Positions 1 to 64,000 of a stretch of DNA of 64,000 bases are shown one piece after another; the first letter of the stretch is position 1; each line of letters starts with the position of its first letter. The stretch covers positions 1 to 64,000 of the forward strand of contig NZ_CAJVAP010000012.1 in assembly GCF_910593785.1 (NCBI RefSeq), written 5' to 3'. Under the pieces are notes generated by a model, which was not told where the DNA came from, did not search any database, and saw nothing but the letters and a program-made list of their open reading frames with translations. The DNA comes from Leucobacter soli. Its GTDB lineage: Bacteria > Actinomycetota > Actinomycetes > Actinomycetales > Microbacteriaceae. A program made the position numbers and the translations under genes.

Positions 1-480
1 AGCAGGAACCCGAAGCGCGGCCCGCCCGCCCCCTGGAAGCAGCCCGGCACCGGCGCCGACCCATCCGGCGGCGAACACCTGGAACGGCAACCACGGGCCG
101 ACACCGCCCCACAGCAGCGCCGATCCGAGCATCACGGTGGCGCCGAGCAGGAACCCGAAGCGCGGCCCGAACGCCCGCCCCGCGATGATGAGCAGGGTCA
201 GCGCCGTCTCGATGCCGCCGAAACCCGTGCCCAGGAAGCGGAGCACCATCCCGACCGCCGTGAGCGTGCCCAGCATCGCGACGACCATCGCCCCCTGGGC
301 GCCGTCTCCGAGCGCCACGAGCAGTGCACCGGCCAGCACCACGGCCGCCGCGATGGCGAGGATCGGCACGGCCCGCTGCGCGTCCTCGGGCAGCGCTGCG
401 GAGAAGAACGGCCAGGCGAATGCCGCGAGCGCTGCTGCGCTCACGATCGGGATCAGCAGCTGATTCAGCATGCGCCTCAT
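1..480 (-). CDS. ECF transporter S component, partial (C-terminus beyond window)
   Basis: The reading frame opens with ATG at 480 and runs off the left edge, giving about 160 residues. It encodes a very hydrophobic protein with several membrane spans and the stretch GGIETALTLLIIAGRAFGP, followed by GGVGPWLPFQVFAAGWVG. This is typical of the substrate-binding membrane subunit of energy-coupling factor importers (vitamins, cobalamin-like ligands). Its ATG overlaps the stop of the fused T/ATPase gene (ATGA at 477-480), so the two are translationally coupled and probably form one importer. The ligand cannot be told from this part. Bases 1-32 repeat bases 146-181 in another frame, so the last 10 or so codons may be an end artefact rather than true sequence. 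Confidence 0.8.
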   Translation of the reverse strand, partial: MRRMLNQLLIPIVSAAALAAFAWPFFSAALPEDAQRAVPILAIAAAVVLAGALLVALGDGAQGAMVVAMLGTLTAVGMVLRFLGTGFGGIETALTLLIIAGRAFGPRFGFLLGATVMLGSALLWGGVGPWLPFQVFAAGWVGAGAGLLPGGGRAALRVPA

Positions 481-2756
481 GAGAGCCGCCCGTCGATCAG
501 GCGCAGCCGACGCGTCCGTGCGCCCGCCGCGGCGAGCCGGTCGGCGAAGTCCGTGTCGTGCGTCGCGATGACGACCGCTGTGCCCTCCGCCGCGTCCGCC
601 GCCGTCAGCTCGACCAGGATCCCGGCGAGACGTTCGCACGCGGCGGCGTCGAGCCCGCGCGTCGGTTCGTCGAGCAGCAAGGTCCGCGGTGCTGAGGCGA
701 GCTGCACGGCGATGCCGAGCACCAGGCGTGTACCGGCGGAGAGGTCGCGCGGGTGCGTCGTTGCAAGGACGCCGAGCGACGGTGCGCTCTCGGCGCCGCT
801 GAGATCCGTATCCCGCTCCGATACAGGCTCGGGGCGCGAGGCGATGCCGGGGATCGACCCGGCGATCAGTCGTGCGAACCGAGCTGCCGTAGCGCCGCGC
901 TCCGCCCCGCTGCGCCGGTCCGCGTAGCGGCACTCGTCTGCGAGCGTGTCCCGGATCAGCAGGTCGTCGACCCGGTGCGGCACCAATGCGATGCCGGGCG
1001 CGCGCCCGGAGGATCCCGGGAGAGCGATGTCTTCGAGCAGACTCGTCTTGCCCGACCCGTTCGGGCCGCCGAGCACGACGATCTCGCCCGGGGAGGCCGA
1101 CAGCTCCGGAACCCGCAGGAGCTCGCGGCCACCGCGCTCGACGACATGATCCACGAGCAGCACGATCCGGTGGCCCTCGGCCCGATCCGGGCCGGCTGCG
1201 ATCGACGGACCCGACGGTGCCGTTGCCGAGCACGTCGATGCCGGGGCGCGGACCCCGTCCGACGCCCCTGACACGGCTCCGTCGCCGCCCGCGGGACCGG
1301 GCTGGAGGCTCCCCTCGCGCATCTCGAGCCGTTGCACGGCGACCTCGCTCGCCAGCGCCTCGAGCGCCTCGGGCCGGTGCTCGGCGACGAGCACCGCGCA
1401 TCCCGCGGCGAGTCTCGCGCGCAGGGCCGCGATCACGGCGGACGTCGACGCCGGGTCGAGATCCTCGATCGGTTCGTCGAGCAGCAGGATCCGCGGCTCG
1501 AGCAGGCAGGCCGCGGCGAGCGCGGTACGAGTCGCCTCCCCCGCGGAGAGCGTAGCCGGGTCGCGATCGGCGAGGCGCACGAGGTCGAATCGTTCGAGTT
1601 CCCGCTCCACGGCGGCGGCGAGCGCATCACCGGCGATCCCTTGGTGCACGAGCGCGAAGGCGAGCTCGCCCCGCACGGTCTCGGCAACGAAGGAGTGCTC
1701 CACGCGCTGCGGCACCAGCGCGACGGTGCCTGCGAGGTTCGCCGGGCGACGATCCGCGACGACCCGTCCCGCGACTTCCAGCGTTCCCGAGGCCTCGCCC
1801 CCGGTGTACGCGGGAGCGAGGCCGGCGAGCGCTGCGAGCAGGGTCGACTTGCCGCTACCGGTGGGACCGGTGAGGATGGTGAGCTCCCCCGCGCTCAGTT
1901 CGAGGTCCGCGTCCTCGAGCGTCGTCCGCAGAGTCTCCCCAGCCCGGTGCCGCACGGCGATCCCCTCTGCGCGCAGCAGTACGCGACCGGTTCCGGAGGC
2001 TCCGGCCACCGCCGGGGGCGAGGTCGGGGAATCCCCGCGGTACCCGGGGAGCTTCGAGCCGAAGCCGCGCAGCTCCATGGAGGCGCCGAGCGTGGTCGCG
2101 CGTTCGACAGCCTGCTCCAGCACCGGCACGAGCAGCCGGGCGCCTCTGCGCTCGCCCCTCATGCGCGCTGCCCGCGAGACCCGATCGGCGGCCAGCAGCA
2201 GCGCCGGCACCGTGCCGAGCGCGAGGGCGAGCACCGTCGCGACCGGCAGCAGCGGTCGAGGCGCCCGTGCCAGGACCGTGCGCACGTCGGCCAGCGCATT
2301 GGCCGCGCCGAACACGACGAACACCGCGGCGAAGCGGCTCGCCTCGGCGAGTGTGGCGAGGAGCTGCGCGAGCGTCAGCGGACCGAGCAGCGAGATGCCG
2401 CGGAACGGCCCCGAGAGCGGGATGACCGGGAGGTCGAGCAGCAGAAGCGCATCGGCTGGCGGGGCTACCGTCGAGGTGAAGATCACCCGATACGCGACGC
2501 GCAGCGCCACGAAGAGCACGGCGCCCCAGAGGCCGAGCCGCAATGCCGGGGCGCCGATCCTGCCGGCCAGCGCGCAGACGGCGAGGGCCGCGCCGACGAT
2601 GCCCAGCTGCCACCAGGGCGCCGGAGCGAGTGCCCCGGACAGCGCGCAGAGTATCGCGATGCCCCAGACGGGGCCCGGTGCGAGTGCCGGCCAGGTCGTG
2701 GCAGCCGGAGCCCGGCCGCGTCCGGCCGCCGAGACCGACTGAACTGGCGGGACCAC
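477..2756 (-). CDS. Fused ECF transporter protein: T component plus two ATPase domains
   Basis: One polypeptide of about 759 residues carries a hydrophobic EcfT-like N-terminus (roughly residues 1-240, five or so membrane spans, with the coupling-type A-R-x-R-G region ending in MRGERRGARL). Two ABC ATPase domains follow. The first has Walker A GPTGSGKST, signature LSAGEATR and Walker B ILLLDEP. The second has GPNGSGKTS, LSAGTRLV and LLLDEPTRGLD. Usually these are three separate proteins (T, A, A'); fusions of all three are known in actinobacteria. The start is uncertain: I chose GTG at 2756, because the frame further upstream reads through the lipoprotein gene and is arginine-rich shadow sequence. 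It is coupled to the S component downstream by an ATGA overlap. Confidence 0.85.
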   Translation of the reverse strand: MVPPVQSVSAAGRGRAPAATTWPALAPGPVWGIAILCALSGALAPAPWWQLGIVGAALAVCALAGRIGAPALRLGLWGAVLFVALRVAYRVIFTSTVAPPADALLLLDLPVIPLSGPFRGISLLGPLTLAQLLATLAEASRFAAVFVVFGAANALADVRTVLARAPRPLLPVATVLALALGTVPALLLAADRVSRAARMRGERRGARLLVPVLEQAVERATTLGASMELRGFGSKLPGYRGDSPTSPPAVAGASGTGRVLLRAEGIAVRHRAGETLRTTLEDADLELSAGELTILTGPTGSGKSTLLAALAGLAPAYTGGEASGTLEVAGRVVADRRPANLAGTVALVPQRVEHSFVAETVRGELAFALVHQGIAGDALAAAVERELERFDLVRLADRDPATLSAGEATRTALAAACLLEPRILLLDEPIEDLDPASTSAVIAALRARLAAGCAVLVAEHRPEALEALASEVAVQRLEMREGSLQPGPAGGDGAVSGASDGVRAPASTCSATAPSGPSIAAGPDRAEGHRIVLLVDHVVERGGRELLRVPELSASPGEIVVLGGPNGSGKTSLLEDIALPGSSGRAPGIALVPHRVDDLLIRDTLADECRYADRRSGAERGATAARFARLIAGSIPGIASRPEPVSERDTDLSGAESAPSLGVLATTHPRDLSAGTRLVLGIAVQLASAPRTLLLDEPTRGLDAAACERLAGILVELTAADAAEGTAVVIATHDTDFADRLAAAGARTRRLRLIDGRLS

Positions 2757-2767
2757 CGGAGTCCGGG

Positions 2768-3307
2768 TCAGGACTGGTCGACGGGGAGCCGCGGCTCGGT
2801 CGTGTCGCCGAACTGCCAGGCGAAGGCGACGCGCTGCCCGGGCTCGACCTGCTGGGTCTCGGCGCCCTCCTGCGCGAAGGCCCATCCCTCGCCGGTATCG
2901 ACGAACAGACCCCACCAGGCCCAGGCCGGGCCGAAGCCCGCGCAGTCGGCGGTGTACCCCTCGCCCTCGTACTCGAGCTCCTGGTCCGCAGCGGGGGCGC
3001 CGGCAACGCGGCAGGCGAAGAACTGGTCGCTCGCGGCCACGCCCTCGAGCTCGACCCCCGCCTGCTGGAACGCCTCGGCGGCGGTGATCGCGGCATCGGT
3101 CTCGGCGCAGCCCGTCTCGGGGGCGCCGCCCAGCTCGCCGAAGTCGACGACCGTCTCCACACCCGCGCAGACCTCGGAGGTCGCGGAATCCTCGGGTGCA
3201 GCGGCAGGGACCTCGGACTCGACCCCGACGCAGCCGGTCAGCGTGAGTGCGGCGGCGGCGAGCAGCGCGAATATCGCACCGGTGGTTGCTCTCATGGGGT
3301 CTCTCAT
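2768..3307 (-). CDS. Secreted lipoprotein of unknown function
   Basis: A 179-residue protein with a signal peptide ending in a lipobox LTGC (Cys at residue 26), so it should be anchored to the outer face of the membrane. The mature part is acidic and cysteine-containing, with tryptophan- and glycine-rich segments (GPAWAWWG) and no family I recognise. A second ATG four codons in (3295) is also a possible start. It lies about 50 bases after glmM and about 11 bases before the fused ECF gene on the same strand. It may therefore be co-transcribed with the ECF importer; a role as its ligand-capturing accessory protein is possible but unsupported. Confidence 0.6.
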   Translation of the reverse strand: MRDPMRATTGAIFALLAAAALTLTGCVGVESEVPAAAPEDSATSEVCAGVETVVDFGELGGAPETGCAETDAAITAAEAFQQAGVELEGVAASDQFFACRVAGAPAADQELEYEGEGYTADCAGFGPAWAWWGLFVDTGEGWAFAQEGAETQQVEPGQRVAFAWQFGDTTEPRLPVDQS

Positions 3308-3359
3308 CTCTCGATTCGTTCGGCGCTGATTCTGCGCTAGTTCACCGTCGGCTTCGACT

Positions 3360-4709
3360 TCAGACCGCGAGGCGGGTCTTCACGACCGCGGCGAGATCGT
3401 CGGCGAGCTGCTGCGCCTGTTCCTCGTCCTCGGCCTCGACCATGACGCGGACCACCGGCTCCGTGCCGGAGGGGCGCAGCAGGATGCGGCCCCGTCCGCC
3501 GAGCACGATCTCCGCCTGGGCGACGGCCTGCTGCAGCACCTCGTCGGAGGCGACCCGGCCACGATCCACCCCGCGCACATTCACCAGCACCTGCGGGTAC
3601 ACCGTCATGCATTGCGCCAGCTCGGCGAGCGAACTGCCGGTGCGGACGATCTCCGCAGCCAGGTGCAGCCCCGTGAGGATCCCGTCTCCTGTGGTCGCGT
3701 GCTCGCTCATGATGACGTGCCCCGACTGCTCGCCGCCGAGCGAATAGCCTCCGGCGTTCAGCTCCTCGAGCACGTAGCGGTCCCCGACCGCGGTCTCGAC
3801 GATGTCGATCCCGTTGTTCGCCATCGCGAGCCGGAGCCCAAGATTGCTCATCACCGTGGTCACCAGCGTGTTGCGGTGCAGCTTGCCCCGGGTCGACAGG
3901 GAGAGCGCGAGGATCGCCATGATGCGATCCCCGTCGATGACGTCGCCGTGCGCGTCGACCGCGAGGCAGCGGTCGGCGTCGCCGTCGTGCGCGATGCCGA
4001 GATCCGCGCCGTGCCGCCGCACGGTCTCTGCGAGCGGTTCCAGATGGGTCGAGCCCACACCGTCGTTGATGTTGAAGCCGTCGGGGTCGTTGCCGATCAC
4101 GGTCACGCGGGCGCCCGCGTCGCGGAACACGTCGGGCGAGATGCCGGCGGCTGCACCGTGCGCGCAGTCGAGCACGACGTGCAGGCCGTCCAGACGCTGC
4201 CCGTCGAGCGTGCCGAGCAGGTGGACGAGGTAGCGATCCTCGGCGTCGGCGAAGCGCCGGATCCGGCCCACCTCGCGGCCGGTGTTGCCCGCGAGCGCGC
4301 GGCTCATCGCCGCCTCGATCTCGTCCTCGACCTCGTCGGGCAGCTTGCGGCCGCCGCCCGCGAAGAACTTGATCCCGTTGTCCGGCGCAGGATTGTGCGA
4401 GGCGGAGACCATCACGCCGAAGTCCGCACCCGTGTCCGCGACGAGGTACGCCGCCGCGGGGGTCGGGATCACGCCGGCGTCGAGCACGTCGACGCCGACC
4501 GAGGCGAGCCCGGCCGAGACCGCCGCCGAGATGAACTCACCGGAGACTCGGGGGTCGCGTGCGACGACGGCGGTGGCGCGACGGCTCTCCGAACGCGCGT
4601 CGCGGCCCAGAACGAAGGCCGCAGACTGAGCGAGGCCCAGGGCCAGCTCGGCGGTCACATCGACCCCGGCCAGGCCCCGGACCCCGTCCGTGCCGAAAAG
4701 GCGTGCCAT
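3360..4709 (-). CDS. glmM: Phosphoglucosamine mutase
   Basis: Converts glucosamine-6-phosphate to glucosamine-1-phosphate, the step before GlmU in UDP-GlcNAc and cell-wall synthesis, in the cytoplasm. The 449-residue product starts [12 protein letters not shown] and carries the catalytic phosphoserine loop SASHNP, the metal loop DGDADR (HDGDADRC) and the C-terminal phosphate-binding RPSGTEP, all intact. Length is normal for the family. It follows rpsI by 17 bases in the order rplM-rpsI-glmM, a standard actinobacterial arrangement, and is probably part of that operon. Confidence 0.97.
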
Positions 4710-4726
4710 AACGCGAGACGTCGCGA

Positions 4727-5203
4727 TTAGCGCTTCGAGTACTGCGGCGCCTTGCGAGCCTTCTTGAGACCGGCCTTCTTGCGCTCGATGACGCGGGCGT
4801 CGCGGCTCAGGAAGCCGGCCTTCTTGAGCGTCGGACGGTTGTGCTCGGCGTCGATCTCGTTGAGCGCGCGGGCGATCGCGAGACGGAGCGCGCCGGCCTG
4901 GCCCGAGGGGCCGCCGCCCTTGATGCGCGCGGTCACGTCGTAGGAGCCGCCCAGCTCGAGCACCGTGAAGGGGTCGGTGATCAGCTGCTGGTGCAGCTTG
5001 TTCGGGAAGTACTCGGCGAGCTCGCGACCGTTCACGGTCATGGCGCCGGAGCCGGGGATGAGGCGCACGCGGGCGATGGCCTGCTTGCGGCGGCCCACGG
5101 CGCTGCCGGGAACGGTCAGCGCGGGGCGCGGGGTCGACGCGGTCGCCTGGGCGGCCGGGGTCTCGGTGGTGTAGCTCTCGACGGCCACGTTCTCTTCAGT
5201 CAC
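4727..5203 (-). CDS. rpsI: 30S ribosomal protein S9
   Basis: 158 residues. The conserved core starts [12 protein letters not shown] and contains the NGR...YF segment, [19 protein letters not shown] and the basic C-terminus ending KAPQYSKR, whose last Arg contacts the P-site tRNA in S9 proteins. An acidic, alanine- and threonine-rich N-terminal extension of about 35 residues precedes the core, as in many actinobacteria. It lies 35 bases after rplM, with which it is co-transcribed in most bacteria. Confidence 0.98.
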
Positions 5204-5238
5204 TTGAAAGTCCTTATCTCGAAGTTCGGAGCCGGCGA

Positions 5239-5685
5239 TTACTGGGCGACCTGGCCGATGGTGTACGGGGTCGGCTGCTGCGCAGCGTGGGGGTGCTCCG
5301 GGCCTGCGTAGACCTTCAGCTTGCGGAACTGGTCACGACCGAGCGAGGTCTTCGGCAGCATGCCGCGGATCGCCTTCTCCACGGCGCGCTCCGGGTTCTT
5401 CTCGAGGAGTTCGGTGTAGGTCACCGAGCTGAGGCCGCCCGGGTAGCCCGAGTGGCGGTAGGCGCGCTTCTTCGCAGCCTTCTGCGCGGCCATGACGACC
5501 TTCGCCGCGTTGATGATGATCACGTGATCGCCCATATCCATGTGGGGGGCGAAGGTGGTCTTGTGCTTGCCGCGGAGCAGGGCGGCGGCATGCGAGGCGA
5601 GGCGGCCGAGCACCACGTCGGTGGCGTCGATGACGAGCCAGTCGTGCGTCTGCTCAGCGGCCTTCGGTGAATACGTGCGAGTCAC
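5239..5685 (-). CDS. rplM: 50S ribosomal protein L13
   Basis: 148 residues from the GTG at 5685, giving [12 protein letters not shown]. The core contains [15 protein letters not shown], the GKHK and [10 protein letters not shown] segments and GMLPKTSLG, all typical of L13. The frame stays open upstream to 5754, but that stretch is not conserved in L13 and the known N-terminus of actinobacterial L13 matches the GTG start. First gene of the rplM-rpsI-glmM transcription unit. Confidence 0.97.
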
Positions 5686-6018
5686 AGTATGCTGCTTTCG
5701 TTCGAAATGGAGTGGTTCGTGGATCCCTCCCCTGCCGCGTCCCGGCGACGACATGATCGTCGCGCGAGTGCATCGGCCCTGGGGGGCTCACATTCGGGTG
5801 CTTGCGCACCAAGGATCTACCTTATCACGAAAGCTGCTTCGCCGTTCACGCTAAGATGTGCAGCGGACCCACTCGTTAATTTCTTGGGGGGATCGAACGA
5901 GCGGATCCGCTGCGGTTCGCTCACTCGGCGCGGGGGGTTTGGGGAGATTCACGCCGTTCGTGAGCTGGACGGGGCCTGCCGGATAACTGCCGAGCGGGGC
6001 CCGCAACATCGTAGACAC
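5686..6018 (-). promoter_or_regulatory. Intergenic leader/promoter region of rplM-rpsI
   Basis: 333 bases with no convincing gene, between truA and rplM, both on the minus strand. On the minus strand a -10-like TAAGGT lies at 5819-5824, with a weak -35-like TGAACG about 18 bases further upstream. This would give a leader of about 130 bases before the GTG of rplM, long enough for ribosomal-protein autoregulation, though I see no named leader motif. The part at 5880-6018 should hold the 3' end of the truA transcript; no clear T-tailed terminator is visible. Confidence 0.35.
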
Positions 6019-6840
6019 TCAGTCGAGCGGGCTCCGCCGCGCCCGGGTCCGCTCCGCGCGGGACGCGAGCTCGTCGTCCGGCGGATAGGCGATCTCCTCC
6101 AGCGAGAGGCCGTGCGCGGGCATCACCGCGAAGCGGCTCGTCCGCTCCCTGCGGTCCCGGAGCTCGATGAGCTGCGGCCGGTCGATCCGTCCGCCGCCGA
6201 CCGCGACGACCGCGCCGACGAGCGCGCGCACCATCGAGTGGCAGAAGGCGTCGGCCTCGATGGTCGCGGCGTAGGCGCCTCCCTCGACCTCGCGCCAGTC
6301 GAAGCGCAGCAGGGTCCGCACCGCCGTGGCGCCCGCGCGCGCCTTGCAGAAGGTGGTGAAGTCCTGCAGCCCGAGCAGTTCGGCGCTCGCCTGCCGCATC
6401 GCGTCGAAGTCGAGCGATCGCGGCACGTCGGCGGTGAAGCGCGCGGTGAGCGGATCACGGGGCGCGTCCGCGCTTCGCAGGCGGTACTCGTATCTGCGGC
6501 TCACCGCTCCGAAGCGCGCGTCGAAGGCCGGGGGTGCCGGACGCACTGCGGCGATGACGATGTCGGGTGCGGTTCGCCGCAGCAACCCGTCGAGGCGGCA
6601 CGCCGTGATCCGATCCGCGAGAGCCTCGGGTACGTCGAGATGAGCGACCTGGCCGCGGGCGTGCACGCCGGCATCGGTGCGGCCGCCGACCGTGAGCCGC
6701 GGCGGATCCTGCTCCTCGGGAGTGCGCAGCAGCACGGCGAGCGCCGTTTCGACCTCGCCCTGCACCGTGCGCAGGCCGGGCTGCGCGGCCCAGCCGTGGA
6801 AGTCGGTGCCGTCGTAGCCGAGATCGAGGCGCAGCCGCAT
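6019..6840 (-). CDS. truA: tRNA pseudouridine(38-40) synthase
   Basis: 273 residues starting MRLRLDLGYDGTDFHGWA. The catalytic aspartate lies in GGRTDAGVHA and the later FCHSMVRALVG segment is typical of TruA, which isomerises uridines 38-40 of the tRNA anticodon arm. The ATG at 6840 overlaps the stop of the upstream XRE-cupin regulator (TGATG), so it is translationally coupled to a regulatory gene, which is unusual. A much longer open frame on the same strand extends to 9642, but upstream of 6840 it is only the complement of other genes. truA marks the edge of the conserved core block. Confidence 0.96.
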   Translation of the reverse strand: MRLRLDLGYDGTDFHGWAAQPGLRTVQGEVETALAVLLRTPEEQDPPRLTVGGRTDAGVHARGQVAHLDVPEALADRITACRLDGLLRRTAPDIVIAAVRPAPPAFDARFGAVSRRYEYRLRSADAPRDPLTARFTADVPRSLDFDAMRQASAELLGLQDFTTFCKARAGATAVRTLLRFDWREVEGGAYAATIEADAFCHSMVRALVGAVVAVGGGRIDRPQLIELRDRRERTSRFAVMPAHGLSLEEIAYPPDDELASRAERTRARRSPLD

Positions 6841-7421
6841 CAGCCGCCCATCGTGCGGGGGAAGGTGGCGACGATCCAGTACTCGGCGCTCTCTCCCTCG
6901 ACCGCTTCGAAGTGGTGGACCTGGTCGCCCGGGTAGGAGACGTAGTCGCCCGCGCGCGCCACGATCCGGGCATCGTTCGGGCCCGCCTTGAGCGCGCCGG
7001 ATACGACGAGCAGGTGCTCCCGCGAACCCAGCCCGTGGCTCGGGGACGACTCGTAGGAGCCGGCGTCGAGGCGGATCCGGTGGAACTCGAGCACCGACGG
7101 CCCGACGAGCGCCGTGCGCATGTGCTCGCCGACGCTGCCCTGGTCGGACACGTCGGCTCCGTCGCCCCGGCGCACCACGACGACCTGCTCCTCCTCGTGC
7201 TCCCGGACCAGCTCGGCGACATCCACCGAGAGCGCGCCCGCCACCGATCCGATCGTCGTGAGCGTCGCGTTCGAAGCGCCGGCCTCGAGCTGCGAGAGCG
7301 TCGACTTCGCCACGCCGGTGCGCGCGGCGAGCTGGGCGAGCGAGATCCCGTGGGATTCGCGGATGAATCTGACGTTCGTGCCGACGCGCTTCATCAGTTC
7401 GTCCCTGCGATCCTCGCTCAT
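6840..7421 (-). CDS. XRE-family regulator with C-terminal cupin domain
   Basis: 193 residues from the ATG at 7421 (a TTG three codons upstream is an alternative). An N-terminal helix-turn-helix covers about residues 10-65 (GISLAQLAARTGVAKSTLSQLE) and a small cupin domain covers about 110-190 (SPSHGLGSREHLLVVSG and later a GDQVHHF-type motif). Such proteins are one-component sensors in which the cupin binds a small ligand. It is divergent from the P450 fusion across 121 bases that hold three spaced TGTTC repeats, and its stop overlaps the truA start. Inference: it controls the P450 fusion and itself. Two more proteins of this type lie at 21815 and 34962. Confidence 0.9.
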   Translation of the reverse strand: MSEDRRDELMKRVGTNVRFIRESHGISLAQLAARTGVAKSTLSQLEAGASNATLTTIGSVAGALSVDVAELVREHEEEQVVVVRRGDGADVSDQGSVGEHMRTALVGPSVLEFHRIRLDAGSYESSPSHGLGSREHLLVVSGALKAGPNDARIVARAGDYVSYPGDQVHHFEAVEGESAEYWIVATFPRTMGG

Positions 7422-7443
7422 GCCTTTCAAGATACCGGTCGAA

Positions 7444-7498
7444 TGTTCGGTCGAGGTCTTGCAATGTTCCGATAGATAAGTATGATTGTTCGATATAC
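7444..7498. promoter_or_regulatory. Three phased TGTTC repeats in the regulator/P450 intergenic region
   Basis: TGTTC occurs at 7444-7448, 7465-7469 and 7487-7491, spaced 21 and 22 bases, about two helical turns apart. They extend to TGTTCGGTCG, TGTTCCGATA and TGTTCGATATAC. This phasing on one face of the helix suggests a cooperative operator, probably for the adjacent XRE-cupin protein. A GGAAAGGGG ribosome binding site lies just before the GTG of the P450 fusion. Confidence 0.5.
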
Positions 7499-7542
7499 AG
7501 GTCCACTAGGCGATCGGAACGATCGCGGAAAGGGGTGGCGAC

Positions 7543-9741
7543 GTGGCAACCCTCGACTTCATCGACGACATCACGCTCGACGAGCTGGAAGACGATCCGT
7601 ACCCCCGCTACGCGCAGCTGCGGGAGCATGCACCGGTCGCCTGGATCCCCGCGGCAGACGCCTGGTTCGTCACCAGCTTCGACGCCTGCGCCGAGGTGGG
7701 CGAGGGCAAGTACGGCATGGCCGGCGCGCAGAACCACCCCACCCTGCAGCGCGTCTTCGGCACGCCGAACGTGCTCACCTCCGGCGGCGACACGCACACC
7801 GACCTGCGGAAGGGCATCGATCCCAAGCTGCAGCCCACGCCGGTGAACGACATGGTCGACTCGCTCGTCCGCCCGATCGCGCGCGACTACCTCTCGCGGC
7901 TCGACGGACAGACTTCCGGCGAGCTCATGTCGGCGTACTTCGAACCGGTGAGCGTGGACTCGCTCCGCACCGTCATGGGACTCGACGGCTACGTCGATTC
8001 CGACACCCTGCGCCGCTGGTTCCGCGACCTGAACCTCGGCGTCGCGAACTTCGGCCTCGACCCCGACAGCTTCGCGATCGCCGACCGGGCCTCGACCGAG
8101 ATCGAGGAGGTCGTCCGCCCCCTGCTCGAGCAGCTGCGCCGGACTCCCGACGACTCGATGCTCTCGCACATGCTGTGGGCCGGGCGCGAAGGCGGGGAGC
8201 CGAGGCCCGTCGAGCTCATCATGCCCTCGCTCAAGGTGATCCTGCTCGGCGGCATGCAGGAGCCGGGGCACGCCGCGGGCAGCACGCTGATGGGCCTCTT
8301 CGGCGAGCCGGAGCAGTGGCAGAAGCTCGTCGACGACCCCGACGAGTACATCCCCCTCGCGGTGCACGAGGGCATGCGCTGGATCGCACCGATCGGCGCC
8401 GTCGAGCGCATGGCGACCCGCGACGTCGAGCTCTACGGTCAGAAGATCCCGGCGGGCAGCATGGTCGAAGTCGTGCTCGGCTCCGCCAACCGCGACGCCA
8501 GCCGCTTCGACGAGCCCGACCGCTTCGACATGGAGCGCACGGGACGCGTCAACCAGGCCTTCGGCAACGGCGAGCACTTCTGCGCCGGCCACTTCTTCGC
8601 CCGGCAGGTCCAGCGGATCATGTTCGAGGAGCTGGTGCCGGCGCTGCCCGGGCTCCGCCCCGACCCCGACGCGTCCCCCTCGGTCACGGGCTGGGTGTTC
8701 CGGGCGCCGAAGACGATGCCGGCGCGCTGGGACGCGACGGCTCCCGCGCGCGAGTCGGCGATCCTGACCGCCGCCGCAGGCGACGCCCCGGCACTGGGCA
8801 TCCCGGACACCTGGCAGGCCCGCGTCGTCGCCATGCGGCAGGAGGCCGACGGCGTGCTCTCGATCGACCTGGCAGCCGCCGACGGCACCCCGCTGCCCGC
8901 CTGGGAGCCGGGCGCCCACATCGACCTCTGGCCGACCGCCGAGCGCGCCGGACAGTACTCTCTGTGCGGCGACCCCGCCGACCGCTCCGTCTACCGCATC
9001 GCGGTGCTCCGCGGCCACGAGCACGGCGGCGTCTCGCAGTTCGTCCACGACCGCCTGCGCGTCGGCGACACGATCACGGCCGGAGGGCCCCGCAACCACT
9101 TCGAGCTGGCGCACGCGCCGCGGATCATGCTGCTCGCCGGCGGCATCGGCGTCACGCCGATCCTGCCGATGGCGCGTGCGGCGGTCGCCGCGGGAGCCGA
9201 CGTCTCGATCTCCTACTGCGGGCGCAACGCCGCGAGCATGGCCTTCGTGGGCGAACTCGGCGAGACCGGCGCGCGACTCGAACTGCATGTCTCGGAAGAC
9301 GGGAACCGCCTGGATCTCCCCGCGCTCGTCGCGGAGGCCGCCGAGAGCGGCGCGTCGATCTACGCGTGCGGGCCGGAGCGGATGCTCGGCGAACTCGAAC
9401 TGCTCGCCGAGCGCACGGGCGCCCACGCCGTCTTCGAGCGCTTCAGCGGCGTGGAAGCGCATCGGGAGGGCGATCGCCCCTTCACGATCGCGCTGGGCCG
9501 CAGCGGCGGCGAGGTCGAGGTCGGCGCCGACGAGACCGCGATCGAGGTGCTGCACCGCGAAGGGTTCGACATCCGCTTCTCGTGCCGCGAGGGAAACTGC
9601 GGCTCCTGCGAGACCGGCGTGATCGAGGGCGAGGTGGAGCACCGCGACGTGATACTCACGAAATCGCAGCGGGCGAAGAACGACCGCATGATGGTCTGCG
9701 TCTCTCGCGCACGGTGCGAGCGGCTGACACTCGACCTCTGA
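7543..9741 (+). CDS. Self-sufficient cytochrome P450: GcoA-like heme domain fused to FAD/NAD/2Fe-2S reductase
   Basis: 732 residues from GTG at 7543, with a GGAAAGGGG ribosome binding site. Residues 1-390 form a P450 resembling guaiacol O-demethylase GcoA (CYP255A). The heme ligand is Cys347 in FGNGEHFCAG. The I-helix is LLGGMQEPGH (Glu240-Pro241), lacking the usual acid-threonine pair. Residues 420-732 form a phthalate-dioxygenase-reductase-like module: flavin motif GQYSLC, nucleotide loop GGIGVTPILPM, and a plant-type 2Fe-2S centre with Cys681, 686, 689 and 719 (C-x4-C-x2-C-x29-C). The reductase order matches CYP116B-type fusions, but the heme domain looks GcoA-like, and GcoB itself has its iron-sulfur domain first. 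Electrons would pass NAD(P)H-flavin-2Fe-2S-heme within one chain. Aryl O-demethylation is the likely reaction; the substrate is unknown. Confidence 0.9.
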   Translation: MATLDFIDDITLDELEDDPYPRYAQLREHAPVAWIPAADAWFVTSFDACAEVGEGKYGMAGAQNHPTLQRVFGTPNVLTSGGDTHTDLRKGIDPKLQPTPVNDMVDSLVRPIARDYLSRLDGQTSGELMSAYFEPVSVDSLRTVMGLDGYVDSDTLRRWFRDLNLGVANFGLDPDSFAIADRASTEIEEVVRPLLEQLRRTPDDSMLSHMLWAGREGGEPRPVELIMPSLKVILLGGMQEPGHAAGSTLMGLFGEPEQWQKLVDDPDEYIPLAVHEGMRWIAPIGAVERMATRDVELYGQKIPAGSMVEVVLGSANRDASRFDEPDRFDMERTGRVNQAFGNGEHFCAGHFFARQVQRIMFEELVPALPGLRPDPDASPSVTGWVFRAPKTMPARWDATAPARESAILTAAAGDAPALGIPDTWQARVVAMRQEADGVLSIDLAAADGTPLPAWEPGAHIDLWPTAERAGQYSLCGDPADRSVYRIAVLRGHEHGGVSQFVHDRLRVGDTITAGGPRNHFELAHAPRIMLLAGGIGVTPILPMARAAVAAGADVSISYCGRNAASMAFVGELGETGARLELHVSEDGNRLDLPALVAEAAESGASIYACGPERMLGELELLAERTGAHAVFERFSGVEAHREGDRPFTIALGRSGGEVEVGADETAIEVLHREGFDIRFSCREGNCGSCETGVIEGEVEHRDVILTKSQRAKNDRMMVCVSRARCERLTLDL

Positions 9742-9853
9742 GCCCCCGAGCTCCGGGCACCGGCCTGCGCGCCCCGGCCGGACACCCCCGGGTCATCCGG
9801 AGGCCACCTGGAGTGACTACACTGGCCTGGGCGCTTCGCACGCGCCAGGTCAC

Positions 9854-11899
9854 ATGAGCAGCACCACGTCATTCACCGACCCGGGGTCGGCATCTGCACG
9901 GCGAGCATCCGAATCGCCAGGCGTCAGGAGCACCCGTTTCGGCGGACTCGACGGACTCCGCGCGATCGCGGTGGGGCTCGTGCTCGTCTATCATTTCTTC
10001 CCCGCCGTGCTGCCCGGCGGCTTCCTCGGCGTCGACATCTTTTTCGTGATCAGCGGCTTCCTGATCGCCTCCCTGCTGCTGCGCGAGCGCCAGCGGCACG
10101 GCCGCATCGACCTGGTGAGCTTCTGGCGCAGGCGCGCGCGACGCCTCCTGCCCGCCCTCGTCCTCGTGCTGCTCGTCTGCACGGGCGTCGCGCTGCTCAT
10201 CGCGCGCTCGGGCGACGCCGACCTCCTGGTCAACATCGGGCAGCAGGTCTTCGGCGCGCTCGCCTTCGTCAGCAACTGGGTCTTCGTCGCGCTCGGCGGC
10301 GACTACTTCACGCGCGACAACCCCGAGCTCTACCGCAACACGTGGTCGCTCTCCATCGAGGAGCAGTTCTACGTCGTGCTGCCCCTGCTGATGCTCTTCA
10401 CGATGCGCGCGCACTCCCGGATCACCCGATCGCTCCTCTTCATTCTGCTCGCGATCGGCTCCGCCGCGCTGATGGTGCTCTACGCCGCGCAGGGCGAGGC
10501 ACCGACGCGGGTGTACTTCGGCTCGGACAGCCACGTCTTCGGCCTCTTCGCCGGCGTCTCGCTCGCGGTGCTCCTGCAGCCCATCGACGCGCGGCGTCGG
10601 CCGGTGCCGGGGCCGTTGAGCACGGGCTCCCAGGTGGCGCTGGCGGCGGTCGCGGCCCTCGGGCTGGGGGTGCTCGGCTGGCTCTCCTTCACCCTCGTCG
10701 AGGGCAGCCCCGAGAGCTTCGCCTGGGGCTTCCAGCTCGCCTCGGCTGCCGCCCTGCTGGTCGTCTGGGCGGTGACCCGGCCCGGCGCCTGGGCCGGGCG
10801 AGCGCTCGACGCGGCGCCGCTGCGCTGGATCGGCGAGCGCTCGTACGGCATCTATCTCTGGCATTGGCCGCTGCTCCTGCTGCTGCCGACACTGCTCGGC
10901 TCAGGAGCGACTCCCGACCCCTCCGCGGGCGGGGTGCTCGTCGCGCTGACCGGGATCGCGCTCAGCGTCGCCATCGCGGCGTTCTCCCATCGCTTCGTCG
11001 AGCAACCGGTGCGGCGGCACGGTCTGCGGGGCACGCTGCGCCGGTTCTCCCGCGCCTGGAGGGCGGGGAGCGGGCGGCGCGTCCTCGCGGCCGCGGTGAG
11101 CCTCGGCCTGATAGCGGGCGCGGGCGCGACGACCGTCGCGATCGCGGTCGCCCCCGCTCGCAGCAGCGCCGCCGAGGCGATCGCCCGCGGCGAGGCGGCG
11201 ATGCTCGCGGCGCACCAGGGCGAGCTCGAGGCCGCAGCACGCGAACGCGGCGTCGCCGGCACGCTCGACGGCCTGGACGGGAGCGTCGAGCCCGACGACG
11301 GACCACCGCTCGCCAACGGGGCCGCCGCCCGCCCGGCCCTCCCTCGGGGGAAGCACATCTTCGCCGTCGGGGACTCGGTGATGCTCGCCAGCCTCCCGGA
11401 GCTCAAGGCGTCCTTCCGCGGCGTCAAGGTCGACGCCGCGGTTTCGCGCGGGCTCGGCGCCGGCGTGCAGATCGTCGAAGACCTGGCGGGGCAGAACCGT
11501 CTGCGACGGGTGCTGGTCGTCGGGCTCGGCACGAACGGTCCGGTGGATCGGGCGGACCTCGAACGCTTGCAGCGCACAGCCGACGGGCGGCCGATCGTGC
11601 TCGTGAACGCCCACGCCGACCGCGACTGGATCCCCGGCGTGAATCGGCTGCTGCAGGAGTTCGCCGACGAGCAGGCGGGTGTCGTGCTGGCGGACTGGGA
11701 TCGCGCGATCCGGAAGCACCCGCGCGAGCTCGCGGGCGACGGGATCCACCCGAACCCCGGCGGAGCGGAGATCTACGCGAAGACCGTGCGGAAGGCGCTG
11801 CGGGAACTGCAGCGGTCGTCCGAGCGGATCGTGCACGAGTCGGCTGATCTGGCCCCCGGGGCCACGGAACCCGCGGCGGGGTCGGGCACGGCGGAGTAG
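9854..11899 (+). CDS. Membrane acyltransferase with SGNH domain (OatA-like)
   Basis: 681 residues. The N-terminal acyltransferase-3 domain (about residues 28-400) begins GLDGLRAIAVGLVLVYHF and has about ten membrane spans, a WSLSIEEQFY motif and GIYLWHWPL. An extra membrane span is followed by an extracytoplasmic SGNH-hydrolase domain with the block GDSVMLA near residue 502 and the catalytic Asp/His in GDGIHPNPGG near residue 634. This architecture is that of OatA-type peptidoglycan O-acetyltransferases and similar surface-glycan acylases. A -10-like TACACT at 9819 and a small hairpin at 9826-9849 lie just before the ATG. It probably has its own promoter and is not part of the P450 system. 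Confidence 0.9.
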   Translation: MSSTTSFTDPGSASARRASESPGVRSTRFGGLDGLRAIAVGLVLVYHFFPAVLPGGFLGVDIFFVISGFLIASLLLRERQRHGRIDLVSFWRRRARRLLPALVLVLLVCTGVALLIARSGDADLLVNIGQQVFGALAFVSNWVFVALGGDYFTRDNPELYRNTWSLSIEEQFYVVLPLLMLFTMRAHSRITRSLLFILLAIGSAALMVLYAAQGEAPTRVYFGSDSHVFGLFAGVSLAVLLQPIDARRRPVPGPLSTGSQVALAAVAALGLGVLGWLSFTLVEGSPESFAWGFQLASAAALLVVWAVTRPGAWAGRALDAAPLRWIGERSYGIYLWHWPLLLLLPTLLGSGATPDPSAGGVLVALTGIALSVAIAAFSHRFVEQPVRRHGLRGTLRRFSRAWRAGSGRRVLAAAVSLGLIAGAGATTVAIAVAPARSSAAEAIARGEAAMLAAHQGELEAAARERGVAGTLDGLDGSVEPDDGPPLANGAAARPALPRGKHIFAVGDSVMLASLPELKASFRGVKVDAAVSRGLGAGVQIVEDLAGQNRLRRVLVVGLGTNGPVDRADLERLQRTADGRPIVLVNAHADRDWIPGVNRLLQEFADEQAGVVLADWDRAIRKHPRELAGDGIHPNPGGAEIYAKTVRKALRELQRSSERIVHESADLAPGATEPAAGSGTAE

Positions 11900-11929
11900 C
11901 GGACCCGCACACAGAGCAGCCCGAAAGCG

Positions 11930-11967
11930 AAGCAGCCCGACCCCGGGGCTCCGGGATCGGGCTGCTT
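11930..11967. terminator. Bidirectional terminator hairpin
   Basis: AAGCAGCCCGA at 11930-11940 pairs perfectly with TCGGGCTGCTT at 11957-11967, with further pairing inside (CCCCGG/CCGGGA). It sits in the 86 bases between the convergent acyltransferase and gamma-glutamyl hydrolase genes and can serve both. Confidence 0.8.
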
Positions 11968-11985
11968 CTGCGTGTACGCCGTCGC

Positions 11986-12717
11986 CTATGCGACCGATTC
12001 GGCGGATGCCCGCACGAACGCCTTCATGAGGTCGAGTCCCTCCGGATCGAGCCGCTCCTCGGGATGCCACTGCACACCGAGGCAGAACGATCCGTCCGCG
12101 GCCTCGACCGCTTCGACGATGCCGTCGGGCGCGGTCGCCGTCGCGACGAGCCCCTCGCCGAGCGCGTCGACGCTCTGGTGGTGGTGCGAGGCGATGTCGA
12201 AGGACTGCCGCCCGACGATCCGCTCGAGCAGTGTGCCCTCCTCAACCTCGACCGGGTGCGAGGTGAAGACGCCGACCACGTCGCGGTGCGGCGTCAGCTC
12301 CACCTCGTCGCCGAGGTGCTGCGTGAGCGTGCCTCCCAGTGCGACGTTGATCACCTGCAGCCCGCGGCAGGCCCCGAACGTGGGCATGCCGCGCCGTCGC
12401 GCCTCGCGCACCAGCGCCATCTCGAGCTCGTCGCGGACGCGCAGCGGCGGGTCGTTGCTCTCATGGGCCTGCTGCCCGTAGAGATCCGCGTCGAGGTCGC
12501 GACCGCCGGGCAGGAACAGCCCGTCGACCCCGTCGAGCAACCGACCCGGATCCTCCAGGTGCACCGAGAGCGCCGGGAAGAGCACGGGTGCTCCCCCGGC
12601 CTGCTCGATAGCCGTCAGGTAGGTGTGCGGGATGCCGTCGGTGGGGATGTCGACCCATGCGCCCGAGGTCGAGATCTTGCGGTCGGTGACGAGCCCGATC
12701 AGAGGAGTCCGAACCAC
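11986..12717 (-). CDS. Class I glutamine amidotransferase-like gamma-glutamyl hydrolase (peptidase C26, PuuD-like)
   Basis: 243 residues from GTG at 12717. The nucleophile elbow is FGACRGLQV (Cys), preceded by LFLPGGRDLD, and the catalytic His-Glu pair lies in GVQWHPEE near the C-terminus. These are the marks of PuuD, which removes glutamate from gamma-glutamyl-GABA, and related enzymes acting on gamma-glutamyl amides. It is the last gene of a three-gene run FAH hydrolase-cupin-C26, with gaps of 6-7 bases. In this setting it may deglutamylate a gamma-glutamylated amine intermediate; no glutamine-synthetase-like ligase is present in the window, so that is only a suggestion. Confidence 0.85.
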   Translation of the reverse strand: MVRTPLIGLVTDRKISTSGAWVDIPTDGIPHTYLTAIEQAGGAPVLFPALSVHLEDPGRLLDGVDGLFLPGGRDLDADLYGQQAHESNDPPLRVRDELEMALVREARRRGMPTFGACRGLQVINVALGGTLTQHLGDEVELTPHRDVVGVFTSHPVEVEEGTLLERIVGRQSFDIASHHHQSVDALGEGLVATATAPDGIVEAVEAADGSFCLGVQWHPEERLDPEGLDLMKAFVRASAESVA

Positions 12718-12724
12718 GGTCGCG

Positions 12725-13120
12725 CTACTTCCCTTCGAGCGGGTTGTCGTCGCTCCAGTCGGTGACGCCCCACACGACCGAGTGCCACACGCAGTCGCTG
12801 CCCTCGTCGGCGCCGTGCCAGTGGCGCTCGTTCGGCTCGGTGCGGATCACGGTGCCCGGCAGGATGCCGGTGGTCGTGCCCTCGTCGCTGCCGACACGGC
12901 CGACGCCGGCCGCGAGCGTGAGGATCTGGCCGCCCGGGTGGGTGTGCCAGTGCGTGACCGCGCCATCCTTGTGGTGGATGCGCGCGACGTCGACGGCGCC
13001 CAGGTTCGGCACGTCGGCGAGCGACTCGGTGGCCGCCTCGATGATCATCTCGAGCTGCACCGTGCCGGTGAAGCGCCCGCCGTAGACGTAGTCCTTGTTG
13101 CCCTCGGGGAGGATCTCCAT
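12725..13120 (-). CDS. Single-domain cupin protein
   Basis: 131 residues forming one small beta-barrel cupin. Metal-ligand histidines are visible in THWHTHPGGQ (H-x-H followed by the Gly-Gln typical of cupin motif 1), and a later RHWHG resembles motif 2. Family members of this size are cupin_2 proteins related to quercetin 2,4-dioxygenases and isomerase-type cupins; the reaction cannot be assigned. It lies 6 bases after the FAH hydrolase and 7 bases before the C26 hydrolase, so it probably acts in the same pathway. Confidence 0.8.
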   Translation of the reverse strand: MEILPEGNKDYVYGGRFTGTVQLEMIIEAATESLADVPNLGAVDVARIHHKDGAVTHWHTHPGGQILTLAAGVGRVGSDEGTTTGILPGTVIRTEPNERHWHGADEGSDCVWHSVVWGVTDWSDDNPLEGK

Positions 13121-13126
13121 GGCCGT

Positions 13127-13972
13127 CTACGCCTCGAAGCGCACGGGGTTCGAGATCTTGCCGACGCCGGGGATCTCGACCTCGACGACGTCGCCGTCGC
13201 GCAGGTAGCGCGGGGGCTTCCGCTCGTCGCCCACGCCGCCCGGGGTGCCGGTGGCGATCAGGTCGCCCGGCTCGAGGGTGACGCCCTGGCTGAGGTACGA
13301 GACGATCTCGGGGATCGTGAAGATGAACTGCTTGGTGTTGCCGTCCTGCATCACCTCGCCCGAGAGCGTGGTGCGCACGGGCAGGTTGTCGCGGCATTCG
13401 GCGTCGGCGAAGGAGTCCATGCTCACGACCGCCGGGCCGACCGGGGTGAAGGTGTCGAAGCTCTTGCCGAGGGTGAACTGCTTCATCGGGGTCTCGAGCT
13501 GCGCACGGCGGCCGGAGACGTCGTTGAGCACGGTGAAGCCGCCGACGTAGTCCCAGGCCTCCTCGACCGAGACGCGGTAGGCCGGCTTCGAGATGAACAC
13601 GCCGAGCTCGCCCTCGTAGTCGGGGCGGGTCTCCTCGCGCGGGATCACGATGTCGTCGAAGGCGCCGGTGACCGAGCTCGGGAACTTGCCGAACATCATG
13701 GGAACGTCGGGCTTCGCGAGGTTCGTCTCCTCGACGTGCGACATGTAGTTGAGGCCGATCGCGAGGATCTTGCCGGGGCGGTTCGGCGCGAGCACGTGCA
13801 CGTCGCCGATCTCGTGGGTCGCTCCGTTCGCGGCGACGATCTCCGCCCACGCCTCCGGGGTCGCGGCGAAGCCCGTGGCGGGCGCCTCGCCCGCGGTGGT
13901 GATCGTCGTTCCGTCGAGACGGCCGAGGAACCGGCGGCCGTCCCCGGTCTCGAAGTGGATTGCCTGCGTCAT
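13127..13972 (-). CDS. Fumarylacetoacetate hydrolase family protein
   Basis: 281 residues from ATG at 13972, with AGGAGG seven bases upstream; the frame is open further upstream but unconserved. The FAH fold motifs are present: GLNYMSHVEE, the metal-binding acidic residues in YEGELGVFISK and the following VLNDVSGR, and GDLIATGTPGGVG near the C-terminus. Family members hydrolyse or hydrate 2,4-diketo acids and related ring-cleavage products (acylpyruvases, fumarylpyruvate hydrolase, homoprotocatechuate isomerase/decarboxylase), fitting aromatic catabolism. First gene of the FAH-cupin-C26 operon and divergent from two IclR genes. Confidence 0.9.
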   Translation of the reverse strand: MTQAIHFETGDGRRFLGRLDGTTITTAGEAPATGFAATPEAWAEIVAANGATHEIGDVHVLAPNRPGKILAIGLNYMSHVEETNLAKPDVPMMFGKFPSSVTGAFDDIVIPREETRPDYEGELGVFISKPAYRVSVEEAWDYVGGFTVLNDVSGRRAQLETPMKQFTLGKSFDTFTPVGPAVVSMDSFADAECRDNLPVRTTLSGEVMQDGNTKQFIFTIPEIVSYLSQGVTLEPGDLIATGTPGGVGDERKPPRYLRDGDVVEVEIPGVGKISNPVRFEA

Positions 13973-14035
13973 CTTGAACCTCCTGGTGTCGGGGATACTG
14001 TACGCGCGCCTCCGCAAGGGACACCGCACACGCTT

Positions 14036-14056
14036 GGTTACTACAATAGTATATCC
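14036..14056. promoter_or_regulatory. Operator-like palindrome between FAH operon and IclR genes
   Basis: TACTA-CAA-TAGTA at 14039-14051 is a perfect hyphenated palindrome in an AT-rich patch of an otherwise GC-rich intergenic region. On the minus strand TATACT fits a -10 hexamer for the FAH operon, so a protein bound here would block that promoter. The sequence GGTTACTACAA (14036-14046) recurs, inverted, upstream of the ABC binding-protein gene at 31758. Confidence 0.5.
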
Positions 14057-14174
14057 GTACTTCTAGGGAATACTGAAGGGGATCGTCGCACCGGCCGGGC
14101 GACCAGCCGGTAGAGTTCGGAGGTACGCCGCTGCGCGGCGTCGCCGATCACCCGTTCCCACCGCCCGAGGCAGC

Positions 14175-14960
14175 ATGGAGATTTCTCAGACCACCGCGGC
14201 AGCGCTCGACCTCCTGTCGGTGATCGCAGACCACCCTCCGCTCACCGTCGAGCGGCTCGCGGAGCATGCCGGCACCTCGGTCGACATCTGCTCCCGCCGT
14301 CTGCACACGCTCGCCGAGCGAGGCTACGCCGTCCTGCGCTCCGACGGCACCTGGAGCCTCGGCCCCAAGCTCCGCGACCTCGCCTCTCAGGTGCCGGACC
14401 CACTCGCGCTCGCCGCGCGCGACCGGATCAACGAGCTCGCCCAGCGCTTCGCTGCGGCCGTCGTCATCGCCACCCCGGCACCGCCGAACTTCATCATCCG
14501 CATCGAGCGCGAGGGCCGCGCCGGGCCGGTGCGCGTCGAGCACCTCTCCGGCGTGAAGTTCCACATCTGGCAGGCGCCGCCGGGTCTCGCGCTGCTGCCG
14601 GCGCTCGACGACGCGGCCATCTCCGAGATCCGCTCGATGGCACCGGACCCCGGCGTCGTCTCCGCGGCGCTCGACCAGTTGCGCCGCACGGGCATCGTCG
14701 TCGCGCCGAGCGAAGTGATGACCGGGCGGACCGGGGTCGCCACACCGATCACCCTGACGAGCGGACGGACCATTGCGTCGCTCACCCTCGCCTTCCCGGG
14801 GCTCACCATCGACGACCCGGAGGACACCCGCGCCCAGCTGCTCACCGCCGCCCGGCAGATCTCCCGACGCTACGAGCAGCTCATCGAGCCCGCCGCCGAC
14901 CACCGCAGCGCTCGCCCGCGCGCGTCTCGCAGCACCGGGACGATCGGCGTGCAGGTATGA
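14175..14960 (+). CDS. IclR-family transcriptional regulator
   Basis: 261 residues. The N-terminal winged helix-turn-helix (residues 1-65, LTVERLAEHAGTS then SRRLHTLAERGY and the wing WSLGPKL) is followed by an effector-binding domain to about residue 240. Divergent from the FAH-cupin-C26 operon, which it probably controls, as IclR proteins commonly regulate aromatic ring-cleavage genes. A second regulator starts 13 bases downstream. The last 20 residues are basic and unconserved. Confidence 0.88.
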   Translation: MEISQTTAAALDLLSVIADHPPLTVERLAEHAGTSVDICSRRLHTLAERGYAVLRSDGTWSLGPKLRDLASQVPDPLALAARDRINELAQRFAAAVVIATPAPPNFIIRIEREGRAGPVRVEHLSGVKFHIWQAPPGLALLPALDDAAISEIRSMAPDPGVVSAALDQLRRTGIVVAPSEVMTGRTGVATPITLTSGRTIASLTLAFPGLTIDDPEDTRAQLLTAARQISRRYEQLIEPAADHRSARPRASRSTGTIGVQV

Positions 14961-14973
14961 ACGGCGCACCGCG

Positions 14974-15747
14974 ATGACCCGGATCAGCCTGACCCTCGAT
15001 CGCGCACTGCAAGTGCTCGGGCTGCTGCGGAACGGACCGGCCCGCGCCTCCGAGATCGCGCTCGCGCTCGGCCTCAACCGGACCGTCACCCATCGGCTGC
15101 TCGCCACCCTGCAGCTGCGCCGGTTCCTGGTGCAGATCGACAACCGCTACTACCTCGGCGATGCGATCCGTCCCCTCGCCGAGCACGTCGAGACGGAACT
15201 GCAGGGCGCCGCGACCGATCCCGTCTCCCAGCTCTGCGAGCGCACCGGCGGGATGGCGCTCCTCACCGTCCGCTCGGGGCTGCTCGCGAGCCTCCTGACC
15301 TTCACTCATGCCGAATCCTGGGCCGACGTGGTCGTGATCCCCGAGGTCGGCACCCCGCACTCCGTGCTCGACGGCCCGCAGGGGCTCGCGATGCTCGCCT
15401 TCAGCGAGCCCGCGACCATCGCGAAGGCCCGGCGCCGGATCGACGACGCCGCACGCTTCGACCGGCTCCTCGAGGAGACGCGGGCCGCGGGCTGGACGAG
15501 CGAGAGCATCAACCCGACGCCGCACCCGCTCCACGAGCTGGCCGCGCCCATCCGGCACCGCAGCGCGTACGCGGACGCGGCCCTCGCGCTCCTGCTGCCG
15601 GCCGGCGCACAGCTCGACGACTGCGCGGACGCGCTGATGCGCACCTGCGCCGAGGTGGAGGCCGCCCTGCGCGGCCGGCCGGACGCCGGCGCCGAGACCG
15701 GCGCCGGCCCGGCCCCCGACTCCGACAGCGGGCCCGCTCAGTCGTAG
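14974..15747 (+). CDS. IclR-family transcriptional regulator (second of pair)
   Basis: 257 residues from ATG at 14974, 13 bases after the first IclR gene. It starts with a winged helix-turn-helix (ARASEIALALGLNRTVTHRLLATL, wing YYLGDAI) followed by a shorter, diverged IclR effector domain and a low-complexity C-terminal tail rich in Ala, Gly, Pro and Asp. Tandem IclR genes suggest hetero-oligomers or two inputs to one pathway. Its 3' end overlaps the convergent sulfatase gene by 10 bases (15738-15747). Confidence 0.85.
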   Translation: MTRISLTLDRALQVLGLLRNGPARASEIALALGLNRTVTHRLLATLQLRRFLVQIDNRYYLGDAIRPLAEHVETELQGAATDPVSQLCERTGGMALLTVRSGLLASLLTFTHAESWADVVVIPEVGTPHSVLDGPQGLAMLAFSEPATIAKARRRIDDAARFDRLLEETRAAGWTSESINPTPHPLHELAAPIRHRSAYADAALALLLPAGAQLDDCADALMRTCAEVEAALRGRPDAGAETGAGPAPDSDSGPAQS

Positions 15748-18170
15748 AGCCGCGCCTGCTCCGCCAGCACGTCGACGAGCACCGTCTCGTTGTACGGCGC
15801 CGGATCCCCCGGCTCGTAGCGGACCCCCACGAGGCGCCCCGTGAAGGGGAACTCGCCGCGACGCTCCCGAATGGACCAGTCGACCGGATTCCCGGCGTCG
15901 CGCCCCACACTGATGCCGCTGAACGGGGCGAGTCCGACGAACTGCATCACCGGCGGCAGCTCCGCGCGTCGGCCACCGGCCTCGAGCGCGATGCGCCAGT
16001 GCAGATCCTCGGTCGCCTCGGCCCGCACGACGACCCGCACCGGGGCTCCGTCCGCCGGCTCCGGCGGGACCGGGACGGCGATGCGGTGACGGCGCCCGTA
16101 CTCGTTGTAGACGAAGACGACCTCGCCCCCCTCGACCGCGAGGAGGTAGCCGCCGCCCTGATCGCCGTGCGCGACGAGCACGCCCGCCGCCTCGGCCGCA
16201 CGGCCGCCCTCGGCGCCGCCGAACTCCGCGATGACCGCGAAGGAGCGCAGCGCGATCAGGCGGGAGGACCGGTAGCGCTCGAGCGGCGGCGTGGTCGCCG
16301 CCAGGGTGATCGGCTCCGAGAGCGACTGCTCGAAGCTCGGGCGGAGCAGCCCGGCCCGCCCGTCGTCGTTGATCGGGAAGACGGTGTTCGCCCAGGCCTC
16401 CCGGACCCACCGCTCCCCGAGCTCCCGCGTGAGCTCCGGGCTGCCGCCCGCCAGGTCGATGCGCTCGGTCGGATCGGCATCCAGATCGTACAGCCGCCAG
16501 GCATCCGCCGCGAAGTCCCGGCCCGGCTCGTGCTCGGTGACGATCTTGTGCCGCCCCCGCACCAGCGCGCGGTGCCCGTAGCACTCCCAGTACTGCACGC
16601 GATCGGCATCCGCCTCCCGCCCGGCGAGCACGCCGCCGAGGATCGCCTCGGGCCTTCCGTCGAACTCCATCGCCGGGCGGCCGTGCCGGGCTGCGAGCGG
16701 CTCCACGCCGGCGAGCTCCAGCAGCGCCACGCCCAGGTCGGTCACGTGGGCGAAGTTCCGGTTGATGCGGCGCCCTGACCCGCCATCCGCCGGGGCCGCC
16801 GCGGGCGACTCGGCGGCCGCGCCGCCACCGGCATCGCCGATCCCGCGCTGCCAGCTGATGATGAGCGGAGCGCGCACCCCGCCGCCGTACGTGTGCCCCT
16901 TGAAGTACCGGTACGGCGTCGCCGAGACCCTGGCCCAGCCCCGCGGGTAGTGGATCGCCGAGCGCGGCCCGCCCACCTCCTCGAGCGGGGTCTCAAGATC
17001 GACGCGCCACGACTCGGGTGGCTCGACGTCGTGGACGAACTTGCTGAGGTAGCTGCGCGTGCCCTCCGGGCCGCCCTCGCCCGAGGCGCCGTTGTCGGAG
17101 GCGAACGCGAAGATCGTGTTCTCGAAGTCCCCGGACGCCTTCAGATGCTCGATCAGACGGCCGAGGTTCTGATCCATGTTGTCGACGGCGCCCGCGTACA
17201 CGCTCATGTAGCGCGCGTAGAGCTCCCGCTGCGACGCGCTCAGCTCGTCCCATGCCGCGACCTCGAAATCGGGGTCCTCGTCGGGCAGCTCCGCGTGCTC
17301 GTCGACGATGCCCAGCGCCCGCTGGGCGGCGAAGCGCTCCTCGCGCAGCTGCTGCCAGCCCGCCTCGTAGACGCCGCGGTACCGGGAGATGTCCTCCTCC
17401 TTCGCCTGCAGCGGCGCGTGCACGGCCGTGTGAGCGAGATAGAGGAAGAACGGCTTCTCCGGCTCGTTCGCGCGCAGACCGCTCAAGTAGCCGATCGCGC
17501 GATCCGTGTACACGTCGGTGAGGTAGGAGTCGTCGTCGGGATCCGGCTCGTACAGCGAGTTGTCCACGTAGAGCCGGTGCGGATGGAACAGCTGCGAGAA
17601 GCCGTCGAGATGGCCGAAGTAGCGATCGAAGCCGCGCTGCACCGGCCAGGAGTGCTGGTCGGCACCCTCATGCATGTGCGATTCCTTCGCGAGGTGCCAC
17701 TTGCCGATCGCGATCGTCGCGTAGCCCGCGGCCTGGAACGACTCGGCGATCGTCGGCGCATCGTCGGGCAGCTCGAGCACGTTGTTCGGGAGGCCTGGAT
17801 CCGCGTGGGCCACCTCGGCGAAGCCGGCGCGATGCGAGTTGATGCCGGTCAGCAGCGACGCCCGGGCCGGGGAGCACACCGGGTTGGTGTGGTAGTTGGT
17901 GTACGTCACCCCGGTGTCGGCGAGCGCGTCGAGATGCGGGGTGCGGATCTCGCTGCCGTACGCGCCCACGTCGCTGAAGCCCAGGTCGTCGGCGAGGATG
18001 AGCACGACGTTGGGGGCGCCCGGGCGAGCCGACCGCGGCCGGCGCCAGGCCCGTTCGGTGGTCGCCGCGCGCTCCGTCACCGGGTGCGGGAATCGCTCGT
18101 ACCCGCGGGCTCCGGCACGCGGATCGCCTGCCACCTGCTCCCTCCCGTCCGGCGCATCCGCCGCGGCCAT
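15738..18170 (-). CDS. Type I arylsulfatase
   Basis: 810 residues from ATG at 18170. The type I sulfatase motif CSPAR holds Cys99, the residue matured to formylglycine, followed by ASLLTG. Metal ligands are in VVLILADDLGFSD near the N-terminus and in FASDNGASGEGG, and IGKWHL carries a conserved Lys-His. A large C-terminal extension (about residues 560-810) is unassigned. No signal peptide is visible, so it should act in the cytoplasm. Its ATG overlaps the stop of the ABC ATPase (TGATG), tying hydrolysis of sulfate esters to import by the adjacent sulfonate/sulfate-ester-type transporter, as in the Pseudomonas ats system. A formylglycine-generating enzyme is not present in the window. Confidence 0.93.
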   Translation of the reverse strand: MAAADAPDGREQVAGDPRAGARGYERFPHPVTERAATTERAWRRPRSARPGAPNVVLILADDLGFSDVGAYGSEIRTPHLDALADTGVTYTNYHTNPVCSPARASLLTGINSHRAGFAEVAHADPGLPNNVLELPDDAPTIAESFQAAGYATIAIGKWHLAKESHMHEGADQHSWPVQRGFDRYFGHLDGFSQLFHPHRLYVDNSLYEPDPDDDSYLTDVYTDRAIGYLSGLRANEPEKPFFLYLAHTAVHAPLQAKEEDISRYRGVYEAGWQQLREERFAAQRALGIVDEHAELPDEDPDFEVAAWDELSASQRELYARYMSVYAGAVDNMDQNLGRLIEHLKASGDFENTIFAFASDNGASGEGGPEGTRSYLSKFVHDVEPPESWRVDLETPLEEVGGPRSAIHYPRGWARVSATPYRYFKGHTYGGGVRAPLIISWQRGIGDAGGGAAAESPAAAPADGGSGRRINRNFAHVTDLGVALLELAGVEPLAARHGRPAMEFDGRPEAILGGVLAGREADADRVQYWECYGHRALVRGRHKIVTEHEPGRDFAADAWRLYDLDADPTERIDLAGGSPELTRELGERWVREAWANTVFPINDDGRAGLLRPSFEQSLSEPITLAATTPPLERYRSSRLIALRSFAVIAEFGGAEGGRAAEAAGVLVAHGDQGGGYLLAVEGGEVVFVYNEYGRRHRIAVPVPPEPADGAPVRVVVRAEATEDLHWRIALEAGGRRAELPPVMQFVGLAPFSGISVGRDAGNPVDWSIRERRGEFPFTGRLVGVRYEPGDPAPYNETVLVDVLAEQARLYD

Positions 18171-18946
18171 CAGTGGGCGGCCTGGATCAGTTCGAGCACA
18201 TGCCCGCGGAGCTCGCCGAACGAGACGTCGGCCCGCGTCCGGATCTGATCCCGCGGGAAGGCGAGCGGCACATCGACGATCGACATCACCTCGGCCGGCT
18301 TCTTGCCGATCACGACGATGCGGTCGGAGAGGTAGACGGCCTCGTCGATGTCGTGCGTCACCACCATCACGGTCATCCGGTACTCGTCGCGGATCCGCAG
18401 GCACAGGTCCTCGAGCTCGAAACGGGTCTGCGCGTCGACCGAGGCGAACGGCTCGTCCATGATCAGCACCTCGGGCCGATACGCGACCGCTCGCGCGATC
18501 GCCACGCGCTGCTGCATGCCGCCGGAGAGCTGCCAGGGGTACTTCTGCGCGGCCTGCGCGAGGCCGACGGCGGCGAGCGCCTCGTCGCTGCGCGCGTGCC
18601 GCTCCTCGGCGGAGAGGCCGAGATGCCGCAGCGGGAGCTCGACGTTCTTGCGCACGGTGAGCCAGGGCATCAGCGATCGGCTGTAATCCTGGAACACGAG
18701 CGCCAGCTCGTTCGGCGGGCCGTCGATGAGCCGGTCATCGAGCCTCGCCTCGCCGCGGCTCAGCGTATCGAGGCCGGAGAGGCAGCGCAGCAGGGTCGTC
18801 TTGCCCACACCCGACGGGCCGACGATCGAGACCAGCTCGCCCTCGAAGACGTCGAAGGTCAGATCCCTGATCACCTCCACCGTTCCGGTGGGCGTCGCGA
18901 AGCTCTTCGCGAGGTTTTTCACGGAGACTTTGACGGGGTTCGTCAC
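18170..18946 (-). CDS. ABC transporter ATPase, nitrate/sulfonate/taurine type
   Basis: 258 residues from GTG at 18946, with AAAGGA upstream; upstream readable frame is shadow. Walker A GPSGVGKTT, Q-loop region VFQDYSRSL, signature LSGGMQQR and Walker B VLIMDEPF are intact. Sequence style matches the SsuB/TauB/NrtD group. It follows two permeases and a binding protein and is coupled to the arylsulfatase, so it probably energises uptake of an organosulfur compound. Confidence 0.93.
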   Translation of the reverse strand: MTNPVKVSVKNLAKSFATPTGTVEVIRDLTFDVFEGELVSIVGPSGVGKTTLLRCLSGLDTLSRGEARLDDRLIDGPPNELALVFQDYSRSLMPWLTVRKNVELPLRHLGLSAEERHARSDEALAAVGLAQAAQKYPWQLSGGMQQRVAIARAVAYRPEVLIMDEPFASVDAQTRFELEDLCLRIRDEYRMTVMVVTHDIDEAVYLSDRIVVIGKKPAEVMSIVDVPLAFPRDQIRTRADVSFGELRGHVLELIQAAH

Positions 18947-18966
18947 GTTCGGTCCTTTCAGACGTG

Positions 18967-19797
18967 TCAACCGGCGCGCTTCACGCGCTGGCTGGCGAAG
19001 TACCACCGGAGCGCACGACGGCGCACCAGCAGGAAGAGCAGATTGATGAGGTAGCCGATGACGCCGAGGAGCAGGATGCCCGCCCACATGTCGGCCATGC
19101 GGAAGGTCTGCTGCGATTCGAGGGTGATGGCGCCGATGCCGACGGAGATGCCGAGCATCTCCGACGCGATCATCACGATGAAGGCGTACATGAGCCCCAC
19201 CTGGAGGCCGGAGAACAGCATCGGGCTCGCGCCGGGCAGATTGACCCGGAGCATACGCTCAAAGGTCGTGAGCTTGAACACGGTGGCGACGTCGCGCCGC
19301 ACCTGGTCGAGCCCGCGCACGCCATCCATGGTCGCGATGGCGATCGGGAACACCGAGGCGACCGCGATGCTGACCACACGAGTCTCGTTGCCGAAGCCGA
19401 ACAGCGAGATGAAGATCGGCACGAGGGCGACCGTCGGGATCGAGCGGAAGAAGTCCATGATCGGCGAGAGCATCCAGCGGAGCCGCTTGAACGTGCCCAT
19501 GAGCATCCCCAGGATCACGCCGGCGACCGCCGCGATGGCGAATCCCAGCGCGAGGTTCGCGAGGCTCGGCACCACATCGGACATGAAGTGGTCGAAGAGC
19601 CAGAGCTCCCGGAAGCGCTGCAGGATCCGCGACAGCGGGGGGAAGAAGACGTTCGTGGAGTTCGCCGAGAACACCCACCAGGCGGCGAGCAGCAGGATCG
19701 GTGCGAGCACCTCGATCGTCAGCAGCGCGCGCCGCGACAGCCTCGGGACCGAGACCGCCGTCTTGGGGATCGAGTAGAGGCGGGTCGTGCTGGTCAT
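18967..19797 (-). CDS. ABC transporter permease (SsuC/TauC type), second of pair
   Basis: 276 residues from ATG at 19797, overlapping the stop of the other permease (ATGA). About six membrane spans; the coupling-helix region FFRSIPTVALVPIFISLFG and EMLGISVGIGA are typical of BPD_transp_1 permeases of the sulfonate/nitrate group. Having two different permease genes implies a heterodimeric channel rather than the usual SsuC homodimer. Confidence 0.92.
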   Translation of the reverse strand: MTSTTRLYSIPKTAVSVPRLSRRALLTIEVLAPILLLAAWWVFSANSTNVFFPPLSRILQRFRELWLFDHFMSDVVPSLANLALGFAIAAVAGVILGMLMGTFKRLRWMLSPIMDFFRSIPTVALVPIFISLFGFGNETRVVSIAVASVFPIAIATMDGVRGLDQVRRDVATVFKLTTFERMLRVNLPGASPMLFSGLQVGLMYAFIVMIASEMLGISVGIGAITLESQQTFRMADMWAGILLLGVIGYLINLLFLLVRRRALRWYFASQRVKRAG

Positions 19798-20570
19798 GAT
19801 CTGCGCTCCTCGCGGATACTCGGATGCCAGTGGATGATGCGGCGCTCCGCGGCCGTGCTGACCCAGAGGACGAGGAGCCCGAGGATGCCGAGCAGGAGGA
19901 CGATCGCGAAGACGCCCTCGGAATCGGCCACCCGCATCACCTTGTAGAGCTGCTGGCCGAGCCCCGGCGCACCGCCGAAGAGCTCGGCGACGATCGCGAT
20001 GACGAGGGAGGTGGGCGCACCGATGCGGATCGCGCTGACGATCTCGGGGTTGGCGCTCGGCAGCACCACCCGGACGAGCCGTTCGAAGCGACCCATGCGG
20101 TAGCTGCGCGCCGTATCGAGCGCGACGGGGTCGGTGTTGATGACGCCGTTCGCCGTCTGCATGAGGATCTGGATCGTGCAGCCGAAGGCGGCGAGGAAGA
20201 TGCCCATCTGCATCTTCGGTCCGAGCACGAGCACCGCGACGGGCAACACCACGATGGCGGGGATCGGCTTCAGGAACTCGATGGGCACACGCGTCGCGTG
20301 CTCGACGACCGGGATGGTGCCGACCAGGATGCCGACCACCACCCCGATCACGATCGCGATCAGGAGTCCGCAGACCGCCGTCAGCAGGGTCTCGCCGGTG
20401 GCGACCCACGTCTCGGCCGTTGTGAGAATCTGACCGAAGCGCGCGAGCGTGTCGACGGCGGCGGGGAGCGCTTCGCCGAACAGCTGCATCGAAGCGACCA
20501 GCTGCCAGAGCAGCAGCGATCCGAGCACGCCCCCCGCACCGAACAGGATTTTCTGAGTTCGATCACTCAT
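19794..20570 (-). CDS. ABC transporter permease (SsuC/TauC type), first of pair
   Basis: 258 residues from ATG at 20570 (MSDRTQKILFGAGG). About six membrane spans with the conserved EFLKPIPAIVVLPVAVLVLG segment and an ELFGGAPGLGQQLY segment of the BPD_transp_1 family. It lies 22 bases after the binding protein and overlaps the second permease by 4 bases. Confidence 0.92.
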   Translation of the reverse strand: MSDRTQKILFGAGGVLGSLLLWQLVASMQLFGEALPAAVDTLARFGQILTTAETWVATGETLLTAVCGLLIAIVIGVVVGILVGTIPVVEHATRVPIEFLKPIPAIVVLPVAVLVLGPKMQMGIFLAAFGCTIQILMQTANGVINTDPVALDTARSYRMGRFERLVRVVLPSANPEIVSAIRIGAPTSLVIAIVAELFGGAPGLGQQLYKVMRVADSEGVFAIVLLLGILGLLVLWVSTAAERRIIHWHPSIREERRS

Positions 20571-20592
20571 ATTGATACCGTCGCGCACTCGC

Positions 20593-21567
20593 TCAATCCA
20601 GGAAGGTGAACTGGGCCGTCGCGTCCAGGAAGCCCATGTCGATGAGCGTCTGGTTGATGCGCTCGAGGTCGGCCACCGGGACATCGGCTTCGAAGAAGTG
20701 CATCGGCTTCATATCGGCCGGGTCGAGGTCGAGACCGCCGATCTCGATGCCCAGCTGCTTGACCTCGTCCTCGTTCGCGTTCGCCCAGGTCGCGGCCTGG
20801 TAGGTGGCGTCGCGGAAGGCGCGCAGCGCATCGCCGCGCTTCTCGGCCGTATCGGTGCTCGTGAGCCACAGGTCGACCGGTGCACCGTCGAGGAAGTCGG
20901 ATCCGGGGTAGCCGAGCACCACGGAGCCCTGCGCCTCGGCCTGCAGGTTGAAGGGCGAAATCATCGGCGCGGCGTCGACGCTGCCGTCCTTGAGCGCGGG
21001 CAGCGAGGACGCGAAGTCCATGGTCACCCAGTTGATCGTCGACGGGTCCACGCCCGCCGCGACCAGCGCGGACGTGATCGACACCTCGAACGAGGATCCG
21101 CGGGCGGAGACCACTATGGTCTTCCCGGTCAGCTGATCCACCGAGGTGATGCCCGACTTCTCGGAGGCGAAGAGCGCACCGCTGTCGTAGATCTCGCCCT
21201 GGCCGGCCGGGGCGCCGTCGAGGGAGCCGACGATCACGAGGGGCACGCCCTCGGCCATGGTGCGGACCGCGAGGATGGTCGGGATCATCGCGATATCGAC
21301 CTCGTTCGACTGCGTCGCGGCGACGAGCGCCGGGGGCGCACCGACGATGACCTTCTCGACTTCGATCCCGGCGTCGGCGAAGAGCCCCTGCTCCTCGGCG
21401 ATGTCGATCACCGCTTCCTCGGTCGAGCCGTAGACGGCGACCTTGAGCTTCTGCACTCCGGCCTCGCCGCCGGCGTCCGGGCTCTCGCTGCCGGCTCCGC
21501 CCGAGCAGGCGGTCAGCAGCAGCGTCGATGCCGCGAGCAGAGCCAAGCCCAGTTTCATTGCTTTCAT
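20593..21567 (-). CDS. ABC transporter substrate-binding lipoprotein (NMT1/SsuA-like)
   Basis: 324 residues. The signal peptide ends in lipobox LTAC (Cys21), so the protein is a membrane-anchored lipoprotein. The mature part has the NMT1/THI5-like fold of SsuA/TauA/NrtA binding proteins (VAVYGSTEEAVIDIAEEQGLF and later VDIAMIPTI). CAGGAGATC is upstream of the ATG. First gene of the importer-sulfatase operon. Likely ligands are sulfonates, sulfate esters or another small anion; the sulfatase at the end of the operon favours a sulfate ester. Confidence 0.92.
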   Translation of the reverse strand: MKAMKLGLALLAASTLLLTACSGGAGSESPDAGGEAGVQKLKVAVYGSTEEAVIDIAEEQGLFADAGIEVEKVIVGAPPALVAATQSNEVDIAMIPTILAVRTMAEGVPLVIVGSLDGAPAGQGEIYDSGALFASEKSGITSVDQLTGKTIVVSARGSSFEVSITSALVAAGVDPSTINWVTMDFASSLPALKDGSVDAAPMISPFNLQAEAQGSVVLGYPGSDFLDGAPVDLWLTSTDTAEKRGDALRAFRDATYQAATWANANEDEVKQLGIEIGGLDLDPADMKPMHFFEADVPVADLERINQTLIDMGFLDATAQFTFLD

Positions 21568-21606
21568 GTGGATCTCCTGGTGTCGTGAGCCTCATCACTC
21601 ATTATT

Positions 21607-21714
21607 GGAAATATCGAACAGTATGAGCCGGTATTTCCATCTCTCAGAGTAGGTCGATCGTTCTCGTAAAAGATCACAAACCGGTAACGAGCACCGATTC
21701 CGTTCGATATTTCC
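21607..21714. promoter_or_regulatory. Inverted operator pair GGAAATATCGAAC ... GTTCGATATTTCC
   Basis: A perfect 13-base inverted repeat with arms at 21607-21619 and 21702-21714 lies in the divergent region between the importer-sulfatase operon and the XRE-cupin gene; a partial copy GTATTTCC lies at 21631-21638. The arms are about nine helical turns apart, which would allow looping. The core TTCGATAT also occurs in the operator region of the first XRE-cupin gene (7489-7496). Probable binding sites for the adjacent regulator. Confidence 0.6.
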
Positions 21715-21814
21715 GAGACGAGCGGAGAGCTCCGCGCGAGCCGACGCGCCGAAGAACGCCCAACATCCCGGCCCTCCTCCGCCGGTGACGCGAAGCTGGT
21801 GACACAATGAACGA

Positions 21815-22384
21815 ATGAACGGTCATGTCGAAGCACTGGCGGAGAACGTGCGCCAGCTACGCGAATCCCACGGACTCTCCCTCTCCCAGCTCAGCGAGCG
21901 ATCCGGGATCGCGAAGGCGACGCTCTTCAAAGTGGAGCGGGGCCGCACCAACCCGACGCTCGAGACGCTGGTCTCGATCGCCGACACCTTCGACGTCTCG
22001 GTCAACACGCTGATCGCGGTCGAGCCCCGCTCCGAGATCGAGGTCGTGCGCCCCGGCGAGGGCGTCGACATCTCCGACGATTCGAGCGTCGGCCGAGTGG
22101 TGCGGAACCAGGTCATCGGCTCGGGCACCCTCGAGCTGCACCACCAGATCTTCCGCGCCGGATCGAACGAGACCTCGCCCTCCCACGGCCCCGGCGCACG
22201 CGAGCACGTGATCGTGCAGCGCGGCAGCATACGGATCGGCCCCGTGGGCGAAGAGGTGCTCCTGGAAGCCGGCGATTACGCGACCTACCTCGCGAACCGC
22301 ACCCACCGCTGGCAGACGGGGGACGAGGAGACCGAGCTGTGGATCGTGCACACCTTCCCGCGGCTCTCGCCCACGGCCGAGTGA
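21815..22384 (+). CDS. XRE-family regulator with C-terminal cupin domain
   Basis: 189 residues. The N-terminal helix-turn-helix (LSLSQLSERSGIAKATLFKVERG) is followed by a cupin (SPSHGPGAREHVIVQRGSIR). Divergent from the sulfonate-type ABC/sulfatase operon across 247 bases containing a perfect inverted repeat, and upstream of a RidA gene on the same strand. A closely related layout is seen in the regulators at 6840 and 34962. Likely an autoregulated sensor for the transported compound or a breakdown product. Confidence 0.9.
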   Translation: MNGHVEALAENVRQLRESHGLSLSQLSERSGIAKATLFKVERGRTNPTLETLVSIADTFDVSVNTLIAVEPRSEIEVVRPGEGVDISDDSSVGRVVRNQVIGSGTLELHHQIFRAGSNETSPSHGPGAREHVIVQRGSIRIGPVGEEVLLEAGDYATYLANRTHRWQTGDEETELWIVHTFPRLSPTAE

Positions 22385-22527
22385 GGATCCCGCACCCCGA
22401 GCGAGCGCCCGGACAGTAGTTTTTCGCGACTACGTCCATTGCCGTAAAAGAACCCCTCTGCTAGCGTCGGAGCCACGCGAGCCCCGATCCGCCGGGCTCG
22501 GAATCACCGACTCAGAGGAGCGTTCAC

Positions 22528-22926
22528 GTGTCGACTTGGAAGGCCTTCCGCCCCGACGGGATCCCCCACCCCTTCGCACTCACCCTTTCGAACGAGGAGA
22601 CCATGTTCGTCTCCGGCCTGGGCGGCCACGACGACGAGGGGAACATCTCGGAGAGCCCCCTCGAGCAGGCGCGGCAGGCGCTGCGCAAGATGCAGGCGCA
22701 CCTGGAGCGCGAGGGCTTCTCGCTCGACGAGATCGTCTGGTTCCACCCCTACACGACCGACATCTCCTACGCCTTCGAGATGGACGAGGCGCTGCGCGAG
22801 GCCTTCGGCGACAACCCGCCCGCATGCGGATCGATGCTCGCCGGCGTGCAGCTCGCGGATCCGCGCATGAAGATCGAGTTCGAGGCGGTCGCGGTGAAGG
22901 GCGCCACGCGCGTCAGGGTCAAATAG
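22528..22926 (+). CDS. RidA-family protein lacking the archetypal arginine
   Basis: 132 residues from GTG at 22528, with AGAGGAG seven bases upstream. The RidA/YjgF/UK114 fold is recognisable from MFVSGLGGHDDEG, the central VWFHPYTTDI and C-terminal KIEFEAVAV. The position that holds the catalytic arginine of RidA enamine/imine deaminases (P-A-R-S in the archetype) reads PPACGSML here, so the arginine appears to be missing. It may be a non-deaminase Rid subgroup member or act on a different substrate. Members of the superfamily serve in aminophenol and pyrimidine breakdown. Probably expressed from its own promoter, 143 bases after the XRE-cupin gene. Confidence 0.85.
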   Translation: MSTWKAFRPDGIPHPFALTLSNEETMFVSGLGGHDDEGNISESPLEQARQALRKMQAHLEREGFSLDEIVWFHPYTTDISYAFEMDEALREAFGDNPPACGSMLAGVQLADPRMKIEFEAVAVKGATRVRVK

Positions 22927-22959
22927 CCGGTACGACCGCCGTTTCGGCGGCCGGATGCG

Positions 22960-22989
22960 CGGGGCGGGTGGGATCTCCCATCCGCCCCG
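22960..22989. terminator. Bidirectional terminator hairpin
   Basis: CGGGGCGGGTGGGA at 22960-22973 pairs with TCCCATCCGCCCCG at 22976-22989 (13 of 14 pairs plus a G-T). A smaller CCGCCG-TTT-CGGCGG hairpin precedes it at 22937-22951. Located between the convergent RidA and MFS genes. Confidence 0.75.
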
Positions 22990-23014
22990 TTGCGTACCCG
23001 GCACGCGCTCCGGA

Positions 23015-24238
23015 TCAGGCGGCAGACCCGCGCAGCCGCACCCCCGGGGCCGCGCGCAGCGCGAAGTCGAGTCCCAGGCAGACCATCGCGCAGATGGCGA
23101 AGGCGATGACGAGCGGCGCGGGCGTGCTGCCGAACATCCCGAGCACGGGGATGACGGACGCCGGGATCAGCGTCTCGAGCGCCCCCATGAGCGCCGATGC
23201 GGAGCCGGCCCGATTCGAGGGCACCGCGCCGATCCCGATCGCCGTGGCATTCGCCGAGATCGGAGCGACCATGCCGCAGCTCACGGTGGCCAGCAGGAGC
23301 AGGAGCCACAGAGGCAGGGCATCGATCGCGAGGAAGAGGACGAGCAGGGCGACGGACGCCACGAGCACCAGCATCGATCCGTGCAGGATATGCACCGGCA
23401 GGAACCGCCGCAACAGAAGGGTGTTCGCGAACCCCGCGAGCAGGAAACCCAGGAAGATCACGGCGAACGAGAGCGAGTAGCCGGTCGGGCTGAGACCGAA
23501 GTACTCCTGCAGCACGAAGGACGACGCAGCCAGCCAGGCGGTAATGACGCCGAAGCTCGCCGCGAGCAGGAGCGTCGAGATGAGGTACGGGCGGATCCGC
23601 AGGAGATCCAGGAAGTCGCCGGCGATCGCGCGCCCGGGGATGACGCGACGGTTCTCGGCCGGAAGGCTCTCCGGCACGATCAGCACGCTGATGAGCGCGA
23701 TCACGCTGATCACGACGATGCCCCACATGGTGGCGCGCCACCCGCCCCACTCGGCGAGCGGGCCGCCGATGATCGGCGCGATGACCGGCGCGATCCCGAA
23801 CAGCATCATGAGGATGCCGAACAGCCTCGCGGCGCGGGCGCCGGTCGCGAGATCCGCGACAACGGCACGGCCGATGACCGGGCCCGCCGCGGCGCCGAAG
23901 CCCTGCGCGGTGCGCAGCGCGATCAGGAGCCAGATGTTCGGGGCGAGCGCCGCACCGACGCCCGCCGCGACGAAGATCACGCTGCCGACCAGCAGGGGCC
24001 GCCACCGCCCGTAGCGATCCGACATCGGTCCGAGGATCAACTGACCGAGCGCCTGCCCGACGAAGAAGGCGGTGAGGGTCACCTGCACCAGCATCGGCGT
24101 GGTGCCGAGATCCGACGCGACGTCGGGCAGTGCCGGGAGGTAGGTGTCCATCGCGATGGAGCTGCTCATGGAAAGCAGGCCGAGCACGGCGACCAACAAG
24201 GGTGTCACCGTCGGCGGGCGACGGAGGGCGGAGTGCAT
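23015..24238 (-). CDS. Bcr/CflA-family MFS drug-type efflux transporter
   Basis: 407 residues with twelve predicted membrane spans. The N-terminal span AMDTYLPALPDVA is characteristic of the Bcr/CflA drug-proton antiporters, and the loop-2 motif GPMSDRYGRWRPLL is intact. I chose ATG at 24238, because AGGGAG lies five bases upstream; ATG at 24250 is an alternative. Divergent from the aminomethyltransferase-purU operon, so it may export a toxic intermediate or excess substrate of that pathway. Confidence 0.9.
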   Translation of the reverse strand: MHSALRRPPTVTPLLVAVLGLLSMSSSIAMDTYLPALPDVASDLGTTPMLVQVTLTAFFVGQALGQLILGPMSDRYGRWRPLLVGSVIFVAAGVGAALAPNIWLLIALRTAQGFGAAAGPVIGRAVVADLATGARAARLFGILMMLFGIAPVIAPIIGGPLAEWGGWRATMWGIVVISVIALISVLIVPESLPAENRRVIPGRAIAGDFLDLLRIRPYLISTLLLAASFGVITAWLAASSFVLQEYFGLSPTGYSLSFAVIFLGFLLAGFANTLLLRRFLPVHILHGSMLVLVASVALLVLFLAIDALPLWLLLLLATVSCGMVAPISANATAIGIGAVPSNRAGSASALMGALETLIPASVIPVLGMFGSTPAPLVIAFAICAMVCLGLDFALRAAPGVRLRGSAA

Positions 24239-24258
24239 CGGCTCCCTCATCTCTGAGC

Positions 24259-24296
24259 GATAGTGTACGATTTTACGAGAACACTTGATTACTATA
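24259..24296. promoter_or_regulatory. AT-rich divergent promoter/operator of MFS and aminomethyltransferase genes
   Basis: Within 250 bases between divergent genes, AGTGT (24262-24266) and ACACT (24281-24285) form an inverted pair, nested in ATAGT/ACTAT (24260-24264 and 24291-24295). The patch is markedly AT-rich compared with its surroundings. I infer a shared control site for the exporter and the folate-dependent enzyme, but the regulator is unknown; none lies next to it. Confidence 0.35.
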
Positions 24297-24488
24297 CGGA
24301 ACAATGGCGTTCGGAAACCATGCTGCACCCATCTCGGTGCACGACCGACGGCGCACCGCCCGGAGTTTGTACCCGCCGCACAGGCGCGAAGATGGGATAC
24401 TCGTGGACGCCGAGCACCATCTTCCGCGAACACTGATCGCCCGAGACCACTGATCACCCCGACCCAGATCGCGAGGAGTACCGACCTC

Positions 24489-25613
24489 ATGCCTATGCCG
24501 AAGCACCTGAAGCCCTGCCCGTTCTTCGACCGCGTGCCAGCCGACCTCACCGAGGACGAGTGGACGGACGTCGCCGGCCAGGCGACGCCTGAACGCATCA
24601 CCGGCACCGAGGCCGAGTACCGCGCGTTCCGCACCGGCGTCGGCATGATCGACTTCTCCATGCTCCCGAAATGGGAGATCACCGGCCCCGGGGCGATCGA
24701 CGTCCTGAACGCGGTCTTCAGCCGCAACGTGTCGGCACTCGCACCCGGCAGCATCGCCTACGGCGTCGTCGTCCGCGAGGACGGCACCATGATGGACGAC
24801 TGCACCGTACTCATCTACGGCGACGACCACGTGCGCCTCACCGGCGGCAACTGGGAGGTCGAGGACGTGATCCGCTCCTACCTCACCCCGGAGACCTCGC
24901 TCACCGAGCTGCGCAGCACGATCGCAACTCTCTCGGTGCAGGGCCCGAAGAGCCGCGAGACGCTCCAGAAGCTCACCGCCACCGACCTGAGCAACGAGGC
25001 CTTCCCGTACTACACCTTCCAGACCGGAGTCGACCTCGCCGGCATCCCCGCCCACATCAACCGCATGGGCTTCACCGCCGAGCTCGGCTACGAGGTCATG
25101 GTGCCGATCGAGCGCGCGCTCGACCTCTGGGACGCGGTCGCCGAGGCCGGCGCCGAGTTCGGTGCGATCGGCTGCGGCGGCGGAGCGCTCATGATGGTCC
25201 GTGTCGAAGCCGGCATGGTCATGGGAGACCTCGAGTACGACGCCGAGACGACGCCGTTCGAATGCCGGATGGGCTGGTCGGTCGACCTCGACAAGAAGCA
25301 GTTCCACGGTCGCGACGCGCTCGTCGCGCTCAAGGACCGGGCCAGGCGGACCGTCGCCTCGATCGTCGTCGACGGCGAGCCGGAGGGCCTGGACGAGGCC
25401 CCGCTCTTCGACGGCGACGTCGAGGTCGGCTTCATCACCATGGCCGTCCCCTCCCCCGAACTCGGCGGACGCACGCTGGCGCTCGCCCGCGTCGCCAAGG
25501 GGCACGCTGCCAAAGGCAACGGCTTGTCCGTCCGCGCCGACGGCGGCGACCATGCCGCAGAGGTGGTCGCGACCCCGGTCTACGACCCGCAGCGTCTGAA
25601 GGTCCGCTCGTGA
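24489..25613 (+). CDS. Aminomethyltransferase (GcvT)-like folate-dependent protein, candidate demethylase
   Basis: 374 residues from ATG at 24489, with GAGGAG ten bases upstream; a second ATG is at 24495. The GcvT fold is shown by the folate-binding N-terminal region (GMIDFSMLPKWEITG), the conserved acidic segment EDGTMMDDCTV and C-terminal MRVEAG-like and GCRMG-like elements. Relatives include glycine-cleavage T protein, DMSP demethylase DmdA, sarcosine/dimethylglycine oxidoreductase domains and the aryl O-demethylases LigM/DesA, all of which move a one-carbon unit to tetrahydrofolate. There are no glycine-cleavage P or H genes nearby, so a catabolic demethylase is more likely. It overlaps purU by four bases (GTGA), which fits recycling of C1-folate. 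Confidence 0.85.
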   Translation: MPMPKHLKPCPFFDRVPADLTEDEWTDVAGQATPERITGTEAEYRAFRTGVGMIDFSMLPKWEITGPGAIDVLNAVFSRNVSALAPGSIAYGVVVREDGTMMDDCTVLIYGDDHVRLTGGNWEVEDVIRSYLTPETSLTELRSTIATLSVQGPKSRETLQKLTATDLSNEAFPYYTFQTGVDLAGIPAHINRMGFTAELGYEVMVPIERALDLWDAVAEAGAEFGAIGCGGGALMMVRVEAGMVMGDLEYDAETTPFECRMGWSVDLDKKQFHGRDALVALKDRARRTVASIVVDGEPEGLDEAPLFDGDVEVGFITMAVPSPELGGRTLALARVAKGHAAKGNGLSVRADGGDHAAEVVATPVYDPQRLKVRS

Positions 25614-26482
25614 GCGCCGCGCAGACCGCCCGCGAGCTGGTGACCCACGTCCTGACCCTGCGCTGCACCGACGAGCCCGGAATCGTCGCCGCGGTGTCGC
25701 AGACGATCTTCTCCCACGGCGCCAACATCGTCGACAGCGCGCAGTACGCGCACGAACGCAGCCAGACGTTCACGCTGCGCATGGAGATCGATGTGCCGGC
25801 CGATGCCGCCACCCGCTTCGACACGGACCTGCGCAGCGAGCTCGCCCGATTCGACCCGATCCTCTCGCTCCGCCGGAAGGCCGAGCTGCGGCGCGTGATC
25901 CTCATGGTGAGCAAGGCCGACCACTGCCTCTGGGATCTGCTCTACCACTGGCAGGCGGGCGACCTGCCCGTCGACATCGTCGCGGTCGTCTCGAACCACG
26001 AGACGCTGAAGCCGCTCGTCGAGCCGCACGGCATCCCGTTCCACCTGCTGCCGATCACCCCCGACACGAAGGTCGAACAGGAGGCGAAGCTGCGCGCGCT
26101 CGTGGCCGATACCGGCGCCGATTTCATCGTGCTGGCGCGCTACATGCAGATCCTGAGCGACGACTTCTGCTCGCGCTACCCCGGGCGGATCATCAACATC
26201 CACCATTCGTTCCTGCCCGGCTTCAAGGGCGCCAAGCCCTACCACCAGGCCTACGACCGCGGGGTGAAGCTCATCGGGGCGACGGCGCACTACGTGACGA
26301 GCGACCTCGATGAGGGGCCGATCATCGAACAGGATGTGGTGCGCATCTCGCACCGCCACCTCGAGGACGACCTCGTCAAGATGGGCCGCGATGTCGAGCG
26401 CCGCGTGCTGACCCGCGCCGTGCGTCTGCACGCCGAGGACCGCGTCATGCTGACCGGGCACCGCACCGTCATCTTCGACTGA
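25610..26482 (+). CDS. purU: Formyltetrahydrofolate deformylase
   Basis: 290 residues from GTG at 25610 overlapping the previous stop. An N-terminal ACT domain (residues 10-90, LRCTDEPGIVAAVS) precedes a formyltransferase-fold catalytic domain with NIHHSFLPGFKGAKPYHQA and the conserved Asp in TSDLDEGPIIEQD. It hydrolyses 10-formyl-THF to formate and THF. Coupling to a GcvT-like demethylase suggests that it regenerates free folate when C1 units are in excess, as purU does next to the methylaminobutyrate oxidase in the Arthrobacter nicotine plasmid. Confidence 0.93.
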   Translation: MSAAQTARELVTHVLTLRCTDEPGIVAAVSQTIFSHGANIVDSAQYAHERSQTFTLRMEIDVPADAATRFDTDLRSELARFDPILSLRRKAELRRVILMVSKADHCLWDLLYHWQAGDLPVDIVAVVSNHETLKPLVEPHGIPFHLLPITPDTKVEQEAKLRALVADTGADFIVLARYMQILSDDFCSRYPGRIINIHHSFLPGFKGAKPYHQAYDRGVKLIGATAHYVTSDLDEGPIIEQDVVRISHRHLEDDLVKMGRDVERRVLTRAVRLHAEDRVMLTGHRTVIFD

Positions 26483-26599
26483 GCCGCCGCCACCCGGGGG
26501 CCGCGTCAACACTGGGAGTCGGCCCGCGTGCTGCCGCTCACCCCTGGGTGCGGCCGGCAGGCCGTGGGCCGGGTGCGGGGCCGGCGCAGCGTGAGAAGT

Positions 26600-26682
26600 C
26601 TGCACAGCGTCAGCTATCGGCACAGCGTCAGCTGTTTTTCGAAGTTCTCACTGACGCTGCGCAGATAGCCGACGCTGCGCAG
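26600..26682. repeat. Long palindromic repeat, copy 1 (left of DUF559 gene)
   Basis: Arms 26600-26631 and 26651-26682 pair at 28 of 32 positions around a 19-base loop. Each arm holds two tandem units of the form CTGCRCAGCGTCRG. Further degenerate units lie outside the arms (26585-26596 and 26706-26719). The same structure, in the same orientation, is found at 27695-27776 on the other side of the DUF559 gene; no other copy was noticed in the window. It resembles REP/BIME-type repeats. It may also act as the terminator of purU. Confidence 0.8.
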
Positions 26683-26749
26683 GTGGCTGCCACCGCGCAT
26701 ATCTCCGACGCCGTGCAGACAGTGCAGGCACCGCGGTCACGCGCAGCAC

Positions 26750-27562
26750 TCAGGCGGCGAGGTGCAACCCTTGGGAGATCGCGTCCATGATGAGTTGCTG
26801 CACGTTCGGCCAGTCGCGCATCACCTGCGTGTAGCCGATTCGGATGACTTCGTACCCGCGCAGTCTCAGCTCTGCATCGTGCCGATTGTCCGCCATGCGC
26901 TGCGCCCCGGAATGCTGACTCCCATCGATCTGCAGCACCAAACGCTCTCCGATCAGGAAGTCGACGCGATGACCGTGCACCCACGCCTGCGCCACGATCC
27001 TCACCCTGAGCCAGGCCAGCCTGGTGCGCACATACGATTCGAGGCCCGAGTCGGCGAAGCGGTTGCTCGCCGCGAGCACATCCTTCGCCACTCCGGCGAA
27101 GGGCAGGCGTGAAAGCACCAGCCACTCGACCAAGCCGTTGTTCAGCGCCGAGTCCCAGATCGCGACGGCCTCCTCGAACGGCTGGCAGCGAGCGACCGCA
27201 TCGAGCACGTTCGCGAGCGGATCCTCGAGCGCATCGGGGTCGCGCTGCACCAGCGGGGTGCGCCAGTGCAGCACCCCCGACGGGCGGCTCCTGGCCCCGC
27301 TTTCGCGGACGGCGAAATGCCTGACCGGTTCGCTGCGCACCCAGAGCCCGAGGCGATTCGCCTGAGTGATGCAGCCGAGCAGCACGCCGTGCCGCGCTGC
27401 GAGCAGCAGTCCCGGGTCGGCGGAAGGCTTCGCCACCCACCCCCGTCGCGGGCGGATCAGCCGCCCTGTCTCGAGAGCTTCGGCGATGCGATGTCTGCTC
27501 CATCCTTGAGCGATCAACGAGGATGTGCGGGCGACGCCTTGGGTGCCGAGCGGGTCGATCAT
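26750..27562 (-). CDS. DUF559 domain protein (PD-(D/E)XK nuclease-like) with AbiEi-like N-terminus
   Basis: 270 residues from ATG at 27562 (ATG at 27595 is an alternative adding 11 residues). The N-terminal 50 residues look like the winged-helix of AbiEi-type antitoxins (GVARTSSLIAQGWSRHRIAEALETG). The C-terminal 110 residues match DUF559: VDFLIGERLVLQIDGSQHS supplies the D...Q-x-D pattern of PD-(D/E)XK folds, followed by RGYEVIRIGYTQVM. Relatives include Vsr-like nucleases, but most actinobacterial members are uncharacterised. No partner toxin is adjacent. It is closely flanked on both sides by a palindromic repeat in direct orientation. Confidence 0.75.
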   Translation of the reverse strand: MIDPLGTQGVARTSSLIAQGWSRHRIAEALETGRLIRPRRGWVAKPSADPGLLLAARHGVLLGCITQANRLGLWVRSEPVRHFAVRESGARSRPSGVLHWRTPLVQRDPDALEDPLANVLDAVARCQPFEEAVAIWDSALNNGLVEWLVLSRLPFAGVAKDVLAASNRFADSGLESYVRTRLAWLRVRIVAQAWVHGHRVDFLIGERLVLQIDGSQHSGAQRMADNRHDAELRLRGYEVIRIGYTQVMRDWPNVQQLIMDAISQGLHLAA

Positions 27563-27694
27563 CCTCTTACTCTGCAGCCTCCGAGCTCGGCACATCGGGG
27601 CCTTCAGCGAATCTGTGGAGAAGTCGCGTTCGTGCCTGCTTGTGGGGGCCGAACAAGACCGGGTGCATTCCTTCGGCTCGCCTCGCTCGGCGGC

Positions 27695-27776
27695 AACGCA
27701 GCGTCAGCTTTCTGCACGGCGTCAGCTGTTCTTCGAGAATCTAGCTGACGCTGTGCAGGTTCCTGACGCTGTGCAG
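27695..27776. repeat. Long palindromic repeat, copy 2 (right of DUF559 gene)
   Basis: Left arm 27695-27727 contains CGCAGCGTCAGCT and CTGCACGGCGTCAGCT. Right arm 27743-27776 contains AGCTGACGCTGTGCAG and CTGACGCTGTGCAG. The loop is 15 bases. It matches the copy at 26600-26682 in unit sequence, unit order, loop sequence (GTTCTTCGA versus GTTTTTCGA) and orientation. It sits between the start of the DUF559 gene and the end of the ABC ATPase gene at 27806. Confidence 0.8.
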
Positions 27777-27805
27777 AAAACCGGCGCGGATGCCTGAGGC
27801 GGATC

Positions 27806-28999
27806 TCAGCCGGCCGCGACCGCGCTCAGCGTCGACGTGAGGGTTGCCTCGCCGCCCTCGGCCAGGACGACCGCCTCCTCCGTTCGCCACCAGACCTCCA
27901 CGGCGTCGCCCGGTCGCAGCCCGGCGTTGCCGTCCGGCCCTGCGGCGCTCTCGCTCTGCCGCGAGGTCAGCGTCCCGATGCCCGGCACCTCGAGGCTCAC
28001 GCGCAGCGAGGATCCCAGGTAGGTCGCACCGCGCACCGTGGCGGCCGTGCGCGGGGCGCCGACGGGCGCCTCGCCGATCCGCACGTGCTCCGGGCGCACC
28101 ATCAGGCAGGCCCTGCCTGCCGAGGCATCCAGGCCCTCGGAGGCGACGCCCGCGAAGACGCCGGCCGGGGTCTCGACGGAGACGATCCCGGGGGCACCGG
28201 CAGCGTCGCCGGAGCCGGAGGGGACCGCGGCGAGCGCACCCCGAACGATGTTCGACTCGCCCATGAAGGTGGCGACGAAGAGCGTGGCGGGCCTGGCGTA
28301 GAGGTCGCGCCCCGAGCCGATCTGCTCGATCCGGCCCTCGTTGTAGATCGCGATGCGGTCGCTCATCGCGAGGGCTTCCTCCTGGTCGTGCGTCACGTAG
28401 ACGACGGTCACCCCGAGCGAGCGAGCGAGGTGCACGATCTCCTCCTGCAGCACCTCGCGCAACTTCTTGTCGAGTGCGCCGAGCGGTTCGTCCATGAGCA
28501 GGAGCTTCGCCCCGAACACGAAGGCGCGCGCCAGCGCGACGCGCTGCTGCTGCCCTCCCGAGAGCTGCGCGGGCTTGCGGTCGGAGAACTTCGCGAGATG
28601 CACCTGCTCGAGCGCCGCACGAACCCGGCTCTCGGCCTCGCGGCGCGGGACCCCGCGCATCTTCAGCGGGAAGGCGACGTTCTGCGCGACGGTCATGTGC
28701 GGGAACAGCGCGTAGTTCTGGAATACCACGCCGATGTCGCGCTTGTGCGTGGGCACCGAGGCGAGGTCCCGGCCGCCCAGCGCGATGGTGCCGCTGTCGG
28801 GATCCGAGAACCCCGCGATCATCTGCAGCGTCGTCGTCTTGCCGCTGCCCGAGGGGCCGAGCAGCGAGACGAACTCGCCCTCGGCGATCGTGAGCGAGAC
28901 GTCGTCGACGGCGGGAGCGCCTCCGAAGCTCTTGGTGACGCCGTTCACGCGGAGGAACTCCGCGTCGCCGGGAGTGGTCTGCGTCGTCGGCTCACCCAT
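27806..28999 (-). CDS. Spermidine/putrescine-type ABC transporter ATPase (PotA-like)
   Basis: 397 residues. Walker A GPSGSGKTT, VFQNYALFPHMTV, signature LSGGQQQR and Walker B LLLMDEPLGALD are followed by a C-terminal TOBE-type regulatory domain (about residues 270-390). Overlaps the upstream permease by 8 bases. Last gene of a PotD-B-C-A-like operon; such systems carry polyamines, opines, ferric ions or other small organic ligands. Confidence 0.94.
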   Translation of the reverse strand: MGEPTTQTTPGDAEFLRVNGVTKSFGGAPAVDDVSLTIAEGEFVSLLGPSGSGKTTTLQMIAGFSDPDSGTIALGGRDLASVPTHKRDIGVVFQNYALFPHMTVAQNVAFPLKMRGVPRREAESRVRAALEQVHLAKFSDRKPAQLSGGQQQRVALARAFVFGAKLLLMDEPLGALDKKLREVLQEEIVHLARSLGVTVVYVTHDQEEALAMSDRIAIYNEGRIEQIGSGRDLYARPATLFVATFMGESNIVRGALAAVPSGSGDAAGAPGIVSVETPAGVFAGVASEGLDASAGRACLMVRPEHVRIGEAPVGAPRTAATVRGATYLGSSLRVSLEVPGIGTLTSRQSESAAGPDGNAGLRPGDAVEVWWRTEEAVVLAEGGEATLTSTLSAVAAG

Positions 29000-29810
29000 C
29001 GGTGACCGCCTTTCCGATCCGTCCGTTGCGCCGCCGCACTCGGATCACCACGAAGGCGACCACGAGGACGAAGGTGCTCAGGGATACGAGCATCGTGGAG
29101 ACGGCGACGACGGTCGGATCCGACACGTTGCGCACCTGGTTCCACATGTGCACGGGCAGCGTGGTGTACTGCGGCCCGGTGATGAAGAGCGAGACGATCA
29201 TCTCGTCCCACGAGGTCGCGAAACCGTAGACGGCCGCGATCATGACGCCCGGCAGGAGCGGCGGGAGCACCGCGTGACGGAACACCTGGAGCGGACCGGC
29301 TCCGAGGCTCTGCGCCGCCAGCTCGACGTTGCGGTCGAGGGTCTGCGCGCTCGCGAGGATCGAGATCACCACGAGCGGCAGCGCGAGCACCGTATGCGCC
29401 GCCACGAGGCCGGGCAGGGATCGGGTGATGCCGATCGCCGCCATGAAGCCGAAGGTGCCGATGGCCGTGATGATGGGCGGCACGACCGCGGGGCCGAGCA
29501 CGAGCGCGTTCGCGACGCCGAGCAGGCGGGATCGCGATCGGGCGAGCATCATCGCGATCGGCAGGCCGAGCACGACCGAGAGCACCATCGTGCAGAGCCC
29601 GATCGTCAGGGAGTGCTGCGCGGCCGACATCCACTGCCGCGAATCGAAGAAGCTCTCGTACCACTGCAGAGAGAAGCCCTGCGGCGGGAATACGAGGTTG
29701 CGCCCCTCGGTGAACGACATCGGGATCAGGATCAGCGCCGGCGCCGCGAGGAGCAGCCCCACCAGCACGCCGACGGTCCAGAGGAAGGCCGTCGGCTTCT
29801 GCGGCCTCAT
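28992..29810 (-). CDS. ABC transporter permease (PotC-like)
   Basis: 272 residues from ATG at 29810, overlapping the stop of the PotB-like gene (ATGA). Six membrane spans; the conserved coupling loop reads EAA-like AAQSLGAGPLQVFRHAVLPPLLPG. The segment SFTEGRNLVFPPQGFSLQWYESFF is typical of the periplasmic loop in PotC-type permeases. Confidence 0.93.
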   Translation of the reverse strand: MRPQKPTAFLWTVGVLVGLLLAAPALILIPMSFTEGRNLVFPPQGFSLQWYESFFDSRQWMSAAQHSLTIGLCTMVLSVVLGLPIAMMLARSRSRLLGVANALVLGPAVVPPIITAIGTFGFMAAIGITRSLPGLVAAHTVLALPLVVISILASAQTLDRNVELAAQSLGAGPLQVFRHAVLPPLLPGVMIAAVYGFATSWDEMIVSLFITGPQYTTLPVHMWNQVRNVSDPTVVAVSTMLVSLSTFVLVVAFVVIRVRRRNGRIGKAVTDG

Positions 29811-30682
29811 CGTCCGCCCACCATCTCGCGGATGCGCACGAAGCGGCTGCCGAGGCCGAGCAGCAGCGCGGTGATGGCGAGCAGCACGGTGGCCATCGCG
29901 GCGGCGAGGCCGAGCTGGTTGCGGCCGATCAGGTCGACGATCAGCTTCGAGAGCATGCTGCCGTCGGTGCCGCCGAGGATGGCGGGCACGATGAAGAAGC
30001 CGAGGGCGGTCACGAAGACGAGCAGCCCGCCCGACATGAGGCCGGGGAAGGTCTGCGGCAGGAACACTCGGAAGAACGCCTGCACGGGCGTCGCCCCGAG
30101 GCTGCGTGCCGCCGGTATCAGTTCGGGCCGTACGCGCAGCATGACCGAGAACAGCGGGAGGATCATGAACGGCAGCAGGATCTGGGTCATGCCCACCGTC
30201 ACGCCGAAGGTGTTGCGGATCAGCGGCAGCGGTGCATCGATGAGGCCGAGCGACTGCAGCACCGTGTTGATCACGCCGGTGTCCTGCAGCCAGGTCTGCA
30301 GCGCGACGCTGCGGACGAGGAAGCTCGTCCACACGGGCAGCAGCACGACGCCGATGAGCACGATCCGGGCGAGGCTCCCGACCCGGCTCATGAGGTACGC
30401 GTACGGGTAGCCGAGCAGCGCGCAGCTGACCGTCACCATCGCGGCGATCTGGAACGTCTGGCCGAGGATCGCGACGTAGCCGCTGCTCGAGAAGAAGGCC
30501 GAGTAGTTCGCGAGGAGCGGATCCCCGAGGCTCTTCATGAGCACCTGGATCAGCGGCCAGACGAAGAACACGCCGAGAAAGGCCAGCCCCGGCAGGCTGG
30601 CGAGGGCCCAGCCGTCGAGCCTCCGGCGCGGCCGGGGTCGCGCGGTGCGCGCGACCCCGGCCGAAGCGGGGGCAGATGTCAC
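29807..30682 (-). CDS. ABC transporter permease (PotB-like)
   Basis: 291 residues from GTG at 30682, overlapping the binding-protein stop (GTGA). Six membrane spans and the coupling loop AARSLGATPVQAFFRVFLPQTFPG. Forms the channel with the PotC-like protein. Upstream readable frame belongs to the complement of the binding-protein gene. Confidence 0.93.
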   Translation of the reverse strand: MTSAPASAGVARTARPRPRRRLDGWALASLPGLAFLGVFFVWPLIQVLMKSLGDPLLANYSAFFSSSGYVAILGQTFQIAAMVTVSCALLGYPYAYLMSRVGSLARIVLIGVVLLPVWTSFLVRSVALQTWLQDTGVINTVLQSLGLIDAPLPLIRNTFGVTVGMTQILLPFMILPLFSVMLRVRPELIPAARSLGATPVQAFFRVFLPQTFPGLMSGGLLVFVTALGFFIVPAILGGTDGSMLSKLIVDLIGRNQLGLAAAMATVLLAITALLLGLGSRFVRIREMVGGR

Positions 30683-31758
30683 TGCTGCAGCCAGTCCTGG
30701 AAGGTCGCGTTCACGTCGCCGAAGCTGTCGTCCCAGTAGGCGTCGTCCATCGTCACGGCGGTGTCGAGGTGCTCGGTCGGCAGCCACGGCGCGATCTCGG
30801 CGGGCACGTCGACCGAGGATCCCTCGGTTCCGGGGCCGACCGGGTAGTGCAGGCTGATGTTCGCGTTGTTCGCGGGGTCGGAGATCCAGGCGACGAGCTG
30901 CTGCGCCGCGTCGAGGTTCTTCGTGCCCTTGGGGATCACGGTGTAGTTGCCGATCGTGAGCACGTTGTGCCACTGGGCCTGCACCGGTGCGCCGTTCACG
31001 ACGTTCAGCTGGTAGGCGCGGGGAGAGAACACGAGCGAGAACACCGTCTCCCCGCTGGTCAGCAGCTCCTCGGACTGCGTGCCGCTCTCCCACCAGATGA
31101 TGTCGTCCTTGATCGTGTCGAGCTTCGCGATCGCGCGATCCACGTCGAGCGGGTACAGCTCCTCGGGCGCGACGCCGTCGGCGAGGAGTGCCGCTTCGAT
31201 GGTGCCGCCCGACACCCAGGCCGGGAAGCCGCGCTTGCCGGGGAACTTCTCGGTGTCGAAGAAGTCGGCCCAGTTCTGCGGCTCGCCGCCGGCCTTCTCG
31301 GTGTTGTAGGCGAACACCATGGCGCTCGTGTTCTGCGCGACGCGCCACTCGGTGTTGATGAGACCGGCCGCGGGGTTGTCGCACGTGGTGACGACGGTGC
31401 AGTCGATGGACTCGAGCCATTCCGAGGTGCTCTCGAGGCCGTTCTCACCCGAGGTATCGACGACATCCCAGATCACGTCGCCGGACTCGACCATGGTCTG
31501 CAGCTTGCCGAAGTCGTAGGCGTCGAACACCACCTCGATGCCGGTCTCCTCCGTGAATGCGTCGAGCCAGGCCGCTCGCTGCGCCTCCTCGTAGGCGCCG
31601 CCGAAGGTGGCGAACGTCAGCGTGGTGGTGCCGCCGCCGGAGCCCCCGTCGTTGCCGGCGTCATCCGCACCGCCCGCGCAGGCGGTGAGCGCGAGCGCCG
31701 CGCTCAGGGCGAGGGCTCCCGCACCCGCGAGGCGCCGTCGCATCGTTCGTTCCGTCAT
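30679..31758 (-). CDS. ABC transporter substrate-binding lipoprotein (PotD-like)
   Basis: 359 residues, with AAAGGAGAAG before the ATG. A basic N-terminus and signal peptide end in lipobox LTAC (Cys27). The mature part is an extracellular solute-binding protein of the PotD/ferric-binding type (FATFGGAYEEAQRAAW, FAYNTEKAGGEPQNW). In some relatives the segment GGAYEEA begins a ligand pocket for small carboxylic or amine compounds. First gene of the operon; the preceding AT-rich patch (31810-31835) looks like its promoter. Confidence 0.92.
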   Translation of the reverse strand: MTERTMRRRLAGAGALALSAALALTACAGGADDAGNDGGSGGGTTTLTFATFGGAYEEAQRAAWLDAFTEETGIEVVFDAYDFGKLQTMVESGDVIWDVVDTSGENGLESTSEWLESIDCTVVTTCDNPAAGLINTEWRVAQNTSAMVFAYNTEKAGGEPQNWADFFDTEKFPGKRGFPAWVSGGTIEAALLADGVAPEELYPLDVDRAIAKLDTIKDDIIWWESGTQSEELLTSGETVFSLVFSPRAYQLNVVNGAPVQAQWHNVLTIGNYTVIPKGTKNLDAAQQLVAWISDPANNANISLHYPVGPGTEGSSVDVPAEIAPWLPTEHLDTAVTMDDAYWDDSFGDVNATFQDWLQQ

Positions 31759-31809
31759 GGTCTTCTCCTTTGAAGATGCAGGGCGGCTGGACGGCCGCCC
31801 AAACGTTCC

Positions 31810-31835
31810 TTGTAGTAACCGATAGTAGGATTAAA
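31810..31835. promoter_or_regulatory. AT-rich promoter/operator patch upstream of PotD-like gene
   Basis: TTGTAGTAACC at 31810-31820 followed by GATAGTAGGATTAAAA stands out in GC-rich DNA. The 11-mer TTGTAGTAACC is identical (on the other strand) to 14036-14046 upstream of the FAH operon. On the minus strand TACTAT or TACTAC could serve as a -10 hexamer. The shared 11-mer suggests a common regulator, not identified. Confidence 0.4.
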
Positions 31836-31955
31836 ACACGCTTCCTGCCGGCCGTCCCCCGGATCGTTACCAAGAAGCGACCTCCGCCCGGAACCCCGTC
31901 ATCACGCCGGGCCCAGCCTTCCGGCATCACGGCCTCCGACTCTCGGTCAAGCGGA

Positions 31956-33275
31956 TCATCGCGCCAGGGAGAAGCCCTTCAGATCGAACGATTCGTCTGC
32001 CGCATCCGCCGCGGTCAGTCGCAGACCTCCGGCGAGGATCCTGCGCGCAGCCAGATGATCGGCGGGGCGATTGACGGACTCCACCGCCTGCAGCCCGGCG
32101 TCGGTGAAGCTGAACACCGAGAACCTCCCCGTGCTCGGGTCGCCCCGGACGACGGTCTCGCCGGCAGGCGCGACCAGCCCGGCGATCTGCAGCTTCGCGC
32201 CGCCCTGCTGGGACCAGAACCAGGGCACCTCGGTATACGCGGCTACCGCGGGCGTTGGCACTATCGGCGCCGGCACCGTCGACGCCGATGCCGACGTCGG
32301 CGGACCCTCCCACCGGGACGGATCGACGAGCGCCCGCGCGAGGTACCGCGCCTGCCCCGTCGCGTTCTGCACCGATTCCACGCGGGTCCGCCTCGCCCCG
32401 CCCTCGACCGGGAACGCCGCGCAGTCGCCGATCGCGAAGATCCGCGGGTCCGCGGTCCGGAGCTCAGCATCCACCACGATGCCGCCCGCGACCTCGAGCC
32501 CGGCGGCCGCGGCGAGCTCGCTCCGGGGTTCGACTCCGACCGCGACGAGCACCAGATCGGCGTCGTATCGGCGGCCGGCGAGCGTCACCACCGATGCCCC
32601 TCGCCCCTCGGTCCGGGGTTCGAACCGCGCGATCTCCTCGTGGTCGACGAGCCGCGTGCCGAGCCCCCGGTGGAGCTCGCGGAGGTACTGCTCGACGGGC
32701 GGGGTCACCGACCGGCGCAGGACCCGCGGACCGCGGCCGAGCACCGTGACCTCAATGCCGAGGGACCGCGCCGCGGCGGCGAATTCGAGCCCGATGAAGC
32801 CGGCGCCGATGACGACGACGCTGCGCGCCGCCGCGAGCCGGGCATGGATCGCGGCCGCATCGGCCAGCGTCCGCAACTGGACGACCCCGTCGATCCGGCA
32901 CCCCGGCACCTCGAGGGCGCGGTTCTCGGCTCCGGTCGCGAGGATCAGCCGGTCGTAGCGCAGTCCGGTGCTGCGGTGCTCGTCGCCGTCGAGACGCACC
33001 GTGCGGGCTGCTCGGTCGATCTCCGTCACGCGGCAGCGCCGGAGGTGGTCGATCCGCTGCTCGGCGAAGAACTCCGGCCCGCGGAGCGGCAGCGGCTCCA
33101 GCCGGCCGCCGCCGGAGAGCTCCTTGGAGAGCGGCGGCTTCTGGTACGGATGGTCGGGGTCCTCACCGACGAGGGTGATCGCTCCGACCCATCCCTCGGT
33201 GCGCAGGGAGTCGGCGAGCTGCACCCCAGCATGCCCGTCGCCGACGATCACGATCCGTTCCTGCTCTGCGGGCAT
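31956..33275 (-). CDS. FAD-dependent ferredoxin reductase (putidaredoxin-reductase type)
   Basis: 439 residues. FAD-binding Rossmann motif IVIVGDGHAGVQLAD at the N-terminus, NAD-binding VVVIGAGFIGLEFA near residue 160 and the FAD-contacting IFAIGDCAAFP near residue 300 are intact; the C-terminal reductase domain contains EVPWFWSQQGG. Such proteins pass electrons from NADH to 2Fe-2S ferredoxins serving P450s or dioxygenases. It begins 3 bases after the ferredoxin frame, in a P450-ferredoxin-reductase operon. An Ala/Ser/Pro/Thr-rich insertion lies around residues 325-345. Confidence 0.93.
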   Translation of the reverse strand: MPAEQERIVIVGDGHAGVQLADSLRTEGWVGAITLVGEDPDHPYQKPPLSKELSGGGRLEPLPLRGPEFFAEQRIDHLRRCRVTEIDRAARTVRLDGDEHRSTGLRYDRLILATGAENRALEVPGCRIDGVVQLRTLADAAAIHARLAAARSVVVIGAGFIGLEFAAAARSLGIEVTVLGRGPRVLRRSVTPPVEQYLRELHRGLGTRLVDHEEIARFEPRTEGRGASVVTLAGRRYDADLVLVAVGVEPRSELAAAAGLEVAGGIVVDAELRTADPRIFAIGDCAAFPVEGGARRTRVESVQNATGQARYLARALVDPSRWEGPPTSASASTVPAPIVPTPAVAAYTEVPWFWSQQGGAKLQIAGLVAPAGETVVRGDPSTGRFSVFSFTDAGLQAVESVNRPADHLAARRILAGGLRLTAADAADESFDLKGFSLAR

Positions 33276-33278
33276 GGC

Positions 33279-33602
33279 TCAGATCTGGCTCTCGGGCAGC
33301 GTGACCTCGATGCGCGCGACCTCGGGTCCGGCGAACAGCTGGCAGCCGAGCCGCGAATTCGGCAGTCGGTCCTCCGACGTGCAGTCGAGCATCTCGTCTT
33401 CGTCCTCGCCGACCTCGGGCGGATCCGCCCCCGCGTAGCGATCGACGTAGACATGGCACGTGGCGCACATCGCCTGCCCGCCGCACTCCCCCACGATGCC
33501 GGGCACGCCGTTCGTGACCGCCGCTCACATCACGGACATGCCGGCGGCGGCCTCCTCCTGGCGGACGCCGCCGTCGGGCTGGGTGAAGATGATGGTCGTC
33601 AT
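33279..33602 (-). pseudogene. Putidaredoxin-type 2Fe-2S ferredoxin interrupted by in-frame TGA
   Basis: Reading from ATG at 33602 (GAAAGGAT upstream) gives MTTIIFTQPDGG...GMSVM, then TGA at 33527-33525 (codon 26), and in the same frame AAVTNGVPGIVGECGGQAMCATCHVYVD to a stop at 33279. Apart from that codon the 107-residue ferredoxin is intact: the cluster ligands are the three Cys in CGGQAMCATC (C-x5-C-x2-C) and the later Cys in SRLGC. Relatives have Glu or Arg where the TGA falls, so a CGA-to-TGA transition is a likely origin. Restart at the GTG at 33506 would lose the first two strands of the fold. Alternatives are a sequencing error or stop readthrough. It lies between the P450 and its reductase. 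Confidence 0.8.
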
Positions 33603-33616
33603 GAGGATCCTTTCGT

Positions 33617-34849
33617 TCAGAGGAGCACCGGCAGGCGGCGGGGCGACCGGAAGTGCCAGCCGGTGACGGGGATCTCGGCGCCCGGTTCCAGGCGGAGATC
33701 CGGCGCCGCGACCAGGAGCTCCTCGAGCGCGACGCGCATGATCGCCCGCCCGAAGGCGTTGCCCGCGCACACGTGCATGCCGCCGCCGAACGCGATGTGG
33801 CGGCGGTTCTCGCGGTCGATGTCGAAGCGCTCGGGGTCCGCGAACTGCGCCGGATCGCGGTTGGCGGCGCTCAGCATGAGGTAGACCGCGTCACCGGGCT
33901 GCAGGCGAACTCCGCCCAGCTCGGTCTCCTCGACGACCTGCCGTTCGGTATGCCCGATCGGCGAGATCCAGCGGATCCCCTCCTCGACGGCACGCAGCAC
34001 CAGGGCGGGGTCCTCGCGCACGCGCTGCAGCTGCTCGGGCTCGACGAGCAGGCCGTACATCGCCGAGGCGCAGCCGTGCCCGGGCTCCTGCATCCCGCCC
34101 GTGATGTAGACGGCGAGGGTCGGCAGGATCTCCTCCAGCGTCCGCGGATCCCCCGCGTCGCGCCCGCCGTGGATCATGTGCGAGAGCGCCGTGTCGTCGG
34201 GTTCGCCGCGCAGACGCTCGACCATCGGCGCGACGACGCGGGCGATGTCCGCTCGCGTCGCGTCGGAACGGGCGAACCCGGCCTCGGCGAGCGACTCGTT
34301 CGTGAGCCCCGAGACCATTCCGGCGAACCAGTCGCGCAGGGTGTCGTCGTCGATCTCCTGCAGCCCGAGCAGGTCGCCGAGACAGCGGACGCTGATCGGC
34401 TCGAAGTACTCGGCCACCAGATCGGCCGAAGCGCGTTCCAGCAGACGCTCCAGTCGACGTTTCACGACCGGTCGGATCACGGACTCGAGGTGGTCCCGGA
34501 CCACCCGGGGGCGCAGGGGTCCGTCGACGGCCCGCCGGAGGCCCCTGTGCAGTTCGCCGTTGGAGGCGAGGATCGTCGGCGTCCCGAACACCCGATCGCC
34601 CCGGGCGCGACCGAGACCGCCCTCGAGCCCGGTGAAGCGCTCGGGGTGCAGGAGGACGCGCTCGCAATCCTCCCAGCGGGTGACGAGGTAGGCGCCCAAC
34701 GGCTCGTACCAGTGGAGCGGAGCCTCCTGCCGGAGCCGATCGAAGATCGGGTAGGGGTCGCGGGTCAGGTCGTGCTCGTTGACGGCTTCGGCGAGCGGGC
34801 GATCCGGGTCGCTCGCAGAAGAGACCGCCGCGACGGGCGCAAGGGACAT
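33617..34849 (-). CDS. Cytochrome P450, GcoA (CYP255A)-like
   Basis: 410 residues. Heme-ligand Cys361 in FGGGMHVCAG; ExxR-type pair in EEGIRW; the I-helix reads TGGMQEPGHG with Glu255-Pro256 in place of the usual acid-threonine pair, as in GcoA-like P450s. EPISVRCLGDLLGLQ and DDDTLRDWF are also shared with GcoA and with the two other P450s here. First gene of the P450-ferredoxin-reductase operon (14 bases to the ferredoxin), so a class I three-component system. Because the ferredoxin frame is broken, activity would need another ferredoxin. A 40-base palindrome lies 14 bases upstream of its ATG. Probable aryl ether O-demethylase; substrate unknown. Confidence 0.9.
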   Translation of the reverse strand: MSLAPVAAVSSASDPDRPLAEAVNEHDLTRDPYPIFDRLRQEAPLHWYEPLGAYLVTRWEDCERVLLHPERFTGLEGGLGRARGDRVFGTPTILASNGELHRGLRRAVDGPLRPRVVRDHLESVIRPVVKRRLERLLERASADLVAEYFEPISVRCLGDLLGLQEIDDDTLRDWFAGMVSGLTNESLAEAGFARSDATRADIARVVAPMVERLRGEPDDTALSHMIHGGRDAGDPRTLEEILPTLAVYITGGMQEPGHGCASAMYGLLVEPEQLQRVREDPALVLRAVEEGIRWISPIGHTERQVVEETELGGVRLQPGDAVYLMLSAANRDPAQFADPERFDIDRENRRHIAFGGGMHVCAGNAFGRAIMRVALEELLVAAPDLRLEPGAEIPVTGWHFRSPRRLPVLL

Positions 34850-34863
34850 GGCAGCACTCCAAT

Positions 34864-34903
34864 GTGTCGGTTTGTTGATATTAGCGTATCATTAAATCGA
34901 CAC
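34864..34903. promoter_or_regulatory. 40-base double palindrome upstream of the second P450
   Basis: Two nested inverted repeats share one centre: GTGTCGGTTT (34864-34873) with AAATCGACAC (34894-34903), 9 of 10 pairs, and TGATA (34876-34880) with TATCA (34887-34891), perfect. The patch is AT-rich and directly precedes the P450 ATG at 34849, so it is a strong operator candidate, probably for the nearby XRE-cupin or PucR regulator. Confidence 0.6.
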
Positions 34904-34961
34904 GCGCGAACAGCATGATTCGGGCCGCCCGAGCGGCGCGCGGCGGTGCGGTACGGACGCG

Positions 34962-35525
34962 TCAGTCCTGCCGGGTTCGGGAGACGGCGATCCAGTACTC
35001 GGCCGGTACGTCTCCGAGGTTGCTCCAGGTGTGCGTGCGATCCGAGGGGAACGTCGCGAAGTCCCCCGGCGCGAGCGTGGCGGACTCGCCGTCGACGGAG
35101 ACCGTGATCCGCCCCGCCGAGACGAGGACGTGCTCGCTCGCGCCGACGCCGTGACTGGCCGAGGTCGTGAACGTTCCCGGGGCGTACTCGATGCGGTGGA
35201 ACTCGAGCATCAGCGCGCCGAGCCGTCGCGTGTGCACAAGGTTCCCCCCGGTCCCGGATCCGGCCTCGTCCACGCCCTCCCCCCTCCGCACCACCAGCAG
35301 CCGCTGCGCGGTCCGGACCGGGGTCAGCAGCTCCGCCGTGTCGACCCCGAGCACCTCCGCCAGCGCCTCGAGCGTGCCGATCGTCGGGTTCCCGTGGCCG
35401 AGCTCGAGCTGCGAGAGCGTGGTCTTGCCGATGCCGGATGCCGCCGACAGCCCGGCGAGCGAGAAGCCGCCCCGCTCGCGCAGGTGACGCAGGTTCGCGG
35501 CGATATCATCGACCAGGTGGTGCAT
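34962..35525 (-). CDS. XRE-family regulator with C-terminal cupin domain
   Basis: 187 residues from ATG at 35525, with GAGGAG upstream. Helix-turn-helix GFSLAGLSAASGIGKTTLSQLELG, then a cupin with ASHGVGASEHVLVSAGRI and the C-terminal AEYWIAVSRT, closely similar to the C-terminus of the regulator at 6840 (AEYWIVATF). It lies upstream of the second P450 on the same strand and is divergent from a PucR-type activator. Likely controls the P450 operon from the palindrome at 34864-34903. Confidence 0.9.
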   Translation of the reverse strand: MHHLVDDIAANLRHLRERGGFSLAGLSAASGIGKTTLSQLELGHGNPTIGTLEALAEVLGVDTAELLTPVRTAQRLLVVRRGEGVDEAGSGTGGNLVHTRRLGALMLEFHRIEYAPGTFTTSASHGVGASEHVLVSAGRITVSVDGESATLAPGDFATFPSDRTHTWSNLGDVPAEYWIAVSRTRQD

Positions 35526-35762
35526 GTCACTCCTCGCTGTGCGGGTCCACGGCCCCGGGATCGCGGCGGGCGAAGCCGCGTCCTCCGCGCTCCACTCTGC
35601 CATGTCCCGCACCGCGCAGCCTCGACGCCTCGCGGCTTCGGGACTTCACAGTTCTGCAACACGGCGTTGCGTAGAGTGTGAGAGTCGAGTCGGCGCACCC
35701 GCCGCGTGGCGGTCGGGGCATCGACCGCTCACGACATCGACCACCGGAGGGAGGGAGGATCG

Positions 35763-36869
35763 ATGAGCGACCTGCTCGAACGTCTGATCCGCGCAGCGAG
35801 CCATTCCGGGGTGCGCGGCGTCCTGACCGCGCTCGAGACGCATCTCGGCGTGCGCAGCGCCGTCTTCGCGATGGGCGGCGCACCGATCGAAGCGCGCCCG
35901 GCGCAGGTCTCCTGGGGGTACCAGGAGGTACTCGCGGCGGGCGCCAAGGAGCACCCCGGCGACGGGCTGCACGTGTTCCCGATCAAGAACGACGCCGGCA
36001 CGATCATCGCGTTCTTCTCCGTCGAGGCGCCCGGGGGGATGCGCACCGACCTGGCGTCGGCGGCAGAGCTGATCACCATGGAGCTGCGGCGGATGGGGGC
36101 GAAGGCCGAGGGCGAGCGCGCCCTGTTCCGCGACGTCCTGGACGACATCGTGGTCGAGCGCTCGCGACCGGCAGAGATCCTGAGCCGCCTGCAGACGCTG
36201 GGGCTCTCGGTCGAGGACGAGGTGAAGGTGCTGGTCGGCTCCTGCCGCTCCCCCGCGGACAAGCTCTCGACGACCCCGTGGGAGACATTCTCCGTCGCAG
36301 GGCGGCTGCACGCGCCCTTCCTGCGCACCGCCTACCGCGGCGCGATGGTCATGATCATCCCGGACGCCGACGTGGCCGAGGAGCTCGCGCCGACACTGCT
36401 GGAGGCGCTCGAAGAGCTCGGCACGCCCGCCTCCGTCGGGATCAGCGCACTCGCCTCGCTCGGGGGGATCCGAGCCGCCTACTTCCAGGCGCTGGCCGCG
36501 TCGACCAACGGACCCGGCCTCCAGCGCAGCGGAACGCTCGACCTCGCGCAGCTGCTCGCGCAGAGCCGCGTCCCCGCGAGCCTGGTCACCGCGTCCACCC
36601 ACCTGCTTGCCCCGCTGATCGAGTACGACGAACGCTACGGCACCGACTACCTCAGCACGCTCCGCGCCTACCTCCAGCACGACCGCAAGGTCGTCCGCGT
36701 GGCCGAGGTGTTCTTCATGCACCGCAACACCATCCGCTACCGCCTCAACCAGATCGCGGAGATTCTCAAGACCGACATCGACTCGACGCGCACGCTCGTC
36801 AACCTCACGATCGCCATGCAGCTCCACGAGGCGGGGTTCACGCCGCAGGGCGGCCGGTTCACCACCTGA
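35763..36869 (+). CDS. PucR/CdaR-type transcriptional regulator
   Basis: 368 residues from ATG at 35763, after GGAGGGAGG. The N-terminal 120 residues form an unassigned, GAF-like sensory region. The middle contains a CdaR GGDEF-like segment (ASVGISALASLGGIRAAYFQAL) and the C-terminus is the PucR-type helix-turn-helix (RVAEVFFMHRNTIRYRLNQI). Such regulators usually activate catabolic operons. Divergent from the XRE-cupin gene across 237 bases that include GCAAC-ACGGC-GTTGC at about 35657-35671. A similar protein is encoded at 56335-57507. Confidence 0.9.
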   Translation: MSDLLERLIRAASHSGVRGVLTALETHLGVRSAVFAMGGAPIEARPAQVSWGYQEVLAAGAKEHPGDGLHVFPIKNDAGTIIAFFSVEAPGGMRTDLASAAELITMELRRMGAKAEGERALFRDVLDDIVVERSRPAEILSRLQTLGLSVEDEVKVLVGSCRSPADKLSTTPWETFSVAGRLHAPFLRTAYRGAMVMIIPDADVAEELAPTLLEALEELGTPASVGISALASLGGIRAAYFQALAASTNGPGLQRSGTLDLAQLLAQSRVPASLVTASTHLLAPLIEYDERYGTDYLSTLRAYLQHDRKVVRVAEVFFMHRNTIRYRLNQIAEILKTDIDSTRTLVNLTIAMQLHEAGFTPQGGRFTT

Positions 36870-36879
36870 GCCGTCCGGG

Positions 36880-36914
36880 CCGGGGCCCGGATCCGCGCAC
36901 GGATCCGGGCCCGG
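36880..36914 (+). terminator. Terminator hairpin after PucR gene
   Basis: CCGGGGCCCGGATCCG (36880-36895) pairs with CGGATCCGGGCCCGG (36900-36914) with one bulged base and a four-base loop CGCA. Just downstream of the PucR stop. Confidence 0.75.
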
Positions 36915-37089
36915 TCGACATCCCGGCAACCGCCCCTGGGCAGCGGCACAATCATGCGGTCGGAACGGCGCAGCCGGACCCATCGCTGCCGCGATGCGCA
37001 CCCCTACGCTCAGGAGAGCCGAGCGGACCCGAGGTCCGAAGCGCCTGCCGCCCGGCGACGCCCAGCACCCCAGAGAAGAGAGAAGCAGC

Positions 37090-37476
37090 ATGGTGACGAA
37101 CAGCGTGGAATGGCTCCCGATCCCCGGCAAGGAGCATCTCGATCTGCCCCTGTCGATGGGAGCGGCCCACGGGAGCCTCCTGGTGATGACCCAGATCCCG
37201 CAGCAGGAGGACGGCACGCTGAATCTCGGCTCCGCCGAGGAGCAGACCCGCCAGGTGATGCGCAACTTCCAGGTCGAGCTCGAGAAGGCCGGAAGCAGCC
37301 TGTCGCAGGTCCTCACGATCACCATCTACGTCGCCGATGTCGCGGACGCACCCGCCGTCGCGAAGGTCTGGGGCGAGTTCTACCCCGGCCGCGGGCCCGG
37401 GCGCGCCACACTGGGCGTCGCCTTCCCCACGCCGGGGCTCAAGGTCGAGATGACCGCCTTCGCCATCCGCGGATAG
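37090..37476 (+). CDS. RidA-family protein
   Basis: 128 residues from ATG at 37090. RidA fold segments are LPLSMGAAHGSLLVMTQIP, the central QVLTITIYVADVAD and C-terminal LKVEMTAFAIRG. Unlike the RidA protein at 22528, it keeps an arginine at the position of the catalytic Arg (GPGRATLGV), so imine/enamine hydrolase activity is plausible. Follows the PucR gene on the same strand but after a strong terminator, so it is probably transcribed separately. Confidence 0.85.
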   Translation: MVTNSVEWLPIPGKEHLDLPLSMGAAHGSLLVMTQIPQQEDGTLNLGSAEEQTRQVMRNFQVELEKAGSSLSQVLTITIYVADVADAPAVAKVWGEFYPGRGPGRATLGVAFPTPGLKVEMTAFAIRG

Positions 37477-37485
37477 GCCGGGCCG

Positions 37486-37516
37486 GGCGGGGCTCCTCCT
37501 GAGCGGAGCTCCCGCC
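37486..37516. terminator. Terminator hairpin between convergent RidA and ABC ATPase genes
   Basis: GGCGGGGCTCC (37486-37496) pairs with GGAGCTCCCGCC (37505-37516) with one bulge and an eight-base loop. Confidence 0.6.
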
Positions 37517-37530
37517 GGGCACGCCCGCCC

Positions 37531-39201
37531 TCAGCGCTTCGCGAGCGCCTCCGAGATCGACAGGGTGTTCTCGAGCAGCTCGCGCGTGTAGGGGTGCTGC
37601 GGATCGGCCAGGACCTGCTCGGTGGCGCCGCTCTCGACGATCCTCCCCGACTCCATCACGATGACCCGATCGGCGATCTGCTTCACCAGCGCCAGGTTGT
37701 GAGTGACGAACAGCATCGACACCTCCTGCTCCGCCTGCAGGCGGAGCAGGACCTCGACGACCTGCTTCTGCACGATCACGTCGAGGGCCGAGGTGATCTC
37801 GTCGCAGATCAGCACCTTCGGGTCGACCACCAGCGCGCGGGCGATCGCCACGCGCTGCCGCTCGCCGCCCGAGAGCTCGTTGGGCATCTGGTCGAGCACC
37901 GAGAGGCGCAGGCCGACCAGCTCCAGTGCCTCCTCGGTGGCGGCGCGCCGCTCCTCGGCACTGCCCGAGCGCACCGTCGCGTAGGCGAAGTCGAGGGACT
38001 GGCCGATCGTGTGCTTCGGGTTGAGCGAGTTGAACGGGCTCTGGAAGATGTACTGCAGCTCGCGCACGTTCCGCCGACTGCGCCGGCGCGCCTTCGGCTT
38101 CAGCGTCTCGGAGCCCCAGCTGACCCGGCCGGAGTAGTTCGGATGCAGACCGATGATCGCGCGCGAGAGCGTGGTCTTCCCGGACCCCGACTCCCCCACG
38201 ACGGCGACGCACTCGCCCGGGCGCACCTCGAAATCGAGGTCGTGACCGACGGCGACCGAGCGGTAGCGCAGCTCGAGACCCTCGCCGCGGAGCACCTCCC
38301 TGCCGGGAGCCTCCCCGCCGCGCCCGTCGCCGTCGCGCGCGCCGGGATCCGCGGACGGCAACCCCAGCTCGTCGCGCCAGGTCGACCCGCTGGCGGCGTC
38401 CGGCGCCGCGGCGAGCAGCCGTCGCGTGTACTCGTGCTCCGGCGCGCTGAGCACCTGCCCCACCGGGCCCGACTCGACGATCTCGCCGTCGTTCATCACG
38501 ATGACGTGGTCGGCGATGTCCGCGACCACGGCCAGGTCGTGCGTCACGTACAGGCCGGCGATGCCGTGCTCGCTGCACAGGCGCCGCACGAGCTCGAGAA
38601 CACGAGTCTGCGTCTTCACATCGAGGCCGGTGGTGGGCTCGTCGAGGATCAGCACGGGCGGCTTCGCCACGACCGCCATCGCGATGCCGACGCGCTGCAG
38701 CTGACCGCCCGAGAGCTGGTGCGGGAACCGGCGGAGGAAGGGCTCGTCGCTCGGCAGACCGACGTCGTCGAGCGCCAGCTGCACGTACTCGGCCCGCGTC
38801 GCGGCACTCTCGAAGCGGGGATCCCCGGAGGTCCGCAGCACTTCGTCGATCTGCGCACCGATCCGAATCGCGGGGTTCAGCGCCGCGCGGGGATCCTGCG
38901 GCACGTAGGCGACCGTGCGCCCTCGCAGTCGGCGCAGCGACTCGGGGTCCAGCGCCCGCACATCGTGCCCGGCGACGACTATCCGGCCACCGGTGATCGT
39001 GGCGCCGTGCCGGGCGAAACCGAGCAGCGACATCGCCGACGTGGTCTTGCCCGACCCCGATTCGCCGACCACGCCGAGGATCTCTCCCGCGCGGATCGTG
39101 AAGCCCACCGAGTCGACGATCCGGCGCCCGTTCCCGTCGAGCTCGATGACGAGATCCTCGACCTCGACCTCGACTCCTGCATCGAGTCCATGCTCCGACA
39201 T
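37531..39201 (-). CDS. Dipeptide/oligopeptide-type ABC transporter, fused double ATPase (DppD-DppF)
   Basis: 556 residues from ATG at 39201, overlapping the permease stop (TGATG). Two complete ATPase halves: the first with GESGSGKTT, LSGGQLQR, LILDEPTTGLD and the oligopeptide-type C-terminal stretch EHEYTRRLLAA; the second with GESGSGKTT, LSGGERQR and VLICDEITSALD. Glutathione-importer GsiA has the same double arrangement. The fused form replaces separate DppD and DppF subunits. Confidence 0.94.
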   Translation of the reverse strand: MSEHGLDAGVEVEVEDLVIELDGNGRRIVDSVGFTIRAGEILGVVGESGSGKTTSAMSLLGFARHGATITGGRIVVAGHDVRALDPESLRRLRGRTVAYVPQDPRAALNPAIRIGAQIDEVLRTSGDPRFESAATRAEYVQLALDDVGLPSDEPFLRRFPHQLSGGQLQRVGIAMAVVAKPPVLILDEPTTGLDVKTQTRVLELVRRLCSEHGIAGLYVTHDLAVVADIADHVIVMNDGEIVESGPVGQVLSAPEHEYTRRLLAAAPDAASGSTWRDELGLPSADPGARDGDGRGGEAPGREVLRGEGLELRYRSVAVGHDLDFEVRPGECVAVVGESGSGKTTLSRAIIGLHPNYSGRVSWGSETLKPKARRRSRRNVRELQYIFQSPFNSLNPKHTIGQSLDFAYATVRSGSAEERRAATEEALELVGLRLSVLDQMPNELSGGERQRVAIARALVVDPKVLICDEITSALDVIVQKQVVEVLLRLQAEQEVSMLFVTHNLALVKQIADRVIVMESGRIVESGATEQVLADPQHPYTRELLENTLSISEALAKR

Positions 39202-40073
39202 CAGGCCTTCTTCCTTCCGATCAGGCGGCTGAAGCCGTCGGTGATGAGGTTGGTGCCGATCGCGAACGCGGCGATCAGCAGCAGCGGCACGACGGCGCCC
39301 CACGGCTGCATGGCGAGGTAGGACTTGTTCTCGTTGACCATCAGCCCCCAGTCGGCCATCGGCGCGGAGACGCCGAAGCCGAGCACGCTGATGCTCGCGA
39401 GCGCCGCGACCGACCAGACGATCCGCAGGCCGAACTCGACCGCGAGCGTCGGCACGATGTTCGGCAGCACCTGGGTGCGCACCACGCGCCAGGTCGACGC
39501 GCCGAGCGCCTCCGCGTACTCGACGAACTCCCGCTCGGCGACCTCGAGCGCGACCGCCCGGGTGACGCGGAGGATCTGCGGGCTGTGACTGATTCCCACG
39601 ACCACGACGAGCAACCAGAGGTCGTGCCCGAAGATCGTGACGATCAAGAGGGTGAACACGATGTGCGGGAACGACATCATGACGTCGGTGGCGCGCATGA
39701 GGATCTCGTCGAACCAGCCGCGCCGGTAGGCGGCGAGCAGGCCGAGCGGCACACCGATGCACATGCCGAGGAACGCGGCGAGCACCGACATGATCACGAC
39801 GGTGCGGCCGCCGTGGAGCACCCGCGAGAGCACGTCGTAGCCGGAGACGTCGGTGCCGAGCGGCGTCTCCGCGCTCGGCGGGCTGAAGGGCGCGGCGACA
39901 TAGGTGCCGTAGTCGTGCGGCGCGATGAAGGGGCCGACGAAGGCCAGCAGGACGACGAGGAGCACCAGGATCGCACCGATGAGGATCCGCACATCGCCCA
40001 GGGCGCGGCGCAGGATCGGCGTCGTCCCGCGGCGCCGGCCCGACCCGGTGAGGGCCATCTGTACCGTGGTCAT
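39201..40073 (-). CDS. Dipeptide-type ABC transporter permease (DppC-like)
   Basis: 290 residues from ATG at 40073, overlapping the previous stop. OppC-type N-terminal segment (FVGPFIAPHDYG, then SPPSAETPLGTDVSGYDVLSRVLHGG split over the first loop), six membrane spans and the coupling loop EYAEALGASTWRVVRTQVLPN. Forms a heterodimer with the DppB-like protein. Confidence 0.93.
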   Translation of the reverse strand: MTTVQMALTGSGRRRGTTPILRRALGDVRILIGAILVLLVVLLAFVGPFIAPHDYGTYVAAPFSPPSAETPLGTDVSGYDVLSRVLHGGRTVVIMSVLAAFLGMCIGVPLGLLAAYRRGWFDEILMRATDVMMSFPHIVFTLLIVTIFGHDLWLLVVVVGISHSPQILRVTRAVALEVAEREFVEYAEALGASTWRVVRTQVLPNIVPTLAVEFGLRIVWSVAALASISVLGFGVSAPMADWGLMVNENKSYLAMQPWGAVVPLLLIAAFAIGTNLITDGFSRLIGRKKA

Positions 40074-41083
40074 TTCGTCCTCAGTTTCGGGGTCGCGAGC
40101 ACCGTGAAGATGTCGGCGAGCAGGTTGAACAGGATGATCCCGGCCGAGAAGATCAGCACGATGGCCTGGATCGTCGGGATGTCGCGGCGCTCCACCCCCT
40201 GCGTCAGCGCCGAGCCGAGCCCCGGATAGTTGAAGAGGTACTCGATGATCACGGTGCCGCCGAGCAGGAAGGCGAAGGAGAGCGCGATCGCCTGGATACC
40301 GGGGATGATCGCGTTGCGGAGAGCGTGCCGGAAGATCACGAGCCGCCGCGGCAGTCCCTTCACCTCGGCCATGAGCACGTACTCCGAGTCGAGCACTTCG
40401 AGCATCGAGGCGCGCATCTGGCGCGAGGTGTAGGGCAGCAGCGCGATGACGAGCGTGAGCACCGGGAGGATGAGCAGGACCGGGTCGGCGAACGGCCCGG
40501 CGCCCGGCGCGATGGGCGACGTGGCAGGCAGGACGTGGAAGAGTCCGAGCGAGAGCAGCAGGATCAGGAGGATCCCGATCACGAACTCGGGCAGGCTCGC
40601 GATGATCACCGAGATGATGTTCACGAAGCCGTCCATGAAGCCCTTCGGCTTCACCGCTGCCAGCACGCCCATGATGAAGGCGAGGGGCAGTCCGATCACG
40701 GCCGCGCAGATCATCAGGGTGAAGGTGTTCGATGCGCGGAACGCGATCGTCGGGCCGATCGCGTCGCCCGAGGTGAGCGAGTTGCCGAGGTCGCCGCTGA
40801 GCACCCCGCCGATCCAGTTCGCGTACTGCTGCCAGATCGGCAGGTTCAGCCCCATCTGCTCGCGCAGGATCTCGACTTGACCCGGCCGCGCGTCGGCGCC
40901 GAGCACGACCGCCGCGGCGTCGCCCGGCAGCACCATCGTGACCAGGAAGATGAGGAGCGACACGATGAACATGATGAGCAGGCTGACGAGCAGCCGCCCC
41001 CCGATCCACCGGTACCGCTTCAGGAACTCCTTCGTTCCGCCTCCGCCGCTGCCGCGGGAGAGGGTGAGCGCCTCTGTAGACAT
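40070..41083 (-). CDS. Dipeptide-type ABC transporter permease (DppB-like)
   Basis: 337 residues. N-terminal membrane span, the DppB-type loop MGLNLPIWQQYANWIGGVL, GDLGNSLTSG, and the coupling loop MAEVKGLPRRLVIFRHALRNA. Six membrane spans. Separated from the binding-protein gene by a perfect 21-base-pair hairpin. Confidence 0.93.
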   Translation of the reverse strand: MSTEALTLSRGSGGGGTKEFLKRYRWIGGRLLVSLLIMFIVSLLIFLVTMVLPGDAAAVVLGADARPGQVEILREQMGLNLPIWQQYANWIGGVLSGDLGNSLTSGDAIGPTIAFRASNTFTLMICAAVIGLPLAFIMGVLAAVKPKGFMDGFVNIISVIIASLPEFVIGILLILLLSLGLFHVLPATSPIAPGAGPFADPVLLILPVLTLVIALLPYTSRQMRASMLEVLDSEYVLMAEVKGLPRRLVIFRHALRNAIIPGIQAIALSFAFLLGGTVIIEYLFNYPGLGSALTQGVERRDIPTIQAIVLIFSAGIILFNLLADIFTVLATPKLRTK

Positions 41084-41100
41084 GTCTGCCTTCCTTCCGG

Positions 41101-41151
41101 GGAACGGCGGTGCGCGCCGGGCTGCTCAGGCCCGGCGCGCACCGCCGTTCC
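41101..41151 (-). terminator. Perfect 21-bp intra-operon hairpin between binding protein and permease genes
   Basis: Bases 41101-41121 pair perfectly with 41131-41151 around a nine-base loop CTGCTCAGG. There is no T-tract, so full termination is uncertain. Placed directly after the binding-protein stop, it is suited to protecting that mRNA or trimming expression of the permeases and ATPase, which are needed in smaller amounts. Confidence 0.8.
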
Positions 41152-41176
41152 GCCTATCGCCGAGCGTTCGGATCGC

Positions 41177-42757
41177 TCACTCGGCGAATGCGAGCGAGTT
41201 GAACGAGCGGTTGATGCCGAGGCCCGACGCGTCCTCCTCGATCATGCCGACGACCTTCTCGTTGTAGCCGTACACGGTGTTGGTGTAGACGGGAACGATG
41301 AAGCCGCCGCGCTCGAACTGGATCTCCTGCAGCCGCTTGACTGCCGCGGCCTGCTCGTCCGGATCCATGGTAAGCGACGCCTGCTCGAAGGCCTCGTTGA
41401 ACTCGTCGTCCGAGAAGCCGGTCATGTTGAATCCGGGCTCCGGCCCGTCCGCGAGAGCCGCCATCGGCAGGACGTGGGTGAGGGGGAAGCCCTCCGCACT
41501 GAAATCCCACTTGTCGCCCGGGTTGTCGGCCCAGTACTCGCCCGGCTGCAGCACGTCGACCCGGAGGTCGACGCCGATCTCCTTGGCGTTCTCGGCCATG
41601 ACCTTGGCGAGCGGTTCGTAGCTCGCCGTGACCGTCAGAGGGATGGTGCCGGCCGTGGTGAGGCCCGACTTCTCGGCGAGCTCCTTCGCCTTGGTCAGGT
41701 CCTGGGAGCGCTGCAGGCTCGTGTCGAGGTTCGGATCGAACGCGCCGTAGATGTCGGAGGCGACGCGGCCGCGGCCTCCGTAGACCGCGTCGAGCACCTG
41801 CTGGCGGTCGATCGCGTAGCGCATGGCCTGGCGCGCGTCGACGTTCGAGAACGGGCCGTCGCCGTTGACCTTCATCGTCAGCGGGAAGATGTAGCTGGTC
41901 GGGGCATCGGTGGTGAGGTAGCCGGTGCCCGCTTCGACGCGGGCGGCCTGGATCGGCGGGATCTTGGCGGCGTCGAGCTGGCCGGAGAGCAGCGCGTTGA
42001 TGCGGGTGTCGTCGTCGACGATGCCGTGGATCTCGAGCTCGTCGAACGACGCCACCTGGCCGTGGTAGTTGTCGAAGCGCTCGAACTGGACCAGGCCGTT
42101 CTTGTCGTACGCGACCAGCTTGAACGGGCCGGTCGAGACCGGGTTCTCCAGGTCGAAGTCGACGGGGACCAGGCCCATGATGCCGCCGTCCGCGATGTTC
42201 AGGTCGAACCAGCTCATCGGGGATTTGAGGGTGAGCTCGACCGTGTTCGCGTCGAGCGCCTTCATGGTCTTGATCTGCGTGAACTGGCTGCGCGCGGTGG
42301 CGCCCAGCTCGGGATCGAGGATGCGCTCGATCGAGAAGATCACGTCGTCGGCGTCGAGGGTCTTGCCGTGGTGGAACTCGACCCCTTCCTTGATGCGCAG
42401 CGTCCAGACGTCGCCGGTCTCGTTCGGGGTCAGCTCCTCGGCCAGTACGTTCGTGATGCTGCCCGAGTTGCCGATGATGTTGATCTGCTCGTAGAACGAG
42501 GCGCAGATGAACGAGTTCATGCGGTCGCCGAACGACTTGTGCGGATCGAGCAGGGCCGCGGCGTCGCCGCCCTCGGTGCCGATGCGGAAGAGCCCGCCCG
42601 CGACGGCGGCACCGCCGCCGGCACCGCCCGAGGCGGCCGGCGCGCCGGTCGCGCAGCTTGCGAGGGTCAGTGCGCCGCCGACACCGGCGAGGCCGAGAAA
42701 GGCGCGGCGCTGCAGCTCGGCGCTGCGGAGTTCGCGAAGGATATTGCGAGTAGTCAT
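41177..42757 (-). CDS. Dipeptide-type ABC transporter substrate-binding lipoprotein
   Basis: 526 residues from ATG at 42757. The N-terminus contains QRRAFLGLAGVGGALTLASC: a twin-arginine-like motif followed by a lipobox ASC, suggesting Tat-exported lipoprotein. The mature protein is an SBP_bac_5 family member (VSTGPFKLVAYDKNG, NVDARQAMRYAIDRQQVLDAVYGG). Such proteins bind peptides but also opines, glycosides and other organics, and in a catabolic cluster the ligand need not be a peptide. First gene of the operon. Confidence 0.93.
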   Translation of the reverse strand: MTTRNILRELRSAELQRRAFLGLAGVGGALTLASCATGAPAASGGAGGGAAVAGGLFRIGTEGGDAAALLDPHKSFGDRMNSFICASFYEQINIIGNSGSITNVLAEELTPNETGDVWTLRIKEGVEFHHGKTLDADDVIFSIERILDPELGATARSQFTQIKTMKALDANTVELTLKSPMSWFDLNIADGGIMGLVPVDFDLENPVSTGPFKLVAYDKNGLVQFERFDNYHGQVASFDELEIHGIVDDDTRINALLSGQLDAAKIPPIQAARVEAGTGYLTTDAPTSYIFPLTMKVNGDGPFSNVDARQAMRYAIDRQQVLDAVYGGRGRVASDIYGAFDPNLDTSLQRSQDLTKAKELAEKSGLTTAGTIPLTVTASYEPLAKVMAENAKEIGVDLRVDVLQPGEYWADNPGDKWDFSAEGFPLTHVLPMAALADGPEPGFNMTGFSDDEFNEAFEQASLTMDPDEQAAAVKRLQEIQFERGGFIVPVYTNTVYGYNEKVVGMIEEDASGLGINRSFNSLAFAE

Positions 42758-42965
42758 GGTTCCTGAAACTTCCTTGTTCACGGACTGGTGGATCGAGCGG
42801 ATCGGCCGCTACGCCGTCGGGTTCGGCGGCGGGCGCCCGCCTGAGTGCTGTTGTATTCTGCCGAGCCGGGTCTCGGACGGTCTTTGGTCCGTCGCACAGT
42901 GAATCCGGTTCTTTCTGGTCGGCGGTCGGGTGAGCAGGCCTCTGCGTCCGGCTGCCGGGTCGCGA

Positions 42966-44300
42966 TTACGGGATGGAGGGCACGACCTCCTCCTGCGGGA
43001 CGCTGTAGCGGGCGCGGAGCAGGCTCTCGGCGCCGTACTCCAGGCTGTCGGTCCGCGTGTTCGCGGTGATGATGTCGCGGAGGTACCGCTGGAGACGCGC
43101 CTCGCCGGCGAGCTGCGTGGTGCCGGCGGTCTTCACGAGCGACTGCACGGCGTCCCAGACGAGCTGCTGCGCGACGAAGTGGGTATAGCTGAGGCGCGAG
43201 GTGCGCTCGGCCGTGAACGGCTGGACGCCGGTCGCGGATTCCTCCGCGTAGATCTCGTACAGGCGGGCGGCGTGCTGCACGCTGCCCGCCGCCGCGTCGA
43301 TCTGTGCCTGGGCGATACCGTAGGTGCGGCGCCAGTCCTCGTGCTCGATGCGCTTCGAACCGTCTGCGGCGTACGGCGCCTTCGATCCGAAGATCACCCG
43401 CTCGTACTCGTCGAGCGCGGCGTAGCCGAGGCCGATGCAGACGGCGGCCACCTCGCCCTCGGCGAAGGCGCCGAAGGTGCCAGCGTAGACCGTGTTGCCG
43501 TGCAGCTCGCTGCCGACCGTGGGGCCCTCCCAGTCGCGCATCCAGTTGCACGGAACGACCATGTGCTCGGGCACGAACGCGTCCGCGATCCGGATCGAGT
43601 TCGAACCGCTGCCCCGCATGCCGAGCACCTGGCCCCAGTCGCCGATGATCTCGTAGTCGTCTCGGGGGACGACGAGCCAGGCCGACTCGCCCGTCTCCGG
43701 CAGCACGGCCGTCGGGTGGAAGTGCGTCGAGTAGGGTGCGCCGGAGCAGTAGCGCCAGAAGCCCGAGATCCGGTACCCGCCGTCGACCGGGGTCACTCGC
43801 ACGTCGCTGCCACCGCTGCTGGAGCCCGGCGCGAGGAAGTAGTCGCCGACGCCGAAGATCTCGCGCTGCGCGCGCTCGGGCCAGTAGGAGCCGATCTGCA
43901 GGTTATGGCCCGCTCCCAGCGACACGCACCAGGCGGTCGACGGGCAGCCCCGGGCGATCTCGGAGATCAGGCGGAAGTATCCCGGGATCCCGATCTCCTC
44001 GCCCCCGAAGCGCCGCGGGCGCAGCGCGCGGTAGATCCCGCGCTCCGCGAAGAACTCGTGCACCTCCGGGCTGTACGTCGCCTCCGCCTCGGTGCGCGCC
44101 TGGTTGGCGCGCAGCGTAGGGCGGATCTCGCGGGCGCTCCGCAGCAGGCCGTCGATCCGCTCGCGCAGTTCGGGGTCAGCCTCGGTCGACGGGCCGAGGC
44201 TGCTCGGACCGCTCAGCCCGAAGTCGCTCGTGTCGGCCGGCGGGAAGAGGATCGCCGTCTCCCGCCGTGTGGAGCTCTTGAGAAATTCACCGCGCGACAT
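42966..44300 (-). CDS. Group D flavin-dependent monooxygenase (acyl-CoA-dehydrogenase fold), A
   Basis: 444 residues from ATG at 44300. Conserved acyl-CoA-dehydrogenase-fold motifs shared with the two paralogues in the window: EIARGCPSTAWCVSL, FWRYCSGAPYSTHF, GMRGSGSNSIRI and EGEVAAVCIGLGYAALDEYE. HpaB, HsaA, DszC and related aromatic hydroxylases are built this way and use FMNH2 or FADH2 from a separate reductase; no small flavin reductase gene is in the window. Divergent from paralogue B. The dipeptide-type importer follows on the same strand, 208 bases away, suggesting joint induction. Substrate unknown. Confidence 0.88.
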   Translation of the reverse strand: MSRGEFLKSSTRRETAILFPPADTSDFGLSGPSSLGPSTEADPELRERIDGLLRSAREIRPTLRANQARTEAEATYSPEVHEFFAERGIYRALRPRRFGGEEIGIPGYFRLISEIARGCPSTAWCVSLGAGHNLQIGSYWPERAQREIFGVGDYFLAPGSSSGGSDVRVTPVDGGYRISGFWRYCSGAPYSTHFHPTAVLPETGESAWLVVPRDDYEIIGDWGQVLGMRGSGSNSIRIADAFVPEHMVVPCNWMRDWEGPTVGSELHGNTVYAGTFGAFAEGEVAAVCIGLGYAALDEYERVIFGSKAPYAADGSKRIEHEDWRRTYGIAQAQIDAAAGSVQHAARLYEIYAEESATGVQPFTAERTSRLSYTHFVAQQLVWDAVQSLVKTAGTTQLAGEARLQRYLRDIITANTRTDSLEYGAESLLRARYSVPQEEVVPSIP

Positions 44301-44396
44301 GCGTGTGCCAGCCTTCCTGAGAGGGGGTCGATGCGTCTCCCCCGGGCGACGAGCACCGCCCGCCATCGGAGACGACTCGAGGACAAGAGCCAGCTT

Positions 44397-44446
44397 GGCC
44401 GACGGGAGTCGGCCGCCGATGTTTCCGCGAGACAGATATTCGGCGG
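44397..44446. promoter_or_regulatory. Inverted repeats between divergent flavin monooxygenase genes
   Basis: GGCCGAC-GGGA-GTCGGCC (44397-44414) is a perfect seven-base hairpin, immediately followed by CCGCCGA (44413-44419) and TCGGCGG (44440-44446), perfect arms 20 bases apart. The 254-base divergent region holds the promoters of both genes; these repeats are candidate operators. Confidence 0.5.
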
Positions 44447-44554
44447 AGTCATGTGCCGCCGACCAATCGGCCCGCCCGCCCGCGATTCCTAGGCTTGGCC
44501 CTGGATCTCTCGACCCGCGTCGAGCCGACTACTCGAACACAGGAGTGAAGAACG

Positions 44555-45859
44555 ATGACCAGAGACGTGCAGACCCCGCCGGGCACCGCGCTGATGGACG
44601 GGCAGCGTCTGGGGGCGTTCGCCCCGGGGCCCCGGGGCGCCGAGTTCGATTCGGCTCGCCTCTACGTGACGAACGATGCGGATGCGGCCGAACTGCAGCA
44701 CCTCCTGGACGTCGCCCGGGAGCTGCGCCCTGTCCTGCGCGAGCGGCAGCAGGCGACCGAGGATGCGGGGCGCTACGCGCCCGACATCCATGAGCGCTTC
44801 TGGGAGGAGGGCTTCTACCGCATCCTCCAGCCGCGCGCGCTGGGCGGACTCGAACTCGGCGTCGCCGCCTTCTTCCGCGTCGTCAGCGAGATCGCCCGGG
44901 GCTGCCCATCGACCGGCTGGTGCCTGTGCCTCGGCGCCGGGCACGCCCTGCAGATCGCCTCGTACTACGGCGAGGAGGCGCAGGCCGAGGTCTTCGGCGC
45001 CCGCGGGCAGGTCGTCGCCGCATCGAGCGGCGGCGGGCAGAACATGACGCTTGTGCGCGAGGCCGGCGGTTACCGTCTCTCGGGCACCTGGCGCTACTGC
45101 TCGGGCTCGCCGTACTCGACGCACTTCCTGCCGCTCGTCCCGAACCCCGCGGGCGGTGACGCGCACTGGCTGATCCTCGACCGCGGCCAGTTCGAGGTGC
45201 TCGACGACTGGGGCGACGTCATCGGCATGCGCGGCAGCGGCTCGAACTCGATCCGCGTCGAGGGAGCCTTCGTGCCCGACCGCCTCATCATCGAGCAGAG
45301 CTTCAACCTCTTCCACTCGGGCGACACCCCCGGCAGCGCGCTGCACGGCAATCCCGAGTACGGCGGCGTCTTCCGCGGCTTCGCGGAGGGCGAGATCGCC
45401 GCCGTGGCGGTGGGCCTCGGCTATGCCGCGGTCGACGAGCTGGTGGCGCATGCCGCAACGAAGAAGCTGCGCGGCACCGGAGAGCCGAAGGCGCAGCACA
45501 TCGACTTCCAGCGCGCGACCGGCCTCGCCTTCGCGACCGCGGACTCGGCCGCCGCGCTCTCCACTTCCGGGGGTCGGCTCTATCGCGACAACGCCCGCCG
45601 CTCGGTCGAAGGGGCCGAGCCCTTCACCACCGACAAGGCGCTGCGCATAGCGAGCGTGTACTTCACGGCCGAGCGTCTCGTCTGGGAGACGCTCGACCAG
45701 GTGATGCGCGCCACCGGGTCGAGCGAGATGATGCGCGGCAAGCGCATGGAGCGCTACGCGCGGGACGCCGTCACCATCCGGTCGCGCACCGACCAGCTCG
45801 AATTCGACGCGAGCTCGGTGGGCGCCGCCTACCTGCTCGCGGAGCAGCCGGAGGCCTGA
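44555..45859 (+). CDS. Group D flavin-dependent monooxygenase (acyl-CoA-dehydrogenase fold), B
   Basis: 434 residues from ATG at 44555 with AGGAG upstream. Shares EIARGCPSTGWCLCLGAGH, WRYCSGSPYSTHFLP, GMRGSGSNSIRVE and EGEIAAVAVGLGYAAVDEL with paralogue A (42966) and C (54065). The N-terminal 40 residues differ among the three, while the core is clearly homologous over its full length. A two-component partner reductase is expected but not seen. Ends just before a strong bidirectional terminator. Confidence 0.88.
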   Translation: MTRDVQTPPGTALMDGQRLGAFAPGPRGAEFDSARLYVTNDADAAELQHLLDVARELRPVLRERQQATEDAGRYAPDIHERFWEEGFYRILQPRALGGLELGVAAFFRVVSEIARGCPSTGWCLCLGAGHALQIASYYGEEAQAEVFGARGQVVAASSGGGQNMTLVREAGGYRLSGTWRYCSGSPYSTHFLPLVPNPAGGDAHWLILDRGQFEVLDDWGDVIGMRGSGSNSIRVEGAFVPDRLIIEQSFNLFHSGDTPGSALHGNPEYGGVFRGFAEGEIAAVAVGLGYAAVDELVAHAATKKLRGTGEPKAQHIDFQRATGLAFATADSAAALSTSGGRLYRDNARRSVEGAEPFTTDKALRIASVYFTAERLVWETLDQVMRATGSSEMMRGKRMERYARDAVTIRSRTDQLEFDASSVGAAYLLAEQPEA

Positions 45860-45888
45860 CGCGCCGTACCGGTGCTCCCCGGGCGAGC

Positions 45889-45930
45889 GGAAGAACCCGA
45901 GCAGTCTGCGCAGACCGCTCGGGTTCTTCC
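45889..45930. terminator. Bidirectional terminator hairpin
   Basis: GGAAGAACCCGAGC (45889-45902) pairs perfectly with GCTCGGGTTCTTCC (45917-45930); the loop itself contains the palindrome GTCTGCGCAGAC, extending the structure. Between the convergent monooxygenase B and DapB-like genes. Confidence 0.85.
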
Positions 45931-45944
45931 GACGACGTCGGCGA

Positions 45945-46949
45945 TCAGCCCCGATAGGCGATCGCGGGCATCTCCGCGTGCTTCACCCAGCCGGGTGCGG
46001 CATCGATCACGTCCTGCAGGCGATTGACCACCTGACCGGTGACCTGGTGGGCGCCGGAGGAGAACTCGGTCTCCATCCGCAGGTTCGGCACCCCCTCGAT
46101 CTCCCAGGATTCCCCGCTGTCGTGCACGCCGGGCTTGAGGATGCCGGAGACGGTGAACTCGAGCAGCGGCTCTCCCTCGGCCTGCGGATCCCGCCGTACC
46201 CGGTCGCGCAGGCCGACGATCTCGCCGACGGCGATATCGCGGTCGAGCGCCCAGCTCCAGGTGGGCGTCTCGGCGAGCACGTACTCCGTCGTCACCGTGC
46301 GGGGCCCCTCGGGCAGGCCGAGCCTATCGGCCAGGCCGTCGAGCGCGGGCAGCGCGAAGGGCGGCCGCGGCATGTTCGGCTGCCAGTCGACCGGAGCTGG
46401 GTCGCCGTCCGGGCGCTCGCCGACGCCGAGGGACGAGAGGATCTCCGGCCCGCAGGTGTCGGGGTTCCAGCGGGACTCCCAGCGGATCGCGTCGACGCGA
46501 TGGGCCGCGCCGATGATCTGCGCCCCGAGTCCGATCCAGAAGGCGTCCTCGTGTCCGCCGCCGTAGACGGTGACGCCGTGCTCGCGCGCCAGAGCGTCGA
46601 TGCGACGTGTCGCGTCGGGCGAGGTGCGCCAGGGGTGGGACGCCTCCTCGGCGATCGTGATGGCGTTGGCGCCGGCCAGGATCACCGTCTCGAGGAACGG
46701 CTCGTGGTCCGCCAGATAGCTGTTCGTCGTGAGGATCACGATGTCGGGCTCCGTCCGTGCGAACTCGCCGGCGGCGTCGTCGGAGACGATCACACCGGTC
46801 GGCTCGTCGAGTCCGACGACCTCGCTCAGATCCTTGCCGACCTTCTGCGGGCTCCGCGCGATCGCGGCGACGATCGGGATCCCGCGCTGTACGAGCAGCC
46901 GTGCCGCGCTCGCACCCATCTCACCGATTCCGTACAGTGCGACCTTCAT
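45945..46949 (-). CDS. DapB-like NAD(P)-dependent dehydrogenase/reductase
   Basis: 334 residues from ATG at 46949 with AGAGGAG upstream. The Rossmann motif VALYGIGEMGASAARLL opens the protein, and the overall layout (N-terminal nucleotide domain, then a domain with YGGGHEDAFW) resembles dihydrodipicolinate-reductase-like dehydrogenases such as 2,4-diaminopentanoate dehydrogenase. True DapB is shorter (about 250 residues). It follows the ribose-type binding protein by 80 bases including a hairpin, so it may act on the imported compound. Reaction unassigned. Confidence 0.75.
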   Translation of the reverse strand: MKVALYGIGEMGASAARLLVQRGIPIVAAIARSPQKVGKDLSEVVGLDEPTGVIVSDDAAGEFARTEPDIVILTTNSYLADHEPFLETVILAGANAITIAEEASHPWRTSPDATRRIDALAREHGVTVYGGGHEDAFWIGLGAQIIGAAHRVDAIRWESRWNPDTCGPEILSSLGVGERPDGDPAPVDWQPNMPRPPFALPALDGLADRLGLPEGPRTVTTEYVLAETPTWSWALDRDIAVGEIVGLRDRVRRDPQAEGEPLLEFTVSGILKPGVHDSGESWEIEGVPNLRMETEFSSGAHQVTGQVVNRLQDVIDAAPGWVKHAEMPAIAYRG

Positions 46950-46988
46950 GATTCTCCTCTGCTCCATCCGTTCGTGATCGTGCGGGTT

Positions 46989-47025
46989 CGGGGGTGGGCC
47001 GGCGCGGTGCGTCGGCCCACCCCCG
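46989..47025 (-). terminator. Hairpin after ABC binding-protein gene
   Basis: CGGGGGTGGGCCG (46989-47001) pairs perfectly with CGGCCCACCCCCG (47013-47025), 11-base loop. Placed four bases after the binding-protein stop and before the DapB-like gene; a terminator or mRNA-stabilising element. Confidence 0.75.
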
Positions 47026-47029
47026 CGGC

Positions 47030-48058
47030 TCACCACTCCGCGGTGAAGAGGTCCGCGTTGCTCTGGTCGATGATGCGCGGCAGCTCGGGGAAGAGCTCGT
47101 TCACGTTCAACGCGGCGGGATCGGGGATCGCCTCGCCCTTCGCGGCTGCGATGGCACGGAGGCCCGCCTGGTATCCGAGCTCGTTCGGGAAGAGCGGCAC
47201 GGTGCCGTACATGTCGCCGTTCTTCACGGCTTCGAGGCCGCGCTCGCTGGCGCCGTCGCCGATCAGCTTGACCTTGCCGATGAGACCGAGCTCCTCGAGC
47301 ACCGGGATCACCGCGACGGTGGTGGTGTCGCCCGAACCGGTGTAGACGGAAGCGTCCGGGTTGGCGCGCAGCAGATCGGTCGCCACGGGGACCGCGGATG
47401 CGGCGTCGTAGGCGTCCTCGCCCCAGGCGACGAACTCGATGTTCGGGTGATCCTGCACCCGCTCCTCCCAGCTCTCGACGCGGATGTTCTCAGGGGTGTA
47501 GCCCTTGAAGCCGATGACCGAGACGACCTTGCAGGGGTCGATGCCCTCGCAGGCGTTGACGATGATGTCGAACATCTGGCCGTAGTACTCCTCGGGGTTC
47601 AGCACGACCGAACCTGCCTGGCCCTCGATCTGGATCTCGGTCGAACGCGGGTCCGGCCCGAGCGCCGTCCAGCCCGAGACGACCGGGATGCCCGCGGCGA
47701 TGGCCTCCTCTGCGCAGATGGTCAGCGCCTGGCCGTCCGCCGCGTCGAGCACGATGGCGTCGTAGGTCTTCGCCGTGACGATGTCCTGGCACTTCTTGTC
47801 CTGGCCGTCGGCCGAGGAGTCCTCGGCCGCCACGAGGTCGACCGCGGCGCCCTGCTCGGCGCCCGCGCGCTCGACGCCGGCCAGCTGCGCCTTGGTGAAG
47901 TCCGAGACGTGGCCGACCAGGTAGGCCACCTTCACCTCACCGGTCGCGTCGCCGCCGTCGCCGCTGTCACCGCCCTGCCCCGAAGCGCAACCGGTCAGGG
48001 CGAGCCCCAGACCGAGCGCGCCTGCCACGAATACGCGTGTGCGTGTCTTTCCCATCAT
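47030..48058 (-). CDS. Ribose-type ABC transporter substrate-binding lipoprotein
   Basis: 342 residues from ATG at 48058 with AAGGAG upstream (a second ATG follows directly). Signal peptide with lipobox LTGC. The mature part is a Peripla_BP_4 (RbsB-like) protein: VAYLVGHVSDFTKAQLAGVERAG, DAIVLDAADGQALTICAEEA, VYTGSGDTTTVAVIPVLEE. Ligands of this group are usually sugars, but also polyols, autoinducer-2 and aromatic-derived compounds. On the minus strand the operon runs ATPase, permease, binding protein, then the DapB-like enzyme. Confidence 0.92.
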   Translation of the reverse strand: MMGKTRTRVFVAGALGLGLALTGCASGQGGDSGDGGDATGEVKVAYLVGHVSDFTKAQLAGVERAGAEQGAAVDLVAAEDSSADGQDKKCQDIVTAKTYDAIVLDAADGQALTICAEEAIAAGIPVVSGWTALGPDPRSTEIQIEGQAGSVVLNPEEYYGQMFDIIVNACEGIDPCKVVSVIGFKGYTPENIRVESWEERVQDHPNIEFVAWGEDAYDAASAVPVATDLLRANPDASVYTGSGDTTTVAVIPVLEELGLIGKVKLIGDGASERGLEAVKNGDMYGTVPLFPNELGYQAGLRAIAAAKGEAIPDPAALNVNELFPELPRIIDQSNADLFTAEW

Positions 48059-48129
48059 GTGCTCCTTCGCATCTTGATTTCTGAATGGTGAATGGGTGCG
48101 CGGGCGCAGACCTGCGCCCGCCTCGGTCC

Positions 48130-49176
48130 TCATGCCGCGCTGCTGCGCTTCCTGCCCCACACGTCGAGGGCGACGGCGAGGATGATGACCGCGCCGACGA
48201 AGATCTTGTTGTAGAGCGGATCGAGCCCGAGCAGGTTGAAGCCGTTGTTGATCAGCGCGAACAGCATGACGCCGACGACGGTGCGCCAGATCGCACCGGA
48301 TCCGCCCATGAGCGAGGTGCCGCCGACGAGCACTGCCGCGATCGCGTCGAACTCGATGCCCAGGCCGGCTTGCGCATCGACGCTCAGCGTGCGGCTCATC
48401 GTGATGAGGCCGGCCATCGCGGCGGCCACGCCGCCGATCACGTACGTCCAGGTGCGCACCATCGAGACGTTCACGCCGGAGAGCCGCGCGGCGTAGTCGT
48501 TGCTGCCGACTGCGAAGATGTGCCGGCCGAACACCGTGAACTTCAGGATGAAGCCGCAGACGAGGGCGAAGACGATGAAGATGATCACCGGCGCGCGCAC
48601 GCCGAGGAACAGCGGCGCCCGTGAGAGGGAGCTGAAGGCCTGGGCGGTCACCACCACGATGAAGCCGCCCGTGATCACGTAGGCGAGGCCGCGGTAGATC
48701 AACGACATCGCGAGCGTCGCGACGAAGAAGTTGATCCGGCCGTAGGTCACGATCGCGCCGTTCAGCAGACCGGCCAGGAATCCGACGCCGAGGCCGGTGA
48801 GCACGCCCAACGCGATCGATCCCGTCGCGTTCATCACCAGACTCGTGCTGATCGTCGCGACGCCGAAGATCGCGCCGAGCGAGAGGTCGAAGCCGCCGGC
48901 GATCAGCGTCAACGTCATCGCGCAGGCGATGATGCCGACGGCCGCGTTCTGGCTCAGGATGTTCAGGAGGTTGCCAGGGGTGAGGAACGCGTCCGACGCG
49001 AACGCCATGACGACGAACAGCACGACGGTCGCCGCGACGATGCCGTACTCGCGCAGCAGATCGAGGACGAGCGCCCCTCCCCTCGGACGCGTCTGGAGCG
49101 GGATCGAGATCGTATCCGTCGGCGGGTGCTCCACGCGCACACTGATACCGCCGTTGTCGCTGTTCTTCACTACCAT
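48130..49176 (-). CDS. Ribose-type ABC transporter permease
   Basis: 348 residues from ATG at 49176 (ATG at 49188 is an alternative). BPD_transp_2 family, about eight to ten membrane spans, with GGFDLSLGAIFGVATI and the later FGRHIFAVGSNDYAARLSGVN and VLVGGTSLMGGSG typical of RbsC-like permeases. Lies between ATPase and binding-protein genes. Confidence 0.94.
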   Translation of the reverse strand: MVVKNSDNGGISVRVEHPPTDTISIPLQTRPRGGALVLDLLREYGIVAATVVLFVVMAFASDAFLTPGNLLNILSQNAAVGIIACAMTLTLIAGGFDLSLGAIFGVATISTSLVMNATGSIALGVLTGLGVGFLAGLLNGAIVTYGRINFFVATLAMSLIYRGLAYVITGGFIVVVTAQAFSSLSRAPLFLGVRAPVIIFIVFALVCGFILKFTVFGRHIFAVGSNDYAARLSGVNVSMVRTWTYVIGGVAAAMAGLITMSRTLSVDAQAGLGIEFDAIAAVLVGGTSLMGGSGAIWRTVVGVMLFALINNGFNLLGLDPLYNKIFVGAVIILAVALDVWGRKRSSAA

Positions 49177-49223
49177 TTCCCCTTGCATCGACCGTTCGGG
49201 CTTCGGACTCACGGTTCGCCGGT

Positions 49224-50768
49224 TCAGGCGAACGCGGCCGTGAGCACCGCTTCCTCCTGCGACTCGAGGTCGCCCGTGAACTCCTCGACGAGCCTGCCCC
49301 GGCTCATCACGTACACCCGATCCGACAGCCCGAGCAGCTCTTCGAGCTCGCTCGAGACCAGCAGGATCGCCATTCCCTCGTCTGCGAGCGCGCGCAGCAC
49401 CTTGTAGATCGATGCCTTCGCGCCGATGTCGACGCCGCGCGTCGGCTCGTCGATCATCAGCAGCCGCGGCACGTCGACCAACCACTTCGCGATCGCGACC
49501 TTCTGCTGGTTGCCCCCGGAGAGCGTCGACACGGGGTCGGTGCTCCTGCCGAGTTTGATCCCCAGCTCGCGGATCATCTCCTCGATCCGCTGCGACTCCC
49601 GCCGGCTGCGAATGATGCCGCCCGGCGAGATCCGCCCCAGCGCCGGGAGCACGATGTTCTCGTGGATCGAGCGCCCCATCAGCAGCCCCTGCGACTTCCG
49701 CGACTCCGGCACCAGTGCGAGCCCGTTCTTCATCGCATCGGCCGGCGAACGGTGCGTGACGGGCTTGCCCGCCACCGCGATGGTGCCCGCGTCGACGGCA
49801 TCGGCGCCGAAGACCGCGCGGAGCGTCTCGGTGCGCCCGCTCCCGACCAGGCCGCCGAGTCCGACGATCTCCCCGGCGCGGACGGTGAATCCGACGTCCT
49901 TCAGCACGCCCTGGCGGCTCAGTCCCTCCACCGCCAGCACCGTGTCGCCGGTGTGCGCGACCCGCTTCTCGGGGAACACCGAGTCCAGGCTCCGACCGAG
50001 CATGCCGAGCACGAGGCTGTCCTTGGTCTCGTCCGCAGTGGCCGAGGTGCGGACGCGCTGCCCATCCTTCATCACGGTGACGGTGTCGGTGATCTCGAGC
50101 ACCTCGTCGAGGAAGTGCGAGACGAAGACGATCGAGGTGCCCTGCGCCTTGAGGCTGCGGATCACGCCGTGGAGCTGCTCGACCTCGCGGCGTGAGAGCG
50201 GGGCGGTCGGCTCGTCCATGACGATGAGTTCCGAGCTGCGCGCGAGTGCCCGGAGGATCTCGACCCGCTGCTGGTCGGCGACGCGCAGGTCCCCCGCGAT
50301 CGCCCGGGGGTCCAGTCCCGAGAACCCGTACTCCTCGACGAGTCGGTCGAAGTCCTCGAACTGCTGTCGCCGGCTGACCATTCCGAGGCGCGCGTGGTGG
50401 CTGCCGAGGAACACGTTCTCGAGCACCGTGCGGTGGGAGAGGGTCGCGAGCTCCTGATCGATGATGGCGATGCCGTCCTTGCGAGCGTCGCTCGGTCGAC
50501 GGTATCTGACCGGTCGGCCGTTGACGAGGATCCTGCCGCCGTCGGCCGAGACGGAGCCGGCGAGGATCTTGCCGAGCGTCGACTTGCCGGCGCCGTTCTC
50601 GCCGACGAGCGCGTGCACCTCGCCGCGCCGGATGGAGAGGTCGACGCCGCGCAACGCGCGAACACCCCCGTAGCGCTTCTCGACGCCGGTGGCTTCGATG
50701 TGGACGGAGGGTCGATCCGACGGTCGATCCTGAACAGCATCCACGTGTCTTCCCCCTGTCGGCTCCAT
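49224..50768 (-). CDS. Ribose-type ABC transporter double ATPase
   Basis: 514 residues from ATG at 50768 (TTG at 50783 is also in frame). Two ATPase halves as in RbsA: the first has GENGAGKST and LIVMDEPTAPLS with a degenerate signature (VADQQRVEI); the second has a degenerate Walker A region (GLVGSGRTET) and LSGGNQQK with LLMIDEPTRGVD. This asymmetry is normal in the family. First gene of the operon; its upstream 137 bases contain CAGTAGTATCTG near 50836. Confidence 0.94.
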   Translation of the reverse strand: MEPTGGRHVDAVQDRPSDRPSVHIEATGVEKRYGGVRALRGVDLSIRRGEVHALVGENGAGKSTLGKILAGSVSADGGRILVNGRPVRYRRPSDARKDGIAIIDQELATLSHRTVLENVFLGSHHARLGMVSRRQQFEDFDRLVEEYGFSGLDPRAIAGDLRVADQQRVEILRALARSSELIVMDEPTAPLSRREVEQLHGVIRSLKAQGTSIVFVSHFLDEVLEITDTVTVMKDGQRVRTSATADETKDSLVLGMLGRSLDSVFPEKRVAHTGDTVLAVEGLSRQGVLKDVGFTVRAGEIVGLGGLVGSGRTETLRAVFGADAVDAGTIAVAGKPVTHRSPADAMKNGLALVPESRKSQGLLMGRSIHENIVLPALGRISPGGIIRSRRESQRIEEMIRELGIKLGRSTDPVSTLSGGNQQKVAIAKWLVDVPRLLMIDEPTRGVDIGAKASIYKVLRALADEGMAILLVSSELEELLGLSDRVYVMSRGRLVEEFTGDLESQEEAVLTAAFA

Positions 50769-50905
50769 CGCTTGATGCACCAACCTAGCCAGCCCCGGGA
50801 GCGATTCTCAACACTTAGAAGAAACGTTTGGGTCACTTCAGTAGTATCTGTGCTCGCGCACCAGGAACCTCCGGCAAAGAGGGCGGCCCGCACAGCGGCC
50901 GGGAA

Positions 50906-51544
50906 CTACGACGGCCGGGCCGTCCCCCGCTCGCGGGCGAACAGGGGGATGGTGACAGCGCAGACCGGGCCGATGGTGAGCGCGAACGCGAGCGTCCCCC
51001 ACCCGAGGTTGCCGCCCAGCAGTGCACCGACGCCGAGCACCCCGATCTCGATGCCGGTGCGCACCAGCCCGATGTTCCATCCGGTGAGGGCGTGCAGGCC
51101 GGTCATGAGGCCGTCCCGGGGCCCCGGCGCCAGGCCGGCGCTCAGATAGATCCCGGTGCCGATGCCGAGCGCCAGCACCCCTCCGGCGAAGAGCCCGAGT
51201 CGCACCGGGAACGGCAGTCCCGCCGGCACGACGAGCATCGTCAGGTCGACGAACGGGCCGGTGACCAGCACATTGATGACCGTGCCGATGCCGAAGCGTT
51301 GACGCAGCGGGATCCAGAGCAGCAGGACGACGCCGCTCACGACCATCGTCGAGAGACCGAACGTCCAGCCGAACGCGTAGGCGACGCCCTGCGCCAGCAC
51401 GTCCCACGGCGGCACGCCGATCGCGGCGCGCGCGAAGAGCCCGATGCCGATCCCGAAGAGCGCGAGGCCGCCGAGCAGCCGGGCCGAACGGTTCGCCCAT
51501 ACGGTCGCGGCGCCGCGCGACGGACGGCGCACCGCTCTCAGCAT
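50906..51544 (-). CDS. YczE/YitT-like integral membrane protein
   Basis: 212 residues from ATG at 51544 with GAGGAG upstream. About five membrane spans; the opening span LGGLALFGIGIGLFARAAIGVPPWDVLAQG and the glycine-rich later part AGLAPGPRDGLMTGL are typical of the YczE family of unknown function, widespread in actinobacteria (some members affect export of small molecules). Independent of the neighbouring ABC operon, judging by its own ribosome binding site and spacing. Confidence 0.8.
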   Translation of the reverse strand: MLRAVRRPSRGAATVWANRSARLLGGLALFGIGIGLFARAAIGVPPWDVLAQGVAYAFGWTFGLSTMVVSGVVLLLWIPLRQRFGIGTVINVLVTGPFVDLTMLVVPAGLPFPVRLGLFAGGVLALGIGTGIYLSAGLAPGPRDGLMTGLHALTGWNIGLVRTGIEIGVLGVGALLGGNLGWGTLAFALTIGPVCAVTIPLFARERGTARPS

Positions 51545-51678
51545 CCGATCACTCCTCGCACGACGATGAGGCGGTGCGGTCGCCGCCGAAGCTCCCAGTC
51601 CACCCCATCCGGCGCGGGATCGCCAGGGGCGCGTGCACACCCGCGATCTGCTCCGTTGGTGAGCGGCACAACGGGGAA

Positions 51679-51722
51679 CGCGCAGGCGCCCGGACGCCTC
51701 TCGGCATCCGGGCGCCTGCGCG
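51679..51722 (-). terminator. Terminator hairpin after APC permease gene
   Basis: CGCGCAGGCGCCCGGA (51679-51694) pairs perfectly over 16 bases with TCCGGGCGCCTGCGCG (51707-51722), 12-base loop. Ends the transcript coming from the APC permease. Confidence 0.85.
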
Positions 51723-51731
51723 CACCGCGGG

Positions 51732-53210
51732 TCACTCGTGGTGGATGAGGCCCGCGTAGCGCTCGGGGCTGCGCTTCTCGGCGATCGCCGCCGCGCCCAC
51801 GCCGACCAGGAAGAAGACCACCGGCAGCACCATCAGCAGGGTGTTGAGGCCCGGATTGTCGACTGCACCGGAGAGCGCGGAGAAGTTGATCATCGCGTTG
51901 ACCATGATCCCGCCGAAGACGAGGAAGGCCAGCAGCGGCGAGATCGTCGACACCCACACGTTCTTGCGCTTGTCCGGGTTCTTGCGGAAGTAGATGAAGA
52001 TCGCGATGCTCGTCAGCACGAACACCATCATCAGCGCGAGCGAGCCCAGCGCGATCTCCCAGCCGAAGAACACGTAGGGGTCGATGCCCGAGAGCAGCCA
52101 GAGCAGGATCACGATGAGCGCGATCGCCGAGGTCGTCAGCGAGGCGATGTACGGCGCGCCGCTCTTCTGGTGCACGAAGCTGAGCTTCTGCGGCAGGACC
52201 GAGTGCCCCATCGAGTGCAGGTAGCGGGCCGCGATGTTGTGGTACGCCAGCACGCAGGCGAACATCGAGGTGAGCGCCACGACCTGCATGATCTGCATGA
52301 ACACCGTGCCGACGTAGATCGAAGCGGTCTCGTACACGATCCAGAACTGCGCGGTCTCGTCGCCGTTCAGCAGTTCCATCACGCCCTGCGTACCCCAACC
52401 CTGGATGAAGCCCCAGAGCGCGAAGAAGTAGAAGACGGCAGCCGAGAGGATCGCGATGTAGATGGCCCGCGGGATGGTCTTCTCGGGGTCGCGCGCCTCG
52501 TCGCGGAAGATCGCGGTCGCCTCGAAGCCGAGGCCGATGCTGAAGCCGAAGAGCAGGGCGATCGGAACCGACCCGGAGAAGAGCACCTCGGGGGTGAACT
52601 GCTGCGTGAACGAGACGCCCTCCTCGGGTGTGCCTCCCTGGACCAGGATGGCGATGTTCATGATGATCACGAGCACCACCTCCGCGATCAGCACGAAGGA
52701 GAGCACCTTCGCGTTGACGTCGATGTTCGAGATGCCGAGGATCGCGACGACGACGATCATCGCGATGGTCCAGACGTACCAGGGCAGCTGGAACGCGTTC
52801 TCGCCGAAGAGGCCGACGAGCGTCTCGTTGAAGGTCATGCCCATCAGCGTGAACACGAAGCTCTGGAAGACCAGGTAGCCGGTGAGCGCGATGAAGCCGG
52901 CGCCGACGCCGACCTTCCGACCGAGGCCGGCCGTCACATAGGAGTAGAACGCTCCGGCCTTCGGCACGTAGCGCGTCATCGCCGCGAAGCCCGGCGCGAA
53001 CAGCAGGAGCAGCAGCGGCACGACGAAGTAGACCACCGGCAGGCCCGCGCCGTTGCCGTTGATCATGTTCGTGGGCGACGAGACGAGGATCGTCAGCGGT
53101 GCGGCCGCGGCGACCACCATGAAGACGATCGCGAGCGGGCCGAGGTTGCCGCGGAGGCGGCCGGAGCCCGGCGCCGCCTCGGTCGCAGTGGTTGTGTCCG
53201 TAGACGTCAT
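51732..53210 (-). CDS. APC-family amino acid/amine permease
   Basis: 492 residues, about twelve membrane spans. Starts LGPLAIVFMVVAAAAPLTI and carries FEATAIFRDEARDPEKTIPRA in the position of the conserved APC helix 5/6 region. Family members are proton-coupled importers or exchangers of amino acids and amines. The same strand upstream holds the VOC and flavin monooxygenase C genes (gap 78 bases), so it may supply the substrate of that enzyme. Confidence 0.9.
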   Translation of the reverse strand: MTSTDTTTATEAAPGSGRLRGNLGPLAIVFMVVAAAAPLTILVSSPTNMINGNGAGLPVVYFVVPLLLLLFAPGFAAMTRYVPKAGAFYSYVTAGLGRKVGVGAGFIALTGYLVFQSFVFTLMGMTFNETLVGLFGENAFQLPWYVWTIAMIVVVAILGISNIDVNAKVLSFVLIAEVVLVIIMNIAILVQGGTPEEGVSFTQQFTPEVLFSGSVPIALLFGFSIGLGFEATAIFRDEARDPEKTIPRAIYIAILSAAVFYFFALWGFIQGWGTQGVMELLNGDETAQFWIVYETASIYVGTVFMQIMQVVALTSMFACVLAYHNIAARYLHSMGHSVLPQKLSFVHQKSGAPYIASLTTSAIALIVILLWLLSGIDPYVFFGWEIALGSLALMMVFVLTSIAIFIYFRKNPDKRKNVWVSTISPLLAFLVFGGIMVNAMINFSALSGAVDNPGLNTLLMVLPVVFFLVGVGAAAIAEKRSPERYAGLIHHE

Positions 53211-53288
53211 TGTCCTGATTCCTTCGATCTAGGTGTATACGGTGTGTGAATGGGTCGTCTGGATGACGGTGGGAGGAGCGGGCGCCGG

Positions 53289-54062
53289 TTACAGTGCGGA
53301 GCCCGCGACCTGCAGCGCCTTGAAGACACCGCCGCCGGGATCGACCACGACACCCCAGGTGCCGAAGCCATTCACGTTGTCGCGCGTGTTGACCGTGCCG
53401 CCGGCCGCGGCAGCGGCGTCGATGGCAGCGGACTGATCCGCAACGCTGAACCAGGGCAGCCAGTGCGGCGGCAGGAAGGGCCGGACCTCTTCGGCGACCT
53501 CGTAGGAGCCGCGCAGCGCCAAGCCCTCGGCGTTGCGGAAGAAGCAGACCTCGTGAGGCACGATCGGATCGTGCGCATCGCTCGGGAAGAGCGCTTGCTG
53601 GAACGCGATCTGCGCCTCGAGGTCGTGATTGGTCGGGTCGACGAGCGACATCCGGCCGAGTTCGGTCGACACGGGAACCGCTTGCCCCGGGGCCGGGACG
53701 GCGAGCCCGAACGGGGCGCCGAACGGATCGAGCAGCCAGGTCGCCTCGCCCTCGATCAGCATCGGTTCGGCCGTGCGCACCACGGTCGCACCGGCCGCGG
53801 TCGCGCGCGCCACCGCGGCGGCCAGGTCGTCGGCGCCGAGGAACACGTGCCAGCCGATCTCCGCCTCGGCCAGTTCGGGATCCGCGATCACACCGGCGAC
53901 GCGGTCGCCCGAGGCCGTGAGGAGGACGCCCCGGCCGTCACCGGCTTCGAGCGTCAGGCCGAGGACGGCCCGGTAGAACTCGGCGAGGCCGTCGAGGGAG
54001 CGCACGCGCAGCTCCTGCCAGACGGAGGCGCCGACGGGATAGTCGTGCGAGATGCCGGTCAT
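53289..54062 (-). CDS. Two-domain VOC (glyoxalase/extradiol-fold) protein
   Basis: 257 residues from ATG at 54062, two bases after monooxygenase C. Two tandem vicinal-oxygen-chelate modules (about residues 10-120 and 130-255), with WQELRVRSLDGLAEFYRAVLGL opening the first and FSVADQSAAIDAAAAAGGTV in the second. The metal-ligand pattern of extradiol dioxygenases is not obvious, so it may be a non-oxygenase VOC protein such as those related to CFP32 or to hydrolases. Tight coupling to the monooxygenase suggests it acts on the hydroxylated product or handles the substrate. Confidence 0.8.
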   Translation of the reverse strand: MTGISHDYPVGASVWQELRVRSLDGLAEFYRAVLGLTLEAGDGRGVLLTASGDRVAGVIADPELAEAEIGWHVFLGADDLAAAVARATAAGATVVRTAEPMLIEGEATWLLDPFGAPFGLAVPAPGQAVPVSTELGRMSLVDPTNHDLEAQIAFQQALFPSDAHDPIVPHEVCFFRNAEGLALRGSYEVAEEVRPFLPPHWLPWFSVADQSAAIDAAAAAGGTVNTRDNVNGFGTWGVVVDPGGGVFKALQVAGSAL

Positions 54063-54064
54063 GG

Positions 54065-55402
54065 TCACTCCCCGTCCTGCTCGGTCGCGCCGAAGTGGTA
54101 TCCCACTGCGGGTGCGGCGAAGAACTGGAACTGATCCGTGCGACTCATCGTCGCCCAAATATCACGGAAGTAACGCTGCATCCTCTGCCCATCCTGCGAC
54201 GCGCTCGTGCCGGCTGTCCGAATCAACTCCTGCAACGCCTCCCACACCAGCTCCTCGACCACGAAATGACTATTGTTCAAACGCATCGAACGCGAAGCGT
54301 CGAACACCCCATCACCCGTCGCGACCTGACGGCCGTACTCCGCATAGATCTCGCCATTACGGATCAACGCCGCGCTCGCGGCATCGATGCGCGACATCGA
54401 CATGCCCAACACACGCCGCCAATCATCATTGTCGGCACGCAACGTCCCGCTCCCGCTGAACGGCGCCTTCGTCGAACGAATGATCCGCTCGTACTCATCG
54501 CACGCCGCATACCCCAGACCGACCGTCACCGCAGCGACCTCGCCCTCCGCGAAGCCGAAGAACACGCCCGAGTACATCGGGTTGCCGTGGATGGCGTAGC
54601 CGACGGTCGGCTCCGTCACCTCCGTCGACCAGGTCTCGTGGCAGAGGTGGTGATCCGGCACGAACACGTCGTCCATCTCGATCCCGTTCGAACCGCTGCC
54701 CTTCATACCGATGACCGAGCCCCAGTCGTCCAGGACGGTGTAGTCCTCGCGACTCACCACGGCCCACGCCCGGTACTCGGGCTCGGTATCGGTCGCCGGG
54801 ACGATCACCGTCGGGAAGAAATGCGTCGAGTACGGCGCGCCGGAGCAGTAGCGCCACTTGCCCGAGAGCCGGATGCCGCCCTCCACGCGCGTGGCCGTCG
54901 CCCCCATCGGATTGCCCGAGGCCGGCGCGATCATGTAGCCGTGCTTCTCGAAGATGTCGCGCTGCGCCTGCTCGCCCCAGTAGGAGCCGAGGGTCAGGCT
55001 GTGCGCGCAGGCCAGCGACACGCACCAGGCCGTCGAGGGGCAGCCGCGAGCGATCTCCGAGATCACGGTGAAGAAGTTCGCCACACCGATCTCGAGGCCG
55101 CCGAAGAGCTTCGGCATCAGCATCTTGTAGAAGCCGTGCTCGATCAGGTACTCGTTCACGTCGGGCGCGAAGCGGCCCGCGTCCTCGGTCTGCTGCTGAC
55201 GCTCGCGCAGCAGCGGCCGGATCTCGCGCGCGGCCCCGATCAGGCGCAGCGTCTCGGCACGCACCCGCGGATCGGACTCCGTCACCGGCGTGGTCGCGTA
55301 GGGCCCGGACAGCCCCGGCTCCTCCGTCAACGGCGGCGTCGTGCGCTGCGCGCCGCTCGCGGTCTCCAGCATCGTGTCGGTGCTGATCTTGGCTCGTGAC
55401 AT
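54065..55402 (-). CDS. Group D flavin-dependent monooxygenase (acyl-CoA-dehydrogenase fold), C; codon-use mosaic
   Basis: 445 residues from ATG at 55402 with GAGGAG upstream. Shares EIARGCPSTAWCVSLACAHS, KWRYCSGAPYSTHFFP, GMKGSGSNGIEMDD and EGEVAAVTVGLGYAACDEYE with paralogues A and B. The C-terminal third (about 54130-54535) uses GAT, CGT, TTG, AAT and GGT freely (six of seven leucines TTG), whereas the rest uses GAC, CGC, CTC and AAC almost only. That sharp change suggests a recombined segment from another genome. Followed by a VOC gene two bases downstream. An aromatic or heterocyclic hydroxylase needing an external reduced flavin is likely; substrate unknown. Confidence 0.88.
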   Translation of the reverse strand: MSRAKISTDTMLETASGAQRTTPPLTEEPGLSGPYATTPVTESDPRVRAETLRLIGAAREIRPLLRERQQQTEDAGRFAPDVNEYLIEHGFYKMLMPKLFGGLEIGVANFFTVISEIARGCPSTAWCVSLACAHSLTLGSYWGEQAQRDIFEKHGYMIAPASGNPMGATATRVEGGIRLSGKWRYCSGAPYSTHFFPTVIVPATDTEPEYRAWAVVSREDYTVLDDWGSVIGMKGSGSNGIEMDDVFVPDHHLCHETWSTEVTEPTVGYAIHGNPMYSGVFFGFAEGEVAAVTVGLGYAACDEYERIIRSTKAPFSGSGTLRADNDDWRRVLGMSMSRIDAASAALIRNGEIYAEYGRQVATGDGVFDASRSMRLNNSHFVVEELVWEALQELIRTAGTSASQDGQRMQRYFRDIWATMSRTDQFQFFAAPAVGYHFGATEQDGE

Positions 55403-55549
55403 CCCTGTCGCTCCTCGGTTGGCTGACTGATCCTCGTCAGTATCGCAACCGGCGAGTAGCGGGTTCCAGCTAGCGGGGAACGAATTCCCCCGCCCGAGCT
55501 GTGCGAGGCGCACAAGGTCGGACGATCCGCTGCACCCCGCCACGGGGCG

Positions 55550-56338
55550 CTACGGGGCGTTGCGGAACAGGATCTCGGCGTAGTCGCTCGGCTCGGCGCT
55601 CGCGGCACCGCGCATCGGGAAGGTGCCGATGCGCTCCTTTCCGAACAGCGAGCTGAAGCCGTAGAGGTTGCCCCACGGGTCGTCGAGCACGGCGTAGCGG
55701 TTGATCGGCGAGTCGACCGGGGGAATCCTGACCCGCGACCCGGATTGCACGGCGCGGTTCACGAGCTCCTCGACCGAGTCGACCTCGAAGTAGGTGATCC
55801 ATGCCGGCCGGCGGTCGAGGCGCTCGATCCCGCTCAGCTGGAAGACACCGGCCACGATCCCGCGCCCGCTGGTCAGGAACCGCATGGCGTAGGTGTCGTC
55901 CACCACCTCGGCGGCCTCGAGGTCGAGGAGCCGGGTGTAGAAGCGCTCCGCAGCGGCGAGGTCGAGGGCCGAGTAGTCGAAGTTCATCGACCCGCCCGAC
56001 CTCCCTGCCGCGCGCTCACGCAGGCGGACGACGCTCCCCTGCTCATCGGCGACGTAGGCGCCGTCCCCGTCGCCCGTATCGAGCAGGCGCCAGGTGCCCG
56101 GGCGCAGGCGGGCGATCGCCTCGTCCACGTCGTCGACGAAGAAGACGGGGATCCAGCCGGCCAGCCGGCCTTCGACGCCGCGCACGTCGGAGACGCCGAC
56201 CCGGAGCAGCGCCTCCCCCGGCTTCGACCCCGAGGCGAGGCCGAGCAGCCACTCGTAGTAGATCGCGGCCTCCTCCGGCTGGTCGGTCGCGAGCTCGGCC
56301 TCCGACTCCCAGCTGTAGATCTGCGAGAACTCGCTCAT
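55550..56338 (-). CDS. Two-domain VOC protein
   Basis: 262 residues from ATG at 56338, overlapping the PucR stop (ATGA). The N-terminal module is degenerate (EEAAIYYEWLLGLASGS, VFFVDDVDEAIARL); the C-terminal module (FDYSALDLAAAERFYTRLLDL ... ITYFEVDSVEELVNRAVQSGS) is a standard VOC domain. An intact extradiol metal triad is not evident. It is co-transcribed with the PucR-type regulator and lies upstream of monooxygenase C on the same strand (147 bases with hairpins), so it belongs to that pathway or senses its ligand. Confidence 0.75.
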   Translation of the reverse strand: MSEFSQIYSWESEAELATDQPEEAAIYYEWLLGLASGSKPGEALLRVGVSDVRGVEGRLAGWIPVFFVDDVDEAIARLRPGTWRLLDTGDGDGAYVADEQGSVVRLRERAAGRSGGSMNFDYSALDLAAAERFYTRLLDLEAAEVVDDTYAMRFLTSGRGIVAGVFQLSGIERLDRRPAWITYFEVDSVEELVNRAVQSGSRVRIPPVDSPINRYAVLDDPWGNLYGFSSLFGKERIGTFPMRGAASAEPSDYAEILFRNAP

Positions 56339-57507
56339 GCTTCTCCGTCCCGTGCAGTCTCGTCGTCGATGATCGCGAAGGCGAGCCACAGATTCGCGAT
56401 GTGGGCGCTGTCGTCGAGGTCCATGTCGAGGAGCTCCTCGATCTGTCCCCGCCGGTATCGCAATGTGTTCCGGTGCACGAACAGCGCCTCGGTCGTCCCC
56501 TGAATGCTCCGATTGTTCTCGAGGAACACGCGCAGTGTGCGCAGGAGCTCGCTGCTGTGGGAACGATCGTACTCGAGCAGCGGGCCGAGGATCGTCCTCG
56601 CCATGTCGCGCAGCGAGTCGGCCGTGTTCGTCATCACGAAGAGCCGCGCGAGGTCGATGCGGTTCGGGCTGCGCACACCGCTGCCCTCCTGCACCGCCGT
56701 GAGCGCCTCGTAGTAGCTGGCCCGCAGACCGGAGGTGCCGGAGTGCGAGAGCCCGACGCCGACCCGCGCCGCGGTGCCGGCGTCGCGGTCGCCGCCCGAG
56801 AGGTGCGCCTGCAGTGTCTCCGCCAGCCGCCAGACCATCGCATCGTCGGGGACGACCATGACGATCTGCTCGCCGATCCAGAGCCGCATGAGCGGGTCGG
56901 GCTGATCGTGCACCAGCGAGTAGATACTGCCCCAGGTGAGGGGGCGTCGACCTGCGGGAACAGCCGGGTTCCAGCCCACGATGACGCGATGCCGTTCGAC
57001 CGCGTCGATGCCGAAGGGGACCAGCCGGGCGGCGGCGTCCTCATCCGAGACCCGCTTCTCGAAGATGTCCTCGAGCAGGGTGGCGAGCAGCTGCGACTGC
57101 CCGAACTGCTTGGCGCGCAGCTTCGCGATCTCCAGTGCGAGCAGATCGATCGCCACGGGGAGCAACCGCTGCGGGTCGCGATCGGCGCGCGCGGCGAGCA
57201 GCCCGACGATGTCGCCGTCGACGTCGACCGGCAGCGCCGTGAGCGTCGCGTCCGCGCCGGCGTCGCGCCGGTGCACCGCGAGCACGCGCTCGAAATCCCA
57301 GAGCGTGCGAGCCGGAGCCGCCGAGAGGACGTTGCCCGCCATGTCGAAGAACGCGACCTCTGCGGCGAGCGCGCTGCGCATTGAGCCCAGGATGTGCGAG
57401 AGTCCGCCGCTGCGCGCCGCCGCGACCAGATGCCGCAGCCGGTCGTCGGCACCCGTCGGATGGGAGCGCTCCGCACTCCCTTCGAACGAAGGGGTCGCTT
57501 CGATCAT
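56335..57507 (-). CDS. PucR/CdaR-type transcriptional regulator
   Basis: 390 residues from ATG at 57507 with GAGGAG upstream. Same architecture as the protein at 35763: an N-terminal sensory region (about residues 25-190), a CdaR-like middle (RVGVGLSHSGTSGLRASYYEALTA) and a C-terminal PucR helix-turn-helix (IQGTTEALFVHRNTLRYRRGQI). Probably activates the downstream VOC-monooxygenase C-VOC-APC run. Confidence 0.9.
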   Translation of the reverse strand: MIEATPSFEGSAERSHPTGADDRLRHLVAAARSGGLSHILGSMRSALAAEVAFFDMAGNVLSAAPARTLWDFERVLAVHRRDAGADATLTALPVDVDGDIVGLLAARADRDPQRLLPVAIDLLALEIAKLRAKQFGQSQLLATLLEDIFEKRVSDEDAAARLVPFGIDAVERHRVIVGWNPAVPAGRRPLTWGSIYSLVHDQPDPLMRLWIGEQIVMVVPDDAMVWRLAETLQAHLSGGDRDAGTAARVGVGLSHSGTSGLRASYYEALTAVQEGSGVRSPNRIDLARLFVMTNTADSLRDMARTILGPLLEYDRSHSSELLRTLRVFLENNRSIQGTTEALFVHRNTLRYRRGQIEELLDMDLDDSAHIANLWLAFAIIDDETARDGEA

Positions 57508-57570
57508 GCCGCTCTCCTCTCCACGGCGATGATATCTCTTGATACGCACTGCGGTTCCCGGAGTGAACGC

Positions 57571-58077
57571 TTACGGCGCCGAGATGCGATCCGCTTCGTC
57601 CGCCGGCAGTCCGACGACCCGGAGGTCCGCCAGCGGGGTGCCGTGCTGGTACGGGCCGAAGAACAGCATGGCGCCGTCCTCCGTGAGCGTGACGCCCGTG
57701 CCCAGGAGCACGGCGGACGGATGCCCGGCAGGGTCCGTCTCCAGCCGCTCGACCCGGGCGAACACGATGCGGACGCCCGACTCCGGCGCCTCGTCGGGGT
57801 CGGCGATCGAGAGGAACCAGCCGTCGGCGTCGCGCTGGAGCGCGGGTGAGGCGATCGGCAGGTCGAGCATCCCGCCGTGCCCGCGGAGGTGCACGTTCCC
57901 CGCGAAGCTCAGGCGTTCAGGGACGGACTCGGCGAGGCCGAACGCGAAGAGGCCGGGCTCCGGCTCCGTCGCGCCGTCGGCCGGGATGGCGGTGCCCCCG
58001 GCGCTGCCGCGGACGTAGGCGACGAGCGATTCCTTGACGGCCCAGGTCAGCGAGGGCGTCTCCCTCCCCGGGTTCAT
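57571..58077 (-). CDS. Cytoplasmic single HtaA-domain protein (heme-binding type)
   Basis: 168 residues with the HtaA pattern: LTWAVKESLVAYV near the N-terminus, DGAT, GLFAF, then FAGNVHLRGHGGMLDLPIASP and, near the C-terminus, LTEDGAMLFFGPYQHGTPL. In Corynebacterium, HtaA domains bind heme through a conserved Tyr (the position of Tyr in SLVAYV) with a nearby His (GHGG), both present. Normal HtaA proteins are secreted and membrane-anchored with several domains; this one has one domain and no signal or membrane segment. It lies one base after the flavodoxin, last in a P450-reductase-flavodoxin operon. Heme delivery to the P450 or heme sensing are possible roles. Confidence 0.8.
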   Translation of the reverse strand: MNPGRETPSLTWAVKESLVAYVRGSAGGTAIPADGATEPEPGLFAFGLAESVPERLSFAGNVHLRGHGGMLDLPIASPALQRDADGWFLSIADPDEAPESGVRIVFARVERLETDPAGHPSAVLLGTGVTLTEDGAMLFFGPYQHGTPLADLRVVGLPADEADRISAP

Positions 58078-58078
58078 G

Positions 58079-58537
58079 TCAGGGCGTCGGCGCCAGCAGG
58101 AGCGCCAGCTTCTCGTTCAGCCACGCCTGCGCCGTCTCCGAGGGGTCGCCGTCCTCGGAGGCATCGTGCCGGCCGATGTCCCCTATCCGTTCCGCGCCGT
58201 GGCGCTGCAGCTCCTGGTCGAGCGTCTCGATGCCGAGTCCGTAGCTGTACACGTAGTCGGAGTCCCCCAGGCCGAAAGCCAGGTAGCGCAGGCCGCCCAG
58301 AGCCGGGGTCTCCTCCTTGAGCCGACGATAGAACGGGTAGGCGCTCTTCGGCAGCTCTCCGTCGCCGTAGGTCGAGCTCACGACGAGATGCAGGTGCGCC
58401 GGGTCGAGCCCGGCAGGGTCGGTGTCGGCGAGGTCCGCGACGGCGACCTCGTGATCGTCCCGCAGCGCTGCGGCGAGGTCTTCGGCGACCATCTCGCTGT
58501 TCCCGGACTCCGTGCCGTACAGAATGGTGATCATCAT
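58079..58537 (-). CDS. Flavodoxin (cindoxin-like P450 redox partner)
   Basis: 152 residues from ATG at 58537, overlapping the reductase stop (ATGA). FMN phosphate loop LYGTESGNSEMVAEDL, second FMN loop SSTYGDGELPKSAYPF and the third LAFGLGDSDYVYSYG are intact. Shuttles one electron at a time from the reductase to the P450, replacing a ferredoxin, as cindoxin does for P450cin. Confidence 0.93.
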   Translation of the reverse strand: MMITILYGTESGNSEMVAEDLAAALRDDHEVAVADLADTDPAGLDPAHLHLVVSSTYGDGELPKSAYPFYRRLKEETPALGGLRYLAFGLGDSDYVYSYGLGIETLDQELQRHGAERIGDIGRHDASEDGDPSETAQAWLNEKLALLLAPTP

Positions 58538-59964
58538 GGGGTTCCTCCTGCGGAGATGCTGGTGTCTTCTTGTCGTGCGAGTGCGAGGCGCAGCAGTTCT
58601 TCGGTGCTGCGGATCTTCCGCCTGAGCCGGAGCTCCGGTGCCGTGGCGCGCTCGTGGCGGTCGATGGCCTGCCAGCCGGCGAAGTCCACGGTGGCGCCCC
58701 GCAGGGCGGAGGGGAGCCCTACGTACCCGGCCCCGCCGAGCCCGCGCTCGGCGGCATCGACTCGGTCGGGCGATCCTGCGCGATCGGCCGAGTCGGTGCT
58801 CGCAGCAGAGTCGGTGGGCGCCGCCAGATCGGTGCAGATCCGGTCCGCGAGTTCGGCTGCGCCGGCGCGTTGCGCCGCGATCGTGCCGCGCGGGCCGGTG
58901 CGGAGCCAGCCGGTGCAGTAGAGGCCTGCGGCGAGGCGCCCGTCATGGTCGGCCGAGCCCTGCGGCGGCTCGCTGCCGAAGAGCCGCCGGGCCTCGGGGG
59001 CGTGGTCGAAGCCGATCGCCGTCACAAGGCTGTCCGCCTCGATCTCGATCTGCTCGCCCGAGGCCGACTGCAACCGGATCGCGGCGGTGCCGCTGCCGTT
59101 GCCGGAGCCGTTGCCGGAGCCGACCTCGATCGGAGTGCAGCCGAAACGGAAGCGGATGGTCACCCGCGTGCGGTCGGTCGCCGGGCGCGCGCTGAGCTCC
59201 CGGAGCAGTTGCGCCTTCGAGTCGTCCGGGGCCTCGTCCGTGCCGGCTTCGATGTCCGTGCCGGCTTCAATGCCCGCGCCGGGTTGGATGCCGGGGCCGG
59301 GGGCGACCTCGACCCGCACGCCGTCGAGCTCGCCGAGCTGTCGCAGCATGGCCAGGTCGAAGCGTGCCTCGTGGGGGCGGCCGCGTCCGATCACGTCGAT
59401 GTGCCGGAGCTCCGCGCGCATCTCGTTCCACGCCGGGAGGTCGAGGTCGGAGCCGTCGAAGGTCTCGTCGCTCCCGGCGAGAAGCCGCGCGATGTCCATG
59501 GCGACGTTTCCCATCCCGACGATCGCGGTGCGCGCGCCGAAGCGGAAACCGTCCAGCTCCGCGCGGGGGTGTCCGTTGATCCAGCGCATGAGATGCCCGG
59601 CACCGACGCGCTTCACGTCCTCGACCACGGGGACGGGGAGTGCGCGATCCGCATCCAGACCGGTCGCCACGATCACGATGTCGAAGGCCTCGCGCAGATC
59701 GTCGAGCCCGATGTCGGTTCCGACGTCGACGTTCCCGGCGAAGCGCACGCCCTGCCGCTCGAACAGCCGGTCGAACTGGCGGGCGACGGACTTCGTCCCC
59801 TGGTGATCGGGGGCGACCCCGTATCTCACCAGCCCGTACGGCACCGGGAGCCGGTCGAAGACGGTGATCTCGGCCTCCGGAAGACGTTTGAGGAGGGCCT
59901 GCGCCGCATAGCAGCCGCTCGGACCGCTCCCGACGATCGCGACCGACGGGGCGACGACCGTCAC
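58534..59964 (-). CDS. FprA/adrenodoxin-reductase-like ferredoxin (flavodoxin)-NADP reductase
   Basis: 476 residues from GTG at 59964, overlapping the P450 stop (GTGA). FAD-binding VAIVGSGPSGCYAAQALL, the FprA-type LPVPYGLVRYGVAPDHQGTK and the NADP loop AIVGMGNVAMDIARLL are intact. It carries low-complexity insertions, a Pro/Gly/Ala/Thr/Asp repeat around residues 225-250 and GSGNGSGNGSG near residue 290, that are unlikely to be in the active site and look like recent simple-repeat expansion. Reduces the flavodoxin next to it. Confidence 0.92.
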   Translation of the reverse strand: MTVVAPSVAIVGSGPSGCYAAQALLKRLPEAEITVFDRLPVPYGLVRYGVAPDHQGTKSVARQFDRLFERQGVRFAGNVDVGTDIGLDDLREAFDIVIVATGLDADRALPVPVVEDVKRVGAGHLMRWINGHPRAELDGFRFGARTAIVGMGNVAMDIARLLAGSDETFDGSDLDLPAWNEMRAELRHIDVIGRGRPHEARFDLAMLRQLGELDGVRVEVAPGPGIQPGAGIEAGTDIEAGTDEAPDDSKAQLLRELSARPATDRTRVTIRFRFGCTPIEVGSGNGSGNGSGTAAIRLQSASGEQIEIEADSLVTAIGFDHAPEARRLFGSEPPQGSADHDGRLAAGLYCTGWLRTGPRGTIAAQRAGAAELADRICTDLAAPTDSAASTDSADRAGSPDRVDAAERGLGGAGYVGLPSALRGATVDFAGWQAIDRHERATAPELRLRRKIRSTEELLRLALARQEDTSISAGGTP

Positions 59965-61154
59965 TGCTCGCCCAGCATGACGGGCAGGTTCTTCACCCCG
60001 CGGACGAACAGGCCGTGCTCGACCACCGGCCGATCCGGATCCAGGCGGAGGTCGGGGAGGCCGGCGACGATCTCCTCGAGGGCGACGCGCTCCACCTCGC
60101 GTCCGAGGAAGTGCCCGGCGCAGAAGTGCTCGCCGTAGCCGAAGGAGGCCTGCGCCTGCCGGGGGCGGAAGACGTCGAAGCGCTCGGGGTCCTCGTAGCG
60201 GCGCTCATCGCGATTCGCGGAGGCGACCGCCAGCTGGATCTCATCGCCCGCCGGAATGGTGATCCCGTCCACCTCGATGTCGACGAGCGCCTTGCGCTGC
60301 ACCGTGCCGAACGGGGCGATCCAGCGCAGGCCCTCGTGCACCGCTGCGGGCACGAGCGACGGATCCGCGACCACTGCCGCGTACTGCTCGGGTTCCGTGA
60401 GCAGGCCGAGCAGCGACGCCGCCGCCGCGTGCCCGGGCTCCTGGAATCCGCCGAGCACGATCACCCATGCGGTCCCGATGATCTCGTCGAGGGGGCGCGG
60501 ACCCTCGTCTTCGGTGTTCCCGGTGAACAGCGCCGAGAGGATGGATTCGTCCGGGTCGGCGGTGAGCTTCGGGTAGACCGACTCCGAGTACTCGTGGATC
60601 TCGCGCTTCGCGGTGTTCGCTCGGGAGTCCACCTCGGGGTCTCCGGCGAAGTTGTTGAGGCCCTGGTTGAGGTCGTTGAACCAGCGCTGCAGAGTGTCGT
60701 CATCGAAGTCGCTGAGTCCGAGCACGTTCGCGACGACGCGGACGGAGATCCGCTCGAGCAGATCCTTCGAGGCGTCGAACCGCCCCATCTCGCGGACCCG
60801 CTGCACGTACTCGCGCGCCACCGGCCGGGTCAGCGCATCCACGTACTTGGCCACGGCCTTCGGCCGCAGCGGGACGTCGACGGCGCTGCGGAGCCGGGCG
60901 TGCGGGTCGCCTCCCATGGTGAGGATATTCCGGCCGAAGAAGCTGTCGGAGTACAGGCTCTCGGAGTTGGTCGCGCCCTCCAGCTTGCCGATGTACTCGC
61001 AGTCGTCCCATCGCGAGACCATCCAGCCCTCGACCGCCGGCACGTAGGCGACCGGTGCGTGCTCCCGCCAGTGCGCGAAGAAGGGATAGGGATCCTGCTC
61101 CAGATCCTCGATCGTGGCGCTCTCCGCGTCCAGCAGGTGTGCAACGGTGCTCAT
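59961..61154 (-). CDS. Cytochrome P450, GcoA (CYP255A)-like
   Basis: 397 residues. Heme-ligand Cys345 in FGYGEHFCAGHFLGRE; I-helix LGGFQEPGHA with Glu239-Pro240 as in the two other P450s; ERISVRVVANVLGLS and DDDTLQRWFNDLNQG match the same family. The region around the heme ligand is closest to the fused P450 (GNGEHFCAGHFFAR), and both start with similar N-termini (DDPYPRY, QDPYPFF). First gene of a P450-FNR-flavodoxin-HtaA operon with four-base overlaps, so all parts are made together. An aryl ether or similar small aromatic is the expected substrate. Confidence 0.92.
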   Translation of the reverse strand: MSTVAHLLDAESATIEDLEQDPYPFFAHWREHAPVAYVPAVEGWMVSRWDDCEYIGKLEGATNSESLYSDSFFGRNILTMGGDPHARLRSAVDVPLRPKAVAKYVDALTRPVAREYVQRVREMGRFDASKDLLERISVRVVANVLGLSDFDDDTLQRWFNDLNQGLNNFAGDPEVDSRANTAKREIHEYSESVYPKLTADPDESILSALFTGNTEDEGPRPLDEIIGTAWVIVLGGFQEPGHAAAASLLGLLTEPEQYAAVVADPSLVPAAVHEGLRWIAPFGTVQRKALVDIEVDGITIPAGDEIQLAVASANRDERRYEDPERFDVFRPRQAQASFGYGEHFCAGHFLGREVERVALEEIVAGLPDLRLDPDRPVVEHGLFVRGVKNLPVMLGEQ

Positions 61155-61341
61155 ATCGGTCCTCTCGCCTCATTGCGCCGGGTCCAAGCGGTGGCTACGG
61201 CAGCTCATCCCAGTCTCGGGGCCCCGCCGCCGCCTGAGAAGTGTGAATAACCGAACATCGGGGTTCGGGAATCACCCGATCCGGTTGCCTCGCGCCGGCT
61301 CCGTGCCGCGATTCCGTGCCCCGGCTCCCCGACGCCGCGGC

Positions 61342-63147
61342 TCACTCCGCGAGGCCGCGGCGCGCCACCCACGCGGCGATCTGCGCCCGCGAGGAGTAGC
61401 CGAGACGGGTGAAGATCCGTTCGACGTGGGCCTCGACCGCGCGCACGCTGACCATCAGGCGCGCGGCGATCTCCTTGTTCGTTCGCCCCTCGGCGATCAG
61501 GCCCGCCACCTGCAGCTGACGGTCCGTGAGACCGTGAGGCGAGCTCGCCTCCTGCGGTCGCTTCGCCGAGGTCGACGCGTCCATCCACTCCACCGCATCG
61601 ACGATGCCCTGGAGCTCCCCCTGACGCACCAGCTCGGCGAGCTCTGCCGATCCCAGGCGCTCGGCGAGCAGCGTGCTCGCCTCATCCCCCAGTGCCGAGG
61701 TCCCCCAGAAGTGCACGGGCACGTCGTAGACGCGCTCGAGCGATCGGACGACGCCCCTGAGCCTCGCCGCGCGCTCGACCTCCCCCTCCTGCGCCTGCTG
61801 CCAGACGAGGAGCTCGAGACAGAGCGACGCGACGTGCTTGTCGCCGTGGTCGATCGCCGCGCGGACGCCCTCCATCGCGTAACGGCGCGCGGCGGCGCGG
61901 TCCCCGCGGCTCCAGGCGACGAGACCGGCCGCCCAGAGCGCGAACGTGCGCAGCCACACCTCACCGCTCGCGTCGCTGATCGCCAGCGCGCTGGTGCACA
62001 TCTCCGCCGCGCGCTCGACCTCCCCCGCGCGCCAGTACGCTGCGGCGAGATGGGATTCGGCGATGAACTGCTGGGCGGCGGTATCCCCGGCCCGTCGGTG
62101 GCCCTCGCAGGCGAGGGCCAGCAGCCGGATCGATTCAGCGGCGTTGTCCGCATAGAGCTCGCGTATGCCCCGCACTTGGGCGAGCCTGGCCTCCTCGACC
62201 GCGTCGCTCGCCTGGACGGAGCCGAGCGCCTCCTCGGAGCCCGAGATGTCGTTGCCGCCCAGCGCGAGCCAGGCGATCGTCCAGTTCTTGTCGAACTCGG
62301 TCGCCCGGTCCAACTCGGCGTGCTCCGCGATCGCGTCGATCCAGGCGAGCGCCTGCTTGACGCGATTTCGCGCGGTGAACAGCGGCCAGAGCGCGCAGAC
62401 GACGCGCATGAGATCAGCGCCATCGGCCCGGGAGGTCGCGGCGCCGGCGGTGTCGACGAGCATCTCGAGCGTCGGCAGGTCCCGTTCGATCTCGTCGAAC
62501 TCCTCTATCTCGCGCGGGCCGAACCAGAGCCGGGTGAAGTCGGCGCAGCGCGCGGTCCACCAGTTCAGGATCCCGCGTCGCGTCTGCTCGAGAAGCTCGG
62601 GCCGGGTTCGCCGGGAGGCGATCCGATCGGGCAGACGGTAGAGCACGCGCACGACGAACCGCGCGGGGGTGTCGTCGGTGCGTCTCACGACGCCCCGGGT
62701 GACGAGCTCGGCGAGCACGGCCTCGGGGTGCGCGAGCCCGTGGGCGGAGAGCACCTGCGTCGCGAGCGCGAGGGTGAACGGCGTGTCGAACGCGGCGAGC
62801 GCCGCCCACGCGCGTCGGAGCTCGCCGGACCCGCCGTCGGCGAGCTCGTCGACACGATCGAGGAGGGGCCGGATCGTGGCCGGCACGTCCGCATCCGCCT
62901 CGTTCGCGAGCGCGTGGAGCAGCTCGATGATCTCGGTGACCGAACGCGTGCGCATGGCTCCGGCCGCCGCGCGCAGCACCTGGGCGTCGGGGCCCACCTT
63001 GGCGAGGAGTGCGTCGAGCTCGTCGCGGCCGGCCGGCGCATCGATCAGCAGCTCGTCGACGAAGCCGGCCAGGCGGCGCAGCGCCGCGCCGACCGGAGGG
63101 GCCTCGCTTCCGGTCGGTGCCGCAGGAGAGACGTCGATGCCGATCAC
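61342..63147 (-). CDS. LuxR-type regulator without P-loop (LAL-like remnant)
   Basis: 601 residues. A C-terminal LuxR helix-turn-helix (LTDRQLQVAGLIAEGRTNKEIAARL ... VEAHVERIFTRLGYSSRAQI) follows about 500 residues of helical TPR-like repeats (for example AAYWRAGEVERAAEMCTSALAI). Large ATP-binding LuxR regulators normally start with a Walker A P-loop; none is seen here, so it may be an N-terminally shortened LAL or a distinct repeat-containing regulator. 187 bases upstream of the P450-flavodoxin operon on the same strand; CCGAAC-N6-GTTCGG at 61251-61268 lies between them. Confidence 0.85.
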   Translation of the reverse strand: MIGIDVSPAAPTGSEAPPVGAALRRLAGFVDELLIDAPAGRDELDALLAKVGPDAQVLRAAAGAMRTRSVTEIIELLHALANEADADVPATIRPLLDRVDELADGGSGELRRAWAALAAFDTPFTLALATQVLSAHGLAHPEAVLAELVTRGVVRRTDDTPARFVVRVLYRLPDRIASRRTRPELLEQTRRGILNWWTARCADFTRLWFGPREIEEFDEIERDLPTLEMLVDTAGAATSRADGADLMRVVCALWPLFTARNRVKQALAWIDAIAEHAELDRATEFDKNWTIAWLALGGNDISGSEEALGSVQASDAVEEARLAQVRGIRELYADNAAESIRLLALACEGHRRAGDTAAQQFIAESHLAAAYWRAGEVERAAEMCTSALAISDASGEVWLRTFALWAAGLVAWSRGDRAAARRYAMEGVRAAIDHGDKHVASLCLELLVWQQAQEGEVERAARLRGVVRSLERVYDVPVHFWGTSALGDEASTLLAERLGSAELAELVRQGELQGIVDAVEWMDASTSAKRPQEASSPHGLTDRQLQVAGLIAEGRTNKEIAARLMVSVRAVEAHVERIFTRLGYSSRAQIAAWVARRGLAE

Positions 63148-63279
63148 CTCATCGTGTGTCGTCGATCCTTCCCCGCCTACCGGGGCCGGACGCCCGAGCC
63201 CTCGCGCGCCGCAGCGGTGCGAGGGCTCGAGCGGGTGAAGACGAGTGTACTCGTCGTCGACTCCGGATGCGGTCGGCGC

Positions 63280-64000
63280 TCAGTCGTAGATGCCGCGGTG
63301 GCTCTCGCGCTCCTGGGCGATCGACTCGTCGTCGAAGCGGAAGTACGAGCGCGGGGGAAGCATGCCCCAGACGCTGGACGAGTGGCGGTCGTCCGGGAAC
63401 TCGCGGGGCACGTGCAGATCGTCGAGCTGCTCCATGTCTACGTAGAGCTCCATGAAGCAGTCGAACTCGGGCGTGCGCACGTAGCCGGCCATGTTGCCGC
63501 CGATGCCGTGGCGCACGGGGCCCCACGGGAACACGCGGCCGTGCTGGGCCAGGTGGTCGAAGGTCGCGGGGATCGCGCCCCAGTCGCCGAGGTCGAAGGC
63601 CACGTGGTGGAGGTGCGACTGGCCGGTGTTCACGAAGGCGTTGACGTGGTGGTCGGCGCCGACGCGCATGAACGCGCCCGCGTTCGTGCCGAGGCGGTCG
63701 GCGAGCTGCTGGCCGACGACGTTGACGTAGAAGTCGACCATCGTGTCGACGTCCTTCACCAGGTAGTTGACGTGGCCGAGCTTGCGGTAGCGGCCCGGGC
63801 GCAGCGTGTCGGTGTGGCGCGAGGCGAGCGGGTAGACGTCCTGGCCGGTGCGCGGGCGGTAGGGCACGAAGGCGACGCCGTGACCCTCGGGGTCGGTGAA
63901 GTCGACCGCGTCGTCGGTGCGGGTGTAGTCGACGCCCATCTCCTTGAGGTGCTTCTCGGCGTCGTCGAGCGTGAAGTCGGGGTGCAGGTTGTAGGCCGTG
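63280..64000 (-). CDS. Type I extradiol (catechol 2,3-dioxygenase-like) dioxygenase, partial
   Basis: Reading frame open to the right edge, at least 240 residues; the ATG at 63939 is internal, because the frame continues upstream with the conserved-looking NLHPDFTLDDAEKHLKEMG. The C-terminal module has the full Fe(II) triad: His in LGHVNYLVKD, His in LHHVAFDLGDW and Glu in CFMELYVDM, plus the conserved His and Tyr in RHGIGGNMAGYVRTP. Therefore it is a genuine ring-cleavage enzyme rather than a generic VOC protein. Cleaves catechol-type intermediates next to a hydroxyl group. Position downstream of the window unknown. Confidence 0.88.
   Translation of the reverse strand, partial: TAYNLHPDFTLDDAEKHLKEMGVDYTRTDDAVDFTDPEGHGVAFVPYRPRTGQDVYPLASRHTDTLRPGRYRKLGHVNYLVKDVDTMVDFYVNVVGQQLADRLGTNAGAFMRVGADHHVNAFVNTGQSHLHHVAFDLGDWGAIPATFDHLAQHGRVFPWGPVRHGIGGNMAGYVRTPEFDCFMELYVDMEQLDDLHVPREFPDDRHSSSVWGMLPPRSYFRFDDESIAQERESHRGIYD

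Follow-up and report, generated by a model that had tools for sequence, protein, structure and literature searches.

What would a heme-capture domain do inside a bacterial cell, encoded in the operon of a cytochrome P450? In the parts of the literature drawn on here (PMC12494546, PMC8027190), HtaA domains are spoken of as surface, secreted or uptake-linked proteins. In the window, that is, the whole stretch of 64,000 nucleotides of Leucobacter soli DNA that was analysed (contig NZ_CAJVAP010000012.1 of assembly GCF_910593785.1), the initial annotation pointed to one such domain standing as a bare protein beside a P450 and a flavodoxin, and suggested that it might serve as a heme chaperone or reservoir for loading the P450. 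We confirmed the observation itself, and found this interpretation to be partly supported and the recurrence of the pairing in other genomes to be largely borne out.

The P450 operon of Leucobacter soli

On the minus strand, the P450 gene is followed by those of an FprA-type reductase, a flavodoxin and HtaA (Table 1). The P450 and reductase genes overlap by 4 bases, as do the reductase and flavodoxin genes, and a single base separates the flavodoxin stop from the HtaA start, so that the gene coordinates agree with the close spacing first described. The interval first annotated, 57571-58537, covers HtaA and flavodoxin together. The PucR-type gene is a possible operon member or regulator, and the LuxR-type gene a possible regulator of the P450 operon.

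Table 1. Genes of the P450 operon and its flanks in the window
Feature	Position	Strand	Evidence and remarks
PucR-type regulator, directly downstream of HtaA	56335..57549	-	HTH_30 + GGDEF_2; start possibly 57507
HtaA single-domain protein, 168 aa, cytoplasmic by sequence	57571..58077	-	PF04213 63.5 bits; AlphaFold2 model
Flavodoxin, 152 aa	58079..58537	-	Flavodoxin_1 6.8e-25
FprA / adrenodoxin-reductase type NADPH reductase, 476 aa	58534..59964	-	Pyr_redox_2; best solved match FprA 1lqt 9.9e-47
Cytochrome P450, 397 aa	59961..61154	-	PF00067 9.2e-17; heme Cys motif FGYGEHFCAG
LuxR-type regulator, upstream of P450	61342..63147	-	GerE 3e-14

Among the solved chains compared, the nearest to the operon's P450 was 8u09 (1.2e-81), followed by the aromatic O-demethylase GcoA (5ncb, 2.1e-66). 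GcoA's own partner is GcoB, whereas the P450 of the window is accompanied by an FprA-type reductase, a flavodoxin and HtaA. Genes in the neighbourhood encode a protein weakly like HpaD and catechol 2,3-dioxygenase, an HsaA-like monooxygenase and glyoxalase-fold proteins, and because of them the region looks like one of aromatic catabolism. Two other P450s are encoded in the window, neither with HtaA alongside. One (7543-9741, plus strand) forms a single protein of 732 aa together with an NAD-binding reductase part and a 2Fe-2S domain, and the other (33617-34849) lies with a 2Fe-2S ferredoxin and a reductase on the minus strand (31956-34849).

The source genome contains a ferrochelatase, and thus makes its own heme, which rules out a heme auxotrophy requiring a carrier; a heme oxygenase is present as well. 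No HmuTUV genes were found around the HtaA gene of the window, and the genome's HtaA-HmuTU locus is on a separate contig (C37).

Family, fold and predicted heme site

The HtaA profile match that had been expected was obtained (PF04213, E 4.4e-17, 63.5 bits against a cut-off of 24), with residues 9-153 of 168 aligned to profile positions 3-162 of 164. The AlphaFold2 model (mean pLDDT 94) has the CR-domain fold and matched ChtA (Z 17.0, rmsd 2.8 A, 148 residues aligned), the C-terminal domain of C. glutamicum HtaA (Z 16.5, 3.2 A, 145 aligned) and HtaB (Z 15.7, 3.3 A, 147 aligned). The best 10 rows of this comparison with solved structures were all Corynebacterium CR domains or the HbpA relative; VIA-align rows at Z of about 5 and below carry no kinship information.

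In the hemin complexes of C. diphtheriae, as described in the part of PMC12494546 used here, the axial Tyr lies in helix 1 with a Ser four residues earlier; the beta6-beta7 loop contributes a helper His or Tyr, and the alpha2-beta11 loop a further Tyr. Model and alignment place the equivalents in the window HtaA at S17, Y21 (axial), H67 (helper) and Y143 (propionate), Y21 and H67 answering to the conserved Tyr and His that had been recognized at the outset. The same site recurs among 71 soluble HtaA proteins compared at identities down to about 25-30%, with the axial Tyr and the propionate Tyr in 71/71, the helper His in 68/71 and the Ser in 62/71. Invariant columns in a 54-row alignment were only Y21, G60, G69 and Y143. 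In the three exceptions (L229:6459-6986, L211:233-682 and L042:7386-7823) the helper His is replaced by Tyr, as in ChtA, in two proteins and by Phe in one. A full-length profile match, the CR fold and the Ser/Tyr/His/Tyr set thus all mark the protein as a member of the CR family, and we strongly infer that it binds heme. A chance or degenerate HtaA match is ruled out by the profile score, the heme-site residues and the fold.

Since the HtaA domain begins at residue 9, there is no space for a signal peptide, and the claimed lack of an export signal was upheld. In the model, the 15 residues past the domain form a short helix that carries charges and nothing hydrophobic. Judged by its sequence, the protein is cytoplasmic. 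It shares family, fold and the Ser, axial Tyr, helper His and propionate Tyr with the CR domains of Corynebacterium HtaA, HtaB and ChtA. Those proteins are exported or held at the surface, and HmuTUV genes accompany theirs, whereas the window HtaA is a bare domain in a P450 operon, has no sequence feature of export or membrane anchoring and no HmuTUV genes beside it, and is placed elsewhere in the family tree. A role as a heme-uptake component is ruled out by the missing export signal and transporter genes and by the uptake locus elsewhere in the genome.

Soluble HtaA and P450 genes across genomes

Profile searches for HtaA in the family of the source organism, Microbacteriaceae, gave matches in at least 112 of 299 and at least 161 of 398 genomes. 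DNA stretches were taken around the listed matches, some of them stopping at contig ends; 120 stretches, including 12 picked for P450s or reductases (L098-L109), gave 119 HtaA ORFs. Genes and export signals were called with custom simple scripts rather than standard programs. A first sorting yielded 56 soluble single-domain ORFs and 63 others, and the final set, after corrections and with the window HtaA included, comprised 59 HtaA in the soluble class and 60 that are secreted or multidomain. L039 (one domain split in two matches), L054 (wrong start) and L167 (a hydrophobic N-terminus resembling a wrong start) were moved by hand to the soluble class with their P450 neighbours already known, and L201, a soluble ORF without a P450, was removed as a truncated gene call.

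Among the matches listed, a P450 gene lay within the stretch (at most 5.6 kb away) for 33/59 soluble HtaA versus 0/60 secreted or multidomain ones, and heme-uptake genes (HmuT or FecCD-type) were near 0/59 and 48/60, respectively. When L054 and L167 were kept among the others, the P450 counts became 31/57 and 2/62. Profile A1 had been built from ten HtaA selected for a nearby P450; without these ten seeds a P450 was near 23/49 soluble HtaA versus 0/60 (Fisher 2.5e-10). Because genomes hold few P450s (0 to 7), chance would bring one near only about 0.7 of 59 soluble HtaA, in an estimate for which P450s per genome were merged by eye and whose 59 genes include G973 and omit G1057 (32 with a P450 near). 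Related species contribute rows that do not count as independent, and a safer count is that of P450 clusters at 40% identity: the 38 HtaA-P450 pairs, seven of them from plasmids, fall into 14, and all their P450s have the heme Cys motif. The co-occurrence with P450 operons in other genomes that had been anticipated is therefore frequent, and profile score, fold and recurring pairing indicate that the association is more than chance.

A P450 was absent from the stretch of 26/59 soluble HtaA. Six soluble HtaA have a P450 about 6-12 kb off (G227, G091, G178, G212, G194, G1010), which in G227 is the genome's only one, and a soluble HtaA is present in G1004 and G1029, two genomes lacking any P450. 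Several recurrent settings were seen here. In L040, L041, L172 and L174, the soluble HtaA gene stands before a TetR gene and behind the genes of a short-chain dehydrogenase and of a protein of 208-222 aa weakly like carboxymuconolactone decarboxylase, with two P450s at a distance of 10-19 kb. In L111, L178, L179, L189, L195, L166 and L176, all from genomes of 1.6-1.8 Mb with one or two P450s and none within the stretch, the surroundings are housekeeping genes, in some cases chorismate mutase and purA. In L050, L051, L207, L208 and L209, a cydA-like gene is found some 2 kb from the soluble HtaA but in a separate run, and in two of the genomes concerned a P450 is lacking.

Phylum-wide searches with profiles A1 and A2 gave a match in at least 15 of 396 and at least 18 of 376 genomes. 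At eight loci outside the family (L269-L276) an HtaA gene was called in seven, all with a hydrophobic N-terminus, and none in L275. Soluble HtaA may be missed phylum-wide, because about ten candidates were scored per genome, and the plasmid records suggest the same. A scan of genome contigs with a single HtaA protein gave 138 pattern matches, none of which was confirmed.

Eleven of 12 matching plasmid records were examined (12 places; CP136442 was left out). Soluble HtaA was found on plasmids of Rhodococcus, Mycolicibacterium, Arthrobacter, Paenarthrobacter, Pseudarthrobacter and Citricoccus, and also of Microbacterium from within the family, with an annotated P450 in the stretch at 7/12 places. 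In R. erythropolis R138, a P450, a 2Fe-2S protein, a reductase and HtaA form one tight run. On two Rhodococcus plasmids (L227:4362-6941, L234:4374-6944) HtaA comes right after a Rieske-type dioxygenase and a VanB-type reductase, so that non-heme partners adjoin it and the P450 is farther along; on a Mycolicibacterium plasmid it stands behind acyl-CoA dehydrogenases with no P450 within the stretch. The tie to P450s is thus strong but not exclusive, because plasmid HtaA also occurs with Rieske and acyl-CoA genes. On the Citricoccus plasmid (NZ_CP039425; L233, L236), a 303-aa ORF is P450-like by profile and maybe a fragment; the record's incomplete gene table lists no P450 there.

P450s and redox partners

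The redox partners of HtaA-linked P450s are diverse. A separate reductase, flavodoxin and P450 are found in the window and in L045, L153 and L154. At 14 HtaA loci (L035-L039, L117, L147-L149, L151, L155-L157, L159) the three parts are joined, in the order P450-FprA-flavodoxin, in one protein of about 1,000 aa; a LysR-size regulator gene directly adjoins HtaA in 8 of these 14. L116 carries a fusion in another order, FprA-flavodoxin-P450, which suggests more than one origin of the fusion. We know of no description of the three-part P450-FprA-flavodoxin architecture in the literature. Fusion coordinates are L035:8744-11788, L036:2812-5805, L038:8639-11677 and L117:2567-5575, with others in L098-L101, and L116:6778-9738 for the other order.

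Other partner P450s sit with ferredoxins of 2Fe-2S and small 4Fe-4S type: a 2Fe-2S ferredoxin and reductase in L042, a small ferredoxin, a reductase and a LysR gene in L110, L165 and L175, and a ferredoxin in L232. The initial annotation had envisaged HtaA genes next to P450-flavodoxin pairs; the link to the P450 held and the specificity for flavodoxin did not, the ferredoxin-associated P450s ruling out a flavodoxin-specific partner. As flavodoxin with FprA, two kinds of fusion and ferredoxins alternate, the P450 is the common factor. In seven loci (L045, L052, L116, L152, L153, L154, L159) the HtaA gene overlaps the P450 gene itself.

The association was also approached from the P450 side. 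A search of 174 family genomes gave five full-length fusions, three with HtaA (G033, G049 and G020, that is, L035, L036 and L117) and two without HtaA nearby (G014 and G096, that is, L308 and L307); around four fusions outside the family (L098-L101) HtaA was nearby in 0/4. An HtaA ORF was sought in 25 P450-side loci, separate P450/FprA/flavodoxin sets among them, and none was found; these negatives include the second such set of the source genome (L107, G000:C3:78000-93000). By eye, about 32 of 79 P450s are accompanied by HtaA in 28 HtaA-bearing genomes. Of two features expected of a dedicated chaperone, linkage to the client gene was thus found, and regular accompaniment of the client was not. 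Since fusions and P450 sets also occur without it, HtaA is an accessory, and an obligatory P450 subunit is ruled out by the HtaA-free fusions and P450-side loci. Another kind of P450/FprA/flavodoxin set occurs in L106, L107, L311, L313, L316, L317 and L319, in each case without HtaA; those of L106 and L107 adjoin similar genes, some of them amidotransferase-like as judged by eye.

Evolution

In an 82-row HtaA tree, whose bootstrap had not settled, the 11 secreted domains form a single clade (100/100) separate from all soluble ones, the label "P450-linked" requires 12 changes as compared with 27.5 when labels are shuffled, and the window HtaA belongs to a 12-row group (99/92) whose remaining members accompany the P450-FprA-flavodoxin fusion. 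Between the window and the L035 fusion, identity is 29% for the P450, 44% for the reductase and 50% for the flavodoxin. HtaA has thus been kept with a redox set and a different P450, which suggests either a tolerance of the exact P450 or, in this clade, a tie to the redox set. HtaA and P450 divergence are correlated overall (Mantel r 0.66, 0/5000 permutations), with weak agreement across P450 families (r 0.15 for P450s less than 40% identical).

Proposed role of the soluble HtaA

Because the pairing recurs with many unrelated P450s, HtaA may serve the enzyme as a dedicated aid in the handling of its heme. In the mechanism that we propose, the window HtaA would bind ferric heme through the axial tyrosinate of Y21, hydrogen-bonded by H67, and act as a heme carrier for the P450 of its own operon. 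It would hold heme in an exchangeable and harmless form and pass it to freshly synthesized apo-P450, filling the enzyme quickly once the operon is switched on; perhaps it also retrieves heme from the P450. HtaA would be an optional aid in this, not a subunit needed by every such P450. We put forward this reading of the window HtaA, a cytoplasmic Tyr-ligated carrier that optionally loads its operon's P450, tentatively, at slightly under an even prospect. Extended to the class, the reading is still more tentative, although quite conceivable: soluble HtaA would be dedicated cytoplasmic heme chaperones that load, and perhaps unload, many unrelated bacterial P450s, a capture domain known from outside cells working inside them, often with one HtaA per P450 operon.

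An exchange of heme between HtaA and a P450 is plausible, because the DtHtaA of Dietzia takes heme b from a cytochrome P450 in vitro, as well as from catalase and lignin peroxidase and not from cytochrome c (PMC8027190, in the part used here). This is the only HtaA-P450 exchange known from that source, and its direction, from P450 to HtaA, is the unloading one, which makes salvage a serious rival. HtaA would then not load apo-P450 but mainly collect or buffer heme released from P450 that uncoupled peroxide or misfolding has inactivated; the cell would be protected, and the heme either given back or handed on to heme oxygenase. A hemin KD of about 22 nM for a ChtA CR domain (given in the part of PMC12494546 drawn on here) and a source genome with a heme oxygenase and its own heme synthesis would suit such a role. 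Yet a sink needs no copy per P450 operon, and that is what some genomes have: in G1058 three soluble HtaA adjoin three different P450s of its four, and G1041 and G089 have two soluble HtaA-P450 pairs each. One HtaA per P450 operon speaks against a general heme store, for which one copy suffices, and most other hemoprotein genes, in an unsystematic look, are without HtaA. We consider salvage unlikely as the main role.

Regulator genes are frequent next to HtaA, with 11 LysR and 5 TetR among 93 direct-neighbour proteins (91 of 95 listed neighbours plus two from the window), many overlapping HtaA by 4-7 bases, besides a PadR in L163, a GntR in L236 and the PucR-type gene after HtaA in the window. 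HtaA might accordingly sense the heme or redox state and modulate the transcription regulator of the operon. The regulator families vary from locus to locus, however, while the P450 is constant, and it is the P450 gene that HtaA overlaps in the seven loci named above; a regulatory role appears improbable.

More improbable again is that HtaA is a heme enzyme of its own, removing peroxide from uncoupling or acting on a pathway intermediate. The high-spin, five-coordinate tyrosinate heme of CR domains (in the part of PMC12494546 consulted) would be compatible with catalysis, and soluble HtaA also occurs in oxidative catabolic operons with Rieske or acyl-CoA dehydrogenase genes and no directly adjoining P450, but no catalytic distal residue can be named among the few invariant positions of the 54-row alignment. 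That HtaA carries a hydrophobic substrate instead of heme, for which its presence in catabolic clusters and a weak fold likeness to lipocalin-type carriers might be invoked (Z under 5 and hence not evidence of kinship), is hardly credible, the axial Tyr and propionate Tyr being kept in all, and the helper His in nearly all, of the 71 soluble HtaA compared, across P450s whose substrates must differ.

Relation to known heme carriers

A precedent for the loading role proposed here is Cj1386 of Campylobacter jejuni, a cytoplasmic protein that binds one heme through Tyr57 and serves the catalase KatA (PMC11442138, in the part available). It would exemplify the proposed mode of action, a cytoplasmic Tyr-ligated donor with one named client, and is likened to the window HtaA by function alone, since its client is a catalase and that part of the source claims no HtaA fold for it. 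Heme trafficking inside bacteria is called "not self-evident" there, and the few bacterial cytoplasmic proteins named for it are HemW, Cj1386, CgdH2 and HtpA (PMC11442138). HemW and HtpA/TANGO2 are cytoplasmic heme carriers, as we propose for HtaA, but they belong to other families (HemW being of radical-SAM type), have several clients and weak affinity, and show no tie to P450 operons in the portion of the review used here. The human P450s CYP3A4 and CYP2D6 have heme allocated to their apo-forms by GAPDH and Hsp90 (PMC10840333, likewise in part), which unlike HtaA are general eukaryotic proteins, not P450-specific, and unrelated to it.

Searches of a set of open-access papers, judged by title, abstract and, for PMC12494546, PMC10060970, PMC8027190, PMC11442138 and PMC10840333, by parts of the text, brought up no description of a P450-linked or cytoplasmic HtaA and none of a chaperone role of HtaA. 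If proved, the function would be new, with a PF04213 member working outside the heme-uptake system. An external heme-capture domain appears to have been kept as an internal protein, with its predicted heme site intact and in a region of the family tree apart from the secreted domains.

We know of no earlier bacterial heme-insertion factor dedicated to P450s; if the proposal is true, HtaA would be, as far as we are aware, the first. The delivery of heme to bacterial apo-P450s has been little studied, and a small, conserved and P450-linked predicted heme binder makes the question directly testable. A possible use would be to raise the fraction of active P450 in production strains.
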